Shown here piece by piece: positions 1 through 46,560 of a stretch of 46,560 bases of DNA. The notes below the pieces were generated by a model that was not told where the DNA came from, did not search any database, and saw only the letters and a list, made by a program, of their open reading frames with translations. Position 1 is the first letter of the stretch; the number at the start of each line of letters is the position of its first letter. A program made the position numbers and the translations under genes. The stretch comes from Clostridiales bacterium. Its GTDB lineage: Bacteria; Bacillota; Clostridia; Christensenellales; Borkfalkiaceae. The stretch spans positions 1 to 46,560 of the forward strand of contig SVII01000011.1 in NCBI GenBank assembly GCA_015069605.1. Direction: 5' to 3'.

Positions 1-123
1 CCCGATATAGTCGATATATGGATGGGCGACAGTCCGCAAAGACTTGTCGGCAAGGTTTATACCCACTTTCCCGATAAGTTTATGTGTGAACAAATGCAAA
101 AGGTTGAATTTCCCGTCTTATAA
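1..123 (+). CDS. Tyrosine recombinase/integrase, C-terminal fragment (partial at window edge)
   Basis: The frame is open from base 1 to a TAA at 121-123 and gives 40 residues. They include WMGDSPQRLVGKVYTHF, which resembles the end of phage-type tyrosine recombinases: a (L/M)GHS-like motif followed about ten residues later by the nucleophilic Tyr in a YTH context. The usual His of the GH motif is Asp here. The gene ends about 125 bases from the 3' end of a tRNA-Thr gene, a usual integration site for such enzymes, so an integrative element probably extends to the left. The call rests on a short fragment; the 5' part lies outside the window. Confidence 0.6.
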   Translation, partial: PDIVDIWMGDSPQRLVGKVYTHFPDKFMCEQMQKVEFPVL

Positions 124-207
124 AACGATTTTACTGCCCAAATTACAGCCCAAAGGTTAAGTTTATCGCAAAATTCAACGAATATTTATGCAAAAATGCA
201 CAAAAAA

Positions 208-245
208 ACAAGCGTTTATGCATTGTTTTTTGCATAAACGCTTGT
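208..245. terminator. Strong bidirectional intrinsic terminator between integrase and tRNA-Thr
   Basis: A perfect 15-bp inverted repeat (208-222 with 231-245, 8-nt loop) is flanked by A7 on the left (202-208) and T5 on the right. It can stop transcription of the tRNA gene on the minus strand and of the integrase on the plus strand. Confidence 0.85.
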
Positions 246-248
246 TTT

Positions 249-324
249 TGGAGCTACTGGCCGGACTTGAACCGGCGACCTGCTGATTACGAATCAGCTG
301 CTCTACCGACTGAGCCACAGTAGC
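249..324 (-). tRNA. tRNA-Thr (anticodon CGU)
   Basis: This is a 76-nt cloverleaf on the minus strand. The acceptor stem GCTACTG/CAGTAGC is perfect. The D arm is GGCTC...GAGC, the anticodon stem GCTGA/TCAGC carries the loop TTCGTAA (anticodon CGT), and the T arm is GCCGG-TTCAAGT-CCGGC. Discriminator U is followed by a genome-encoded CCA (249-251). It reads ACG codons. Its 3' end faces the partial integrase gene. Confidence 0.95.
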
Positions 325-360
325 ATTTAATTATTTCGCTCTCGTAACGACAGCTTATTC

Positions 361-389
361 ATTATACTCAATCAAAAAGAAAAAAGCAA
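361..389 (-). promoter_or_regulatory. Promoter of tRNA-Thr
   Basis: On the minus strand a -35 TTGCTT (384-389) and a perfect -10 TATAAT (361-366) are separated by 17 bp. Transcription would start near 354, giving a leader of about 30 nt that is removed from the tRNA. Confidence 0.75.
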
Positions 390-441
390 GCGTTTTAACC
401 ACCTTTTTTTAATTTTTTTTGTCTTTTTAGAAAAAATATTT

Positions 442-1125
442 TTAAACACAAAATTCTTGCGACAACTTCCTATATCCATTACAAAGCTCACATTGCAAAT
501 ATCGTAAATCTCGCACGTAAATAATATCAGAACGCATTATTTCAAGGCTTTTTACCGCAGTGTCACATAACCTCGAAAACAAAGGGAATATTTTTTTATA
601 TTCCTCTTGCAAGTAAGAAAATTGTTTCTCCAATTCTCGTAATATCCTTTCCCCTGATTCCTGCGTTGCTCCGTTATCAAGCCTCACAATCTCCCCATTC
701 AAAATTTTAATACAAGCATACAAACAATCAAACGCACCCTGCAAATATTTCGCTGCACTTTTTTCTTTTTTAGTTTTTAAATAAACGGCCTCCGCAGACA
801 CTTCAACAAGTTTCGTTCCTTGACTTTTTAAACTCTTTGCGGCCTTCTCCCCTTCCATTTTTGTCAAATATACCGAAATAGTTGCATAACAATTATCGTT
901 ATACTCCAACAAATACCCAGCTCCACCACTTAAAACGGCAAAATGCGCGCTTGTTTCCACGTGTGTGGAATCTGCCACCAAAAAATAAAAACGCTTATTT
1001 AACGGCAAAATACTTGCGTGATTTACAACATATGCGTAAGCTATGTTCCCTATCGTAAACGTCAACATCAATACGTTTATTATAAGGGAATAAATAGATT
1101 TTTTTAGAAAGAAAACCGCCGACAT
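442..1125 (-). CDS. Hypothetical membrane-anchored protein, possible SPOR-like domain
   Basis: This is a 227-residue protein that I do not recognise as a named family. Residues about 10-32 form one hydrophobic segment (SLIINVLMLTFTIGNIAYAY), so it is probably an N-terminal membrane anchor or signal sequence. It is followed by FYFLVADSTHVETSAHFAV and GGAGYLLEYNDNCYATISVY. The order hydrophobic strand, helix, GGAGY, second strand with 'A-Y' recalls SPOR-type peptidoglycan-binding folds; this is an inference from pattern only. The C-terminal half is helical and charged. The start is uncertain: the first ATG lies inside the hairpin downstream of nrdG and has no Shine-Dalgarno sequence. It may be read from a separate transcript or as the tail of the nrd operon. 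Confidence 0.6.
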   Translation of the reverse strand: MSAVFFLKKSIYSLIINVLMLTFTIGNIAYAYVVNHASILPLNKRFYFLVADSTHVETSAHFAVLSGGAGYLLEYNDNCYATISVYLTKMEGEKAAKSLKSQGTKLVEVSAEAVYLKTKKEKSAAKYLQGAFDCLYACIKILNGEIVRLDNGATQESGERILRELEKQFSYLQEEYKKIFPLFSRLCDTAVKSLEIMRSDIIYVRDLRYLQCELCNGYRKLSQEFCV

Positions 1126-1151
1126 AGTTTACTATATGCGACGGTTTTTTT
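1116..1151. terminator. Hairpin downstream of nrdG
   Basis: CCGCCGACATAG (1116-1127) pairs imperfectly with CTATATGCGACGG (1132-1144) around a TTTA loop. T7 follows on the plus strand and TTTTCTTTC on the minus strand. It is the likely end of the nrdD-nrdG transcript, although the first ATG of the next minus-strand gene falls in it. Confidence 0.55.
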
Positions 1152-1163
1152 GTTATTACAATT

Positions 1164-1691
1164 TTATTCCAAATACAAAACGCATTCCTTTTGCGCAAGC
1201 GTCTTTTTAACGTCAATCACCCTCTGATTAGACGAGCCGCGAAATTTTAAACGAATATCCTTCAATTCCTCAATATACGCTCCATCCACCAAAACGTCAA
1301 ACAAAGAGATCAATTCTTTCGTAATTTCCGTATTTTTGTGCGTTTCCTTTAAAACGCCATTAATTTCATCTAACACAAAGCCCGTATAGCACCAAACTGT
1401 TTTTTCGGGATACATTTCTTTCACTTTCTTCACGAAAGGATATAACGCCGCTTGATTTTGCGGTTCAAGTGGCTCACCCCCAAGCAAAGAAAGCCCTGCG
1501 ATAAAGGACGAGTCGAGCTCTTTTAAAATTTTTCTTTCTATCTTGTCATCAAACGGATCGCCATAGGAAAAATCCCAAGCCACTTCGTTGAAACAATGTT
1601 TACAATGGTGCGTACAGCCTGACACAAAGAGAGATATACGCACGCCCTCTCCGTTCGCAATGTCCGTCCATTTGATAGTAGCGTAATTCAT
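1164..1691 (-). CDS. nrdG: Anaerobic ribonucleoside-triphosphate reductase activating protein
   Basis: A radical SAM activase of 175 residues, the usual NrdG size. The 4Fe-4S motif CxxxCxxC is at Cys26, Cys30 and Cys33 (GCTHHCKHCFN), followed by the SAM-binding GGEP at LSLLGGEPLEP. The enzyme cleaves S-adenosylmethionine and puts the glycyl radical on NrdD, so it works only without oxygen. Its ATG shares one base with the nrdD stop (TAATG at 1689-1693), so the two genes are translationally coupled in one operon controlled from the promoter near 3988-4015. Confidence 0.95.
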   Translation of the reverse strand: MNYATIKWTDIANGEGVRISLFVSGCTHHCKHCFNEVAWDFSYGDPFDDKIERKILKELDSSFIAGLSLLGGEPLEPQNQAALYPFVKKVKEMYPEKTVWCYTGFVLDEINGVLKETHKNTEITKELISLFDVLVDGAYIEELKDIRLKFRGSSNQRVIDVKKTLAQKECVLYLE

Positions 1692-3871
1692 TAAAGATGC
1701 AATACTCTATCCTTAATTTCCTGCGTTCTGCCTTGATTCCAATACTGCGTACCGATGTAGCCGCAGGTGCGTCTTGCGACGTTCATCTTTGCTTGATCGC
1801 GATTGTGACAATGAGGACATTCCCAAACAAGTTTCCCTGCCTCGTCAGATTGTATCTGAATTTCGCCGTCATAGCCACATACTTGGCAGTAATCGCTCTT
1901 GGTGTTGAGTTCAGCGTACATGATGTTTTCATAAATGAATTTCATAACCGAAAGCACCGCAGGAATATTGTCTTGCATATTAGGAACTTCTACATAGCTA
2001 ATCGCCCCGCCAGGGGAAAGCTGCTGGAATTCACTCTCAAATTTAAGTTTGGTAAACGCGTCGATTTCTTCAGATACGTGTACGTGATAGCTGTTGGTAA
2101 TATAACTCTTGTCCGTAACGCCAGGAATGATACCAAAGCGTTTTTGCAAGCATTTAGAGAACTTATACGTCGTGCTTTCAAGCGGCGTCCCATACAAGGA
2201 GAAATCGATTCCCTCTTTTTCTTTCCATTCCTTGCATTTATCGTTCATGTGTTTCATAACTTTCAATGCAAACGGTTTCGCTTCGTCGTCGGTGTGCGAT
2301 TTGCCCGTCATGTGTTTTACGCATTCATACAACCCTGCATAACCGAGCGAAATCGTAGAATAACCGCCAAACAGCAATTTGTCAATCGTTTCACCCTTTT
2401 CTAATCTTGCCAAAGCGCCGTACTGCCATAAAATAGGCGCAGCATCGGAAAGCGTACCCTTCAAACGGTTATGACGCTGCATCAAAGCGCGATAGCAAAG
2501 TTCTAATCTTTCGTTAAAGATTTCCCAAAACTTTGTTTCATCTCTACCAGAAGAAAGCGCTACGTCCACAAGGTTGATAGTAACAACGCCTTGGTTAAAT
2601 CTGCCGTAATATTTCGGCTTGCCGTTATCATCTACATAAGGTGTCAAGAAGCTGCGGCAACCCATGCAGGTATAGCAATGCCCATCGCCGTTTTTATCCA
2701 CTTTAAATTCAAGCATCTTTTTCTCGGAAATGTAGTCGGGAACCATACGCTTTGCCGTACATTTCGCCGCTAACTCCGTAAGATACCAGTACTTTTGTCC
2801 TTCTTCGATATTATCGGGTTCTAACACGTAAATAAGTTTAGGGAATGCGGGCGTAATCCAAACACCAGATTCGTTTTTAACCCCCAAAATACGCTGACGA
2901 AGCGTTTCTTCAATGATCAACGCCAAATCTTCTTTTTCACGTTCATTACGCGCTTCGTTGAGATACATAAACACCGTTACGAAAGGAGCTTGTCCGTTGG
3001 TCGTTAAAAGGGTTACGACTTGGTATTGAATCGTTTGAATCCCTCTCTTAATTTCGTCACGTAAACGTTTTTCCGCGATTTCTGCAATCTTGTCTTCTGT
3101 AACGCCGAGTTCAGCCAATTCTTCCGCAACTTCTTTGCGAATCTTTTTACGGCTGATATCTACAAAGGGCGCAAGGTGCGTCAAAGAAATACTTTGACCG
3201 CCGTACTGGTTAGATGCAACCTGTGCGATAATTTGCGTAGCGATATTACATGCCGTAGAAAAACTGTGCGGTTTTTCAATCAAAGTACCTGAAATAACCG
3301 TACCGTTTTGCAACATATCTTCCAAATTCACAAGGTCGCAATTGTGCATATGTTGTGCGAAATAGTCCGCATCGTGGAAATGAATCAGCCCCTGATCGTG
3401 TGCCGCAACGATATCGTCAGGCAACAAGATACGACGGGTAAGGTCTTTGGATACCTCCCCTGCCATATAGTCACGCTGCACACTGTTTACCGTAGGGTTT
3501 TTGTTGGAATTTTCCTGTTTCACCTCTTCGTTGTTACATTCGATCAACGTTAAAATCTGCGCGTCCGTAGTGTTTACTTTACGAACAAGGGCGCGATTGT
3601 AACGATACGTAATGTATTTGCGAGCCAACGCAAAACAAAGCGTCGCCATCAAACGGTTTTCTACCATGTCTTGGATTTCTTCTACGTGAGGAGATCTGCC
3701 GAGGCTAGCGCATTCTTCCGCTACGATATCCACAATCGCCAATAACGCGCCCTCTGAAATACGGTCGCGTTCACTGACTTCCTTGTTTGCTTTACGAAGA
3801 GCAGAGGCAATTTTTTCTTTATCAAATACAACTTCCTGTCCACTTCTCTTGATAATTTTCATCTCTTTCAT
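1691..3871 (-). CDS. nrdD: Anaerobic (class III) ribonucleoside-triphosphate reductase
   Basis: Reduces NTPs to dNTPs under anaerobic conditions through a glycyl radical. The N-terminus (about residues 4-90, starting MKIIKRSGQEVVFDKEKI) is an ATP-cone allosteric domain. The barrel contains conserved stretches such as HFHDADYFAQHMHNCDL and TCMGCRSFLTPY. Near the end a zinc site CQVCG...CPHC precedes RRTCGYIGTQYW, in which Gly704 carries the radical. A longer reading frame begins at 3889, but GGAGG lies inside its first codons, 9 nt before the ATG at 3869-3871. I therefore start there and get 726 residues. First gene of the nrdD-nrdG operon, likely repressed by NrdR. Confidence 0.96.
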   Translation of the reverse strand: MKEMKIIKRSGQEVVFDKEKIASALRKANKEVSERDRISEGALLAIVDIVAEECASLGRSPHVEEIQDMVENRLMATLCFALARKYITYRYNRALVRKVNTTDAQILTLIECNNEEVKQENSNKNPTVNSVQRDYMAGEVSKDLTRRILLPDDIVAAHDQGLIHFHDADYFAQHMHNCDLVNLEDMLQNGTVISGTLIEKPHSFSTACNIATQIIAQVASNQYGGQSISLTHLAPFVDISRKKIRKEVAEELAELGVTEDKIAEIAEKRLRDEIKRGIQTIQYQVVTLLTTNGQAPFVTVFMYLNEARNEREKEDLALIIEETLRQRILGVKNESGVWITPAFPKLIYVLEPDNIEEGQKYWYLTELAAKCTAKRMVPDYISEKKMLEFKVDKNGDGHCYTCMGCRSFLTPYVDDNGKPKYYGRFNQGVVTINLVDVALSSGRDETKFWEIFNERLELCYRALMQRHNRLKGTLSDAAPILWQYGALARLEKGETIDKLLFGGYSTISLGYAGLYECVKHMTGKSHTDDEAKPFALKVMKHMNDKCKEWKEKEGIDFSLYGTPLESTTYKFSKCLQKRFGIIPGVTDKSYITNSYHVHVSEEIDAFTKLKFESEFQQLSPGGAISYVEVPNMQDNIPAVLSVMKFIYENIMYAELNTKSDYCQVCGYDGEIQIQSDEAGKLVWECPHCHNRDQAKMNVARRTCGYIGTQYWNQGRTQEIKDRVLHL

Positions 3872-3947
3872 ATCTTTTTTCCTCCGCATTTTTTCTTCAA
3901 TTTTCTATATCTCATATCAATATCTTGCGTCAAAACCTCTCATTTTA

Positions 3948-3963
3948 ACACAATATATTGTGT
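3948..3963. promoter_or_regulatory. NrdR box 1 (downstream of nrdD transcription start)
   Basis: ACACAATATATTGTGT is a perfect 16-bp inverted repeat and matches the known NrdR-box pattern (acaCwAtATaTwGtgt). It lies in the nrdD 5' untranslated region, between the promoter and the start codon. Confidence 0.85.
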
Positions 3964-3987
3964 ATCTTTTATAAACCGTGCTTTAAT

Positions 3988-4015
3988 ATTATACCATATC
4001 TTGTGGTAAAGTCAA
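3988..4015 (-). promoter_or_regulatory. Promoter of nrdD-nrdG
   Basis: On the minus strand, -35 TTGACT (4010-4015) and -10 TATAAT (3988-3993) are 16 bp apart. The second NrdR box fills the spacer, so repressor binding would block RNA polymerase. The predicted start is near 3981, leaving a leader of about 110 nt. Confidence 0.8.
3991..4006. promoter_or_regulatory. NrdR box 2 (inside the nrdD promoter)
   Basis: The core ACCATATCTTGTGG (3993-4006) matches 11 of 14 positions of the corresponding part of box 1. The two boxes are offset by 43 bp, close to four helical turns. NrdR boxes are known to occur in tandem on one face of the DNA. Confidence 0.65.
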
Positions 4016-4189
4016 GCACATGAATACAAAATATAGTATTTGAAAAACTTATAGACAAAGTCAAATATTTTTTCATTTTTTTCTGAAAACCCCTTTATAT
4101 TAGCCATACTTATAGTTTTTCTATAAAAAACATCTATTTAAAAATAAAATACCTGTTGTTTTTTGATGGTTTTTAACCAAAAAAAAATA

Positions 4190-4228
4190 GCACATAATAC
4201 TTCACAAAAAGTGAAATATAGTGTGCTT
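4190..4228. terminator. Bidirectional terminator after the 459-aa gene
   Basis: A 17-nt arm AGCACATAATACTTCAC (4190-4206) pairs, with a few mismatches, with 4212-4228 around an AAAAA loop. On the minus strand it is followed by ATTTTTTTTT, a good end for the rho-like operon. T6 follows on the plus strand. The rest of the gap 3872-4280 holds the nrdD promoter and NrdR boxes; I see no gene in it. Confidence 0.7.
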
Positions 4229-4280
4229 TTTTGGCTTCTTCAAAAATCAATTTCATTGAGAATTTTTTGTTTATCATTTT

Positions 4281-5660
4281 TTAAAGAGTTACTTGATACA
4301 CCCCTATTTTTGAAGAATAGTATGCTTCCGCTTCTAAATGCATTTCCAGCGGGGAAATACTGTTTATTGTATTCATATTTTCTCCATCGACATTGACGAA
4401 AGCAAAGCAAAATTCCTTGTATTTTGAAACAACTCCACCGATTTTAATGTTATCGTTTGACGTAATTTTTATGATTTTCAAAAGACTAGTTTTCATTTCT
4501 CTTGGATATAAATCAGAAAATCTCGATGCATTTACAAAATAGGAAATTTCATCTTTACCGATAAGCTCGGCCGCCATTTCAAAATATTTCGGCTCTACAC
4601 TTTGAAAACGATGCATAAGCCTATTCAAAGTTTCTATTTTAGTCTCAACCTTGTCTTCATTGAACAATCTTTTATCTAAAATTTTATAAGATTCTTCCAC
4701 CATACGAAGAAGATAAAAATGTACTAATTTTTCGCCTAACTCGGTAATCAACTGCAAAACGTATTCATACTCTACATAGCCCGTTAACAGTTTTTTCAAC
4801 TGAATAATGGTATCCATGAAATATTCAAAAGAAAATATAGTCGGTTGATTGTTTTCCGTAATCTCGTCAAATAATGTCATACCACGAAACCAATAACTTC
4901 GCAGTTTTATTAACTCGCTGGTAAATTGCCAATTTTTCGAAAAGGGAGCATTTTTTGACAACAAATACTGAAAAGTTGGTTCTTTTTTACTAGATAACGT
5001 CCACTTTAATATACATTTTTCTATACCAAAAAATATTTTTGTTAAATACCTTCTATACGTATCATTGAAAGTTTGAGCGTCCGTTTTATCAAACGGTTCT
5101 TTAAATGTAAGGGTATCTTTTCCCTTGCCGCATAGTTGGTTAAAATACTGTTGCGCCGACCTTTGAACTTCACTCGTTTCATTTTTTGCAAAGCAGTAAA
5201 AATACTTTGTTTGGATATGGGACGTAATAAACGAGCTAAGTTGATGTTTTTGACTAAGAAATGCAAGAACGTAAAACATCCCATACACCGTCAAACCTAC
5301 CTCAGTAGTAATATCGTATTGCGGAGTGGGAAACGTATTGAAAAATTCTTGCAGCTCTTTAGGAATACGAATAATTACGTTTAAAAAAAGATGACTGTTT
5401 ACCTTCCTTATTTGCCGAAAAATCATTATTAATTGTTCCAATTGTAAAGGCGTCATTTTTGCCAGATTGGGAAAATATCGAATAAACGTATCATTCATGA
5501 CAATAGGTTCATTTTCTGTTAATTGAACGCCTAAATTTATTTCAAAAAACCTTTGAATATCCGCGCAAAGCTCCATTACACCACTTTTAAGGTCTATAAT
5601 TTTTTTATCAATTTTATCATAAACTTTTATCAATGAATCAGAAAAAGTAAATCTTCTCAA
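4281..5660 (-). CDS. Unrecognised 459-residue protein in the rho-like operon
   Basis: I do not recognise this family. It starts with TTG, supported by AGGAG (5669-5673) with an 8-nt spacer; the SD lies between the rho stop and this start, so it is co-transcribed with the Rho-like gene. The sequence is rich in aromatic residues, Lys and Ile, with many predicted helices. There is no clear signal peptide, no run long enough to be a confident membrane segment, and no catalytic motif I can name. The C-terminal 70 residues (ITSNDNIKIGGVVSKYKEFCFAFVNV and on) look beta-rich. Base composition is more AT-rich than the housekeeping neighbours. It is followed by a strong terminator. Confidence 0.7.
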   Translation of the reverse strand: MRRFTFSDSLIKVYDKIDKKIIDLKSGVMELCADIQRFFEINLGVQLTENEPIVMNDTFIRYFPNLAKMTPLQLEQLIMIFRQIRKVNSHLFLNVIIRIPKELQEFFNTFPTPQYDITTEVGLTVYGMFYVLAFLSQKHQLSSFITSHIQTKYFYCFAKNETSEVQRSAQQYFNQLCGKGKDTLTFKEPFDKTDAQTFNDTYRRYLTKIFFGIEKCILKWTLSSKKEPTFQYLLSKNAPFSKNWQFTSELIKLRSYWFRGMTLFDEITENNQPTIFSFEYFMDTIIQLKKLLTGYVEYEYVLQLITELGEKLVHFYLLRMVEESYKILDKRLFNEDKVETKIETLNRLMHRFQSVEPKYFEMAAELIGKDEISYFVNASRFSDLYPREMKTSLLKIIKITSNDNIKIGGVVSKYKEFCFAFVNVDGENMNTINSISPLEMHLEAEAYYSSKIGVYQVTL

Positions 5661-5685
5661 AAATCAATCTCCTATGAGTAAGTTG

Positions 5686-7197
5686 TTATTCCGTTTTTAA
5701 ACGTTTTATAAATTGTTCATAATTTCTCGAACTTGAAATTGTTTTTATAAACTGTTCTTCACCATGCTTTGGCAAATATACCTCGCGAAGATACCGTTCC
5801 ACTTGTTTTCGGTCTTCCTCCATCAAGCAATCCCATTCTTGGGCGCGCGTTGCTTGGAAATCGATTGCGGGATAGATACGTTTTAACGCTAAGGAATCGC
5901 TTAATACAATCTCTAAATTGGAGATTGTGGATAATTCGGAATAAATCACTTCGTCTACGGGATTGCCCGTTCCAACCGAAACCGCGCCTAAAATCATGAG
6001 CGAACCGCCCTTTTCAAAACACCTTGCCGCGCCTAAATATTTTTTGAGATAATGCACAGTTTTGCTTTCTAAACCGCCCACAAGCGTTTTCCCGCCCGAA
6101 GATTCATCTGTGTCGTTATAAGCTCTCGCCAACGCATTAAAAGAGTCCACAATCAAAACAACGTCGCGACCGCTTTCCGCCAAACGTTTTGCTCTTTTTA
6201 ATATAAAATCGGCAACAAATACCTGTCTATCGGGATCGTCGTCATATGTTGTGTACACAAAATTTTCTTTATCGCAAATCTTCCTAAAACGAGAAACCAC
6301 CTCAGGAGATTGATCAATCAAAAGTGTCAATACCGTCGGATTGTCGGGGGATTTTGAAAACGCTTGGATTGTTTCAAATAAAAATCCCGTTTTCCCCATT
6401 TTTGGTGATGCGGAAACACAGCCACGCTGTCCTTTTGCGATCGGCAAAAGCCATTGCATATATTTCGCAGTCACCGAACATTCCTCTTCATTCCTAATAA
6501 AATTGAACTTTTCTTTCGGAAAACAAACGTCCTCTTCCTCAAAATCCCTACGAGTAAATGAACCTACCACTAAATCGTTGATGGTTAAAATATCTTTCGC
6601 AACGAGTACGCTACTACTCTTTTGTGCGTGGCAAGAAATCAAATCTCCATCTCGCAAGGAAAATTCCTGCTTCAATTCATCGGAAATAATAATTTTTTCC
6701 GCGGAGTCCATACAGTTTAAAGGCAGCAATAAGGATACTTCGTTTAACGTTACTAACTGCCCACGATAAATTGTATAATCAAACTGTTTCTCCAAATCAA
6801 ATTTTGGAGCGTTCGGATCTTGCACCCTGAAGACGTTCTCTTCTTTGTTACCTAATTCGTTGAACATCTCCAAAACGTTATATTGAGGGCCCTTCCCTTT
6901 CGTTTCCGCGGGAATAGCCTGTCCACCAAGATAGGAAACCTTTAACCTTTCGATACCGACCGAAATTTTAGGGTCGAAATAATCGTTTTTTACGGGCGCA
7001 CCGCGTTTGCTGGGAACAACAGCCTCTAATTCCCCCGAAAGCACTGCAACAATCTCTTCCACCAAGGTGTCTTTGTTCTTTTTCGTGGGAACGTCTACCC
7101 CAATTTTACGAGCGTATACACGCAAACTGCTGTGACTGAATTGCGCGAGAAATTGACGGCTTTCATATTTAAATCTCATCAAATTGCTTTCGTTCAT
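5686..7197 (-). CDS. rho: Divergent transcription termination factor Rho
   Basis: A 503-residue RecA-type ATPase of the Rho family. Residues about 20-60 resemble the Rho N-terminal helical domain (SLRVYARKIGVDVPTKKNKD) and residues 140-200 occupy the place of the RNA-binding cold-shock domain, but without the FGFLR RNP motif. Walker A is ASPKMGKT (263-270) and Walker B is VLIVDS (Asp351). Q-loop GGKTLVGG and GAAR...KGGSL are recognisable. Against E. coli Rho, Glu211-Arg212 are Gln296-Ser297, Arg269 is Ala355 and R-loop Lys326 is Pro413. Arg440 (KRIYPAID) is kept. The ATG chosen overlaps the upstream MBL stop (ATGA, 7194-7197); a longer frame to 7290 would overlap it by 97 bp. It could be a second, specialised Rho. 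Confidence 0.85.
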   Translation of the reverse strand: MNESNLMRFKYESRQFLAQFSHSSLRVYARKIGVDVPTKKNKDTLVEEIVAVLSGELEAVVPSKRGAPVKNDYFDPKISVGIERLKVSYLGGQAIPAETKGKGPQYNVLEMFNELGNKEENVFRVQDPNAPKFDLEKQFDYTIYRGQLVTLNEVSLLLPLNCMDSAEKIIISDELKQEFSLRDGDLISCHAQKSSSVLVAKDILTINDLVVGSFTRRDFEEEDVCFPKEKFNFIRNEEECSVTAKYMQWLLPIAKGQRGCVSASPKMGKTGFLFETIQAFSKSPDNPTVLTLLIDQSPEVVSRFRKICDKENFVYTTYDDDPDRQVFVADFILKRAKRLAESGRDVVLIVDSFNALARAYNDTDESSGGKTLVGGLESKTVHYLKKYLGAARCFEKGGSLMILGAVSVGTGNPVDEVIYSELSTISNLEIVLSDSLALKRIYPAIDFQATRAQEWDCLMEEDRKQVERYLREVYLPKHGEEQFIKTISSSRNYEQFIKRLKTE

Positions 7198-7844
7198 TTT
7201 TCTTTGATACGCTCCATAAAAATTATTTGCGTGTTTTGATCTTGTAACTCTTGTTTTTGAATTTCTATTTTTCCTTCCGAACAAACGCACACGGGGTAGT
7301 TTTTACAAAGTTGTAAAAATTCTGCTTCCGTGGCAATATCTAACGCGCCGTCTTTGGGTCTGTAATGCATAGGAATAACGATTTTGGGCTGCACTGCATC
7401 CACGTATTCTTTCGCTTGTTTTGCGTCAATGGTGTACGTCCCGCCAATCGGCAACAATAAAATATCGGGGTGACCGATTTTTTCCAATAATTCTTGAGAG
7501 CAGCTTTCCCCTAAATCCCCCAAATGACATACCGACATACCGTCGATATTTAGAGTAAAAATTGTATTTATTCCTCGTAAAGTGCCTTGCTTAGGATCAT
7601 GGAAACTAGTTTTACTGATAATCTTCGTTTCAAACACGGTGTACTCGCCCACTGTCCTAATTACGTCTTCACAATCCACTCCGTCCAAATAACAATGGTC
7701 GAAATGTCCGTGACTACAAGTTACGATATCCGCTTTGATTTTCGGCATTTCATAGCCTACTTTGGTGTATGGATCGGTAACGAATACAATATTGTTTTGA
7801 TTTGTCAATTTAAAACAGGAATGCCCAAGATATTCGATTATCAT
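7194..7844 (-). CDS. MBL-fold metal-dependent hydrolase (UlaG/UPF0173-like)
   Basis: A small beta-lactamase-fold protein of 216 residues. It starts MIIEYLGHSCFKL and has the metal-binding signature HGHFDH (residues about 45-50), then CHLGD and PMHY, the usual set of His/Asp ligands for two metal ions. Members hydrolyse phosphodiester or lactone bonds; the substrate cannot be told. SD AGGGG precedes the ATG. It lies 29 bp after the DUF1934 gene and overlaps the Rho-like start by 4 nt (ATGA), so the three genes form one operon. Confidence 0.85.
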   Translation of the reverse strand: MIIEYLGHSCFKLTNQNNIVFVTDPYTKVGYEMPKIKADIVTCSHGHFDHCYLDGVDCEDVIRTVGEYTVFETKIISKTSFHDPKQGTLRGINTIFTLNIDGMSVCHLGDLGESCSQELLEKIGHPDILLLPIGGTYTIDAKQAKEYVDAVQPKIVIPMHYRPKDGALDIATEAEFLQLCKNYPVCVCSEGKIEIQKQELQDQNTQIIFMERIKEK

Positions 7845-7873
7845 ACCTTTCCCCTCGCAATTTTGGTTAAACT

Positions 7874-8257
7874 TTATTGAAAACGCGCCAACAAACGTAA
7901 TTTCATTTCCTGGATTTCTCCGCTGATTATCAAATCGTATTTAAGGGCCATCAATACGGAGTTTTTACTGACGGAATACGCAACTTGGTGTGCAAACGTC
8001 AACACTTCGCCTTCCGCACCGCCGATCCCGAGAATTCCAACGCTTTGCCTTCCTTGTTCAAGCGTCAATCGCAAAGAATAATCCCCTTTTCGTTCTATTT
8101 CTATGCGACCGTTTTGTGTGGATAAAAACACCGTTGCGTTTTCTTCTCGATAGCAAATTTTCACCTCCGAAACGGATGTTTCCATCTCTCCGTGACGAAT
8201 AATTTGACTTTCATTCCCGTCGGTAATTGTTGTGATCGTTACTTGACAATTCTCCAT
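7874..8257 (-). CDS. DUF1934 (YwiB-like) beta-barrel protein
   Basis: 127 residues, the size of the DUF1934 family (B. subtilis YwiB), which forms a small calycin-like barrel of unknown role. The sequence alternates hydrophobic and polar strands (VKICYREENATVFLSTQNGRIEIERKGDYSLRLTLEQG), followed by GILGIGGAEGEVLTFAHQVAYSV and LALKYDLIISGE-like ending. SD AAGGG precedes the ATG. First gene of the operon with the MBL hydrolase, the Rho-like factor and the 459-aa protein. Confidence 0.75.
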   Translation of the reverse strand: MENCQVTITTITDGNESQIIRHGEMETSVSEVKICYREENATVFLSTQNGRIEIERKGDYSLRLTLEQGRQSVGILGIGGAEGEVLTFAHQVAYSVSKNSVLMALKYDLIISGEIQEMKLRLLARFQ

Positions 8258-8288
8258 TTTTCGCCCTTTTTCGACATTTTTCGTATTC

Positions 8289-8317
8289 AGTATATCAAAT
8301 TTTGTACAAAAAGTAAA
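8289..8317 (-). promoter_or_regulatory. Probable promoter of the DUF1934-MBL-rho operon
   Basis: -10 TATACT (8289-8294) and a weak -35 TTTACT (8312-8317) on the minus strand are 17 bp apart, about 30 bp before the DUF1934 start codon. Confidence 0.45.
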
Positions 8318-8374
8318 ATAGTTAAACCTATTTTTGAAAAATATTCTTTAAAAATCATACTTCGCAAGAAAAAA

Positions 8375-8389
8375 GGACCAAAATGGCCC
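8375..8389 (-). terminator. Terminator after spoIIID
   Basis: GGACCA-AAA-TGGCCC with A/T flanks (stem extendable over about 8369-8395). On the minus strand it reads GGGCCATTTTGGTCC followed by T6, directly after the spoIIID stop. Confidence 0.75.
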
Positions 8390-8393
8390 TTTT

Positions 8394-8657
8394 TTACCTT
8401 TCATTATGTGTTTTTGCACTGTATTTTTCTTTCGTAGCGTTACCGCCACGGATATGTCTTTCGCTCAAATTGACGTTTAATATCTTGCGCGTTTGCTCAT
8501 ATAAGCCTTCGTCAATGTATTTTAGACGTTCGGAAACGTCTTTATGTACCGTTGATTTGCTGATGGAAAAATGCGCGGAACACGCACGAACGGTACAACC
8601 CGTTTCTACGATATATTCCGCGCACTTAATCACTCGCTGTTCGATATAATCCCACAA
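8394..8657 (-). CDS. spoIIID: Sporulation transcriptional regulator SpoIIID
   Basis: 87 residues, the family length. The helix-turn-helix VRACSAHFSISKSTVHKDVSERL is diagnostic; SKSTVHKD is near-invariant in SpoIIID, and the tail SERHIRGGNATKEKY also matches. In B. subtilis it is a mother-cell DNA-binding protein that activates and represses genes of the sigma-E regulon. It starts with TTG at 8655-8657, fixed by GGAGG with an 8-nt spacer. It is downstream of parC by 74 bp and ends in its own terminator. It shows that this lineage has, or recently had, endospore formation. Confidence 0.95.
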   Translation of the reverse strand: MWDYIEQRVIKCAEYIVETGCTVRACSAHFSISKSTVHKDVSERLKYIDEGLYEQTRKILNVNLSERHIRGGNATKEKYSAKTHNER

Positions 8658-8731
8658 AATCCCGACCTCCGTAATTCGATTACGAAATATTCTATGTCGG
8701 TTTTTCGCGGTTTATAACTGATTTTATCTAA

Positions 8732-11197
8732 TTACTCCCCTTTTTTATAGGGCATGGGGATTACCTGTTTTACCGAATCTTCTGCGTAACGGAACACTCT
8801 CTTTGCCCTCGCGCTTTGAACGGAGATAAAGATGTCTTCGCTGGAAAGTTCGGATACTGCATTATTCTTTTCAACGACTGCCAACATATACGGCATAGTT
8901 ACGTAGCTTGCGCAAAGAACGCTTGCTCCTTCGCGAAGACCAACGATAATTGAGCCTTTCTTATAACGTTTAGAAGGTTCTATTTGCGAGGAGATTACAC
9001 GTTTGAATTTCCCTTCGTCCGTGGCGATAATAATTTCACCTTCGCCGTTGATTTGCGTCATCAAAATTACACTGTCGCCCTCACGGAGCATGATTCCGCG
9101 AACGCCCGTCGCAACTCTGCCCTGCGTGGGAATATCGTCTTTCATTGCATTCAAGCAAACCCCGTCTTTGGTAACGATAATAATCGTATCTTCTTCGTTT
9201 GTGTCCTCTTCAACGCCGATTACTTCGTCGTCTTCGTTGAGCTTGACGGCTTGGAAACTGTCTTTACGCTGTTCGTATTCCGCCCATTCGGTCTTTTTGA
9301 TCATACCTTTCTTTGTAAAGAACAACAGACTGCCATACGGCATAAAATCGCCAAGTTCAAACAACGCAACGACTTTTTCACCTGTTTCTGCGTCTTTTGA
9401 CAAGTCTTTTAAGCTGATGCCTTCATCCGAAAGTTTACATTCGTAGTCAGGATCGGAGAAATCAAGTTTATGACAATTACCGTAATTCGTAAACGCAAAG
9501 ATACGTTTATCCGTCACAGTGTCCAAAATTTTCAACGCAATAAGTTGCGGTTTGAATTTGCCCTCCAACGGTTTATCTAATGCCTCCGCTTGCTTGCCTG
9601 TCAATACTTTAAACTTATCGTCCGCCGTATAGACCAACTTGCAAGGTACGCCCGGTTTCTTTTCTTCCGAAGTTGCAATCAAATCGTCCGCCTCCTCTCT
9701 CGTAAAGACAAGTTTTGTCTTTCTAGGCGAAGGATATGCGTTTTTGATTTCGGTGATTTCTTCTTTGACAACCTGCAACTGCAATTCGCCGCTCTTGGAA
9801 ATTGCCGTGAGTTTCTTGATTAACTTCTTGAGTTCTTTCAGCTCGTTTTCAAGTTTTGTGATTTCAAGTTTGGTCAATCTTGCCAACTTCAAATCCAAAA
9901 TTGCTTGCGCTTGCTCGCGGGAAATTTCAAAACGTTCCATCAAACGAACTCTTGCATCCGCCGTACTTTCGGATTTTTTAATGATGGCGATGACTTCATC
10001 AATATTTTGAACGGCGATAATCAAACCTTCCAAAATATGACAACGTGCTTGCGCTTGCTCCAAATCAAACAACGTTCTGCGTTTGATTACTTTTTGTTGG
10101 TACGCTACGTAATGACGGATAATTTCCATCAAGCCAAGCTGTTGGGGTTTGCCGTCTGCAATGACAACCATATTGATACCAAACGTCACTTCAAGATCGG
10201 TATATTTATACAAGCATTTCAACGTAGCTTCCACGTCCGCATCTTTCTTCAAACGAATCACAGCGCGCATACCCGTTCTATCCGATTCGTCCGCTACGAA
10301 ATCCAACCCCGCAAGCTCTTCCTTCTTTTCTTCGCGAAGATCAACGACTTTGCGGAGAAGTTGCGCCTTGTTTACCTGATAAGGAAGTTCGGTGATAATG
10401 AGGTTTGTTTTTCCGTTGTCCGTCTTTTCCGCTGTAATTTTTGCGCGGAGTGTAATCTTACCTCTACCTGTCTTATAGGCTTGGATAAGTTCGTTTGCAA
10501 TAATCAAACCGCCCGTGGGGAAATCGGGAGAAGGAATATATTCCATCATTTCTTCCAACGAAATCGCGGGATTGTCGATATACGCTACGACGCCATTGAT
10601 GACTTCTTCTAAATTGTGCGTAGGGATATTCGTTGCCAAACCTACGGCAATACCCGATGCGCCGTTGACGAGCAAGTTGGGAAATCTACCAGGTAAAACA
10701 TCGGGCTCTTCCAAACTATCGTCGAAGTTAGGGGAAAACGTAACCGTTTCCTTATCGATATCACGGAGCATTTCCAATGCCAAAGGCTGCATTCTAGCCT
10801 CGGTGTAACGCATCGCAGCGGCAGGGTCGCCGTCCACAGAACCGTAGTTACCGTGACCGTCTACAAGCGTTTTGCCCATATTGAAATCCTGCGCCATTCG
10901 TACCATCGCATCGTATACCGAGCTGTCGCCGTGAGGGTGGTATTTACCCATGCAATCCCCTACGATACGAGCGCACTTTTTATGCGGTTTATCGGGCGTT
11001 AAGCCCATTTCTTTCATGGTATATAAAATACGTCTTTGTACGGGTTTTAAACCGTCCTCTACTCTGGGAAGCGCACGGTCGAGAATAACGAATTCTGCGT
11101 ACGGGAGCATCGAGGAGTGAAGAACTTTTTCCAAAGGTTCTACGAATAATTGACCTTGCGGTTCAATCTTTTCAGGTTCGACTTTCTTTCTCGCCAT
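8732..11197 (-). CDS. parC: Type IIA topoisomerase subunit A (topo IV ParC-like)
   Basis: 821 residues. The breakage-reunion domain has the quinolone-region signature [20 protein letters not shown] and the catalytic Tyr131 in [12 protein letters not shown] central coiled coil (about 430-490, [19 protein letters not shown]) is followed by a C-terminal beta-pinwheel. No canonical GyrA box (QRRGGKG) is visible, only weak blades such as [11 protein letters not shown], so I favour topoisomerase IV (decatenation) over gyrase (supercoiling); this assignment is not certain. The parE stop and this ATG are one base apart, with AGGAGG inside the parE end, so the two subunits are coupled. Confidence 0.8.
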
Positions 11198-11198
11198 C

Positions 11199-13415
11199 TT
11201 ATTCTTCCTCCTTCTTTTCCGTCTTCTTACGTCTTTCTACGAAACCGTCGCGTTTATCAAAGTTCGCGTATTTCGCCAAAAATTCCTTTCTACCGTCAAC
11301 CTTGTCGCCCATAAGAGTCGTGATCATACGTTCCGCTTTCGCCGCATCCTCTACCGTTACTTGAATTAAGTTACGCGTTGCGGGATTCATAGTCGTTTCC
11401 CAAAGCTGATCGGCATTCATTTCACCAAGACCTTTATAACGCTGCAACTGACAGCCTTTACCGATCTTTTCAATCTTTTCGTCCAATTCCTTATCGTCGT
11501 ACGCGTATTCTACTTTATCCCCTTTATAAACCTTATACAAAGGAGGCATACCGATATAGACGTGCCCTGCATTGACGAGCGGGCGCATATATCTAAAGAA
11601 GAACGTAAGCAAGATACAACGAATGTGCATACCGTCTTGGTCGGCATCCGAAAGAATAATGACTTTGTGGTAATTGATTTTATCCAGTTTGAAATCGGGA
11701 TCGATACCCGCGCCGATTGCGCTGATCATCGTTCGAATTTCTTCGTTTTCTAAAATTTGTGAAAGTTTTTTCTTTTCAACGTTCAAAGGCTTACCACGCA
11801 AGGGCAATATGGACTGGAATTGTCTAATACGCGCTTGTTTTGCCGTACCGCCTGCCGAGTCACCCTCTACGATAAACATTTCGTTAAGTTCAGGTTTTCT
11901 GCCCGAACAAGCCGCCAGCTTCCCGATCAAGGTCAAGCCGTCGATACTGTTTTTTGCACGCGCGTTTTCTTTGGCTGTTTTTGCAGCAATTCTTGATTTC
12001 GCCGCGCCTTGCGCTTTTTTAATGATTTCTTCCATGGTCTTTTTATAGCCACGGATATTCTTAAATTCGTTAAAGCCTTCTATTACGGTCGCTTCTACCG
12101 CAGGACGCGCTTCCGTGTTGCCGAGTTTTGTTTTTGTCTGCCCTTCAAACTGTACGTTTGCCATCTTAATGGACAAAACTACCGTTAAACCTTCGCAGAA
12201 ATCGTCCCCTTGCAAGTTAGAATCTTTTTCTTTTAAGAAACCGTTACTTCTTGCGTATTCGTTTAATACTCTCGTCAAACCAGAATGGAAACCCATTTCG
12301 TGATACCCGCCTTCGGGCGTAGGAATATTATTGACAAACGAGAACATACATTCTCTATATTCCCCCGTATGCTGAACGGAAAATTCTACTTGAATATCGT
12401 TTTTAACCGCTTTATAATAGATGGGTTGCGCGTACAGCTTTTTCTTACCATCGTTCAAGCTCTTAACGTAATCGGAAATACCGCCGTCGAATTTGAAAGT
12501 GATGCGATAAGGTTCGCTTTCCAAAGCCAACTCGTCCACGACGCCAAACAATGAAGATTGTCCAAAATCGCCGCCGAACATATCCAACTGTTCGTTGCCT
12601 TCCATTTCAACGCTTTCGGTGTTTTCCGCGTTTTCAGTGACGTTTTCCCCATCTTCATTTTCCGTTTCATCGTCCGAACCGAACAGCATACGACTGCGTT
12701 TTGCTTCCGCCATCGTGATACGTTCGTCAATAAGCGTAATTTCTACGCCGCGATTCAAAAAGGCAAGCTGTTTTAAGCGTTCTTCTACTGTATCAAGATC
12801 AAATTCCGTTTCCGAGAATACGTTTGCGTCAGGTTTAAAACGAACCAACGTACCTTGACGATTGGTGCGAATCCCCGTATCATCCAAAGGTCCATCGGGA
12901 AGCCCCGATTCAATCTTTTTCTTTCTCGCATTGTATTTGGAATGGAAACTCATTTTATAAATGCGTTTATTGCGGCAAATTTCTACCGTCAACCATTCGG
13001 AAAGCGCATTGGTAACCGACGCGCCAACACCGTGCAAACCGCCCGAATATTCATAATTTCCTTGACCAAACTTACCACCTGCGTGTAATTTCGTGAAAAC
13101 AAGCTGAACACCCGAAACTTTTTCTTTCGGGTGAATATCCGTGGGAATTCCACGTCCGTTATCCTCTACCGACGCGCTACCATCAGAATGTAAGGTCACT
13201 TTTACTTTGTTTGCATATCCATTCGCCGCTTCGTCAATTGCGTTGTCCACGATTTCCCAAAGAATGTGGTGCAAACCCTTGATTCCCGTCGAACCGATAT
13301 ACATACCAGGGCGCATACGAACTGCGTCTAACCCTTCCAAAACTTCTAGATTTTTCGCGCTGTATTCGTCCTGCGTGTTCTTTGCGTTTGACTTCTTCGT
13401 TTCTTCTGTTGCCAT
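11199..13415 (-). CDS. parE: Type IIA topoisomerase subunit B (topo IV ParE-like)
   Basis: 738 residues, longer than the usual 630-650 of Gram-positive GyrB/ParE. The GHKL ATPase has [20 protein letters not shown] and [15 protein letters not shown]. The TOPRIM domain has [20 protein letters not shown] and ILSDADQDG. The extra length is mostly an acidic insert at about residues 240-300 ([20 protein letters not shown] and on) in the transducer domain. The ATG at 13413-13415 has GAGG 5 nt upstream; a GTG at 13448 has no SD. Co-transcribed with the A subunit. Gyrase is the alternative identity. Confidence 0.85.
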
Positions 13416-13506
13416 CTTTTCCTCAATTCGCTGTAAATTTATAATCACCGTTATATTTTTCGTTTTTTAGACAAAAAATACGCCATATTATACCATATTA
13501 ATTTTT

Positions 13507-13535
13507 ATTATAACATCTTTTTTTGGATTTTACAA
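13507..13535 (-). promoter_or_regulatory. Probable promoter of parE-parC
   Basis: -35 TTGTAA (13530-13535) and -10 TATAAT (13507-13512) on the minus strand, 17-bp spacer. A second TATAAT occurs about 25 bp further downstream (near 13485) with a poorer -35. Confidence 0.6.
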
Positions 13536-13582
13536 ACGTTTGAACCCAAAATTTTTGCTTATCATTATCGAATTTTTGAATT

Positions 13583-15967
13583 TTACTCGATAACCGCTAG
13601 TTCGTTTAACGCTCTTGTGTACGCAATATATTTCTCGCTATCCGACATTCCGTTGTCCACAACAACAACGGAAGTGAATTCCAACCCCTTACTTTCATAA
13701 ACGGTCATCACGTTGATTTTCGAGCGAGAAACTTTCCCTTTTGCTCCTAAATCGTTGTAGGATTTACGCAAGAAATTTTCCTTTTCGCCCTCCGCGCAAA
13801 TGATTGCTTTTAAACCTTTTTTATCCTTGAAAAAGGAAGCAATATTCCTTGCGGAAATCTTCGACACCTTGGGACCATCGTAGCCAATAGATTGCATATT
13901 TAATTGTAATTTCTCGGAAACGTAATCGACAATTTGGTTGGTATTTCGATAGTTTTGATTTAAGTTATACACTTCAAAATCAGTAAACACCGTCTTCCAA
14001 TCGTGAATCCCACGCCAAGGCGTTACGTTTTGATCTACGTCGCCAAAGACGTTGAAGGATGCTTTTTTATTAATTTTGCGCATCAATTCATATTCGCAAG
14101 CGGAAACGTCCTGCCCCTCGTCGATAAAGAGATAGGAAAAAACAGGCGAAAGTTGATCGCTGATTCCAGCACAAATCACACATAATGCATATGCGTCCGA
14201 TTGATACATCTTCTTCGACGTCATCCCGTACTTTGTCTTATACTTTTTCACCGTTTCGCGATAGAAATAACGAATAATATCGACAAATCCATCCCCACTG
14301 CCTACGTTGGAAAAGTTCTTTTCCCCACGGAGATATTGATAAAATTCTGCAAACATTGTGTTATTTTCACCAATGGAAAGGACTTTTTCTTTTACCTTTT
14401 CAATTTCTTGCAAAATCTCTTCGCGGCGAGCAATTCTGTCCGCGTACATATACACGATTACCTCACCGATACGTTGGTGAAAACGTTTTAAATCTACGAT
14501 TTCTTTTTCGATTGCAACGCGCAATTCGTCTAACGATTCTACCGCCTCGTCCACAATCCGTTCCGTGTTACGAACTGTAAAACCTGCACTCTTGTAAAAA
14601 GAGGTCAGTTGGCGATAGAAATATTCCGGAGATTTTGCTCGCTCGCTTTTTAACGTACCGCTGAAGAAATCTTCTACGTCTAAAATGCAATTCATTAGTT
14701 CTCGGAACGGTTTTGTGTAATACAAACCGCCCTCTTTACGTTCTTTAATCTCCCCTAAAACCGTTCGACGAACTCGCATGGAGGCATTTTTAATACCTTC
14801 GTACGCCATGAGCTGCTTTTTACATTCTTCTACGATATCGTCGATATAATCTTTACATTCGTCGCCCGTGAAAAGTCCGTACAAACTATCGTACACTTTA
14901 TCTAATTTCTTTTGTACGTCTGCAACAAATTTCGGAGAATATACGTATTCGAGGTATTCCTTTTCTTCTTTTTGCGTCGGATCGATCTTATCTGTCAAAT
15001 CGATTTTTTCATTCTTCAAAACTTGCAGGAAATATTCGTACGCCGTCATCGTTTTTACTCGTTCAAGTTCGAGGATTTCCGACAATTCGTCAATAAACGC
15101 ATTGAACGAGTTACTTGGCGTGATGATCAAAACGTCGCGAGGCCGAATATCCTCGTTGTTGTACATCAAATAACTCAAACGGTGGAGCATGACCATCGTT
15201 TTGCCACTGCCAGCGCAACCTTGCAGTACAAAATTCCCCTTTTCAGGGCGAGTAATGATTTCGTATTGTTTTTCCTGTATCGTTTCGATAATATCCTTGA
15301 CAGCCGCTTCTTCCTTACGATTTTTAATGATTTCCCGAAGGAAAGGATCAAGCACGTTTTCCTCGTCACGATCAGCGATTTCTTCCGCGGATAAATAATC
15401 CTTTAAGGATAAATATTCGTTTTTAAAGTCAAGAACTTTGCCGCTCTTTGCGCGAATGGCGCGGCGTAAAATCGTCTTGTATTCGTATTCATTAAACGTG
15501 AAAGCCGAACAGCTTTTTTGATAATATCGTCTTGCTACGGGAGTACGCCAATCGAGGATTTCCAAACGAATATCCCCTTTTTTACCGATATAGTAGCTAT
15601 TGTACCCCTCTTTATTGTCGATTAAATCCATTCTAGCAAAATAAGGTTCGTCAAAAAACGGACGGTAGGCTTCCATTTTTTCTTTTTCTTTCTCAATTTC
15701 CGCAAGAAGGTTTTTTATCTTCCGATAACTTTCCGCCGTCGTTTCTTCCCGTTCTAAACGTTCAATCTCCTCTTTTGCCGCCTTAATCGCATTTTTGTGC
15801 GGACGAATACGGGCGATACGTAACATCTGCATCACCGCGTCTAAATGCTCTTCTTCATACGTTTTCTGCGCGGCCTCATCTAAAAGCGACAAGAACCAAT
15901 CGTGATCCCCCGCTTTCTTTGAGTCTAAAAGAGCTATTAACTTTTCGTAAGGAAATTTAACCGACAT
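13583..15967 (-). CDS. helD: HelD-like UvrD/Rep-family ATPase (RNA polymerase recycling)
   Basis: 794 residues from the ATG at 15965-15967, which has GGAG with a 7-nt spacer; the frame is open further upstream but without an SD. The N-terminal part is an antiparallel coiled coil (about 60-115, IKAAKEEIERLEREETTAES), as in HelD, where it enters the RNA polymerase secondary channel. SF1 helicase motifs follow: Walker A GCAGSGKT, motif II LFIDEGQDVS, motif IV YRNTNQIVDYV and motif V/VI MTVYESKGLEF...YIAYTRALN. HelD removes stalled or post-termination RNA polymerase from DNA using ATP. It lies between argS and the topoisomerase genes on the same strand. Confidence 0.85.
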   Translation of the reverse strand: MSVKFPYEKLIALLDSKKAGDHDWFLSLLDEAAQKTYEEEHLDAVMQMLRIARIRPHKNAIKAAKEEIERLEREETTAESYRKIKNLLAEIEKEKEKMEAYRPFFDEPYFARMDLIDNKEGYNSYYIGKKGDIRLEILDWRTPVARRYYQKSCSAFTFNEYEYKTILRRAIRAKSGKVLDFKNEYLSLKDYLSAEEIADRDEENVLDPFLREIIKNRKEEAAVKDIIETIQEKQYEIITRPEKGNFVLQGCAGSGKTMVMLHRLSYLMYNNEDIRPRDVLIITPSNSFNAFIDELSEILELERVKTMTAYEYFLQVLKNEKIDLTDKIDPTQKEEKEYLEYVYSPKFVADVQKKLDKVYDSLYGLFTGDECKDYIDDIVEECKKQLMAYEGIKNASMRVRRTVLGEIKERKEGGLYYTKPFRELMNCILDVEDFFSGTLKSERAKSPEYFYRQLTSFYKSAGFTVRNTERIVDEAVESLDELRVAIEKEIVDLKRFHQRIGEVIVYMYADRIARREEILQEIEKVKEKVLSIGENNTMFAEFYQYLRGEKNFSNVGSGDGFVDIIRYFYRETVKKYKTKYGMTSKKMYQSDAYALCVICAGISDQLSPVFSYLFIDEGQDVSACEYELMRKINKKASFNVFGDVDQNVTPWRGIHDWKTVFTDFEVYNLNQNYRNTNQIVDYVSEKLQLNMQSIGYDGPKVSKISARNIASFFKDKKGLKAIICAEGEKENFLRKSYNDLGAKGKVSRSKINVMTVYESKGLEFTSVVVVDNGMSDSEKYIAYTRALNELAVIE

Positions 15968-16068
15968 AGCCTTTCTCCACCATACTTTTTTTATAATAAC
16001 ATATTTTTTCGAAAAAAGGAATAGTTTTGAAGAAAATTTTTCCAAAGAAATTTTTTGACAATTTTTTA

Positions 16069-16101
16069 CAAAAAAGACGCCCCTCATTTTTGAGGAACGC
16101 C
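16069..16101 (-). terminator. Terminator after argS
   Basis: On the minus strand GGCGTTCCTCA-AAAA-TGAGGGGCGTC forms an 11-bp stem with three G-U pairs (16076-16101), followed by T7. It lies 17 bp after the argS stop. Confidence 0.75.
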
Positions 16102-16118
16102 TTAGTGCATTTTATCTA

Positions 16119-17822
16119 TTACATTTTGTCGGGAATACCGATACCAAGCAATGCAAACGCATTTTTCAAGGTCTGCAACGTTGCGTTAGTCAAGGCAAGA
16201 CGGAAATTCTTTGTCTTTTCGTCTTCTGCAGCCAAAATCTTGCAATCGAAGTAGAATTTATTGAATTTTTGCGCTACGTCTACTGCAAAACGCGCCACGC
16301 AGGAAGGCTCGTATTTTTCTGCCGCCGCTTTTACCGTATCGGGGAAGGTTGCTAACGCTTTCACAAGTTCAATTTCTTCCACTGTTAATTCGGGAATTTC
16401 AAACTCTGTTGCGACGCCACCTTTTTGCAATACGGAATTTGCTCTCGCACAGGTGTATTGTACGTAAACGCTCGTTTCGCCGTCAAAATTAAGCACTTTA
16501 TCGTAGGAAAATACGATATCTTTGATTTTGTTGTTGTAAAGCGCGCCAAAGATAACCGCACCAACGCCAACTTTTTGCGCTACGTCCTCTTTGTTTTCAA
16601 GGTTCGGGTTCTTATCGTCGATAATTTTATACGCTTTTTCGATACATTTTGCGATAACGTCCTCCAAGAATACTACGTTGCCTTTACGTGTGGACATCGT
16701 GCCTTCTTCCAAGGATACCATGCCATATGCAACGTGTACGAGGTCTTTCGACCATTCTTTGCCCATCATTTCCAATACTTTGAAGAACTGTTTAAAGTGT
16801 AAATTTTGTTGATAAGCTACGACGTACAAGCATTTATAGAAATCGTACGTTTCTTTTCTGTACATAGCTGCCGCCATATCGCGCGTTGCGTAAAGGGAAC
16901 TACCATCCGATTTCAAAATAATGCAAGGCGTCATGCCGTATTCTTCCAAATCCACCACTTGCGCGCCACGGCTTTCAATCAAAAGGTTTTTCGCACGAAG
17001 TTCATCGACTACGGGTTGCATTTTGTCGGAGAAAAAGCTCTCGCCAGCGTACGAATCAAAGTGAATGTCCAACATATCATACACTTTTTGTACGTCTTTG
17101 AGGGTCAATTCCTTGAACCAATGGAAAAGTTCCTGACATTCCTCGTCGCCTTGTTCAATCTTTTTGAAATATGCGCGAGCTTCATCGTCATATTCGGGGT
17201 GTTCTTCCGCTTCTTGATGGAAACGAACGTATAATTCGTTCAAAGCGCGAATACCGCCCTTTTCAATTGTTTCTTTATCTCCCCAACGTTTATACGCCGA
17301 AATGAGTTTTCCAAACTGCGTACCGTAGTCGCCAAGATGGTTGATACCCACCGCTTTATAGCCTAAATAATTGAAAATACGGTACAATGCGCCGCCGAGT
17401 ACCGTCGTCGATAAATGCCCGATATGGAAAGGTTTTGCAATATTAATCGACGAATAATCGATACAAACGGTTTTCCCGTTTCCCTCAGTGGAAGAACCGA
17501 AATTCTCTTTATCTTTCAGGATTTTATCGAGTGTCGCACGCACAAAATCTCCTTTGTTGATTTTGAAATTGACGTATCCGTTTACCGCTGACACTTCGCT
17601 AAGTACTCTATCTGACATAATTACTTCGTCAGACATAATACCATTTTTTAATTCTTCAGCAATCGCCACAGGGCTTTTGCGCATCAGTTTCGCAAACTTA
17701 AAACAAGGAAGCGCATAATCCCCCATTTCCGTGTTGGGCGGCAACGCAATCAAATCGTATAATTCCTCTTTCGTTACGCCCTCAACGTTTAATTTTTCCG
17801 CTATATATTTTTTGTAATCCAT
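16119..17822 (-). CDS. argS: Arginyl-tRNA synthetase
   Basis: 567 residues, class I synthetase. The HIGH signature is KPFHIGHLSTTVLGGALYRI (about 133-152) and the KMSKS counterpart is EGTMSTRKGN. The N-terminal additive domain and the C-terminal DALR anticodon-binding domain (PSCVARFAVDVAQKFNKFY...) are present, and the protein ends in the family way (RLALTNATLQTLKNAFALLGIGIPDKM, in two parts). It charges tRNA-Arg. SD AGGTG precedes the ATG. Divergent from ychF across a 166-bp promoter region. Confidence 0.97.
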   Translation of the reverse strand: MDYKKYIAEKLNVEGVTKEELYDLIALPPNTEMGDYALPCFKFAKLMRKSPVAIAEELKNGIMSDEVIMSDRVLSEVSAVNGYVNFKINKGDFVRATLDKILKDKENFGSSTEGNGKTVCIDYSSINIAKPFHIGHLSTTVLGGALYRIFNYLGYKAVGINHLGDYGTQFGKLISAYKRWGDKETIEKGGIRALNELYVRFHQEAEEHPEYDDEARAYFKKIEQGDEECQELFHWFKELTLKDVQKVYDMLDIHFDSYAGESFFSDKMQPVVDELRAKNLLIESRGAQVVDLEEYGMTPCIILKSDGSSLYATRDMAAAMYRKETYDFYKCLYVVAYQQNLHFKQFFKVLEMMGKEWSKDLVHVAYGMVSLEEGTMSTRKGNVVFLEDVIAKCIEKAYKIIDDKNPNLENKEDVAQKVGVGAVIFGALYNNKIKDIVFSYDKVLNFDGETSVYVQYTCARANSVLQKGGVATEFEIPELTVEEIELVKALATFPDTVKAAAEKYEPSCVARFAVDVAQKFNKFYFDCKILAAEDEKTKNFRLALTNATLQTLKNAFALLGIGIPDKM

Positions 17823-17856
17823 AAATCACACCTACGCTTATATATTTTTCTTAAAT

Positions 17857-17885
17857 ATATTACCATATTTTTTTAATTTCCGCAA
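17857..17885 (-). promoter_or_regulatory. Probable promoter of argS
   Basis: -35 TTGCGG (17880-17885) and -10 TAATAT (17857-17862) on the minus strand, 17-bp spacer. Confidence 0.55.
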
Positions 17886-17913
17886 GTATTTTTTTATTTA
17901 GGGCAAGTTTAAT

Positions 17914-17942
17914 TTGCCAAATTTTAAATTTTGTATTATAAT
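17914..17942 (+). promoter_or_regulatory. Promoter of ychF
   Basis: -35 TTGCCA (17914-17919) and -10 TATAAT (17937-17942), 17-bp spacer. The transcript would start near 17949 and carry a short AT-rich leader with an imperfect hairpin (ATAGG...CCCTATAG). Confidence 0.7.
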
Positions 17943-17988
17943 AGATAGGAAATTTTGAAAAAATCCCTATAGAAAAGGAAAAAACAAT

Positions 17989-19104
17989 ATGAAACTTGGT
18001 GTTGTTGGTCTTCCCAACGTTGGTAAATCTACTCTTTTTAACGCAATCACGCACGCAGGCGCAGAATGCGCAAACTATCCTTTCTGCACAATCGAACCGA
18101 ACGTGGGCGTCGTAGCAGTTCCCGATGAACGTTTGGACAAGCTCGCGGCTTTATACGACAGCAAAAAGATTACCCCTGCCGTTATCGAATTCGTAGATAT
18201 CGCAGGTTTAGTAAAAGGCGCGTCCAAAGGTGAAGGCTTGGGTAATAAATTCCTTTCGCATATCCGTGAAGTTGATGCAATCGTACACGTTGTTCGTTGT
18301 TTCGAAGACGCAAACATTACGCATGTGGATAATAAAATTGATCCCGTAACCGATATTGAAACAATCAATCTCGAACTTGTTTTGTCGGATATGGAAGCCG
18401 TACAAAACCGCATGAATAAGGTAAAAGTGCAAGCTCGCGGCGGTTCGGATAAAAAAGCCGTAGAAGAATACGCGTTCTTGGAACGTTTATACGCGCATTT
18501 GGAAAGCGAAAAACCGGCGCGCAATTTTGAAATCGCGGAAACGGAAGAAGAATTTATGAAAAACTGCTTCCTTTTGACGACTAAACCTGTTATTTATGCC
18601 GCGAATATTAAAGAAGACGATATGGGCAAGGACGAAAACGAGCTTTCTTTTGTCAACCTCGTAAAAGATTTTGCAGCCAAGGAAGGTTCAGAAGTTCTCG
18701 TTATTTGCGCGAAAACGGAAGAAGAACTCTCGCAAATGGATCCCGATGACAAAGCAGTGTTTATGGAAGAATTCGGGCTTGGGGAAAGCGGTTTGGATCG
18801 ATTGATCAAAAAATCCTACGCTTTGCTTGGTTTGATTTCCTACCTTACCGCGGGTGAAAAGGAAACTCGTGCTTGGACGATCGTGAAAGGCACGAAAGCG
18901 CCGCAAGCAGCAGGAAAAATCCATACTGACTTTGAAAAAGGCTTTATCCGCGCCGACGTTGTGAATTGGGAAATTCTCGTCACGCTTGGCTCTATCGCAG
19001 CAGCAAAAGCAGAAGGTAAGGTTCGTTCGGAAGGCAAGGAATACATCATGCAAGACGGCGACGTTGTGGAATATTACTTCAACGTTTCCAAGAGCAATAA
19101 ATAA
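17989..19104 (+). CDS. ychF: Obg-family ATPase YchF (OLA1 type)
   Basis: 371 residues. P-loop GLPNVGKSTLFNAIT (6-20), NYPFCTIEPNVGVV switch region, G3 FVDIAGLVKGASKGEGLGNKFL and a C-terminal TGS domain (ARAWTIVKGTKAPQAAGKIHTD and on, ending in IMQDGDVVEYYFNVS). The family binds ATP rather than GTP and interacts with ribosomes and stress responses. Purine-rich SD (AAAAGG) precedes the ATG. Single-gene transcript with its own promoter and terminator. Confidence 0.96.
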   Translation: MKLGVVGLPNVGKSTLFNAITHAGAECANYPFCTIEPNVGVVAVPDERLDKLAALYDSKKITPAVIEFVDIAGLVKGASKGEGLGNKFLSHIREVDAIVHVVRCFEDANITHVDNKIDPVTDIETINLELVLSDMEAVQNRMNKVKVQARGGSDKKAVEEYAFLERLYAHLESEKPARNFEIAETEEEFMKNCFLLTTKPVIYAANIKEDDMGKDENELSFVNLVKDFAAKEGSEVLVICAKTEEELSQMDPDDKAVFMEEFGLGESGLDRLIKKSYALLGLISYLTAGEKETRAWTIVKGTKAPQAAGKIHTDFEKGFIRADVVNWEILVTLGSIAAAKAEGKVRSEGKEYIMQDGDVVEYYFNVSKSNK

Positions 19105-19123
19105 TTAAGTCATTCTAAAAATC

Positions 19124-19155
19124 AACGCGAGAGGTCCCCCCTCCCGCGTTTTTTT
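19124..19155 (+). terminator. Terminator after ychF
   Basis: AACGCGAGAGG pairs with CCTCCCGCGTT (one mismatch) and is followed by T7. Confidence 0.85.
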
Positions 19156-19178
19156 GTTGCCTTTTCATGAACGAACAA

Positions 19179-19477
19179 TCAATTCTTGTTTAATTTTTCA
19201 AAAATATCCCTCGGCACTTCTACAAAATCAATACAATTTGCCACAATAACATCAGGGAATGCTACGTTTTCAGCCGCTTGATAAGTCGTTCTTCGAATAA
19301 TCTCGTTGGTTTCTTCACAATAGCAATATTCTATGGGAATAAACTCTACCGAACCGCTAACCCACCGCGCAAAGCATAAAATAATGTATTCACTGCATGC
19401 TGTGCACAAGCGAACAGGTTTATGCTCACCCCAAACATAAGAATCAAGGCAATACACGTCGATAAGATTTTTTTCAC
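19179..19477 (-). pseudogene. Small putative lipoprotein with a frame break
   Basis: A GTG at 19475-19477 with AGGAG 10 nt upstream opens a frame starting MKKILSTCIALILMFGVSI and continuing NLFACAQ: a basic start, a hydrophobic core and a lipobox-like LFAC. That frame ends at a TAG at 19346-19348 after 43 codons. The frame shifted by one base is open from about 19457 to 19179. It encodes VSGSVEFIPIEYCYCEETNEI and a charged tail to LNKN, but its own first codon (GTG 19457) has no SD. The simplest reading is one small secreted lipoprotein gene broken by an indel. A programmed frameshift or a sequencing error are alternatives. Family not recognised. Confidence 0.55.
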
Positions 19478-19535
19478 GGCGTTTTCTCTCCTAATGATAA
19501 TCTTTTACTCATATAACTTAAAAGGTAATTTTTAC

Positions 19536-19994
19536 TCACTGATTGGTGTTTTTCGCCAAATATTCTTCTAAAATTTGCGCAGCCAACGCTACCATGTCCG
19601 CACAGGAACGCTTTTTATAGTATTCTTTCGTCCGCTCTTCCGCGACACCCCCGACTTCTACGGGCACTTTCATACCCGCAAGCAATTCACTGCAAATCAA
19701 ACTGCCCGTTTGTTCCTGGAATTTTTGACAAAGCTCTTGCACGATTGCATACGTTTGTTTTTTATTTTCGGGAGTATTTTCCGATTGCGCATACAACAAA
19801 CCTGCCACGGCCGCCATACCGCTAACTGCGCCGCAAGTAAGGCGAAGCCTACCCAAACCACCGCCAAACGGCAACATAATTTTGGATAATTCCTCCTCGT
19901 TTACGTTTGTAACGTTTGCAAACGCCAACGCTACCGCTTGCGAACAAGCGTATCCTTGTAAGAAATATTCTTTTGCCTTTTCTGCTCTTGACAT
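19536..19994 (-). CDS. C_GCAxxG_C_C family (putative redox) protein
   Basis: 152 residues. The Cys pattern fits the family: YACSQAVALAFANV near the N-terminus, LTCGAVSGMAAVAGLLYA in the middle (the GCAxxG-type element), then GSLICSELL and RSCADMVALAA. Members are small helical proteins found in anaerobes and thought to bind metal or act in redox reactions; the function is not established. SD AGGAG with a 9-nt spacer precedes the ATG. Its start codon overlaps the -35 box of the divergent PPTase promoter. Confidence 0.85.
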   Translation of the reverse strand: MSRAEKAKEYFLQGYACSQAVALAFANVTNVNEEELSKIMLPFGGGLGRLRLTCGAVSGMAAVAGLLYAQSENTPENKKQTYAIVQELCQKFQEQTGSLICSELLAGMKVPVEVGGVAEERTKEYYKKRSCADMVALAAQILEEYLAKNTNQ

Positions 19995-20016
19995 TTTTTT
20001 TCACTCCTGTTATAAT
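19988..20016 (+). promoter_or_regulatory. Consensus promoter of the PPTase gene
   Basis: A perfect -35 TTGACA (19988-19993) and perfect -10 TATAAT (20011-20016) are 17 bp apart. The expected start is at 20023, only 5 nt before the ATG at 20028, and no SD is present. Confidence 0.8.
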
Positions 20017-20027
20017 AGTGGTATATT

Positions 20028-20558
20028 ATGGAAAAAATCTTTTATGCAAACAAATCCGATTTTGAAAGTTCGGAAAGCGCGGTAAAAAAGATATTTCGGG
20101 ACTATTTCGGAATAACTTCCCCCAACGTTTTACGAACAGCAAACGGCAAACCTTATCTTGAAAATGAAATGGACCTGGGGGTATATTTTTCCGTTTCCCA
20201 CACAAAAGAAATGCTATTTATCGCCGTTTCTAATCAACCCGTGGGCATTGACGCGGAAAATATAAACCGCGAAGTGGCTTATGCGGCTATCTTAAACAAA
20301 TTTCCTGACGAGGAACGAAAAGAAATCCTCTCGACTCGTGATTTTTTATTGCATTGGGTTGCAAAAGAAAGCTCGGTGAAATGGTTAGGGCGTACATTAG
20401 CCCATGATTTAAAAAAAATCACTTATATCCATGGGAAACTTGCCTGCGAAAACCGTGAAATCCCTGCTTTGATGACAGTCAAAGAGTTTCAAGAGCATCT
20501 TGTTTGCGTATGTTGCGCACTCGATTTTTCTAATGCGGAATGGATTGCACTTCCATAA
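20028..20558 (+). CDS. 4'-phosphopantetheinyl transferase, Sfp type
   Basis: 176 residues. The motifs are in order: NGKPYLEN, VYFSVSHTKEMLFIAVS, VGIDAENI (Mg-binding Asp/Glu) and LLHWVAKESSVKWLG (WxxKES). The enzyme transfers phosphopantetheine from CoA to a carrier-protein Ser. No carrier protein or synthase is nearby, so the substrate may be the primary acyl carrier protein. The length is shorter than the 220-230 of Sfp and closer to AcpT/HetI-like minimal forms. Expressed from a consensus promoter 5 nt before the ATG, so translation is nearly leaderless. Confidence 0.88.
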   Translation: MEKIFYANKSDFESSESAVKKIFRDYFGITSPNVLRTANGKPYLENEMDLGVYFSVSHTKEMLFIAVSNQPVGIDAENINREVAYAAILNKFPDEERKEILSTRDFLLHWVAKESSVKWLGRTLAHDLKKITYIHGKLACENREIPALMTVKEFQEHLVCVCCALDFSNAEWIALP

Positions 20559-20625
20559 CGTAATCAATTATAACACAATCAAAGATAAAATTCAAGAATA
20601 TACAAGAAAAAAAAGGAGAAAGAAT

Positions 20626-21282
20626 ATGATTGGTGCAGTAATCGCTATGCAGAGCGAAGCGGAAATTTTATTAAATGAAATGTCCGTCAGCCGCTACTTG
20701 ACAGTAAGCGGCAAAAAAGTATATGTGGGAACGGCGTATGGAAAAAACGTTGCTCTTTGCGTTTGCGGAGTTGGAAAAGTCAACGCGGCCCTTGGAACAC
20801 AACTTCTTGTCAGTAAATTTGACGTAGAAAAAATCATCAATTTTGGGGTTTCGGGGGGCTTAAACGCGAGCACAAAACTTTGCAACGTATATCAAATTTC
20901 CGCAGCAGTACAATTCGATTTCGATTTGGTTCAGTTGAATGGCGGAAAAATCGGGACTTTAAATGAATATTCAGAAAATTATTTACAGTTGAATATGTTA
21001 AACCTGCCCTTTGAAAAAAGAAAATTAGGCACAGCGGATCGTTTCAATGATTCCCCTGCTGATTTTGCTTTGCTAACCGAAGAATTGAATGCGGATATTC
21101 GTGACATGGAAGGCGCGGCAATCGTACAAGCAGCGTATGCCGCGGAATTACCCGTATATTCCATAAAAGCAATCTCTGACATTGCAGGAAGCGGTAGCAC
21201 TACGGAACAGTTCTTAGTGAATAAGGACAAGGCATTGGAGAATTTGAAGGCTGTTTTACCACAAATTTTTGATAAATTGTAA
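20626..21282 (+). CDS. mtnN: 5'-methylthioadenosine/S-adenosylhomocysteine nucleosidase
   Basis: 218 residues from the ATG at 20626, which has AGGAG just upstream; the frame is open further upstream but overlaps the PPTase gene. Family marks: IGAVIAMQSEAEILL (general acid region), INFGVSGGLN (phosphate/ribose site), RDMEGAAIVQAAY (ribose-binding MEG) and IKAISDIAG (catalytic Asp). It cleaves MTA and SAH to adenine and thioribose products, in methionine salvage and in methylation recycling. A little shorter than E. coli Pfs (232). Followed after 26 bp by ung. Confidence 0.92.
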   Translation: MIGAVIAMQSEAEILLNEMSVSRYLTVSGKKVYVGTAYGKNVALCVCGVGKVNAALGTQLLVSKFDVEKIINFGVSGGLNASTKLCNVYQISAAVQFDFDLVQLNGGKIGTLNEYSENYLQLNMLNLPFEKRKLGTADRFNDSPADFALLTEELNADIRDMEGAAIVQAAYAAELPVYSIKAISDIAGSGSTTEQFLVNKDKALENLKAVLPQIFDKL

Positions 21283-21308
21283 GACTTTTTCCACAAAAGA
21301 GGTTCGAT

Positions 21309-21977
21309 ATGGTAGATTTAGGTGATTGGAACGAACGGTTAGCGCCTTTGTTTTCCGATGAAAGGTATTTAAAAATCCGGCAATTTTTAATTCAAGAATA
21401 CAATAACTACGTAGTTTATCCCGATATGTACGATTTATACAACTGCTTTAAATACACGCAGTTTGAGAATTTGAAAGTAGTTTTGTTGGGACAAGACCCC
21501 TATCATAACGTTGGTCAAGCACACGGGTTGTGTTTTTCTGTACAAGACGGAATTCAAAAGCCACCTTCTTTGGAAAATATCTTCAAGGAATTAAAAACAG
21601 ACATTGGTTGCGACACGCCACAATCGGGAAATTTAACGAAGTGGGCAAAAGAAGGCGTTTTGCTAATGAACACTTCCCTTTCCGTACGCGAACATCAGGC
21701 AAATTCCCATTCTAAATGCGGTTGGGCTTGGTTTACCGATAGCGTTATTAAACTGATTTCCCAACAAAAAGAACACGTCGTCTTTATTCTTTGGGGCGGT
21801 AACGCGCGTAGTAAAAAGCCTTTAATCGATACATCTAAACATCTCGTCTTAGAATGCGCACACCCTTCCCCCTTATCTGCCTATAACGGATTTTTCGGAT
21901 GTCAGCACTTCTCAAAAACAAACGAATACTTAACAAACCACGGACTACAACCGATTGATTGGGATTTAACGAAATAA
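21309..21977 (+). CDS. ung: Uracil-DNA glycosylase, family 1
   Basis: 222 residues. Water-activating motif VVLLGQDPYHNVGQAHGLCFS, LLMNTSLSVREHQANSH, and the minor-groove loop HPSPLSAYNGFFGCQHFS are all intact. It removes uracil from DNA as the first step of base-excision repair. SD AGAGG precedes the ATG. Last gene of the short plus-strand run; a terminator follows. Confidence 0.97.
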   Translation: MVDLGDWNERLAPLFSDERYLKIRQFLIQEYNNYVVYPDMYDLYNCFKYTQFENLKVVLLGQDPYHNVGQAHGLCFSVQDGIQKPPSLENIFKELKTDIGCDTPQSGNLTKWAKEGVLLMNTSLSVREHQANSHSKCGWAWFTDSVIKLISQQKEHVVFILWGGNARSKKPLIDTSKHLVLECAHPSPLSAYNGFFGCQHFSKTNEYLTNHGLQPIDWDLTK

Positions 21978-21984
21978 AATAAAG

Positions 21985-22017
21985 AAAAGGAAGTATGGTT
22001 TTCGCACACTTCCTTTT
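21985..22017 (+). terminator. Terminator after ung
   Basis: AAAAGGAAGT (21985-21994) pairs with ACTTCCTTTT (22008-22017), followed by more T. Confidence 0.8.
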
Positions 22018-22021
22018 TTAA

Positions 22022-22060
22022 TACTATGTTACGCATAGGTATTATGCCAGGCATAATACC
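22022..22060. repeat. Dispersed palindromic repeat, copy 1
   Basis: Contains a perfect palindrome, AGGTATTATGCC (22037-22048), A, GGCATAATACCT (22050-22061), and a smaller one, CTATG-TTACG-CATAG. It aligns without gaps to copy 2 (23314-23352) at 28 of 39 positions, most differences being transitions. It sits between ung and the YnbB-like gene. Confidence 0.65.
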
Positions 22061-22065
22061 TTGTT

Positions 22066-23292
22066 TTATATCAATTTTGCGAGAATTTTCTTCAAAGCAT
22101 ATTTACAATGCTCGTACGTTAAGCCGCCTTGAAAATAAGCGGTGTACGGCTCTTTCACGGGCGCATCAGCGGACAATTCGATAGATGCCCCTTCCACAAA
22201 GCAACCTGCCGCCATAATGACTTTGCTGTCATATCCTGGCATATCCCAAGGTTCAAGAGTTACAAAACTGTCAATGGGCGAGGCTTCTTGCACCGATTGA
22301 ATGAACGCGCAAAGCTGCTCCGCTGTATCAAAACGAATCGCGCGCGTAATGTCTGCGGGCGTTTTATCGAGCTTCGGGAAATTCTCGTAACCGAGGTTCT
22401 CCATACATTTTCCAATAACCAAACTTCCTTTAATCGCTTGATTTACCGTATGTGGAGCCATAAATAAGCCTTGATAGAAAAGACGGTAACCATAGGCATA
22501 CGAACCGACTTCGTTTCCAATGGAAGGTGCAGTCAACCGCCTGCCGATTTTATCGATATATTCCGCTGTACCTACGATATAACCACCCGTTGGCGTCAAA
22601 CCGCCACCGGGATTTTTTATAAGCGAACCAACCGCCACGTCCGCACCCACGTCGCAAGGTTCTTGTTTTTCAACAAATTCCCCGTAACAATTATCTACAA
22701 AAATACAACCTTTAAAGCCCAAACCGCGTACAAAATCGCAAATTTCACCGATTTCGGCAACTGTAAATGCATCGCGGAGTTCATATCCGCGCGAACGTTG
22801 AATATAAATCATTTTAAGTTTCGTACTTAAACGCGCTATATCCTTTTTTATTTGTTCTTTGTCAAACTTACCATCCGGCGTAAGCTCGGTACAATCAAAA
22901 GAAATACCAAAATCTTTTAACGATCCGTTGCCATCGCCAAAGATTACACCACGAATGGTATCGTACGGCATCCCCGAAATCGCCAAAACCGCATCCCCAG
23001 TACGCAATACGCCAAACAACGCCACGGTCAGCGCGTGCGTGCCGCTCAACAAAGCCGGTGATACAATCCCTGCTTCCGCTCCAAATGCGTCTGCATACAC
23101 GTCGCCTAATACAAATCTACCTTCATCACCGTATCCATATCCCGTCGTCGCATTGAAATGGCGAAGCGCAATCGAATGTTTATTAAAGGATTTCAACACC
23201 TTTTCTTGATTATATTCGCTGATTTCATCCGCTAAGGCAAACTGTGACTTTAATTGTTCTTCACTTGTTTTTATCAGTTCTTCAACCGTCAT
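22066..23292 (-). CDS. PLP-dependent YnbB / 'aluminium resistance' family protein
   Basis: 408 residues, fold type I PLP enzyme. Marks: FNATTGYGYGDEGR, SGTHALTVALFGVLRTGD, IYIQRSRGYE, IFVDNCYGEF (cofactor Asp) and VAVGSLIKNPGGG, whose Lys should hold PLP. The family is annotated as methionine gamma-lyase-like or aluminium resistance protein; the true reaction is not established. It is usually found beside miaA, hfq or glutamine synthetase genes in Firmicutes, as here after miaA. GGAG with a 10-nt spacer precedes the ATG. The 38-bp gap from miaA is filled by a repeat copy. Confidence 0.88.
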   Translation of the reverse strand: MTVEELIKTSEEQLKSQFALADEISEYNQEKVLKSFNKHSIALRHFNATTGYGYGDEGRFVLGDVYADAFGAEAGIVSPALLSGTHALTVALFGVLRTGDAVLAISGMPYDTIRGVIFGDGNGSLKDFGISFDCTELTPDGKFDKEQIKKDIARLSTKLKMIYIQRSRGYELRDAFTVAEIGEICDFVRGLGFKGCIFVDNCYGEFVEKQEPCDVGADVAVGSLIKNPGGGLTPTGGYIVGTAEYIDKIGRRLTAPSIGNEVGSYAYGYRLFYQGLFMAPHTVNQAIKGSLVIGKCMENLGYENFPKLDKTPADITRAIRFDTAEQLCAFIQSVQEASPIDSFVTLEPWDMPGYDSKVIMAAGCFVEGASIELSADAPVKEPYTAYFQGGLTYEHCKYALKKILAKLI

Positions 23293-23313
23293 TTTCTATA
23301 TTCTCCATTTTAG

Positions 23314-23352
23314 TATTATGTCACACGTAATTATTTTGTCTGACATAGTACC
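23314..23352. repeat. Dispersed palindromic repeat, copy 2 (runs into miaA 3' end)
   Basis: Outer arms GTATTATGTC (23313-23322) and GACATAGTAC (23342-23351) pair with one G-U. Inside lies TGTCTGACA, also present in copy 3. The repeat supplies the last codons of miaA (VLCQTK) and its stop. Confidence 0.65.
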
Positions 23353-24254
23353 CATTCTTCTATTAGTTTTTGTACATTAGTTCCCGTCACTTCTTCATAT
23401 GGCAATATCGTATGATTTTGCATACGCTTAAAGAAGGTGATTTGTCGTTTGGCATAATTTCGCGTGTTTTTCTTAATCAATTCCTTGACTTCTTCTTCAG
23501 GAAAACCTAAACGCAGTCCTTCCGCAACTTCTTTATACCCAATGCCTTGCATACATTGCATTTCTTCCGTAACGCCACTTGCAAGCAAAGTTTTCACCTC
23601 GTCAATTAAGCCTTGACGGAACATTTCATCCACGCGCAAGTTAATCCTTTCATACAAAGTTTCCCTCGGAAAATCAATAGATACTGCCGTAAAATCAAAT
23701 CTTGGAATAAGCGCGTCTTGTTGCTGAGATTTTGCTTTTCCAGTAATGTCGTAGATTTCTAATGCGCGAATGACACGTTTTACATCGTTATAATGCAGCT
23801 TTTCCGCGCTTTCAGGGTCTTTTTCAGCCAAAATCGAATGAACGTATTCCTTGCCGTATTCTTCCGCCATACGTTCATACTTTTGTCGAATTTCCTCGTT
23901 TGCACCAACGTTTCCAAATTGACTTTTATACAACAAAGAGTTGATATAAAAACCCGTTCCGCCACAAATAATCGGCGTTTTGCCTTCCATAAGCAACCGT
24001 TCGACTATAGGTAATGCCATACGCTCGTAATCACTCACGGAAAAGCTCTTTTCAGGCTCGATTACGTCTATCATGTGATGGACTACGCCATCGCGTTCCT
24101 CCATAGAAGGCTTTGCCGTACCGATATTCAAACCTTTATATACAAGCATAGAATCAGCAGATATAATCTCGCCGTTCATATTTTTCGCACAGGCAACGGA
24201 TAGCGACGTTTTTCCCGACGCTGTTGCGCCGCAAATCACCAATACCTTTGCCAT
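23331..24254 (-). CDS. miaA: tRNA dimethylallyltransferase
   Basis: 307 residues. P-loop ICGATASGKTSLSVACA (8-24), ISADSMLVYKGLNIGTAKP, HHMIDV, and IICGGTGFYINSLLY are all standard. It adds the isopentenyl group to A37 of tRNAs reading U-starting codons; MiaB, encoded upstream in the same operon, then adds the methylthio group. The ATG shares a base with the mutL stop (TAATG). The last residues are encoded by a dispersed repeat, so this tail may differ from relatives. Confidence 0.96.
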   Translation of the reverse strand: MAKVLVICGATASGKTSLSVACAKNMNGEIISADSMLVYKGLNIGTAKPSMEERDGVVHHMIDVIEPEKSFSVSDYERMALPIVERLLMEGKTPIICGGTGFYINSLLYKSQFGNVGANEEIRQKYERMAEEYGKEYVHSILAEKDPESAEKLHYNDVKRVIRALEIYDITGKAKSQQQDALIPRFDFTAVSIDFPRETLYERINLRVDEMFRQGLIDEVKTLLASGVTEEMQCMQGIGYKEVAEGLRLGFPEEEVKELIKKNTRNYAKRQITFFKRMQNHTILPYEEVTGTNVQKLIEEWVLCQTK

Positions 24255-26389
24255 TAGACAATCCTCTTGAACATCTTTTCAAGCTGCGTTCTCGTCATTT
24301 TTACAACAACGGGTCTGCCGTGCGGACATTTTAAACCCATATCTCCGTCCATCAACGCAAACAAAGCATCGATTTCGCCTTGCGTAAGATCCATACCGCC
24401 TTTTACCGCCGCTTTACAAGCCGCTGACGCCAATTTGTCTTTCAAAATATCCACAAGCTTAATCGAGCGATAACCGCTGATGTCCCCCAAAATATCGTTG
24501 AAAAATCCGCCAAGATCGATCTTTTGCAATTCCACGGGGATTGCATTGATCGAAAACGTCGTTTGATCGTCTTCCGTAATCTCAAAGCCCATTTCTTTAA
24601 TATCTTCCAAGCGTTCCCGAATAAACGTGCTCTCAAAGACATTTAAGCGCAATTTATACGGAATTAGCATGGGTTGTTGAATAACCGACCGCGTTTGCAT
24701 TTGTTCTTTTAAACGGTTGAAAATTAAGCGTTCATGTGCCGCGTGTTGATCGATAATATACACTTCGTCTTTGCGTTCGTATAATAAATAGGTGTTGAAC
24801 AACTTTCCCGCGTACTTACACGTAGAAACATCTATCTTGTTCTGCTTCGCCTTATTATCCAGCTCTTCTAAATAACGTTTATTTTCTGCAAAGAAATCCT
24901 CTTCCACTCCTTCCTTTTTCGCTTTTTCATAAGCAGGATCGTCCACACGCAAAACGTGCGGTTCAAAGAATAGATCGGGGTACTTTTTCAAAATAATCGC
25001 TTCCGCTTTTCTTGGATCTTGCGTAGGATTACGACGCGGCAATGGTTTCGTCGTATCTTGCGTTTTTCTTTCATACGGCGCGATTTGCTCCATAGGAATA
25101 AAGCCTTTCTCAGGAGTTTGGTTCACTTCTTCAAAGGGTACCGCGCCCTGTTTTTTCGCTACAAAAGCAGGCGCGCACGCCTCGATTTCACGCTGCGCCT
25201 CTTCGTACGTCAACGTAGCAAAACCCAACGATTTCGGCAATTTTGGAGCTATTTTCGCCGTTTCTTCCTTAACCGTAGAAGATATGGACGGCAGCGCACT
25301 AGATTTTGGTTTATCTTCCGCTCTCGGTTCTTGTTCTTGCGTAAATGTAATCACAGGTTCTTCTTGCGCTATGTTTGGCATTTCCACGATATAATCCATT
25401 GCTTTCGTATGTCCGTCTAACACAGCGGAAATAACGGAATAAATACACCCGTAAATGATTTGATTATCCGCAAAACGCACGTCCGCTTTGTTAGGGTGTA
25501 CGTTTACGTCCACAATTTCCGTCGGTACGTCCACGTACAGCACATAAAACGGATATTGACGTTTCATCAAATAACTGGAATACGCATTGGAAATCGCAGC
25601 AGAAACCGTTCCGTTAATGATATATCTACCGTTTAAAAATATACTTTGATAACTTTTATTCGGTTTGGAAAAGTTTTGATTTCCGATATAGCCGCGAATA
25701 CGAATACCATGTTTATCCGCGTCGATTTTAAAACATTGCGATAAAACGGACGCACCGTAAACGCTGACGATAGCTTCCTCAGTGCCGCCGCCAAAAGATT
25801 GCAGAACCTTTTTCCCGTTCACGTAATAGGTGAACGCAATATCAGGGCGATTTAAAATGAAGCGGGAAACGAAATTAGTGATGTCCGTTTCCTCCGCTCT
25901 ATCCGATTTCAAAAATCCCAAACGCACGGGCGTGTTAAAAAAGAGCGTCTCCACGCAAACTTCCGTGCCCTTTTGCCCTGCAGCTTCGGTAATTTCTCCC
26001 ATTTCGCCGCCATTACAAGACAGCGTGTAGCATTTCCCTTGTTCCGTTTTGGACGTAATTGTCATTTGCGAAACAGCCGCAATCGATGCTACCGCTTCCC
26101 CACGGAAACCGAGCGTAACGATGTTTTCTAAATCTTCCGCTTTTGCGATTTTACTAGTTGCATGCGGCAAAAATGCCGAGTGCAAATCGTCACGTTCTAT
26201 GCCGCAACCATTGTCAATCACCTTGATCAACTGCTTGCCGCCTTGTTCCACGAAAATTTCAATCTCCGTAGCCCCTGCGTCTATGGCGTTTTCGACCAGT
26301 TCCTTGACAACAGAATACGGGCGGTCAACAACTTCCCCCGCCGCTATTCTATTATACACCTTTGCAGGCAGTATATTGATTTTTGCCAT
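24254..26389 (-). CDS. mutL: DNA mismatch repair protein MutL
   Basis: 711 residues. The GHKL ATPase has VKELVENAIDAGA, IDNGCGIERDD, ATSKI and TLGFRGEAVASIAAVS. A variable linker (about 350-510) is rich in Pro, Glu and Thr. The C-terminal dimerisation/endonuclease domain has IIDQHAAHERLIFNRL and ends CPHGRPVVVKMTRTQLEKMF. The endonuclease motif is usually DQHAxxExxxxE; here the last Glu is Asn, while the CPHGRP zinc-site part is intact. Starts one base after the mutS stop. Confidence 0.96.
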   Translation of the reverse strand: MAKINILPAKVYNRIAAGEVVDRPYSVVKELVENAIDAGATEIEIFVEQGGKQLIKVIDNGCGIERDDLHSAFLPHATSKIAKAEDLENIVTLGFRGEAVASIAAVSQMTITSKTEQGKCYTLSCNGGEMGEITEAAGQKGTEVCVETLFFNTPVRLGFLKSDRAEETDITNFVSRFILNRPDIAFTYYVNGKKVLQSFGGGTEEAIVSVYGASVLSQCFKIDADKHGIRIRGYIGNQNFSKPNKSYQSIFLNGRYIINGTVSAAISNAYSSYLMKRQYPFYVLYVDVPTEIVDVNVHPNKADVRFADNQIIYGCIYSVISAVLDGHTKAMDYIVEMPNIAQEEPVITFTQEQEPRAEDKPKSSALPSISSTVKEETAKIAPKLPKSLGFATLTYEEAQREIEACAPAFVAKKQGAVPFEEVNQTPEKGFIPMEQIAPYERKTQDTTKPLPRRNPTQDPRKAEAIILKKYPDLFFEPHVLRVDDPAYEKAKKEGVEEDFFAENKRYLEELDNKAKQNKIDVSTCKYAGKLFNTYLLYERKDEVYIIDQHAAHERLIFNRLKEQMQTRSVIQQPMLIPYKLRLNVFESTFIRERLEDIKEMGFEITEDDQTTFSINAIPVELQKIDLGGFFNDILGDISGYRSIKLVDILKDKLASAACKAAVKGGMDLTQGEIDALFALMDGDMGLKCPHGRPVVVKMTRTQLEKMFKRIV

Positions 26390-26390
26390 A

Positions 26391-28985
26391 TCAATTCTCC
26401 GCGTCTATTTTTTCTTTCAAATCACTCAACAACATCAACGCTTGCATAGGCGACAAGGTATTGATGTCCGTATCCGCAAGGATACGCTCTACTTCAGAAA
26501 GTTGTTTTTCATTAGAAGGTTCTTCTTCCGAAAATTCCATTTGAATTTTGCCTCTTGCTATATCACTCTTTTCCAACGCTTTTAAGATGGCTTTGGCTCT
26601 TACGGTAACTTCCTTAGGAACACCTGCGAGCGCGGCAACTTCAATACCAAAACTGCGATGCGCCCCACCCCTTGCAATCTTACGCAAAAATACGACAGCG
26701 CCGTTCAATTCTTTTACGGTAACTTTGTAATTTTTAACACCCTCTAACGTGTTTTCAAGCTCCGTCAATTCATGATAATGTGTCGAAAACAACGTTTTTG
26801 CTCGCACGTTTTTCGCCAAAAATTCGATCACCGACCAAGCAATCGATAAACCATCGTATGTGCTTGTTCCTCTACCAACTTCGTCTAAAATCAAAAGGCT
26901 GTCTTTTGTGGCATGCAATAGAATGGTGGCAACCTCTGTCATTTCTACCATGAAGGTACTTTGATCAAAAATGAGGTTATCGCTCGCCCCCACGCGTGTA
27001 AAAATGCGATCTGTCAACGGAATTTCCGCCGCCCTTGCAGGCACAAACGAACCGATATGCGCCATTAATACAATCAAGGCAACTTGGCGCATATACGTAC
27101 TCTTACCCGCCATATTCGGCCCAGTAATAACAACGCAACGATTGTCAGCATTATCCAAAAGCGCGTCGTTTGGAACGAAACGTTCTTTGGAAATCGCCTC
27201 GACCACGGGATGTCTGCCGTCGGAAATCGACAACGTTTCCCCGCTTTCCTTGATGGTGGGGCGAACGTAGCGACGTTCTTTGGCAACCGTGGCAAGTGCC
27301 ACCAAGCAATCCAGCAGTGCAATCGAAGAAGAAATCGTTTTCAAGTTTTCGATATTGTCCGAAAGGAACGCAACGATTTGTTGATAAATACTCACTTCCA
27401 GCTTCAACGCCTTTTCACTACTCGTTAAAATTTTCTCTTCTAATATCTTCAATTCCTCAGTGATATATCTCTCCCCAGTCGTCAACGTTTGTTTACGGAT
27501 ATACTCCGCAGGGACTTTGTCCTTAAAGGAATTGCTGACTTCGATATAATATCCAAATACACGATTAAACCCAACCTTTAACGTTTTGATTCCCGTGCGC
27601 TCTTTTTCACGGAATTCAATTTCCTGCAAAATCCCTGCGCTGTTGTTTCTAATTTCGCGAAGCTCGTCCAAATCCGCGTTAAAACCGCTACGGATATACC
27701 CACCGTCTTTCATGAGCGCAGGTGCTTCGGGATCGATTGCCGCAAATAATAAATCGCAAGTTTGCTTCATATCCAACAATCCCTCGTCGATATCCGCAAC
27801 AATTTTTGACGTAAAGCCCGTCAGTTGGAATTTAAGAGAGGGTAGCATATCCAAAGATTTTGCTAAAGCAATACAGTCCCTCGGCAACAAATTGCCGTTG
27901 GAAATTTTACCTGAAATACGTTCGATATCACGTACTTCTTTCAGGTTTTCACTCAAACCCACGCGAACAACCGAAGATTTGACAAATTCCTCCACCCCGT
28001 CAAGACGGTAATTGATTTCATCAACATCCTTCAAAGGCGATAATACCATGCGGTTGAGTAAACGCGCCCCCATGCCCGTTTTCGTTTTATCCAACACCCA
28101 TAAAAGCGAGCCGTACTTTTTATTTTCCGAATTGTTTTGAACAAGTTCTAAATTACGAACCGCGTTACTGTCCAAAACCATAAATTTATCACGATTGACC
28201 GCTTTAATCGAGCTGATATTCGCCAAAGCGTGTTTTTGCGTTTCACGGAGATATTCTACCAAAGCCCCTGCCGCCGCGATAATATTCTCTTTCGCCGCGA
28301 TACCATACGCCGCCAAAGAATGTGCGCCAAGCTGATCCAAAAGGCTCTTTTCCGCGCGTTTAACGTTGAACGCCCATGGCATATAGCAAGAAAACGCAGG
28401 CAACATATTATGACGCACTTCTTTGACCGATTTGCTTTCGATCAGCATTTCTTCGTTGCAAATGATTTCCGCTACCGAGAGTTTTACCAAATGCCCGATT
28501 GCTTCTTCCACCGCACCATCCCCGATAAATTCCTGCGCCAAAAATTCACCTGTCGTAATATCCGTCCAGGCTACCGCTACGCCGTCCGCTGATTTAAAAA
28601 GACAAGCGATATAGTTATTTTTACTTTCATCCAACATTGTTTCGTCGATCAACGTACCCGCTGATACAATTCTAACAACGTCGCGTTCTACTAACCCTTT
28701 CCCTGCCTTGGGATCGGACAACTGATCGCAAATTGCCACTTTTTCCCCAAGAGCTACTAACTTGGCAATATACGTATCCGCCGCGTGGAAGGGAATACCG
28801 CACATCGGTGCGCGTTCTTCCAAACCGCAATCCCTACCCGTCAACGTTAAATCCAACATTTTGGAAACTTTGACAGCATCCTCAAAAAACATCTCGTAGA
28901 AATCCCCAAGACGGTAGAACACAACGCAATCTTTATGTTTTTCCTTGACGGAAAGATAATGTTGCATCATTTGTGAAAGAGCCAT
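26391..28985 (-). CDS. mutS: DNA mismatch repair protein MutS
   Basis: 864 residues, full length. Mismatch-reading motif CVVFYRLGDFYEMFFEDA (Phe-x-Glu) near residue 30, clamp and lever regions, Walker A VITGPNMAGKSTYMRQ, Walker B LLILDEVGRGTSTYDG and a helix-turn-helix end (ALAGVPKEVTVRAKAIL). It recognises mismatches and recruits MutL. Follows miaB by 29 bp and precedes mutL by one base in the operon miaB-mutS-mutL-miaA. Confidence 0.97.
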   Translation of the reverse strand: MALSQMMQHYLSVKEKHKDCVVFYRLGDFYEMFFEDAVKVSKMLDLTLTGRDCGLEERAPMCGIPFHAADTYIAKLVALGEKVAICDQLSDPKAGKGLVERDVVRIVSAGTLIDETMLDESKNNYIACLFKSADGVAVAWTDITTGEFLAQEFIGDGAVEEAIGHLVKLSVAEIICNEEMLIESKSVKEVRHNMLPAFSCYMPWAFNVKRAEKSLLDQLGAHSLAAYGIAAKENIIAAAGALVEYLRETQKHALANISSIKAVNRDKFMVLDSNAVRNLELVQNNSENKKYGSLLWVLDKTKTGMGARLLNRMVLSPLKDVDEINYRLDGVEEFVKSSVVRVGLSENLKEVRDIERISGKISNGNLLPRDCIALAKSLDMLPSLKFQLTGFTSKIVADIDEGLLDMKQTCDLLFAAIDPEAPALMKDGGYIRSGFNADLDELREIRNNSAGILQEIEFREKERTGIKTLKVGFNRVFGYYIEVSNSFKDKVPAEYIRKQTLTTGERYITEELKILEEKILTSSEKALKLEVSIYQQIVAFLSDNIENLKTISSSIALLDCLVALATVAKERRYVRPTIKESGETLSISDGRHPVVEAISKERFVPNDALLDNADNRCVVITGPNMAGKSTYMRQVALIVLMAHIGSFVPARAAEIPLTDRIFTRVGASDNLIFDQSTFMVEMTEVATILLHATKDSLLILDEVGRGTSTYDGLSIAWSVIEFLAKNVRAKTLFSTHYHELTELENTLEGVKNYKVTVKELNGAVVFLRKIARGGAHRSFGIEVAALAGVPKEVTVRAKAILKALEKSDIARGKIQMEFSEEEPSNEKQLSEVERILADTDINTLSPMQALMLLSDLKEKIDAEN

Positions 28986-29014
28986 ATATTTACCTGCCTT
29001 TAAAGCGTTACTTC

Positions 29015-30340
29015 TTATTTTCCTTCTTGCATTTCCCCAAACAGAGAAATCCCGTTTGCCTTTGTGATTTTCAGCTGAATGAATTGCCCGATTACGTCTT
29101 TTTCGCTTTGGAAATATCCCATTCGACCGAACTCGTCACGCCCCAAATACAAACCTTTTTTCGCATCGTAATCTTCGCAAAGTATTTCTACCGTTTTTCC
29201 AACGTACTTTTCCGATTTCTTACGGGTGAGCGAATTGACAAGTTCTACAAGACGCATAATACGGTCTTTTTGCACATCCTCTGGAATTTGATTATCCATT
29301 TCGGCTGCTTTTGTGCCTTGGCGAGGCGAATACACGAAGGTAAACGCCGACGCGTAATCCACCGTTTTCACCAAATCTTCCGTTTGCAAATAATCATCTT
29401 CCGTTTCGCCAGGAAAACCAACGATAATATCCGTCGTCACTTCCGCTTCGGGCAGTCTTGATTTCAGCATTTCAATTTCGGAAAGATACTTCTCGCGTGT
29501 ATAGCGACGGTTCATTTCCTTCAAAACAGCATTCGAGCCCGATTGCACGGGCAAATGTACAAGCCTGCATATCTTGCGATGCTTTTCCATCACTTTGACA
29601 ACGTCTTCGTTGAAGTCTTTGGGATGACTCGTCATAAATCGAACACGGAAATTCCCCTCAATCGACGCCACTGCATCCAAAAGCTGCGCAAACGTCATAT
29701 CCGTTTTTCCGTCCGAGCCGTAAGAATTGACGTTTTGCCCAAGTAACGTAATTTCTTTATACCCTTCTTTTACAAGCTGTCTGACTTCATTGAGGATATG
29801 TTCCGATTTTCTTGAACGCTCTCTACCTCTTACGTAAGGCACGATGCAATAAGAACAAAAATTATTGCAACCGTACATAATATTCACCCAAGCGTTTGGA
29901 TAGCTCGTTCTATACGCGTCGGGAAATTCAATAATCTCCCCTTCTTTTTCTCGAATTTCAATTACCTTTTTCTTTTGCGTTCTTTTACGGAGAATAAGCG
30001 TTTCCAAATCTTCCAAATTCAACGTACCGAACATAATGTCGATAAAGGGAAATTTCTTCTTTAAAACCTCTGTTTTGCCTTTTTCTTGCGTCATGCAACC
30101 GCCAACAGCTATCAACAATTCGGGTTTTTGTTTTTTTAATTTTTTCAGCGCGCCTATGTTGCCAAACGCATGATTTTCCGCGTTTTCACGAATACAGCAG
30201 GTGTTGAAAACGATAATATCCGCTTCTTCCAAAGCACCGCTTTCCGTATATCCAACACGACGAAGAATCCCCGCTATTTTTTCCGATTCATGTACGTTCA
30301 TTTGACAACCGTACGTAACGATATGATATTTTTGCGCCAT
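29015..30340 (-). CDS. miaB: tRNA-2-methylthio-N6-dimethylallyladenosine synthase
   Basis: 441 residues from the ATG at 30338-30340. An upstream extension of the frame is rejected because the promoter lies in it. The N-terminal MTTase domain has three Cys (YGCQMN, NTCCIRE, GGCMTQ), the radical SAM motif is YGCNNFCSYCIVPYVRGRERSR (in part) and the C-terminus is a TRAM domain (VGKTVEILCED...). It methylthiolates i6A37 in tRNA using two 4Fe-4S clusters. First gene of the mismatch repair operon. Confidence 0.96.
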   Translation of the reverse strand: MAQKYHIVTYGCQMNVHESEKIAGILRRVGYTESGALEEADIIVFNTCCIRENAENHAFGNIGALKKLKKQKPELLIAVGGCMTQEKGKTEVLKKKFPFIDIMFGTLNLEDLETLILRKRTQKKKVIEIREKEGEIIEFPDAYRTSYPNAWVNIMYGCNNFCSYCIVPYVRGRERSRKSEHILNEVRQLVKEGYKEITLLGQNVNSYGSDGKTDMTFAQLLDAVASIEGNFRVRFMTSHPKDFNEDVVKVMEKHRKICRLVHLPVQSGSNAVLKEMNRRYTREKYLSEIEMLKSRLPEAEVTTDIIVGFPGETEDDYLQTEDLVKTVDYASAFTFVYSPRQGTKAAEMDNQIPEDVQKDRIMRLVELVNSLTRKKSEKYVGKTVEILCEDYDAKKGLYLGRDEFGRMGYFQSEKDVIGQFIQLKITKANGISLFGEMQEGK

Positions 30341-30371
30341 AGTACTCTCTTTTACGATTTTTATTTTTTCT

Positions 30372-30400
30372 ATTATACTCTTTTTTTTGTTTTTTAGCAA
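30372..30400 (-). promoter_or_regulatory. Promoter of the miaB-mutS-mutL-miaA operon
   Basis: -35 TTGCTA (30395-30400) and -10 TATAAT (30372-30377) on the minus strand, 17-bp spacer. This places the transcript start near 30365, which supports the miaB ATG at 30340. Confidence 0.75.
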
Positions 30401-30476
30401 GTCTTTCAAGGCTTTTTCCTTTTTATTTCCCTATGTTTTTGTGATAAAAAAGCCAAAACCACAAATACTGTTTTCG

Positions 30477-32711
30477 ATGAAAATTTTTAAACGACTTATC
30501 TATATTGCTTTTTTACTGCTTTGCGCACTTGCTTTGATCATTTTTGGCTACTATCTCGCCGTTACCAAAAACGTAGCTCTGTCTCCTGAAAAGCTGTTGT
30601 TATCCGATAAAAATATTACTGTGTTCGATGGTGACGGAATGGAAGTAAAAACCGCGCTTGCCTTGAAACAAAATGCAAAAATTGAAAATATTCAAAAGCA
30701 CACCAAACAAGCGTTTATCGCCATCGAGGATAAACGTTTTTATAAACATAACGGTTTTGATTGGCGACGTATCGTAAAAGCAGCTTTAAAAAATGCAAAA
30801 AGCAAGTCCTTTAAAGAAGGAGCTTCTACCATTTCGCAACAGCTTATTAAAAATACGCACCTTTGCCAAGAAAAAACAATCAAACGCAAGCTGCAAGAAT
30901 GGAAATTGACCAACGAATTGGAAAAACGATACACGAAAAACGAGATTTTAGAAAAATACCTAAATTCTATTTATTTTGGACACAGTTGCTTTGGCATCCA
31001 AGCAGCCGCTGAGTTTTATTTCGGGAAAAATCCTGAAGAATTGACCATAGCTGATTCCGCTATTTTGGCAGGGCTCGTAAAATCACCGAACAATTATTCC
31101 CCCTTTAAAAGCCCCGAAAGTTGCTTGCGAAGAAGAAACAGCGTTTTATCTTTTATGCTCGCCAACGGTTTTATTGACGAACTGCAAAAAAATGAGGCTA
31201 TGCGTGAACCGCTACCCGAAAGAAAGACAACAAAGAAAGACGACGGTTATCTTACGTTTGTCTTTGACGAATTAAGCGCATTATCCGAAGAATATCATTT
31301 TAAAATCGGCGGAAATATCCGTATCTTTACCCATCTCGATCAAGCTTTGCAAGCAAAAACAGAAGAAATCCTATCTCACGTTACCGATTGCAATAAAACA
31401 GCGGTGGTTCTCGATAAACATACGGGATGTTTTAAGACTTGTGTGTCCGACGTTGGAAATATTCCACGTTTACCTGGATCTTTAATTAAGCCGTTGCTTG
31501 TCTACGCGCCTGCAATCGAAGAAGACATCCTCTCCCCCGCAACCCCGATTTTAGATGAAAAGGTTGATTATAATGGTTATCAGCCAAACAATTACGACAA
31601 CCATTTCCACGGCTACGTAAGCGCACGGGAAAGTGTGGAAAAAAGTTTAAATATCCCTGCCGTAAAAACTCTTTCTGCTTTAGGCGTTTCAAAAGGCGCG
31701 GCGTATTTAGAATCATTAGGATTATCCGTTGAAGAAAGCGACTTATCTTTGGCGTTGGCGCTTGGCGGCATGAAACGAGGATTTACTTTAACCGATCTTG
31801 CAAGCGCATACTCCGCCTTTCAGCATGAAGGGATGTTACCAAACAGTGGTTTTATTGAAAAAATCTCCATCAATGGAAATACCGTATATCAAAAAACAAA
31901 AAGTTTCAAAAAAGTATTTTCGGATAGCACCTCGTTTTTGATGACGGATATGTTAAAAGGCGTAGCGAAAACGGGTACAGCAAAAAAATTGCGTAATCTT
32001 CCCTTTGAAATTGCAGCAAAAACGGGTACAGCAGGAACAGAACACGGAAATACGGATGCTTACGCACTTTCTTACACGACAATGGATTGCGCTGCTGTAT
32101 GGTTGGGTAATGCAGAAGGCGGCGTTATTTCCCATACGGGCGGCGGTGAACCTTGTAATGCGCTCCTAAAAATCAACGAATATTTATACGAGCAATATCA
32201 ATCCAAACAAATTGCAATACCACCCTTTCCCTCTTGCGAGGACGTTACGCTTGTTGATTTGGATAAAACCATCTATTCTACCACGCATACCTTTGTGTTA
32301 GCAGATAAAAACGCACCGAGCGAATACCGTTTACAGGACTGGTTTAAAACATCGAATATCCCTTTAAAACAAAGCAATTTCTTCTCTAACCCAACCATTC
32401 TTTCCCCTACTATATCTTTAAAAAATAATAAAATAGAGATTGTATTTGACGAAAATTGCCCGAGATATTATCAATATAAAATTGAACGCAGCGATTATGA
32501 CACACATACTACCGTCTATGAGGGCGATTTTATAAGTGTATTTATTGACCCGAATATACAAAACGATAAAATTTATATTTATACGGTGACACCCCTATAT
32601 AAAGAACGCTACGGTACTCCGATACGTTTACCCGTTATTTCCACGAAAAACGGTGCGTTGATTACGGAAAAGGAACAGGAAATGTTAGAAAAAGAATGGT
32701 GGGAGTATTAA
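30477..32711 (+). CDS. Class A penicillin-binding protein (transglycosylase/transpeptidase)
   Basis: 744 residues from the ATG at 30477. One membrane anchor (7-28) is followed by a GT51 glycosyltransferase with catalytic Glu84 in AIEDKRFYKHNGFDW and EGASTISQQLIKN. The transpeptidase has PGSLIKP (Ser335, Lys338), SLN (390-392) and KTGT (515-518). A beta-sandwich, FN3-like domain (about 660-725) closes the protein. It polymerises and cross-links peptidoglycan outside the membrane. No SD is visible, and an in-frame extension upstream lacks one too, so the start is the first Met before the anchor. Divergent from miaB. Confidence 0.92.
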   Translation: MKIFKRLIYIAFLLLCALALIIFGYYLAVTKNVALSPEKLLLSDKNITVFDGDGMEVKTALALKQNAKIENIQKHTKQAFIAIEDKRFYKHNGFDWRRIVKAALKNAKSKSFKEGASTISQQLIKNTHLCQEKTIKRKLQEWKLTNELEKRYTKNEILEKYLNSIYFGHSCFGIQAAAEFYFGKNPEELTIADSAILAGLVKSPNNYSPFKSPESCLRRRNSVLSFMLANGFIDELQKNEAMREPLPERKTTKKDDGYLTFVFDELSALSEEYHFKIGGNIRIFTHLDQALQAKTEEILSHVTDCNKTAVVLDKHTGCFKTCVSDVGNIPRLPGSLIKPLLVYAPAIEEDILSPATPILDEKVDYNGYQPNNYDNHFHGYVSARESVEKSLNIPAVKTLSALGVSKGAAYLESLGLSVEESDLSLALALGGMKRGFTLTDLASAYSAFQHEGMLPNSGFIEKISINGNTVYQKTKSFKKVFSDSTSFLMTDMLKGVAKTGTAKKLRNLPFEIAAKTGTAGTEHGNTDAYALSYTTMDCAAVWLGNAEGGVISHTGGGEPCNALLKINEYLYEQYQSKQIAIPPFPSCEDVTLVDLDKTIYSTTHTFVLADKNAPSEYRLQDWFKTSNIPLKQSNFFSNPTILSPTISLKNNKIEIVFDENCPRYYQYKIERSDYDTHTTVYEGDFISVFIDPNIQNDKIYIYTVTPLYKERYGTPIRLPVISTKNGALITEKEQEMLEKEWWEY

Positions 32712-32751
32712 AAAAAACAGCCTTCGCATAAAACGTGCGAAGGCTGTTTTT
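32712..32751. terminator. Bidirectional terminator between the PBP gene and thiI
   Basis: ACAGCCTTCGCA (32717-32728) and TGCGAAGGCTGT (32736-32747) are perfect complements, flanked by A on the left and T on the right, so the hairpin serves both convergent genes. Confidence 0.9.
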
Positions 32752-32761
32752 AGTTTTAAAA

Positions 32762-33919
32762 TTAAATTTTTATCTTTTCAACGGAAGTAAATGCTTCGGC
32801 TATCAAGCCCTCCACATCCAACTTCTCCTCTTCACGTAATATATCGCAAAGTTTCGGGCGAATCGCAGGGAAATCAGGCAAAAATACCGTACAACAATCT
32901 TCAAAAGGTAAAATAGACGTTTCATACGCGCCCATCTTCACCGAGCGATCTATGATTTCGTTTTTATCAAAGCTAACAAGCGGGCGCAGTACAGGCAACT
33001 GTTCGACGACGGAATTAGATGAAGTCATCCCCTCAATCGTTTGGCTTGCCACTTGCCCAAGACTTTCCCCTGTAATCAAGCATTGTCCACCGATGCGCAA
33101 CGCGTGTCTTTCTGCGATTCTATACATAAAACGACGAAGTAACGTGATCATAAGTTCAGGTTTACATTTCTCGTGAATCGCTTCCTGGATATGCGTTACG
33201 CTGACGGTATATAAGGTCGTACCGCAGGTATATTGCGATAAAATTTTTGCCAAATCCACTACTTTCTCTTTCGCTTGCATATTCGTGTAAGGATAACTGT
33301 GGAAATGCAAGCAATCAATCGTCATACCGCGTTTTGCCATCATATACCCCGCCACGGGGCTGTCGATACCGCCCGAAAGCAACAGCACACCTTTGCCCGC
33401 CGTACCAACCGGCATACCGTTCGCACCTTCGATATAATCCCCGAATACCAACGCATGCCCATTTTCGCGAATATCCACGCGAATCGTGAATGACGGCATG
33501 TGTACGTCTACTTTTAATGCGCCTTTTGCCCAAGATAATAATCTCGCGCCTAATTCACGGCTGATTTCTACAGACGTTAAGGGATATTTCTTATCACCGC
33601 GATGAGATTCCACCTTAAACGTTCCGTTTTCATGACAAAGCGTTTTTGCCACTTCAAAAATTGAATCCATATCCGAGTTAGTTTCATAAGCAACGCTCAT
33701 AGTGTGTAACCCGAATACTTTTTTCAATCTTTCCACGATTTCGTCCGTCTCTTCTTCCTGAAAATCTTGTACAAGATAACGTCCGCTTTGTTTGATCAAT
33801 TCGCAGTTCAAGTCTTTGACTGCCCTGCGCAAATTCGTTTCAAAAGCGCGTTCAAAAAAGCCTCTGTTTTTGCCTTTTAAGTAAATTTCCGAATATCGGA
33901 TAATAATAACTTTCTTCAC
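32762..33919 (-). CDS. thiI: tRNA 4-thiouridine synthase ThiI (no rhodanese domain)
   Basis: 385 residues. An N-terminal ferredoxin-like/THUMP part is followed by a PP-loop ATPase (LLLSGGIDSPVAGYMMAKRG). It adenylates and thiolates U8 of tRNA. The C-terminal rhodanese domain of E. coli ThiI is absent, as is common in Firmicutes, where a dedicated cysteine desulfurase supplies the sulfur. That partner is encoded 13 bp upstream. GTG start with AGGAGG. Confidence 0.95.
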   Translation of the reverse strand: MKKVIIIRYSEIYLKGKNRGFFERAFETNLRRAVKDLNCELIKQSGRYLVQDFQEEETDEIVERLKKVFGLHTMSVAYETNSDMDSIFEVAKTLCHENGTFKVESHRGDKKYPLTSVEISRELGARLLSWAKGALKVDVHMPSFTIRVDIRENGHALVFGDYIEGANGMPVGTAGKGVLLLSGGIDSPVAGYMMAKRGMTIDCLHFHSYPYTNMQAKEKVVDLAKILSQYTCGTTLYTVSVTHIQEAIHEKCKPELMITLLRRFMYRIAERHALRIGGQCLITGESLGQVASQTIEGMTSSNSVVEQLPVLRPLVSFDKNEIIDRSVKMGAYETSILPFEDCCTVFLPDFPAIRPKLCDILREEEKLDVEGLIAEAFTSVEKIKI

Positions 33920-33932
33920 ATCTGCCTCCTAT

Positions 33933-35066
33933 TTAGGACATTCGGCGTTTTAAATCTCTGCCGATTTCATTTAAAATTTCTATCGCCTTTTCTATTTCTT
34001 CTTCCGTCGTTTCAGGGGAAAAGCTAATTCGAAGCACCCCATCCGCCGTCTTTTCATCATATCCGCACGCCAAAACCACTCTACTAAACCGTGTTTTTGC
34101 ATTCGAGGAACACGCCGAGCCCGTACCAATAATCAAGCCTTTGTCGTTTGCCATTTGTTGCAATACTGCTCCACGCAAGCCAACCGCAGATACCGTTAAA
34201 ATGTACGGCGTTCCATTTTCAGGCGATAATCGCACGTACACGTCGTGGTCTAATCCATTCCAAACCTTTTCCCGATACGACTTCAAACGTTCGCTATCCT
34301 TGGATAAATCAGCAAATTTCACCTGCGCCGCATATTCAAATTGTTTGATACCAAACGTATTTTCCGTTCCGCTTCTCTTACCGTTTTCCTGACCGCCGCC
34401 GATCAAGTACGGAGCAATCACAAGCGTTTTTCTCTTAATCAATGCACCCACGCCTTTTAATCCGCCGATTTTATGTGCGCTGATAGAATATAAATCCACT
34501 TCTTTTGCCAAACGAACGGGAATCTTTCCATACGCCTGCACACCATCACTGTGAAAAATAACACGAGGATTTTTTTGTTTTACCTTTTTCGCAATCGCGT
34601 TGATATCGTTGATCGCGCCGATTTCGTTGTTCACGTGCATTACGGAAACAAAAGTCGTTTTATCATCCACCAAAGCCAACAATTTTTCCACGTCCACGCT
34701 TCCGTCTTTTTTCAAAGGCGAATAACGAGCCTCGGCAAGTCCTTTGTTTTTCAATTCCGCGAACGGAGAAAGTACCGCGGAATGTTCCCCCATCGTCGTT
34801 ACGGCATTGCCGCGTCTTGCAAAGGAAAAAATTGCTTGATTGTTGGACTCCGTGCCGCAAGACGTGAAAATCAGCTCAAACGCTGTTTCGTCGGCTATCT
34901 TGGAAAGCAAAGCGGAGCGCGCTTTTTTCAGCTCGCCCTGCACCGCAAAACCTTCCTTGTACAATGCGGAAGGGTTATAAAATTTTTCCGTTACGTATTC
35001 TTTTGCAAGCATAAACGCCGCCTCGGAAGGCTTTGTTGTAGCCGCATTATCCAAATATATCATCAT
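33933..35066 (-). CDS. Cysteine desulfurase, NifS/IscS family (ThiI partner)
   Basis: 377 residues, PLP fold type I. YLDNAATTKPS opens the protein, HSDGVQAYGK holds the cofactor Asp, SISAHKIGG contains the PLP Lys199, and GTGSACSS contains the persulfide Cys319. Takes sulfur from cysteine and, given its place directly before thiI (13-bp gap), most likely passes it to ThiI, like B. subtilis NifZ. It overlaps the upstream membrane-protein gene by 4 nt (ATGA). Confidence 0.94.
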   Translation of the reverse strand: MMIYLDNAATTKPSEAAFMLAKEYVTEKFYNPSALYKEGFAVQGELKKARSALLSKIADETAFELIFTSCGTESNNQAIFSFARRGNAVTTMGEHSAVLSPFAELKNKGLAEARYSPLKKDGSVDVEKLLALVDDKTTFVSVMHVNNEIGAINDINAIAKKVKQKNPRVIFHSDGVQAYGKIPVRLAKEVDLYSISAHKIGGLKGVGALIKRKTLVIAPYLIGGGQENGKRSGTENTFGIKQFEYAAQVKFADLSKDSERLKSYREKVWNGLDHDVYVRLSPENGTPYILTVSAVGLRGAVLQQMANDKGLIIGTGSACSSNAKTRFSRVVLACGYDEKTADGVLRISFSPETTEEEIEKAIEILNEIGRDLKRRMS

Positions 35067-35695
35067 TGTTGTTGATTTTTCTTTTTTTCTTGCGAAACGT
35101 AATCACTTTCCAAGACAGTTCTTTTGGCAAACTTCATAATATTTACCAAAAGCTGTTCTTTACATTCCAAAATATATAATTTCTTACCATTGTCGTTTGC
35201 AAGAATGTACATAAAGAATTTGCCTTGCGCCGCTTCTGTATTCGACGTGCAAATAATTTCTTTCGTCGATGGATCAGAACGAAAACGCTCGTAAGAACTG
35301 TTTTGAATATCCCCAACTTGAATCATCTCCGCGCAGTCGATACGCGTGATCAGCTTTCTTTTGTTGACATTAAAAACTTTAGAAATTCTCAATTCCCCGG
35401 AAACAAACACATAATCGTAGCTTACGTTAAAGTGACTCTTCCATCTAAAAAGGCCGAACCACAAAGCCAAAAACATTAAGCCTTGCGCTCCAAGAAAACC
35501 AATCATAGATTGATACGCTACCGCACTTTCATTTGAAGGGTCTACTCCGCCAAACGGGAACGAGAACACAAATATCACCAACAGTACAATTGCTAAAATC
35601 AAAAATGCAATCGATAAAACGTGTACGATCGTGTAGCGTCTTGCGCCCTTTTTGGCGTCGTGAGCCGCTGCGCTTTCTTCGTAAAAAACGTCCAT
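35063..35695 (-). CDS. Two-TM membrane protein of unknown function
   Basis: 210 residues. Two membrane segments (about 25-48 and 62-84) are followed by a cytoplasmic beta-rich domain starting NVSYDYVFVSGELRISKVFNV and KRKLITRIDCAEMIQVGD, which has the look of a bacterial PH-like (YdbT/bPH) domain; that is a pattern-based inference. The end is Lys/Gln-rich. SD AGGAG precedes the ATG. Coupled to the cysteine desulfurase by a 4-nt overlap and placed 20 bp after carB-dapF, so it may be read with either group. Confidence 0.75.
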   Translation of the reverse strand: MDVFYEESAAAHDAKKGARRYTIVHVLSIAFLILAIVLLVIFVFSFPFGGVDPSNESAVAYQSMIGFLGAQGLMFLALWFGLFRWKSHFNVSYDYVFVSGELRISKVFNVNKRKLITRIDCAEMIQVGDIQNSSYERFRSDPSTKEIICTSNTEAAQGKFFMYILANDNGKKLYILECKEQLLVNIMKFAKRTVLESDYVSQEKKKNQQQ

Positions 35696-35715
35696 TTTTC
35701 TACTCCTTTTAGGCC

Positions 35716-38700
35716 TTAAATTTCAAACGTGCCTTCATATACAGTCTTCACGTTCCCCATCAATTCCACCGTATCGTCAGAATGATAGTTGACTGTCAAA
35801 TCACCGCCGCGAAGTTTTACTGTTACGTTGGTATCCTTTTCACAGTATCCGCTAAGAACAGCCGCTACTACCGCCGCACACGCACCAGTACCACAAGCCC
35901 AAGTTTCCCCTGTACCGCGTTCCCATACACGCATCTTCAACGTTACTTTGTTGACAACGCGAATAAATTCGGTGTTGATGCCATCAGGGAAATATTCGCA
36001 AGTTTCAAACGCAGAACCAATGGTTTGAACATCGATTGCATCCACTTTGTCGGTAAAAATAACGCAATGAGGATTACCGACATTTACAAGCGTAATTTCG
36101 TGCGTCATGCCCTCTATTTCCACCGTTTTACCTACGATTTGTTCTTCCGTCCAAACGGATGGAATTTTTTTGCCTGCAAGCTCTACTTTGCCCAAGTTTA
36201 CACTTGCCGTATTTACTTTGCCGCTGAAGGAATATACTTTTACGTCAAAGACGCCCTTTGCCGTTTCAATTTTTAAATCGTTTTTGTTAACAATGCCTTT
36301 TTCGTATAAATATTTACCTACGCAACGAATCGCATTACCACCCAAAGGCGTTTCTTTACCATTTTTATTGAATACACGCATCTTTGCGTCGGCTTCGGAC
36401 GAGTTTTCAATCAATACGATTCCGTCGCCACCGATTCCGTAATGGGGCTGCACGTAGTTTACCGCAATCGATTCGGGACAAGTAATTTTACCATCACGGT
36501 TGTCGAATACGATATAATCGTTACCGCAAGATTGCATCTTCGTGAAATTGAGTTTGAGTTTCTCCGAACGTAACGCATTGATATCGACAAGCTCGGTGTT
36601 ATCTTCGGTGAAACGGCTAGCAAGAATATCCGCCAACGCGTTCGCCGTATCCAGCGCAGTCAAAACGGTGATACCGAGCAAAATCGCGTGATGGTGTAAT
36701 TTGATAAAGTCGTTGATAGATTCCATGTCCGTTTTACCGGTATAGACAATATAGTCAATCTTGCCTTCATCCATCAGTTTAATCACCGTATCGGTTGCAG
36801 ACAATCTATCCACCACTTCACAATCAAAACCAAGGTCGGTGATCACTTGCGCCGTGCCTTTGGTAGCGTACATATTACAGCCTAAATCCCCAAATTTTTT
36901 CGCAATCGTCAACACGTCCAGCTTGTCCTGATCATTTACCGTCATATACACGCCCACGGGACGACGTTCGGAAGGATGGCACATCTTAAAGCCCGCCGAA
37001 ACAAGCCCTTTAAACATCGCTTCTTCAATCGTTTTACCGATACCAAGGACTTCGCCCGTCGATTTCATTTGCGGCCCAAGCTGCGAGTTTACGTCATTCA
37101 ATTTTTCAAAGCTGAATACGGGTACTTTTACGGCAACATACGGCGACGAGGGATATAATCCCGTACCAAAACCAAGCTTTTTAAGTTTTGCACCTGCAAT
37201 AATCTTCGTTGCAAGCTCTACCATCGGCACTCCCGTAACTTTGGAAATATACGGCACGGTACGCGACGCTCTGGGATTTACCTCAATCACGTACAGCTGT
37301 CCGCGGTAAATCAAATACTGAATATTGATAAGACCTTTCGTCTTTAATTCCAACGCAAGTTGTGTGGAAACTTCGATAATCTTTTCCAACATGGTATCGT
37401 CAAGATTATACGGAGGATATACGGCAATCGAGTCTCCCGAATGAATACCCGTACGTTCTATGTGTTGCATAATACCAGGAATTAATACGTCTTTTCCGTC
37501 GGAAATGGCGTCAACCTCTAATTCCGTACCCATGAGATATTTATCGCAAAGTACAGGGTTTTCAATGCCTTGCGCCAAAATAACTTCCATATAACGGCAC
37601 ACGTCTTCTTTCGTGAACGCGATCGTCATATTTTGTCCACCGATTACGTAAGAAGGACGCAACAATACGGGATATTCGAGTTTCTCCGCCGCCGCAAGCG
37701 CTTCTTCTTCCGTCATGACCGTGATTGCTTTCGGACGGGGAATGGTATATTTTTCAAGCAACGCTTCAAAACGCTCTCTATCTTCCGCTCTATCAACGCT
37801 GTCCGCGGACGTACCAAGGATACGAATACCGTGCGAATCAAAATACGCGCAAAGGTTGATCGCCGTTTGACCGCCGAACGTGATGATGACGCCGTAAGGC
37901 TTTTCGATATCTAAAATATGCTGTACGTCCTCTGCCGTCAACGGCTCAAAATACAATCTGTCCGCCGTGTCAAAGTCAGTGGAAACCGTTTCAGGGTTGT
38001 TGTTGATGATAACAACTTCATACCCAAGTTCTTTCAGCGTCCATACGCAATGTACGGACGAATAGTCAAATTCGATACCCTGACCGATACGAATAGGCCC
38101 TGAACCGATAACAACAATACGTTTCTTTTCGCTCTTTTCGACGAAAGGTTTTGCTTCGTCGTGATCGAATGGATCGAACGTCGAATAGAAATACGGTGTT
38201 TTTGCAGGGAATTCCGCCGCGCAAGTGTCCACCATTTTATATGCCGCTTTCTTTCTATAAGGGATTTTTTGACCGCTGAATGCTTCGATATCTTTGTCCA
38301 AATATCCAAGTCGCTTCCCTTCTTCATACAGTTCGCGCGTCAATTTTTCCGTCGATAATTTTTCTTCGTAAGCGATTAAGTTTTTAAATTTATTCAAGAA
38401 CCAACGGTCGATTTTCGTAATATTGAACACTTCATCCACAGAAACGCCTTTTTTGAGCGCAGCATATACCACGAAGATACGTTCGTCCGTCTTTTCAGGC
38501 AATTTCGCTAACAATTCTTCTTTCGTGGAATGCAGGAACTTCTTATAATTGAAGGTACTCGTCGAAATTTCTGCTCCGCGCACCGCTTTCATCATCGCCA
38601 TTTCAAAAGACGTACCGATCGACATAACTTCGCCCGTCGCTTTCATTCTCGTACCAAGTTCACGCTTTGCATACAAGAATTTATCAAACGGCCATTTGGG

Positions 38701-39771
38701 CATCTTTACAACCAAATAGTCGATCGTGGGTTCGAAACAAGCATACGTATTGCCCGTTACGTCGTTGACAATTTCGTCCAACGTATAGCCAAGCGCGATT
38801 TTAGACGTAACTTTTGCAATCGGGAAACCCGTCGCTTTGGACGCCAACGCCGAAGAACGGCTAACACGAGGATTTACTTCAATTACCGAATATTCAAAGG
38901 AATCGGGATTTAATGCAAACTGTACGTTACAACCGCCCTCAATCCCAAGTTCGCTGATGATCGCAAGCGCAGCCGAGCGCAACATATTGTATTCTATATT
39001 TGAAAGAGTTACAGCAGGAGCAACGACGATAGAGTCGCCCGTGTGAATACCAACGGGATCGACGTTTTCCATCGAACATACCGTCAATACGTTGCCTGCA
39101 CTGTCGCGCAAAACTTCAAATTCGATTTCTTTCCAGCCCGCAATATATTTTTCAATCAATACCTGCGTAATAGGCGATAACATCAACCCATTATGGGAGA
39201 TTAAACGAAGTTCTTCTTCGTTGTATGCTACGCCACCGCCTGCACCGCCCAACGTATATGCCGGGCGAATGATGACAGGATAACTAAGACGATTTGCTAT
39301 CGCTACGCATTCTTCTACTGTATATGCGATATCCGAGGGAACGCAAGGTTGATGAATTTTCTCCATCGTTTCCTTGAACAATTCTCTGTCTTCCGAACGG
39401 TCGATTGCGTCGAGCTTCGTACCGATCAATTTAACGCCGTGTTCTGCTAAAAAGCCTGATTTTGCGAGTTTACAACCCATCGTAAGTCCTGTTTGTCCGC
39501 CCAAAGACGCCAACAAACTGTCGGGTTTTTCTTTGATAATGATACGTTTTAACGATTCTTCCGTCAACGGTTCCAAATAAATTTCATCAGCGAGCGCGCT
39601 ATCCGTCATGATCGTTGCGGGGTTGGAGTTGCAAAGTACAACGTTGATCCCCTCACTCTTTAATACGCGGCAAGCCTGCGCGCCTGCATAGTCAAATTCA
39701 GCAGCTTGACCGATTACGATAGGGCCAGAGCCGATTACCAATACTTTCTTAATATCACTTCTCTTAGGCAT
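35716..39771 (-). CDS. carB: Fused carbamoyl-phosphate synthase large subunit (CarB) and DapF-like epimerase domain
   Basis: A single frame of 1351 residues. Residues 1 to about 1065 are a complete CarB: first ATP-grasp half (GGAGGGVAYN, IEVNPRVSRSSALASKATGFPIA), oligomerisation region, second ATP-grasp half (FGGQTAINL, VIEVNPRASRTVPYISK) and an MGS-like allosteric domain (GVYMTVNDQDKLDVL). From about 1070 a diaminopimelate epimerase fold follows (FTKMQSCGNDYIVFDN, GIGGDGIVLI, WERGTGETWACGTGACAAV). The second catalytic Cys is kept (Cys1293), but the first, in the CGNxxRC motif, is Gly1144 (PLGGNAIRC, codon 36340-36342). CarB makes carbamoyl phosphate; the DapF domain probably cannot racemise DAP by the usual two-Cys mechanism. 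Overlaps carA by 8 nt. Confidence 0.9.
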   Translation of the reverse strand: MPKRSDIKKVLVIGSGPIVIGQAAEFDYAGAQACRVLKSEGINVVLCNSNPATIMTDSALADEIYLEPLTEESLKRIIIKEKPDSLLASLGGQTGLTMGCKLAKSGFLAEHGVKLIGTKLDAIDRSEDRELFKETMEKIHQPCVPSDIAYTVEECVAIANRLSYPVIIRPAYTLGGAGGGVAYNEEELRLISHNGLMLSPITQVLIEKYIAGWKEIEFEVLRDSAGNVLTVCSMENVDPVGIHTGDSIVVAPAVTLSNIEYNMLRSAALAIISELGIEGGCNVQFALNPDSFEYSVIEVNPRVSRSSALASKATGFPIAKVTSKIALGYTLDEIVNDVTGNTYACFEPTIDYLVVKMPKWPFDKFLYAKRELGTRMKATGEVMSIGTSFEMAMMKAVRGAEISTSTFNYKKFLHSTKEELLAKLPEKTDERIFVVYAALKKGVSVDEVFNITKIDRWFLNKFKNLIAYEEKLSTEKLTRELYEEGKRLGYLDKDIEAFSGQKIPYRKKAAYKMVDTCAAEFPAKTPYFYSTFDPFDHDEAKPFVEKSEKKRIVVIGSGPIRIGQGIEFDYSSVHCVWTLKELGYEVVIINNNPETVSTDFDTADRLYFEPLTAEDVQHILDIEKPYGVIITFGGQTAINLCAYFDSHGIRILGTSADSVDRAEDRERFEALLEKYTIPRPKAITVMTEEEALAAAEKLEYPVLLRPSYVIGGQNMTIAFTKEDVCRYMEVILAQGIENPVLCDKYLMGTELEVDAISDGKDVLIPGIMQHIERTGIHSGDSIAVYPPYNLDDTMLEKIIEVSTQLALELKTKGLINIQYLIYRGQLYVIEVNPRASRTVPYISKVTGVPMVELATKIIAGAKLKKLGFGTGLYPSSPYVAVKVPVFSFEKLNDVNSQLGPQMKSTGEVLGIGKTIEEAMFKGLVSAGFKMCHPSERRPVGVYMTVNDQDKLDVLTIAKKFGDLGCNMYATKGTAQVITDLGFDCEVVDRLSATDTVIKLMDEGKIDYIVYTGKTDMESINDFIKLHHHAILLGITVLTALDTANALADILASRFTEDNTELVDINALRSEKLKLNFTKMQSCGNDYIVFDNRDGKITCPESIAVNYVQPHYGIGGDGIVLIENSSEADAKMRVFNKNGKETPLGGNAIRCVGKYLYEKGIVNKNDLKIETAKGVFDVKVYSFSGKVNTASVNLGKVELAGKKIPSVWTEEQIVGKTVEIEGMTHEITLVNVGNPHCVIFTDKVDAIDVQTIGSAFETCEYFPDGINTEFIRVVNKVTLKMRVWERGTGETWACGTGACAAVVAAVLSGYCEKDTNVTVKLRGGDLTVNYHSDDTVELMGNVKTVYEGTFEI

Positions 39772-40843
39772 TTTCGTTCTCCTTTTTCATAAGCTGAAAG
39801 AATTTTTTGTACAAGGGGTTTTCTGTATTACCTGCGCTGCAAGATTCTGGCGTAAACTGAATAGTAAACGCTTTATACTCATCGTAATCGATACCCTCAC
39901 ACGTGCCATCGTTAACGTTGATAAATTTAATTTTACCCACTTTAATCGTTTCAGGAATTACCGTATAACCGTGGTTTTGCGAGGAAATATATACTTTCCC
40001 GCATTTTTGGCATTTTACGGGTTGTCCGCCAACGTGGCTTTGTTTTTGTTTCATCGTTTCCGCGCCGAATGCCAACGCCACCATTTGATGACCAAGTCCC
40101 ACACCAAATACGGGAATTTTGCCGACAACCTTTTTAATTTCTTCTATAATTTCTTTGTTTTCTTCGGGATCGCCGGGGCCGTCACTGAGCATAACTCCGT
40201 CTGCTCCCAACGCAAGGATTTCTTCCGCCGTTGCCGTCGCAGGCATACTGACTACCTTACAATCTTGCGAGACCAAATTGTTGATCATGCTGTTTTTTGC
40301 GCCGAAATTCCAAAGTGCAACGGTATATTTCGCCGTGGCTTCTCCATATTCCGTCTTTTGCGTAGGCGCAACCGTTTTCACTGCGTCGCGAATACAAAAA
40401 TCAGGGATTTCCTCAAATGCTTCAAAATCAAGAGGCTTACTGCTGATACGAGCACTCATCACACCCTCTTCACGAAGCACCTTTGTCAGTTGACGAGTGT
40501 CAATGCCGTAAATACCGATAACCCCTTGTTCTTTCAGGTACTCGTCCAACTTTCCTTGCATACGAAAATTGGAAGGATCGTCGCAAATTTCACGCACGAT
40601 ATATGCAGAAACCCAGCATTTTTCGCTTTCTACGTCACTGCGGATAACCCCATAATTGCCGATCAAGGGAAACGTTTGCACTACGATTTTTCCGTAGTTA
40701 GAAGGATCAGTAAGCGTTTCCATATACCCAACCATATTCGTCGAGAATACAAGTTCGCCCGTAATGTCACCTTCCGCACCAAAACGATAGCCTTGGAACA
40801 CATCGCTATTTTGTAACGTCAAATACACCTTTTTCGTTTTCAT
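39764..40843 (-). CDS. carA: Carbamoyl-phosphate synthase small subunit with a degenerate glutaminase triad
   Basis: 359 residues from the ATG at 40841-40843, which has GAAGG 5 nt upstream. The N-terminal CarA domain is normal (FGAEGDITGELVFSTNMVGYMETLTDPSNYG, partly quoted; YGIDTRQLT). The class I glutaminase fold is present (LSDGPGDPEENKEI, QNHGY), but the nucleophile Cys of the G-C-LGHQ motif is Gly249 (FGVGLGHQM) and the His of the HPE motif is Thr331 (QFTPES); Glu333 remains. An insert with CQKCG is found before SSQNHGY. Glutamine hydrolysis is therefore not expected, and free ammonia is the likely nitrogen source, as in animal CPS I. Coupled to carB-dapF. Confidence 0.88.
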   Translation of the reverse strand: MKTKKVYLTLQNSDVFQGYRFGAEGDITGELVFSTNMVGYMETLTDPSNYGKIVVQTFPLIGNYGVIRSDVESEKCWVSAYIVREICDDPSNFRMQGKLDEYLKEQGVIGIYGIDTRQLTKVLREEGVMSARISSKPLDFEAFEEIPDFCIRDAVKTVAPTQKTEYGEATAKYTVALWNFGAKNSMINNLVSQDCKVVSMPATATAEEILALGADGVMLSDGPGDPEENKEIIEEIKKVVGKIPVFGVGLGHQMVALAFGAETMKQKQSHVGGQPVKCQKCGKVYISSQNHGYTVIPETIKVGKIKFINVNDGTCEGIDYDEYKAFTIQFTPESCSAGNTENPLYKKFFQLMKKENENA

Positions 40844-40901
40844 AAGCACCTTCTATATTTTTTTCTTTTTTTTGCGTATTATTAACTTTTTTATAAAAAA
40901 T

Positions 40902-40926
40902 AAGACTGATTAAAAAAATCAGTCTT
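40902..40926 (-). terminator. Intrinsic terminator in the carA leader
   Basis: AAGACTGATT (40902-40911) and AATCAGTCTT (40917-40926) form a perfect 10-bp stem, followed on the minus strand by ATTTTTTA. It stands about 60 bp before the carA start and includes the stop of the short leader frame. Confidence 0.8.
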
Positions 40927-41050
40927 GGAAAAACAATTTATTTTTAGAAGAGAAAAAACAAAAATAAACACTACCGCCGACAAAACTCATCATCGTTTCG
41001 TCGCCGTTGGCGTACATTGTTTTATTTTCCATCGCATTTCTCTTCAACAT
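40919..41050 (-). CDS. Short open frame (43 aa) in the carA leader
   Basis: ATG at 41048-41050 with AGGTG 6 nt upstream, 19 nt after the predicted transcript start. The peptide begins MLKRNAMENKTMYANGDETM and ends FFSSKNKLFFQD, with seven Phe in its second half. Its stop lies in the terminator hairpin. It may be a leader peptide for attenuation, a real small protein, or just part of a short RNA. The remaining bases of the gap 40844-41155 hold the promoter and terminator; I see no other gene. Confidence 0.45.
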   Translation of the reverse strand: MLKRNAMENKTMYANGDETMMSFVGGSVYFCFFSSKNKLFFQD

Positions 41051-41075
41051 ATCTTGCACCTGTCTATCTCTATAT

Positions 41076-41104
41076 ATTATAGCACTCAAAGGTTTCTTTG
41101 TCAA
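41076..41104 (-). promoter_or_regulatory. Consensus promoter upstream of carA
   Basis: Perfect -35 TTGACA (41099-41104) and -10 TATAAT (41076-41081) on the minus strand, 17-bp spacer; predicted start near 41069. Confidence 0.85.
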
Positions 41105-41155
41105 CTGCGCAAGGGGTTATTCCTATAAAAAAATGAATTTTTTTGGCGACATTTC

Positions 41156-42391
41156 TTAATTTTTCCCATTGTTTACAGTAGAAAAGGATCTACCGATTGC
41201 CGTAGAAGAATAATTCCCCTCGCCTAAATCCACAAATAACTCCACTTCATCCTCATGTAACGCCCTTTCTATCGCTTGCGGTTCAATAAAGAGTGCTTTA
41301 CCTTCTTCCCAAACAACAATGCGGTCGTCTTCATTTCCAATAGAGATTTGCACCTGTTCAAAATCCACTTCTGTTCCCGTACCAACGATTGCGAAAAGTA
41401 TCCCTTCCAAATCCAGCTTTTGCTTAGAAAACGCCTCTTTCACACTTTGCGAACCAACAATGTTTTTCGCTATCGCGCGCGTCGTTTGTTTGGATTTTCC
41501 ACCGCGCACATTGCAAACAATGGCTTTTGCATTTTCACTCTTGGCGATTGTTTTACAAATCTCTATCGAAGCCAAATGCAAAGCGATTGCAAATTTTTTA
41601 TATTCGGAATCGGGATAGTCAATCCGATAATTCCCCGCTTGACCGTTAGCAAGAATACAAACCATATCATTAGGCGACGGTTGTCCATCTACGTTTAAAA
41701 GGTTGAAAGAATCGCGAATTTCCGTGTCCAATGCCTTTTGCAGCATCTTCGGGGAAATGTTCGCGTCCGTTGTAATAAAACATAAAAACGTAGCAAGGTT
41801 TGGACAAGTTTTGGTATTCCCCTTAAAAACCGCGCCAATTCGACAAGGATATGCGCCCAAATCAAACTCGAAAGACAGTTGCTTCCCTCGCGCATCTGCG
41901 CAAGTGAGCGCACGCGTTAGCTTTTCACTATTTTCTACCGAATGGTGTAAACCTGCTACAAGTTCCTTTATCTTCCTTTCAAACGGTTCAAGTTTCACCT
42001 CTTGGTCGATTCGCCCCGTAGAAGCAATCGCAACTTCTTCTTTTAATGCTATGGTATTTCTCTCTACTAAACGGCAAATCTCTTCCGCGACTTTCTTTCC
42101 ATCCTTTTGAAAAACGTTTGCAACCTCTCCGTTAAACACGATAGCACGGGAAAATCCCGCCATTCGTTGCTGATATAATTTTGTGATTTCGATTGGCGCG
42201 CCAACGACACCGCAAGTGGAATAGACGCACGCCGACGACGCGCGTTTTTCGGAAAAAATCAAACCAAAATCTTCCTTCTCCGCCTCTTCTTTATTAATTC
42301 CGCACGAAACTGCGTTCGCCAAAAAGCCTTTCGGCGCGCATATTCCGCCGTCCACGTTACGCAATTCTCTGTCAATGCCGTTCTTTCGCAC
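41156..42391 (-). CDS. Divergent ArgJ-family (ornithine acetyltransferase-like) protein
   Basis: 411 residues, GTG start with AGGG. The overall fold is ArgJ: GGICAPKGFLANAVSCGI at the start, the oxyanion Thr125-Gly126 (ASTG), and the self-cleavage site PNLATFLCFITTDA with Thr201 as nucleophile. Many signatures are changed: NSGNANA is FNGEVANV, AKGSGMI is VFKGNTKTC, DGEGATK is lost, and the C-terminal YVKINADYRT is replaced by SFSTVNNGKN. Normal ArgJ moves acetyl from acetylornithine to glutamate. No other arginine gene is here apart from carA/carB. It could be an altered-substrate acyltransferase. Lies 12 bp after the thioesterase gene. Confidence 0.75.
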   Translation of the reverse strand: MRKNGIDRELRNVDGGICAPKGFLANAVSCGINKEEAEKEDFGLIFSEKRASSACVYSTCGVVGAPIEITKLYQQRMAGFSRAIVFNGEVANVFQKDGKKVAEEICRLVERNTIALKEEVAIASTGRIDQEVKLEPFERKIKELVAGLHHSVENSEKLTRALTCADARGKQLSFEFDLGAYPCRIGAVFKGNTKTCPNLATFLCFITTDANISPKMLQKALDTEIRDSFNLLNVDGQPSPNDMVCILANGQAGNYRIDYPDSEYKKFAIALHLASIEICKTIAKSENAKAIVCNVRGGKSKQTTRAIAKNIVGSQSVKEAFSKQKLDLEGILFAIVGTGTEVDFEQVQISIGNEDDRIVVWEEGKALFIEPQAIERALHEDEVELFVDLGEGNYSSTAIGRSFSTVNNGKN

Positions 42392-42403
42392 TAAAATTCC
42401 CTC

Positions 42404-43150
42404 TTATTCTTCAAAATATATCTGTGATTGCGTGACGATTTGCCCCACTTCGTTAAAACCATGCGCCAAATAACTGCCATCCTCTAAACGCTTGCGGTAA
42501 AAATACAACGTTTCGTTTTCCTTACATTGTTTAACGTACGTAATCGAAAACTTTTTCAGCTTCTTTTTTGCAAGTTCCGCAATTGAAAAACAATTGAAAC
42601 AATAGTCCGCATAACGAGTGTTGTTCACGTGCATATTGTGATCGTATTCAGAGTTCGCTATGGTGATGGTAAATTTCAATTCTCCTTCTTCTTGTTTGAA
42701 AACGGGAATTTTCCATTTTGGCGACTCTATTGCTTTGGAAGTGTTATAAGTCGTATAATCTTGGTTATCAATTACCTTGGATTGCAACAGTTTTCCCTCG
42801 TGCATATCTATCAAACACCATCGTGAGGACGCATTGATCGCATTTTCGCCCTTGGCATTGAAAAATTGATATTCCCTCCCGAAAATCACGTGCGTCGGGG
42901 GCGTGGGCCACGTTCGCACTTCCACCCTTTCCCCTAAAACAATAGGTTTGAAAAATTCGCAACAAATATTACAAACCATAAACGCATACCCTCTCGGATT
43001 TACGTACGCGTAGCCAAACCCAAGCTCGTCCGCACTGAAACAAGCCACCTCTTCCATCAAAGCAAGCACCGTGGACGTTTTAATTTCGTCTTTGAAATCT
43101 ACGTCACAATATTTAATCGTAAATTGTTGTTTATGCTCGTAAAGTTCCAT
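42404..43150 (-). CDS. Acyl-ACP thioesterase
   Basis: 248 residues, two hot-dog domains as in the FatA-type family. FTIKYCDVDFKDEIKTSTVLALM opens the first domain (quoted in part), and SEYDHNMHVNNTRYADYCF in the second carries the D-x-N-x-HVNN active-site signature. It releases fatty acids from acyl carrier protein. The ATG at 43148-43150 falls at the predicted transcript start (see promoter), so the mRNA seems leaderless; a GTG five codons upstream would lie in the -10 region and is rejected. First gene before the ArgJ-like one. Confidence 0.88.
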   Translation of the reverse strand: MELYEHKQQFTIKYCDVDFKDEIKTSTVLALMEEVACFSADELGFGYAYVNPRGYAFMVCNICCEFFKPIVLGERVEVRTWPTPPTHVIFGREYQFFNAKGENAINASSRWCLIDMHEGKLLQSKVIDNQDYTTYNTSKAIESPKWKIPVFKQEEGELKFTITIANSEYDHNMHVNNTRYADYCFNCFSIAELAKKKLKKFSITYVKQCKENETLYFYRKRLEDGSYLAHGFNEVGQIVTQSQIYFEE

Positions 43151-43156
43151 ACATAT

Positions 43157-43185
43157 ATTATACACTTTTTGGCAAAAAATGTCAA
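43157..43185 (-). promoter_or_regulatory. Consensus promoter giving a leaderless thioesterase mRNA
   Basis: Perfect -35 TTGACA (43180-43185), 17-bp spacer, perfect -10 TATAAT (43157-43162). Six bases (ATATGT) separate the -10 from the ATG, so the A of ATG is the expected +1. Confidence 0.8.
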
Positions 43186-43250
43186 TGACGGACGTGGCTA
43201 TTTTTTTAGAAAATTTCGCCTCTCGCTTTGATATTTCTTTCTATTTCTTA

Positions 43251-43279
43251 TTGACATATTTTTGTATTTATGATATAAT
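43251..43279 (+). promoter_or_regulatory. Consensus promoter of the PadR/coiled-coil gene
   Basis: Perfect -35 TTGACA (43251-43256), 17-bp spacer, perfect -10 TATAAT (43274-43279). The leader of about 124 nt contains CCTTT...AAAGG, a repeat copy and TTTGTC-T-GACAAA (43371-43383), a possible operator. Confidence 0.85.
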
Positions 43280-43347
43280 ACTTTATGTAAGATAAAATAT
43301 TATGTAAAACAACGATTCCCCTTTATTTTTCAAAGGATTAGTAATTG

Positions 43348-43389
43348 TTTTATATCACGCATAATACTACTTTGTCTGACAAAACATTT
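43348..43389. repeat. Dispersed palindromic repeat, copy 3 (diverged)
   Basis: Shares ACGCATA with copy 1 and TTTGTCTGACA with copy 2, in the same order with a 2-nt longer spacing. It lies in the leader of the PadR/coiled-coil gene. Confidence 0.45.
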
Positions 43390-43409
43390 AAACTACACAG
43401 GAGAAAACC

Positions 43410-46280
43410 ATGGACGAAAAGAGTTTGGAGGTCGAAAACGCTTTAACTGGCGGCGAAGAACAAAACCTTGACATCAGCTCAGATCTCATTCGCGGTCATA
43501 TCAACACCATTATTTTGCGTTGTTTGTACGACGGTGACAAATACGGATACGAGATCATCGACGAGATCGACAAGAAAAGTGGCGGAATGTACACGTTAAA
43601 ACAGCCTACTTTGTATAGCGCTTTGAAACGTTTGGAAAGCAACGAATTCGTAAAATCGTATTACGGCGAATATTCCAACGGCGGTAGACGTAGATACTTT
43701 ACGTTGACCGACCTCGGCAGAAAGACCACCGAACAAAATCTTTCCGAATGGGAATATTCTAGAACGATTATCGACAGCTTAATCTCCGACGGCAATGCGC
43801 ACTACGACTTTTCCTTTATTACCGATAAACAAAAAGAGTTGGTAGAATTGAAACGCGCCCTCGCGGCAAGAGAACAAGCGTTAGAAGACGAGAAATTGGC
43901 GTTGAATAATCTTCGAAATGAATTACAACGCGAACGTTCCCTTCTCTCCACGCAAAGCGCTTCCCTTTCTTTCCAAAAATCCGATTTTAATGAATTGAAA
44001 GAAAAAATCGATCTTCAAAAAGAACAACTCGCGGAAAAAGAACGTATTTTAAGCGAAAAGCAGGGTGAAATCGACGCCAAGGAATTGGAGCTTGCGGAAA
44101 AAGAACGTGAAATCGGCAATGCGAAGGCGGAATTACAGCGCCAAGACGCGGAAATCCAACACTTGAAAGAAGTTTTGGAAAAACAACAAGCTGCTTTCGA
44201 CGATAAAAACCGTGAATTATACGAAACCAAGCAACTTTTCAGCGCGCAAACCGTAGAATTATCGCAAGCAAAAAGCGAACTCTCCTCTTTGCAGGAGCAA
44301 AACTCTGCGTTAGAATCTAAAAATTCCGCTTTGGAAGAACAAACACAAATCCTCTCCGCGCAACAAGGCGATAGCGTAGCCCTCGCGGATGCAAAAGCGG
44401 AAATCGCAGCGATGCAAGCGGAATTGGAAGACAAAAAATCAGTAATCGCTTCGTTGAACTCCGCGATTTCGGCGCACGAAAGCACGATTCAAATTTTGAA
44501 AAACGATCAGGAAAGCAAAGCGACGGAATATTATAATCGTTCTTTGGAACTCCGCGCGCAACAAGCGCAAATTGAAGATCAAAAGCAAAAATTAGAGCTT
44601 GTTAAACAGGAAATTGATGCGAAAGCCGCGGAAACGGAAGAATTAAAACGTCAGTTGGAAGAACGCGAACAAGCCGCTTTGGAAGACAATCGCGCATCTT
44701 TAGACGAAGAGCGTCGTGCTTTAGACGACGAGCGCCGCGCTTTAGAGGAAGAACGTACCGAACTTCAAAACAAATTAGAAACGTTGGAAGTTGAACGTGA
44801 TACCCTTCGCGCGGAATACTCCTCTTTAGAAGAAAACAAACAAGCGTTAGAACAACAAAAAGAGGAGCTTCACTCTTTGCAAGAAGCACTCCAAAACGAA
44901 CGAGCAGAGATTGATAAAAAGGTTTATGAAATCACGCAACAAGAGTTTTCTTTAGACGAAAAACAACGCGTTTTGGAAAGTAAACAAACGGAAGCGACCG
45001 TTTCCAACGAAGAAGCGCAAAAGCAGTTGGACGATTTGCAAGCGCGTGAAAATGAACTAATCAAAAACACCAACAAATTACAAGAAGAATTAGCGTCCAT
45101 CCAGCAACAGCAAAAGGATTTGGCTACAAGACAGACAATTTATAATCAGCAACAGTTAGAGTTTATCACCCGCAAAAACGCCCTCGCAGCACAGCAGTTT
45201 GATTTTGCGGATAAGTTGACCTCTTATAACGCGCAAGTTAAGTTATTTAATGAAAATCTTGAAAAACTCAATGCCGAACAAGCCGCATTGCAGGAAGATC
45301 GTCAACGTTACGACGAACAATTTGCGCAATTTGAGAAAGATAAAGCAAGTTTTGAAGAGCAAAAAGCCCAGCTTGAAGAAGAAAAAACTCAGTTGGAACG
45401 CGAACGCATTGAAGCACACAAGAAATCTTTGGAAGCACAATCAGGTTTGCAGGCTCAATGGAAAGAATTGAACGAGAAAAAGCTGTATTTGGAACGTCAG
45501 GCGGCCGAATTGAACGATCGCGAAAGAGATCTTGAAAGAGAAATCAACGCTCGCCCCCTCAACCCCAATGCATATCAGGGCGATTATCAAAGCAATTACG
45601 TTTACTCCCCTTTCGCACAACAAACATTCCAAAGATTCCAGCAACCCACCTCCGCCCCCATACAGTCTCAACAGCAAATGCAACAAGCACAAACGCTTTT
45701 CAATAGCGATGCATTGTACGGCAACTTACGAAATAGAGCGCAAGCGGATGGCATTCGTTTGAACACTGCAGGAAATTTACATTCCGCACCCACTGCTTCC
45801 GTAAACTCTCCTATAGCTCACCACACGCCTGTTGCTCAACAACAAGCCCCAAAAGGACAAGCATATTACAATATCGGCTTGACATTGTTTAAAACGGCAT
45901 TTATCGTGTTCTGTATCGTAGCGTTTGAGAGTCTTGTTGTGTTCTTTATGAAGGATCTTTTGAAAGTCTCTCCTGCTTATCCTGCCATCGGGTTCAGCGC
46001 AGGGTTCGTAATGTTTCTTACTTGCTGTATCCTTTACGCAATGAGCTATAAACCCAACGCAAAACGTAAAAAACACCCCTCGTATCTTATTACAATGGCT
46101 GTTATTTTCGTGATTTCGGTGATTGTCGTAACTATGATCGCCGTGTATTGCAAAGCGCAAATGTCCGATCCGGCACAGTTGCTCTCTTACGTAATCATTC
46201 CCGTGGCGTACCTTTTGAACATTCTCATCTTCGCATTGTTCTACCGTACGTTCTCGGTAAAAGATTCCGTTCGTAAATAA
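43410..46280 (+). CDS. PadR DNA-binding domain fused to a long coiled coil and four C-terminal TM helices
   Basis: 956 residues. Residues about 25-120 are a PadR-type winged helix (INTIILRCLYDGDKYGYEII, LKQPTLYSALKRLES, GRRRYFTLTDLG). From about 140 to 690 there is a nearly unbroken Glu/Gln/Lys/Ala-rich coiled coil with heptads. A Gln/Pro/Asn-rich linker (about 700-815) leads to four membrane helices (about 823-847, 858-880, 891-914, 924-945), with both ends predicted in the cytoplasm. PadR regulators are normally 100-180 residues, soluble, with a short dimerising coil. It is probably a membrane-tethered DNA-binding protein; its target is unknown. SD AGGAG, own consensus promoter and terminator. 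A parS-like site lies 53 bp downstream. Confidence 0.85.
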   Translation: MDEKSLEVENALTGGEEQNLDISSDLIRGHINTIILRCLYDGDKYGYEIIDEIDKKSGGMYTLKQPTLYSALKRLESNEFVKSYYGEYSNGGRRRYFTLTDLGRKTTEQNLSEWEYSRTIIDSLISDGNAHYDFSFITDKQKELVELKRALAAREQALEDEKLALNNLRNELQRERSLLSTQSASLSFQKSDFNELKEKIDLQKEQLAEKERILSEKQGEIDAKELELAEKEREIGNAKAELQRQDAEIQHLKEVLEKQQAAFDDKNRELYETKQLFSAQTVELSQAKSELSSLQEQNSALESKNSALEEQTQILSAQQGDSVALADAKAEIAAMQAELEDKKSVIASLNSAISAHESTIQILKNDQESKATEYYNRSLELRAQQAQIEDQKQKLELVKQEIDAKAAETEELKRQLEEREQAALEDNRASLDEERRALDDERRALEEERTELQNKLETLEVERDTLRAEYSSLEENKQALEQQKEELHSLQEALQNERAEIDKKVYEITQQEFSLDEKQRVLESKQTEATVSNEEAQKQLDDLQARENELIKNTNKLQEELASIQQQQKDLATRQTIYNQQQLEFITRKNALAAQQFDFADKLTSYNAQVKLFNENLEKLNAEQAALQEDRQRYDEQFAQFEKDKASFEEQKAQLEEEKTQLERERIEAHKKSLEAQSGLQAQWKELNEKKLYLERQAAELNDRERDLEREINARPLNPNAYQGDYQSNYVYSPFAQQTFQRFQQPTSAPIQSQQQMQQAQTLFNSDALYGNLRNRAQADGIRLNTAGNLHSAPTASVNSPIAHHTPVAQQQAPKGQAYYNIGLTLFKTAFIVFCIVAFESLVVFFMKDLLKVSPAYPAIGFSAGFVMFLTCCILYAMSYKPNAKRKKHPSYLITMAVIFVISVIVVTMIAVYCKAQMSDPAQLLSYVIIPVAYLLNILIFALFYRTFSVKDSVRK

Positions 46281-46286
46281 TCTTTC

Positions 46287-46322
46287 GATCCCGTTTCCTT
46301 TTCGGTTACGGGATTGTTTTTT
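46287..46322 (+). terminator. Terminator after the PadR/coiled-coil gene
   Basis: ATCCCGTTTCC and GGTTACGGGAT pair with two mismatches around a T-rich loop; GTTTTTT follows. Confidence 0.7.
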
Positions 46323-46332
46323 ATTTATATTC

Positions 46333-46346
46333 GTTTCACGTGAAAC
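46333..46346. promoter_or_regulatory. parS-like ParB-binding site
   Basis: GTTTCACGTGAAAC is a perfect 14-bp palindrome identical to the core of the bacterial parS consensus (TGTTTCACGTGAAACA); only the outermost base on each side differs (C and T). It is intergenic, between a terminator and the tRNA-Val promoter. parS sites load ParB (Spo0J) and cluster near the chromosome origin. Confidence 0.8.
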
Positions 46347-46410
46347 TATATGCACCGTTAAAAAATGGTTATTTTCTTTGGTATTTTCTTATATCTTTCC
46401 ATAAAAATAG

Positions 46411-46439
46411 TTGACTCTACGCCCTTTATTTGCTATAAT
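46411..46439 (+). promoter_or_regulatory. Promoter of tRNA-Val
   Basis: -35 TTGACT (46411-46416), 17-bp spacer, -10 TATAAT (46434-46439); start expected near 46446, about 20 nt before the tRNA. Confidence 0.85.
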
Positions 46440-46465
46440 ATCAAAGTAAGTTTTATATTGTTTTC

Positions 46466-46542
<77 letters not shown>

Positions 46543-46560
46543 AAATAAAAAACATCCCTT

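Follow-up and report, generated by a model that had tools for sequence, protein, structure and literature searches.

We detected, in a single gene, a carbamoyl-phosphate synthase large subunit (CarB) joined to a diaminopimelate (DAP) epimerase domain (DapF) that lacks the first of its two catalytic cysteines. Based on the distribution of this fusion and on the residues that it keeps, we give about even weight to the reading that a former epimerase has been retained as a DAP-binding, non-catalytic module of carbamoyl-phosphate synthase (CPS).

The fusion gene (35716..39771, minus strand) lies in a 46,560-nucleotide stretch of DNA from a Clostridiales bacterium of the gut, hereafter the window, and forms a single open frame of 1351 amino acids. 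The CarB part (residues 1-1052; 36616..39771, minus strand) scored 1428 bits against NF003671 and 1389 bits against TIGR01369 (cut-off 1027), and it equals E. coli CarB at all 16 positions compared in both halves, which we take to be ATP-grasp residues. It contains the MGS-like (allosteric) domain (residues 953-1038; 36658..36915, minus strand) and is followed by a short linker (residues 1053-1074; 36550..36615, minus strand) and the DapF domain (residues 1075-1349; 35725..36549, minus strand). This domain has the DapF fold. It matches TIGR00652 at 247.5 bits (cut-off 114.65) and, in two stretches, PF01678 at 169 bits (cut-off 34.7). Only one of the two catalytic cysteines is present: the alignment places Gly1144 (codon 36340-36342, minus strand) at the first position (Cys73 of H. 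influenzae) and Cys1293 (codon 35893-35895, minus strand) at the second (Cys217). The single frame joining CarB to a full DapF and the exchange of the first Cys, both claimed in a preliminary description of this DNA, were thus borne out. Neither recoding nor a broad depletion of Cys explains the exchange, as the second catalytic Cys (codon TGT) and other conserved Cys of this gene are intact. A literature search found no paper describing a CarB-DapF fusion.

The fusion was seen in 32 of the 37 genomes of the genus, and is thus not the accident of a single assembly. Position 1144, for which the preliminary description had proposed a conservation check, is Gly in 31 and Ser in one of these 32 domains and never Cys, while the second site is always Cys (in G004 the domain is split over two contigs, and one Cys site was read from each). 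The fusion was not found in the other five: G001, G002 and G031 have a separate DapF only, G005 has no DapF and no CarA above the cut-off, and in G023 CarA lies 2.3 kb from a contig end, with too little room for a full fusion gene.

The fusion is also spread across the Clostridia. Among 98 distinct fused domains (fragments L035, L036, L226, L227 and the second piece of L150, and duplicates L105 and L221, left out), both Cys are present in 27 and the first one is missing from 71, a loss that we infer to have happened nine times; such repeated loss of a single Cys would offer natural replicates for the change from enzyme to regulator. The split of the main clade carries values of 98/92, whereas the re-rooted tree prints 86/87 there. 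The missing Cys is replaced by a small residue in 70 of the 71 and by Gly or Ala in 65 (L181 has a Tyr, where the alignment is uncertain), and the second Cys is present in all of them except L067. The preliminary description had regarded relatives with Cys at the first site and epimerase activity as speaking against its reading. Relatives with this Cys do exist as the 27 domains above, and their epimerase probably works; being fused is therefore not in itself a mark of the dead form. The same description linked arginine and pyrimidine supply to lysine and peptidoglycan chemistry; the lysine side is seen in the Cys-bearing Ruminococcus forms L118 and L122, which have dapL directly downstream, and among the Cys-less forms with neighbours read, L110 and L046 have arginine genes upstream.

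The Cys-less domain is very probably not a DAP epimerase. C. glutamicum DapF retains almost no activity once the equivalent Cys is replaced (C83A), as described in the available text of PMC5296763, and meso-DAP has a further source in 65 of the 68 genomes that carry a Cys-less fusion; the three exceptions (G061, G089 and G110) show neither a DAP dehydrogenase nor a second DapF, and six have both the dehydrogenase and a separate dapF. Without the dehydrogenase, a separate dapF occurs in 26 of 29 Cys-less versus 4 of 11 intact fusion genomes. Within G061-G110, 23 Cys-less genomes have a second DapF; it was read in 22 of them (all but G091, where it is in two pieces) and always has the first Cys. 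With kinship controlled, Cys loss was not significantly associated with a separate dapF in the absence of the dehydrogenase (two pairs, median p 1) or with any other meso-DAP source (two pairs, p 1), nor was the dehydrogenase with lack of a separate dapF among Cys-less genomes (seven pairs, p 0.125). Of the 61 named loci with a fusion, 50 entered these searches, leaving out nine Cys-bearing and two Cys-less ones (L106, L126, L130, L134, L135, L138, L140, L142, L153, L166 and L174). Presence of dapF and dehydrogenase was assigned by hand, and the counts rest on matches per genome: G042 was counted with the dehydrogenase (partial matches) and without a separate dapF despite DapF fragments, the dehydrogenase match of G011 is partial, and in G025 an additional short piece of DapF sits at the end of a contig. 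The window's own genome has a DAP dehydrogenase, a route to meso-DAP; the separate complete dapF that the preliminary description suggested looking for was not found, nor any other second DapF domain, in this 84% complete genome. As far as gene content tells, the fused domain appears dispensable as the cell's epimerase. It could still be one if another residue acted as second base, for instance Cys1082 (position 9, two residues before Asn1084), which every one of the 31 fused genus domains read there carries. However, a Cys at position 9 is also found in 16 of the 27 Cys-bearing domains and is missing from 15 of the 71 Cys-less ones, which weakens Cys1082 as a replacement base and, together with the C83A result and the separate dapF of most dehydrogenase-free genomes, makes continued epimerisation very unlikely.

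The ligand pocket has been kept. The five residues binding the distal part of DAP (Asn64, Asn157, Asn190, Glu208 and Arg209), with roles taken from the available part of PMC12039745 and H. influenzae numbering assigned through motifs, are all present in the window (N1135, N1233, N1266, E1284 and R1285). Across the 71 Cys-less domains, between 66 and 71 retain the second Cys and most of the pocket positions; Asn11 is retained in 62 and changed in nine. The dN/dS values range from 0.02 to 0.055 (pairs above 90% identity for fused and above 75% for separate domains), and where the Cys-less domain and a separate DapF occur side by side, in seven genus genomes, all 21 comparisons show the former to be the more conserved. 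One essential catalytic residue is missing, and the adjoining CarA glutaminase is losing its own, as a passive relic on its way to being lost would have it, but this selection makes a decaying domain highly improbable. It is further opposed by the contrast with the 34 dead CarA (one sequence counted twice, L064/L105), where His353 has become 11 different residues, while 30 to 32 of the 32 fused domains at the same loci still have each of the remaining DapF pocket residues that were compared. The little change of the tail in close relatives suggests a role in controlling the synthase or holding it together.

Conservation by itself does not separate sensing from scaffolding. A tail serving only folding or oligomerisation would fit the dimeric state of DapF enzymes (PMC5296763) and the dimerisation of CPS via its regulatory domains (PMC6245113), both as given in the available parts of these sources. 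It would also fit the far stronger conservation of fused than of separate genus domains at reference positions 25-36 (mean entropy 0.03 versus 1.30 bits) and 241-252 (0.32 versus 0.91; 31 and 8 rows). Besides, L146, L147 and L159 keep the domain despite losing pocket residues, and these cases, the loss of the second Cys in L067 and the Asn11 changes fit structure there rather than sensing. We nevertheless regard a purely structural role as doubtful, given the pocket retention and the small residue that nearly always replaces the first Cys. Alternatively, the remaining Cys could catalyse another reaction, such as an elimination or a one-sided exchange. The second Cys was retained in eight of the nine independent losses, and a Cys-to-Thr exchange turns hydroxyproline epimerase into a dehydratase; eliminations with unnatural substrates are also on record (both in PMC8142540, available part). 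The precedent residue is Thr, however, and not the Gly or Ala that prevails here, and the neighbour genes read suggest no substrate with a leaving group, so that new chemistry seems unlikely.

The effector site of CarB, next to the tail, is altered. For the comparison with E. coli we used Lys954, Thr974, Asn1015 and Thr1017, presumably effector-site residues. Thr977 and Lys993 are named as such in the available text of PMC6245113. The window does not have an E. coli-like UMP/IMP site: Lys993, Asn1015 and Thr1017 are replaced by Arg989, Tyr1010 and Gly1012, with Lys954, Thr974 and Thr977 intact. Cys-bearing fusions already differ at Asn1015 (Ser or Cys) and Thr1017 (Ser), and in the seven other losses with readable CarB the site is unchanged; the effector change and the Cys loss are thus linked only in the main clade. 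The ligand-binding regulator that the preliminary description proposed in place of an epimerase fits the retained pocket, the purifying selection and the changed neighbouring effector site, and the odds that the fused tail acts as a ligand-gated regulator appear roughly balanced.

The partner subunit has changed as well. The carA gene (39764..40849, minus strand) overlaps the start of the fusion gene, and its product exceeds the TIGR01368 cut-off (357 versus 307.35 bits). In the alignment, Gly251 (40097-40099, minus strand) stands in place of catalytic Cys269 and Thr333 (39851-39853, minus strand) in place of His353, with Glu355 intact. Both lost residues are essential to glutamine hydrolysis according to the available part of PMC6245113, and the synthase of the window is therefore likely an ammonia-using CPS. 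This dead CarA next to the fusion was absent from the preliminary description. Across the 34 dead CarA, Glu355 is kept in 26 and Gln273 in 27, and such partners suggest a bacterial CPS dependent on free ammonia. In the 65 genomes where CarA is complete, a dead CarA accompanies a Cys-less DapF in 31 and a Cys-bearing one in two, versus 20 and 12 for a live CarA; strict coupling of the two losses was rejected on these counts. DAP dehydrogenase occurs in 29 of 33 dead-CarA versus 8 of 32 live-CarA genomes, which was not significant with kinship controlled (five pairs, p 0.625). This dehydrogenase uses ammonia, as a CPS with dead CarA probably does. No PyrB or ArgF and no other class I amidotransferase were found in the window's own genome; since a transcarbamoylase was matched in 59 of the set's 61 genomes, this gap may reflect missing sequence, and carbamoyl phosphate without a consumer was set aside.

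Upstream of carA lie an ArgJ-like gene (41156..42391, minus strand), below the NCBIfam ArgJ cut-off (256 of 298 bits) and with altered motifs, and an acyl-ACP thioesterase-like gene (42404..43165, minus strand), a neighbour at at least 20 genus loci. Directly downstream of the fusion lies a 210-amino-acid gene that neither Pfam nor NCBIfam assigns to a family (35063..35695, minus strand); like a NifS/IscS-like cysteine desulfurase gene (33933..35066, minus strand), it recurs at many genus loci. No riboswitch was found by the operon, as Rfam at gathering scores gave only tRNAs in seven sources, and a plasmid search gave 114 records, all below 60% identity.

Taken at the level of the sequences, we propose a scheme in which an active CarB part, paired with a glutaminase-dead CarA, would take free ammonia. 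The C-terminal tail, a former DAP epimerase no longer epimerising, would have been retained as a non-catalytic module beside the effector domain; it would most likely close on a DAP-type ligand, meso-DAP from DAP dehydrogenase, and this closure would tune the synthase or hold it together. We tentatively put forward, as a possibility, that the CPS of a large clade of gut Clostridia, ammonia-fed in the window's genus, is gated by meso-DAP via a disarmed epimerase next to an effector domain that has itself been rewritten. CPS is a standard example of allostery, whereas DapF counts among the antibacterial targets and usually owes its annotation to similarity. If true, the widespread pairing of CPS with a disarmed DapF would connect arginine metabolism with that of the cell wall and lysine through a new effector, tying carbamoyl-phosphate supply for arginine to the precursor pool of the latter instead of to nucleotides, as a bacterial counterpart to the N-acetylglutamate switch of CPS I, and such fusions could be annotated as DapF without being epimerases.

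Compared with known DapF (TIGR00652, PF01678), the fused domain shares the fold, the family score, nearly all ligand-binding residues and the second Cys, but it is without the first Cys and joined to CarB. E. coli DapF acts on RppH independently of its epimerase activity (PMC4227774, available part), which is the shared idea of DapF acting on another enzyme; there, however, DapF is separate and normally active, while here it is naturally Cys-less and fused to CPS, with a proposed regulatory role. With bacterial CPS II (CarAB) the window shares the CarB catalytic residues, the carA-carB order and, in some relatives, the adjacent arginine genes, but it differs in the CarA residues lost, the altered nucleotide effector site and the added tail. 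In animal CPS I the glutaminase part is kept but dead, as it appears to be here, and to our knowledge no DapF tail exists. The ammonia substrate, presumed here, and effector control at the C-terminal end would be further shared features; CPS I uses ammonia and is activated by N-acetylglutamate (PMC6022934, available part), whereas here CarA is separate, the synthase is not a single chain, and there is no evidence for N-acetylglutamate. Finally, fungal CPS-ATCase is fused to an active or inactive dihydroorotase, as described in the same source, and shares with the window fusion the retention of an enzyme domain in a CPS fusion though inactive, while the domain, its position and the pathway are others.

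The carB-dapF fusion (35716-39771, minus strand) runs uninterrupted from its start codon to its stop and yields a protein of 1351 residues, of which residues 1-1052 (CarB) and 1075-1349 (DapF) each score over the curated cut-off of their profile. Alignment to solved DapF sequences and relatives places Gly1144 at the first catalytic Cys (Cys73 of Haemophilus influenzae DapF) and Cys1293 at the second (Cys217). The CarB-DapF fusion with its first Cys changed to Gly, as put forward in the preliminary description, was thus borne out by the open frame, both profiles and the alignment. Besides, the CarB half is identical to Escherichia coli CarB at 16/16 compared ATP-grasp positions.

In the genus of the window genome, the fusion is present in 32 of 37 genomes, with Gly (31) or Ser (1) at the first site and the second Cys in 32/32. 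Based on the best 80 loci of a genome-contig scan, fused genes also occur in many Clostridia records, e.g., Ruminococcus sp. FC2018 (L122) and Mobilibacterium timonense (L181), and in a Treponema bin (L141). The 169 distinct DapF domains comprised 27 fused domains with both Cys, 71 fused domains without the first (Cys-less), and 71 separate ones, of which 69 have the first Cys. The fusion itself required two changes in both a quick tree of these 169 domains and a careful tree of 108 rows. Loss of the first Cys required nine changes in either tree, of which at least seven (careful) or at least two (quick) were forced by well-supported branches. In the careful tree, one loss covers a main clade of 63 rows including the window's genus (support 98/92), and the remaining eight are single rows. 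The second Cys was kept in eight of the nine losses (two-sided P = 0.0078 on those eight, assuming that either Cys is equally likely to be lost).

The Cys-bearing fusions point to the ancestral state. Every examined pocket residue is kept in 27/27 of their DapF domains, and in two Ruminococcus loci (L118, L122) a gene for LL-DAP aminotransferase (TIGR03542), whose product is the substrate epimerised by DapF, lies directly 3' of the fusion. No other DapF was found in 12 of the 16 searched genomes with a Cys-bearing fusion, and DAP dehydrogenase was not found either in six of these 12; G049, a genome of the window's order, resembles those six. Judging from these sequences, the ancestral fused domain looks like a working epimerase. 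At L154 (2-3820) and L221 (814-5679), a fused carB-dapF is directly followed by a separate dapF. In genome G011, separate carA, carB and dapF genes stand in a row at L075 (3964-8800, minus strand), and a different contig (L042) of this genome carries a fused copy; the precursor of the fusion might have resembled this row.

The Cys-less form, on the other hand, does not seem to feed a DAP pathway. Its laboratory counterpart, DapF C83A of Corynebacterium glutamicum, is reported to lose its activity almost completely (PMC5296763). DAP dehydrogenase is encoded in full in the window genome (446 bits to TIGR01921; cut-off 180.6), and no DapF besides the fused one was found there. Within the genus, a separate Cys-bearing DapF is present in 10/10 genomes without the dehydrogenase (three of them without the fusion) versus 1/27 with it. 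Among the 86 fusion genomes compared, those with the Cys-less form have the dehydrogenase only (33), a separate dapF only (26), both (6) or neither (3; G061, G089, G110), compared with 7, 4, 0 and 7, respectively, for the Cys-bearing form. Independent-pair tests agreed in direction where they had one, but none was significant, and the reading therefore rests on raw counts of related genomes. A lysA match was absent in 17 of the 37 genus genomes, many of them incomplete, including the window's.

Directly upstream of the fusion lies a gene scoring as carA (39764-40849, minus strand), in which, as the preliminary description did not mention, catalytic Cys269 is replaced by Gly251 and His353 by Thr333. 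Both residues are described as essential for glutamine hydrolysis (PMC6245113). A complete CarA was present in the fetched stretch of 27 of the 32 genus fusion genomes, 24 broken like the window's and three intact. In a goat-colon bacterium (L110, 4353-8888, plus strand), a single frame of 1512 residues joins CarB and DapF to the N-terminal domain of CarA and shows no match to a glutaminase domain. The simplest reading is that carbamoyl-phosphate synthase of the window type would use free ammonia, and the dead CarA beside the fusion suggests an ammonia-using form of this enzyme in bacteria.

Lys954, Lys993, Asn1015 and Thr1017 of E. coli CarB are part of its nucleotide effector site. Of these, Lys993 is named in PMC6245113, together with Thr977. 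Lys954 and Lys993 are kept in 24/24 examined Cys-bearing fused proteins, in which position 1015 is Ser or Cys and position 1017 is Ser. Cys-less proteins have Tyr/Phe at 1015 and Gly/Ala at 1017 in 50 of 57 cases; this changed form lies in the main clade in 50/50 cases and the older form outside it in 7/7. The operons differ as well: argJ-argB-argD-argF lies upstream at L110 and an ornithine carbamoyltransferase gene at L046, whereas the Cys-bearing L145 neighbours purF and pyrG. In the window, an ArgJ-like gene (41156-42391, minus strand) has altered motifs and scores below NCBIfam's cut-off; in some relatives (L065, L057, L045), its sequence has diverged strongly. A gene for 210 amino acids of no recognised family (35063-35695, minus strand) directly follows the fusion and is matched in 29 further genus loci. 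A 956-residue protein (43410-46280, plus strand), long for a PadR protein, carries a PadR-type regulator domain near its start and a weak coiled-coil match.

Among seven genus genomes with both, 21/21 comparisons, in which pairs share genomes, showed higher conservation for the fused Cys-less domain than for the separate DapF (e.g., 96.5% versus 75.2%). The dN/dS of the fused domain was 0.02-0.055 (7 close pairs) versus 0.14-0.20 for separate DapF (5 pairs), rough ratios because dS was often near or above 1. The dead CarA site provides a partial control: in 34 proteins, His353 gave way to 11 different residues, with Glu355 (26) and Gln273 (27) mostly remaining. By these comparisons, the Cys-less domain is not decaying. 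The lost Cys is replaced by Gly, Ala, Ser or Thr in 70/71 domains, small residues that leave space for a ligand. Of the pocket residues, the five that reportedly bind the distal amino acid of DAP (PMC12039745) are each kept in 66 to 71 of the 71 domains, and all five in the window; Asn11, close to the opposite end of DAP, is kept in 62/71. The main rival reading, less probable but compatible with the sequences, is a pure scaffold, i.e., a tail without ligand control. In the ligand-controlled mechanism that we propose, the tail would bind a DAP isomer and close on it in the manner of DapF, which closes on ligand binding (PMC5296763), and the closure would be passed to the adjoining effector domain or to the oligomer. 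In genomes relying on DAP dehydrogenase, we infer that the bound isomer would be meso-DAP.

Each part comes from a known family; no fusion of CarB to a selectively disarmed DapF turned up in the open-licence papers searched. We do not class the fusion as a DapF enzyme, because testing for the defining catalytic Cys pair found only the second Cys. Regulation of another enzyme by DapF can occur independently of its catalysis, as E. coli DapF is reported to still bind and stimulate RppH with both Cys replaced (PMC4227774).
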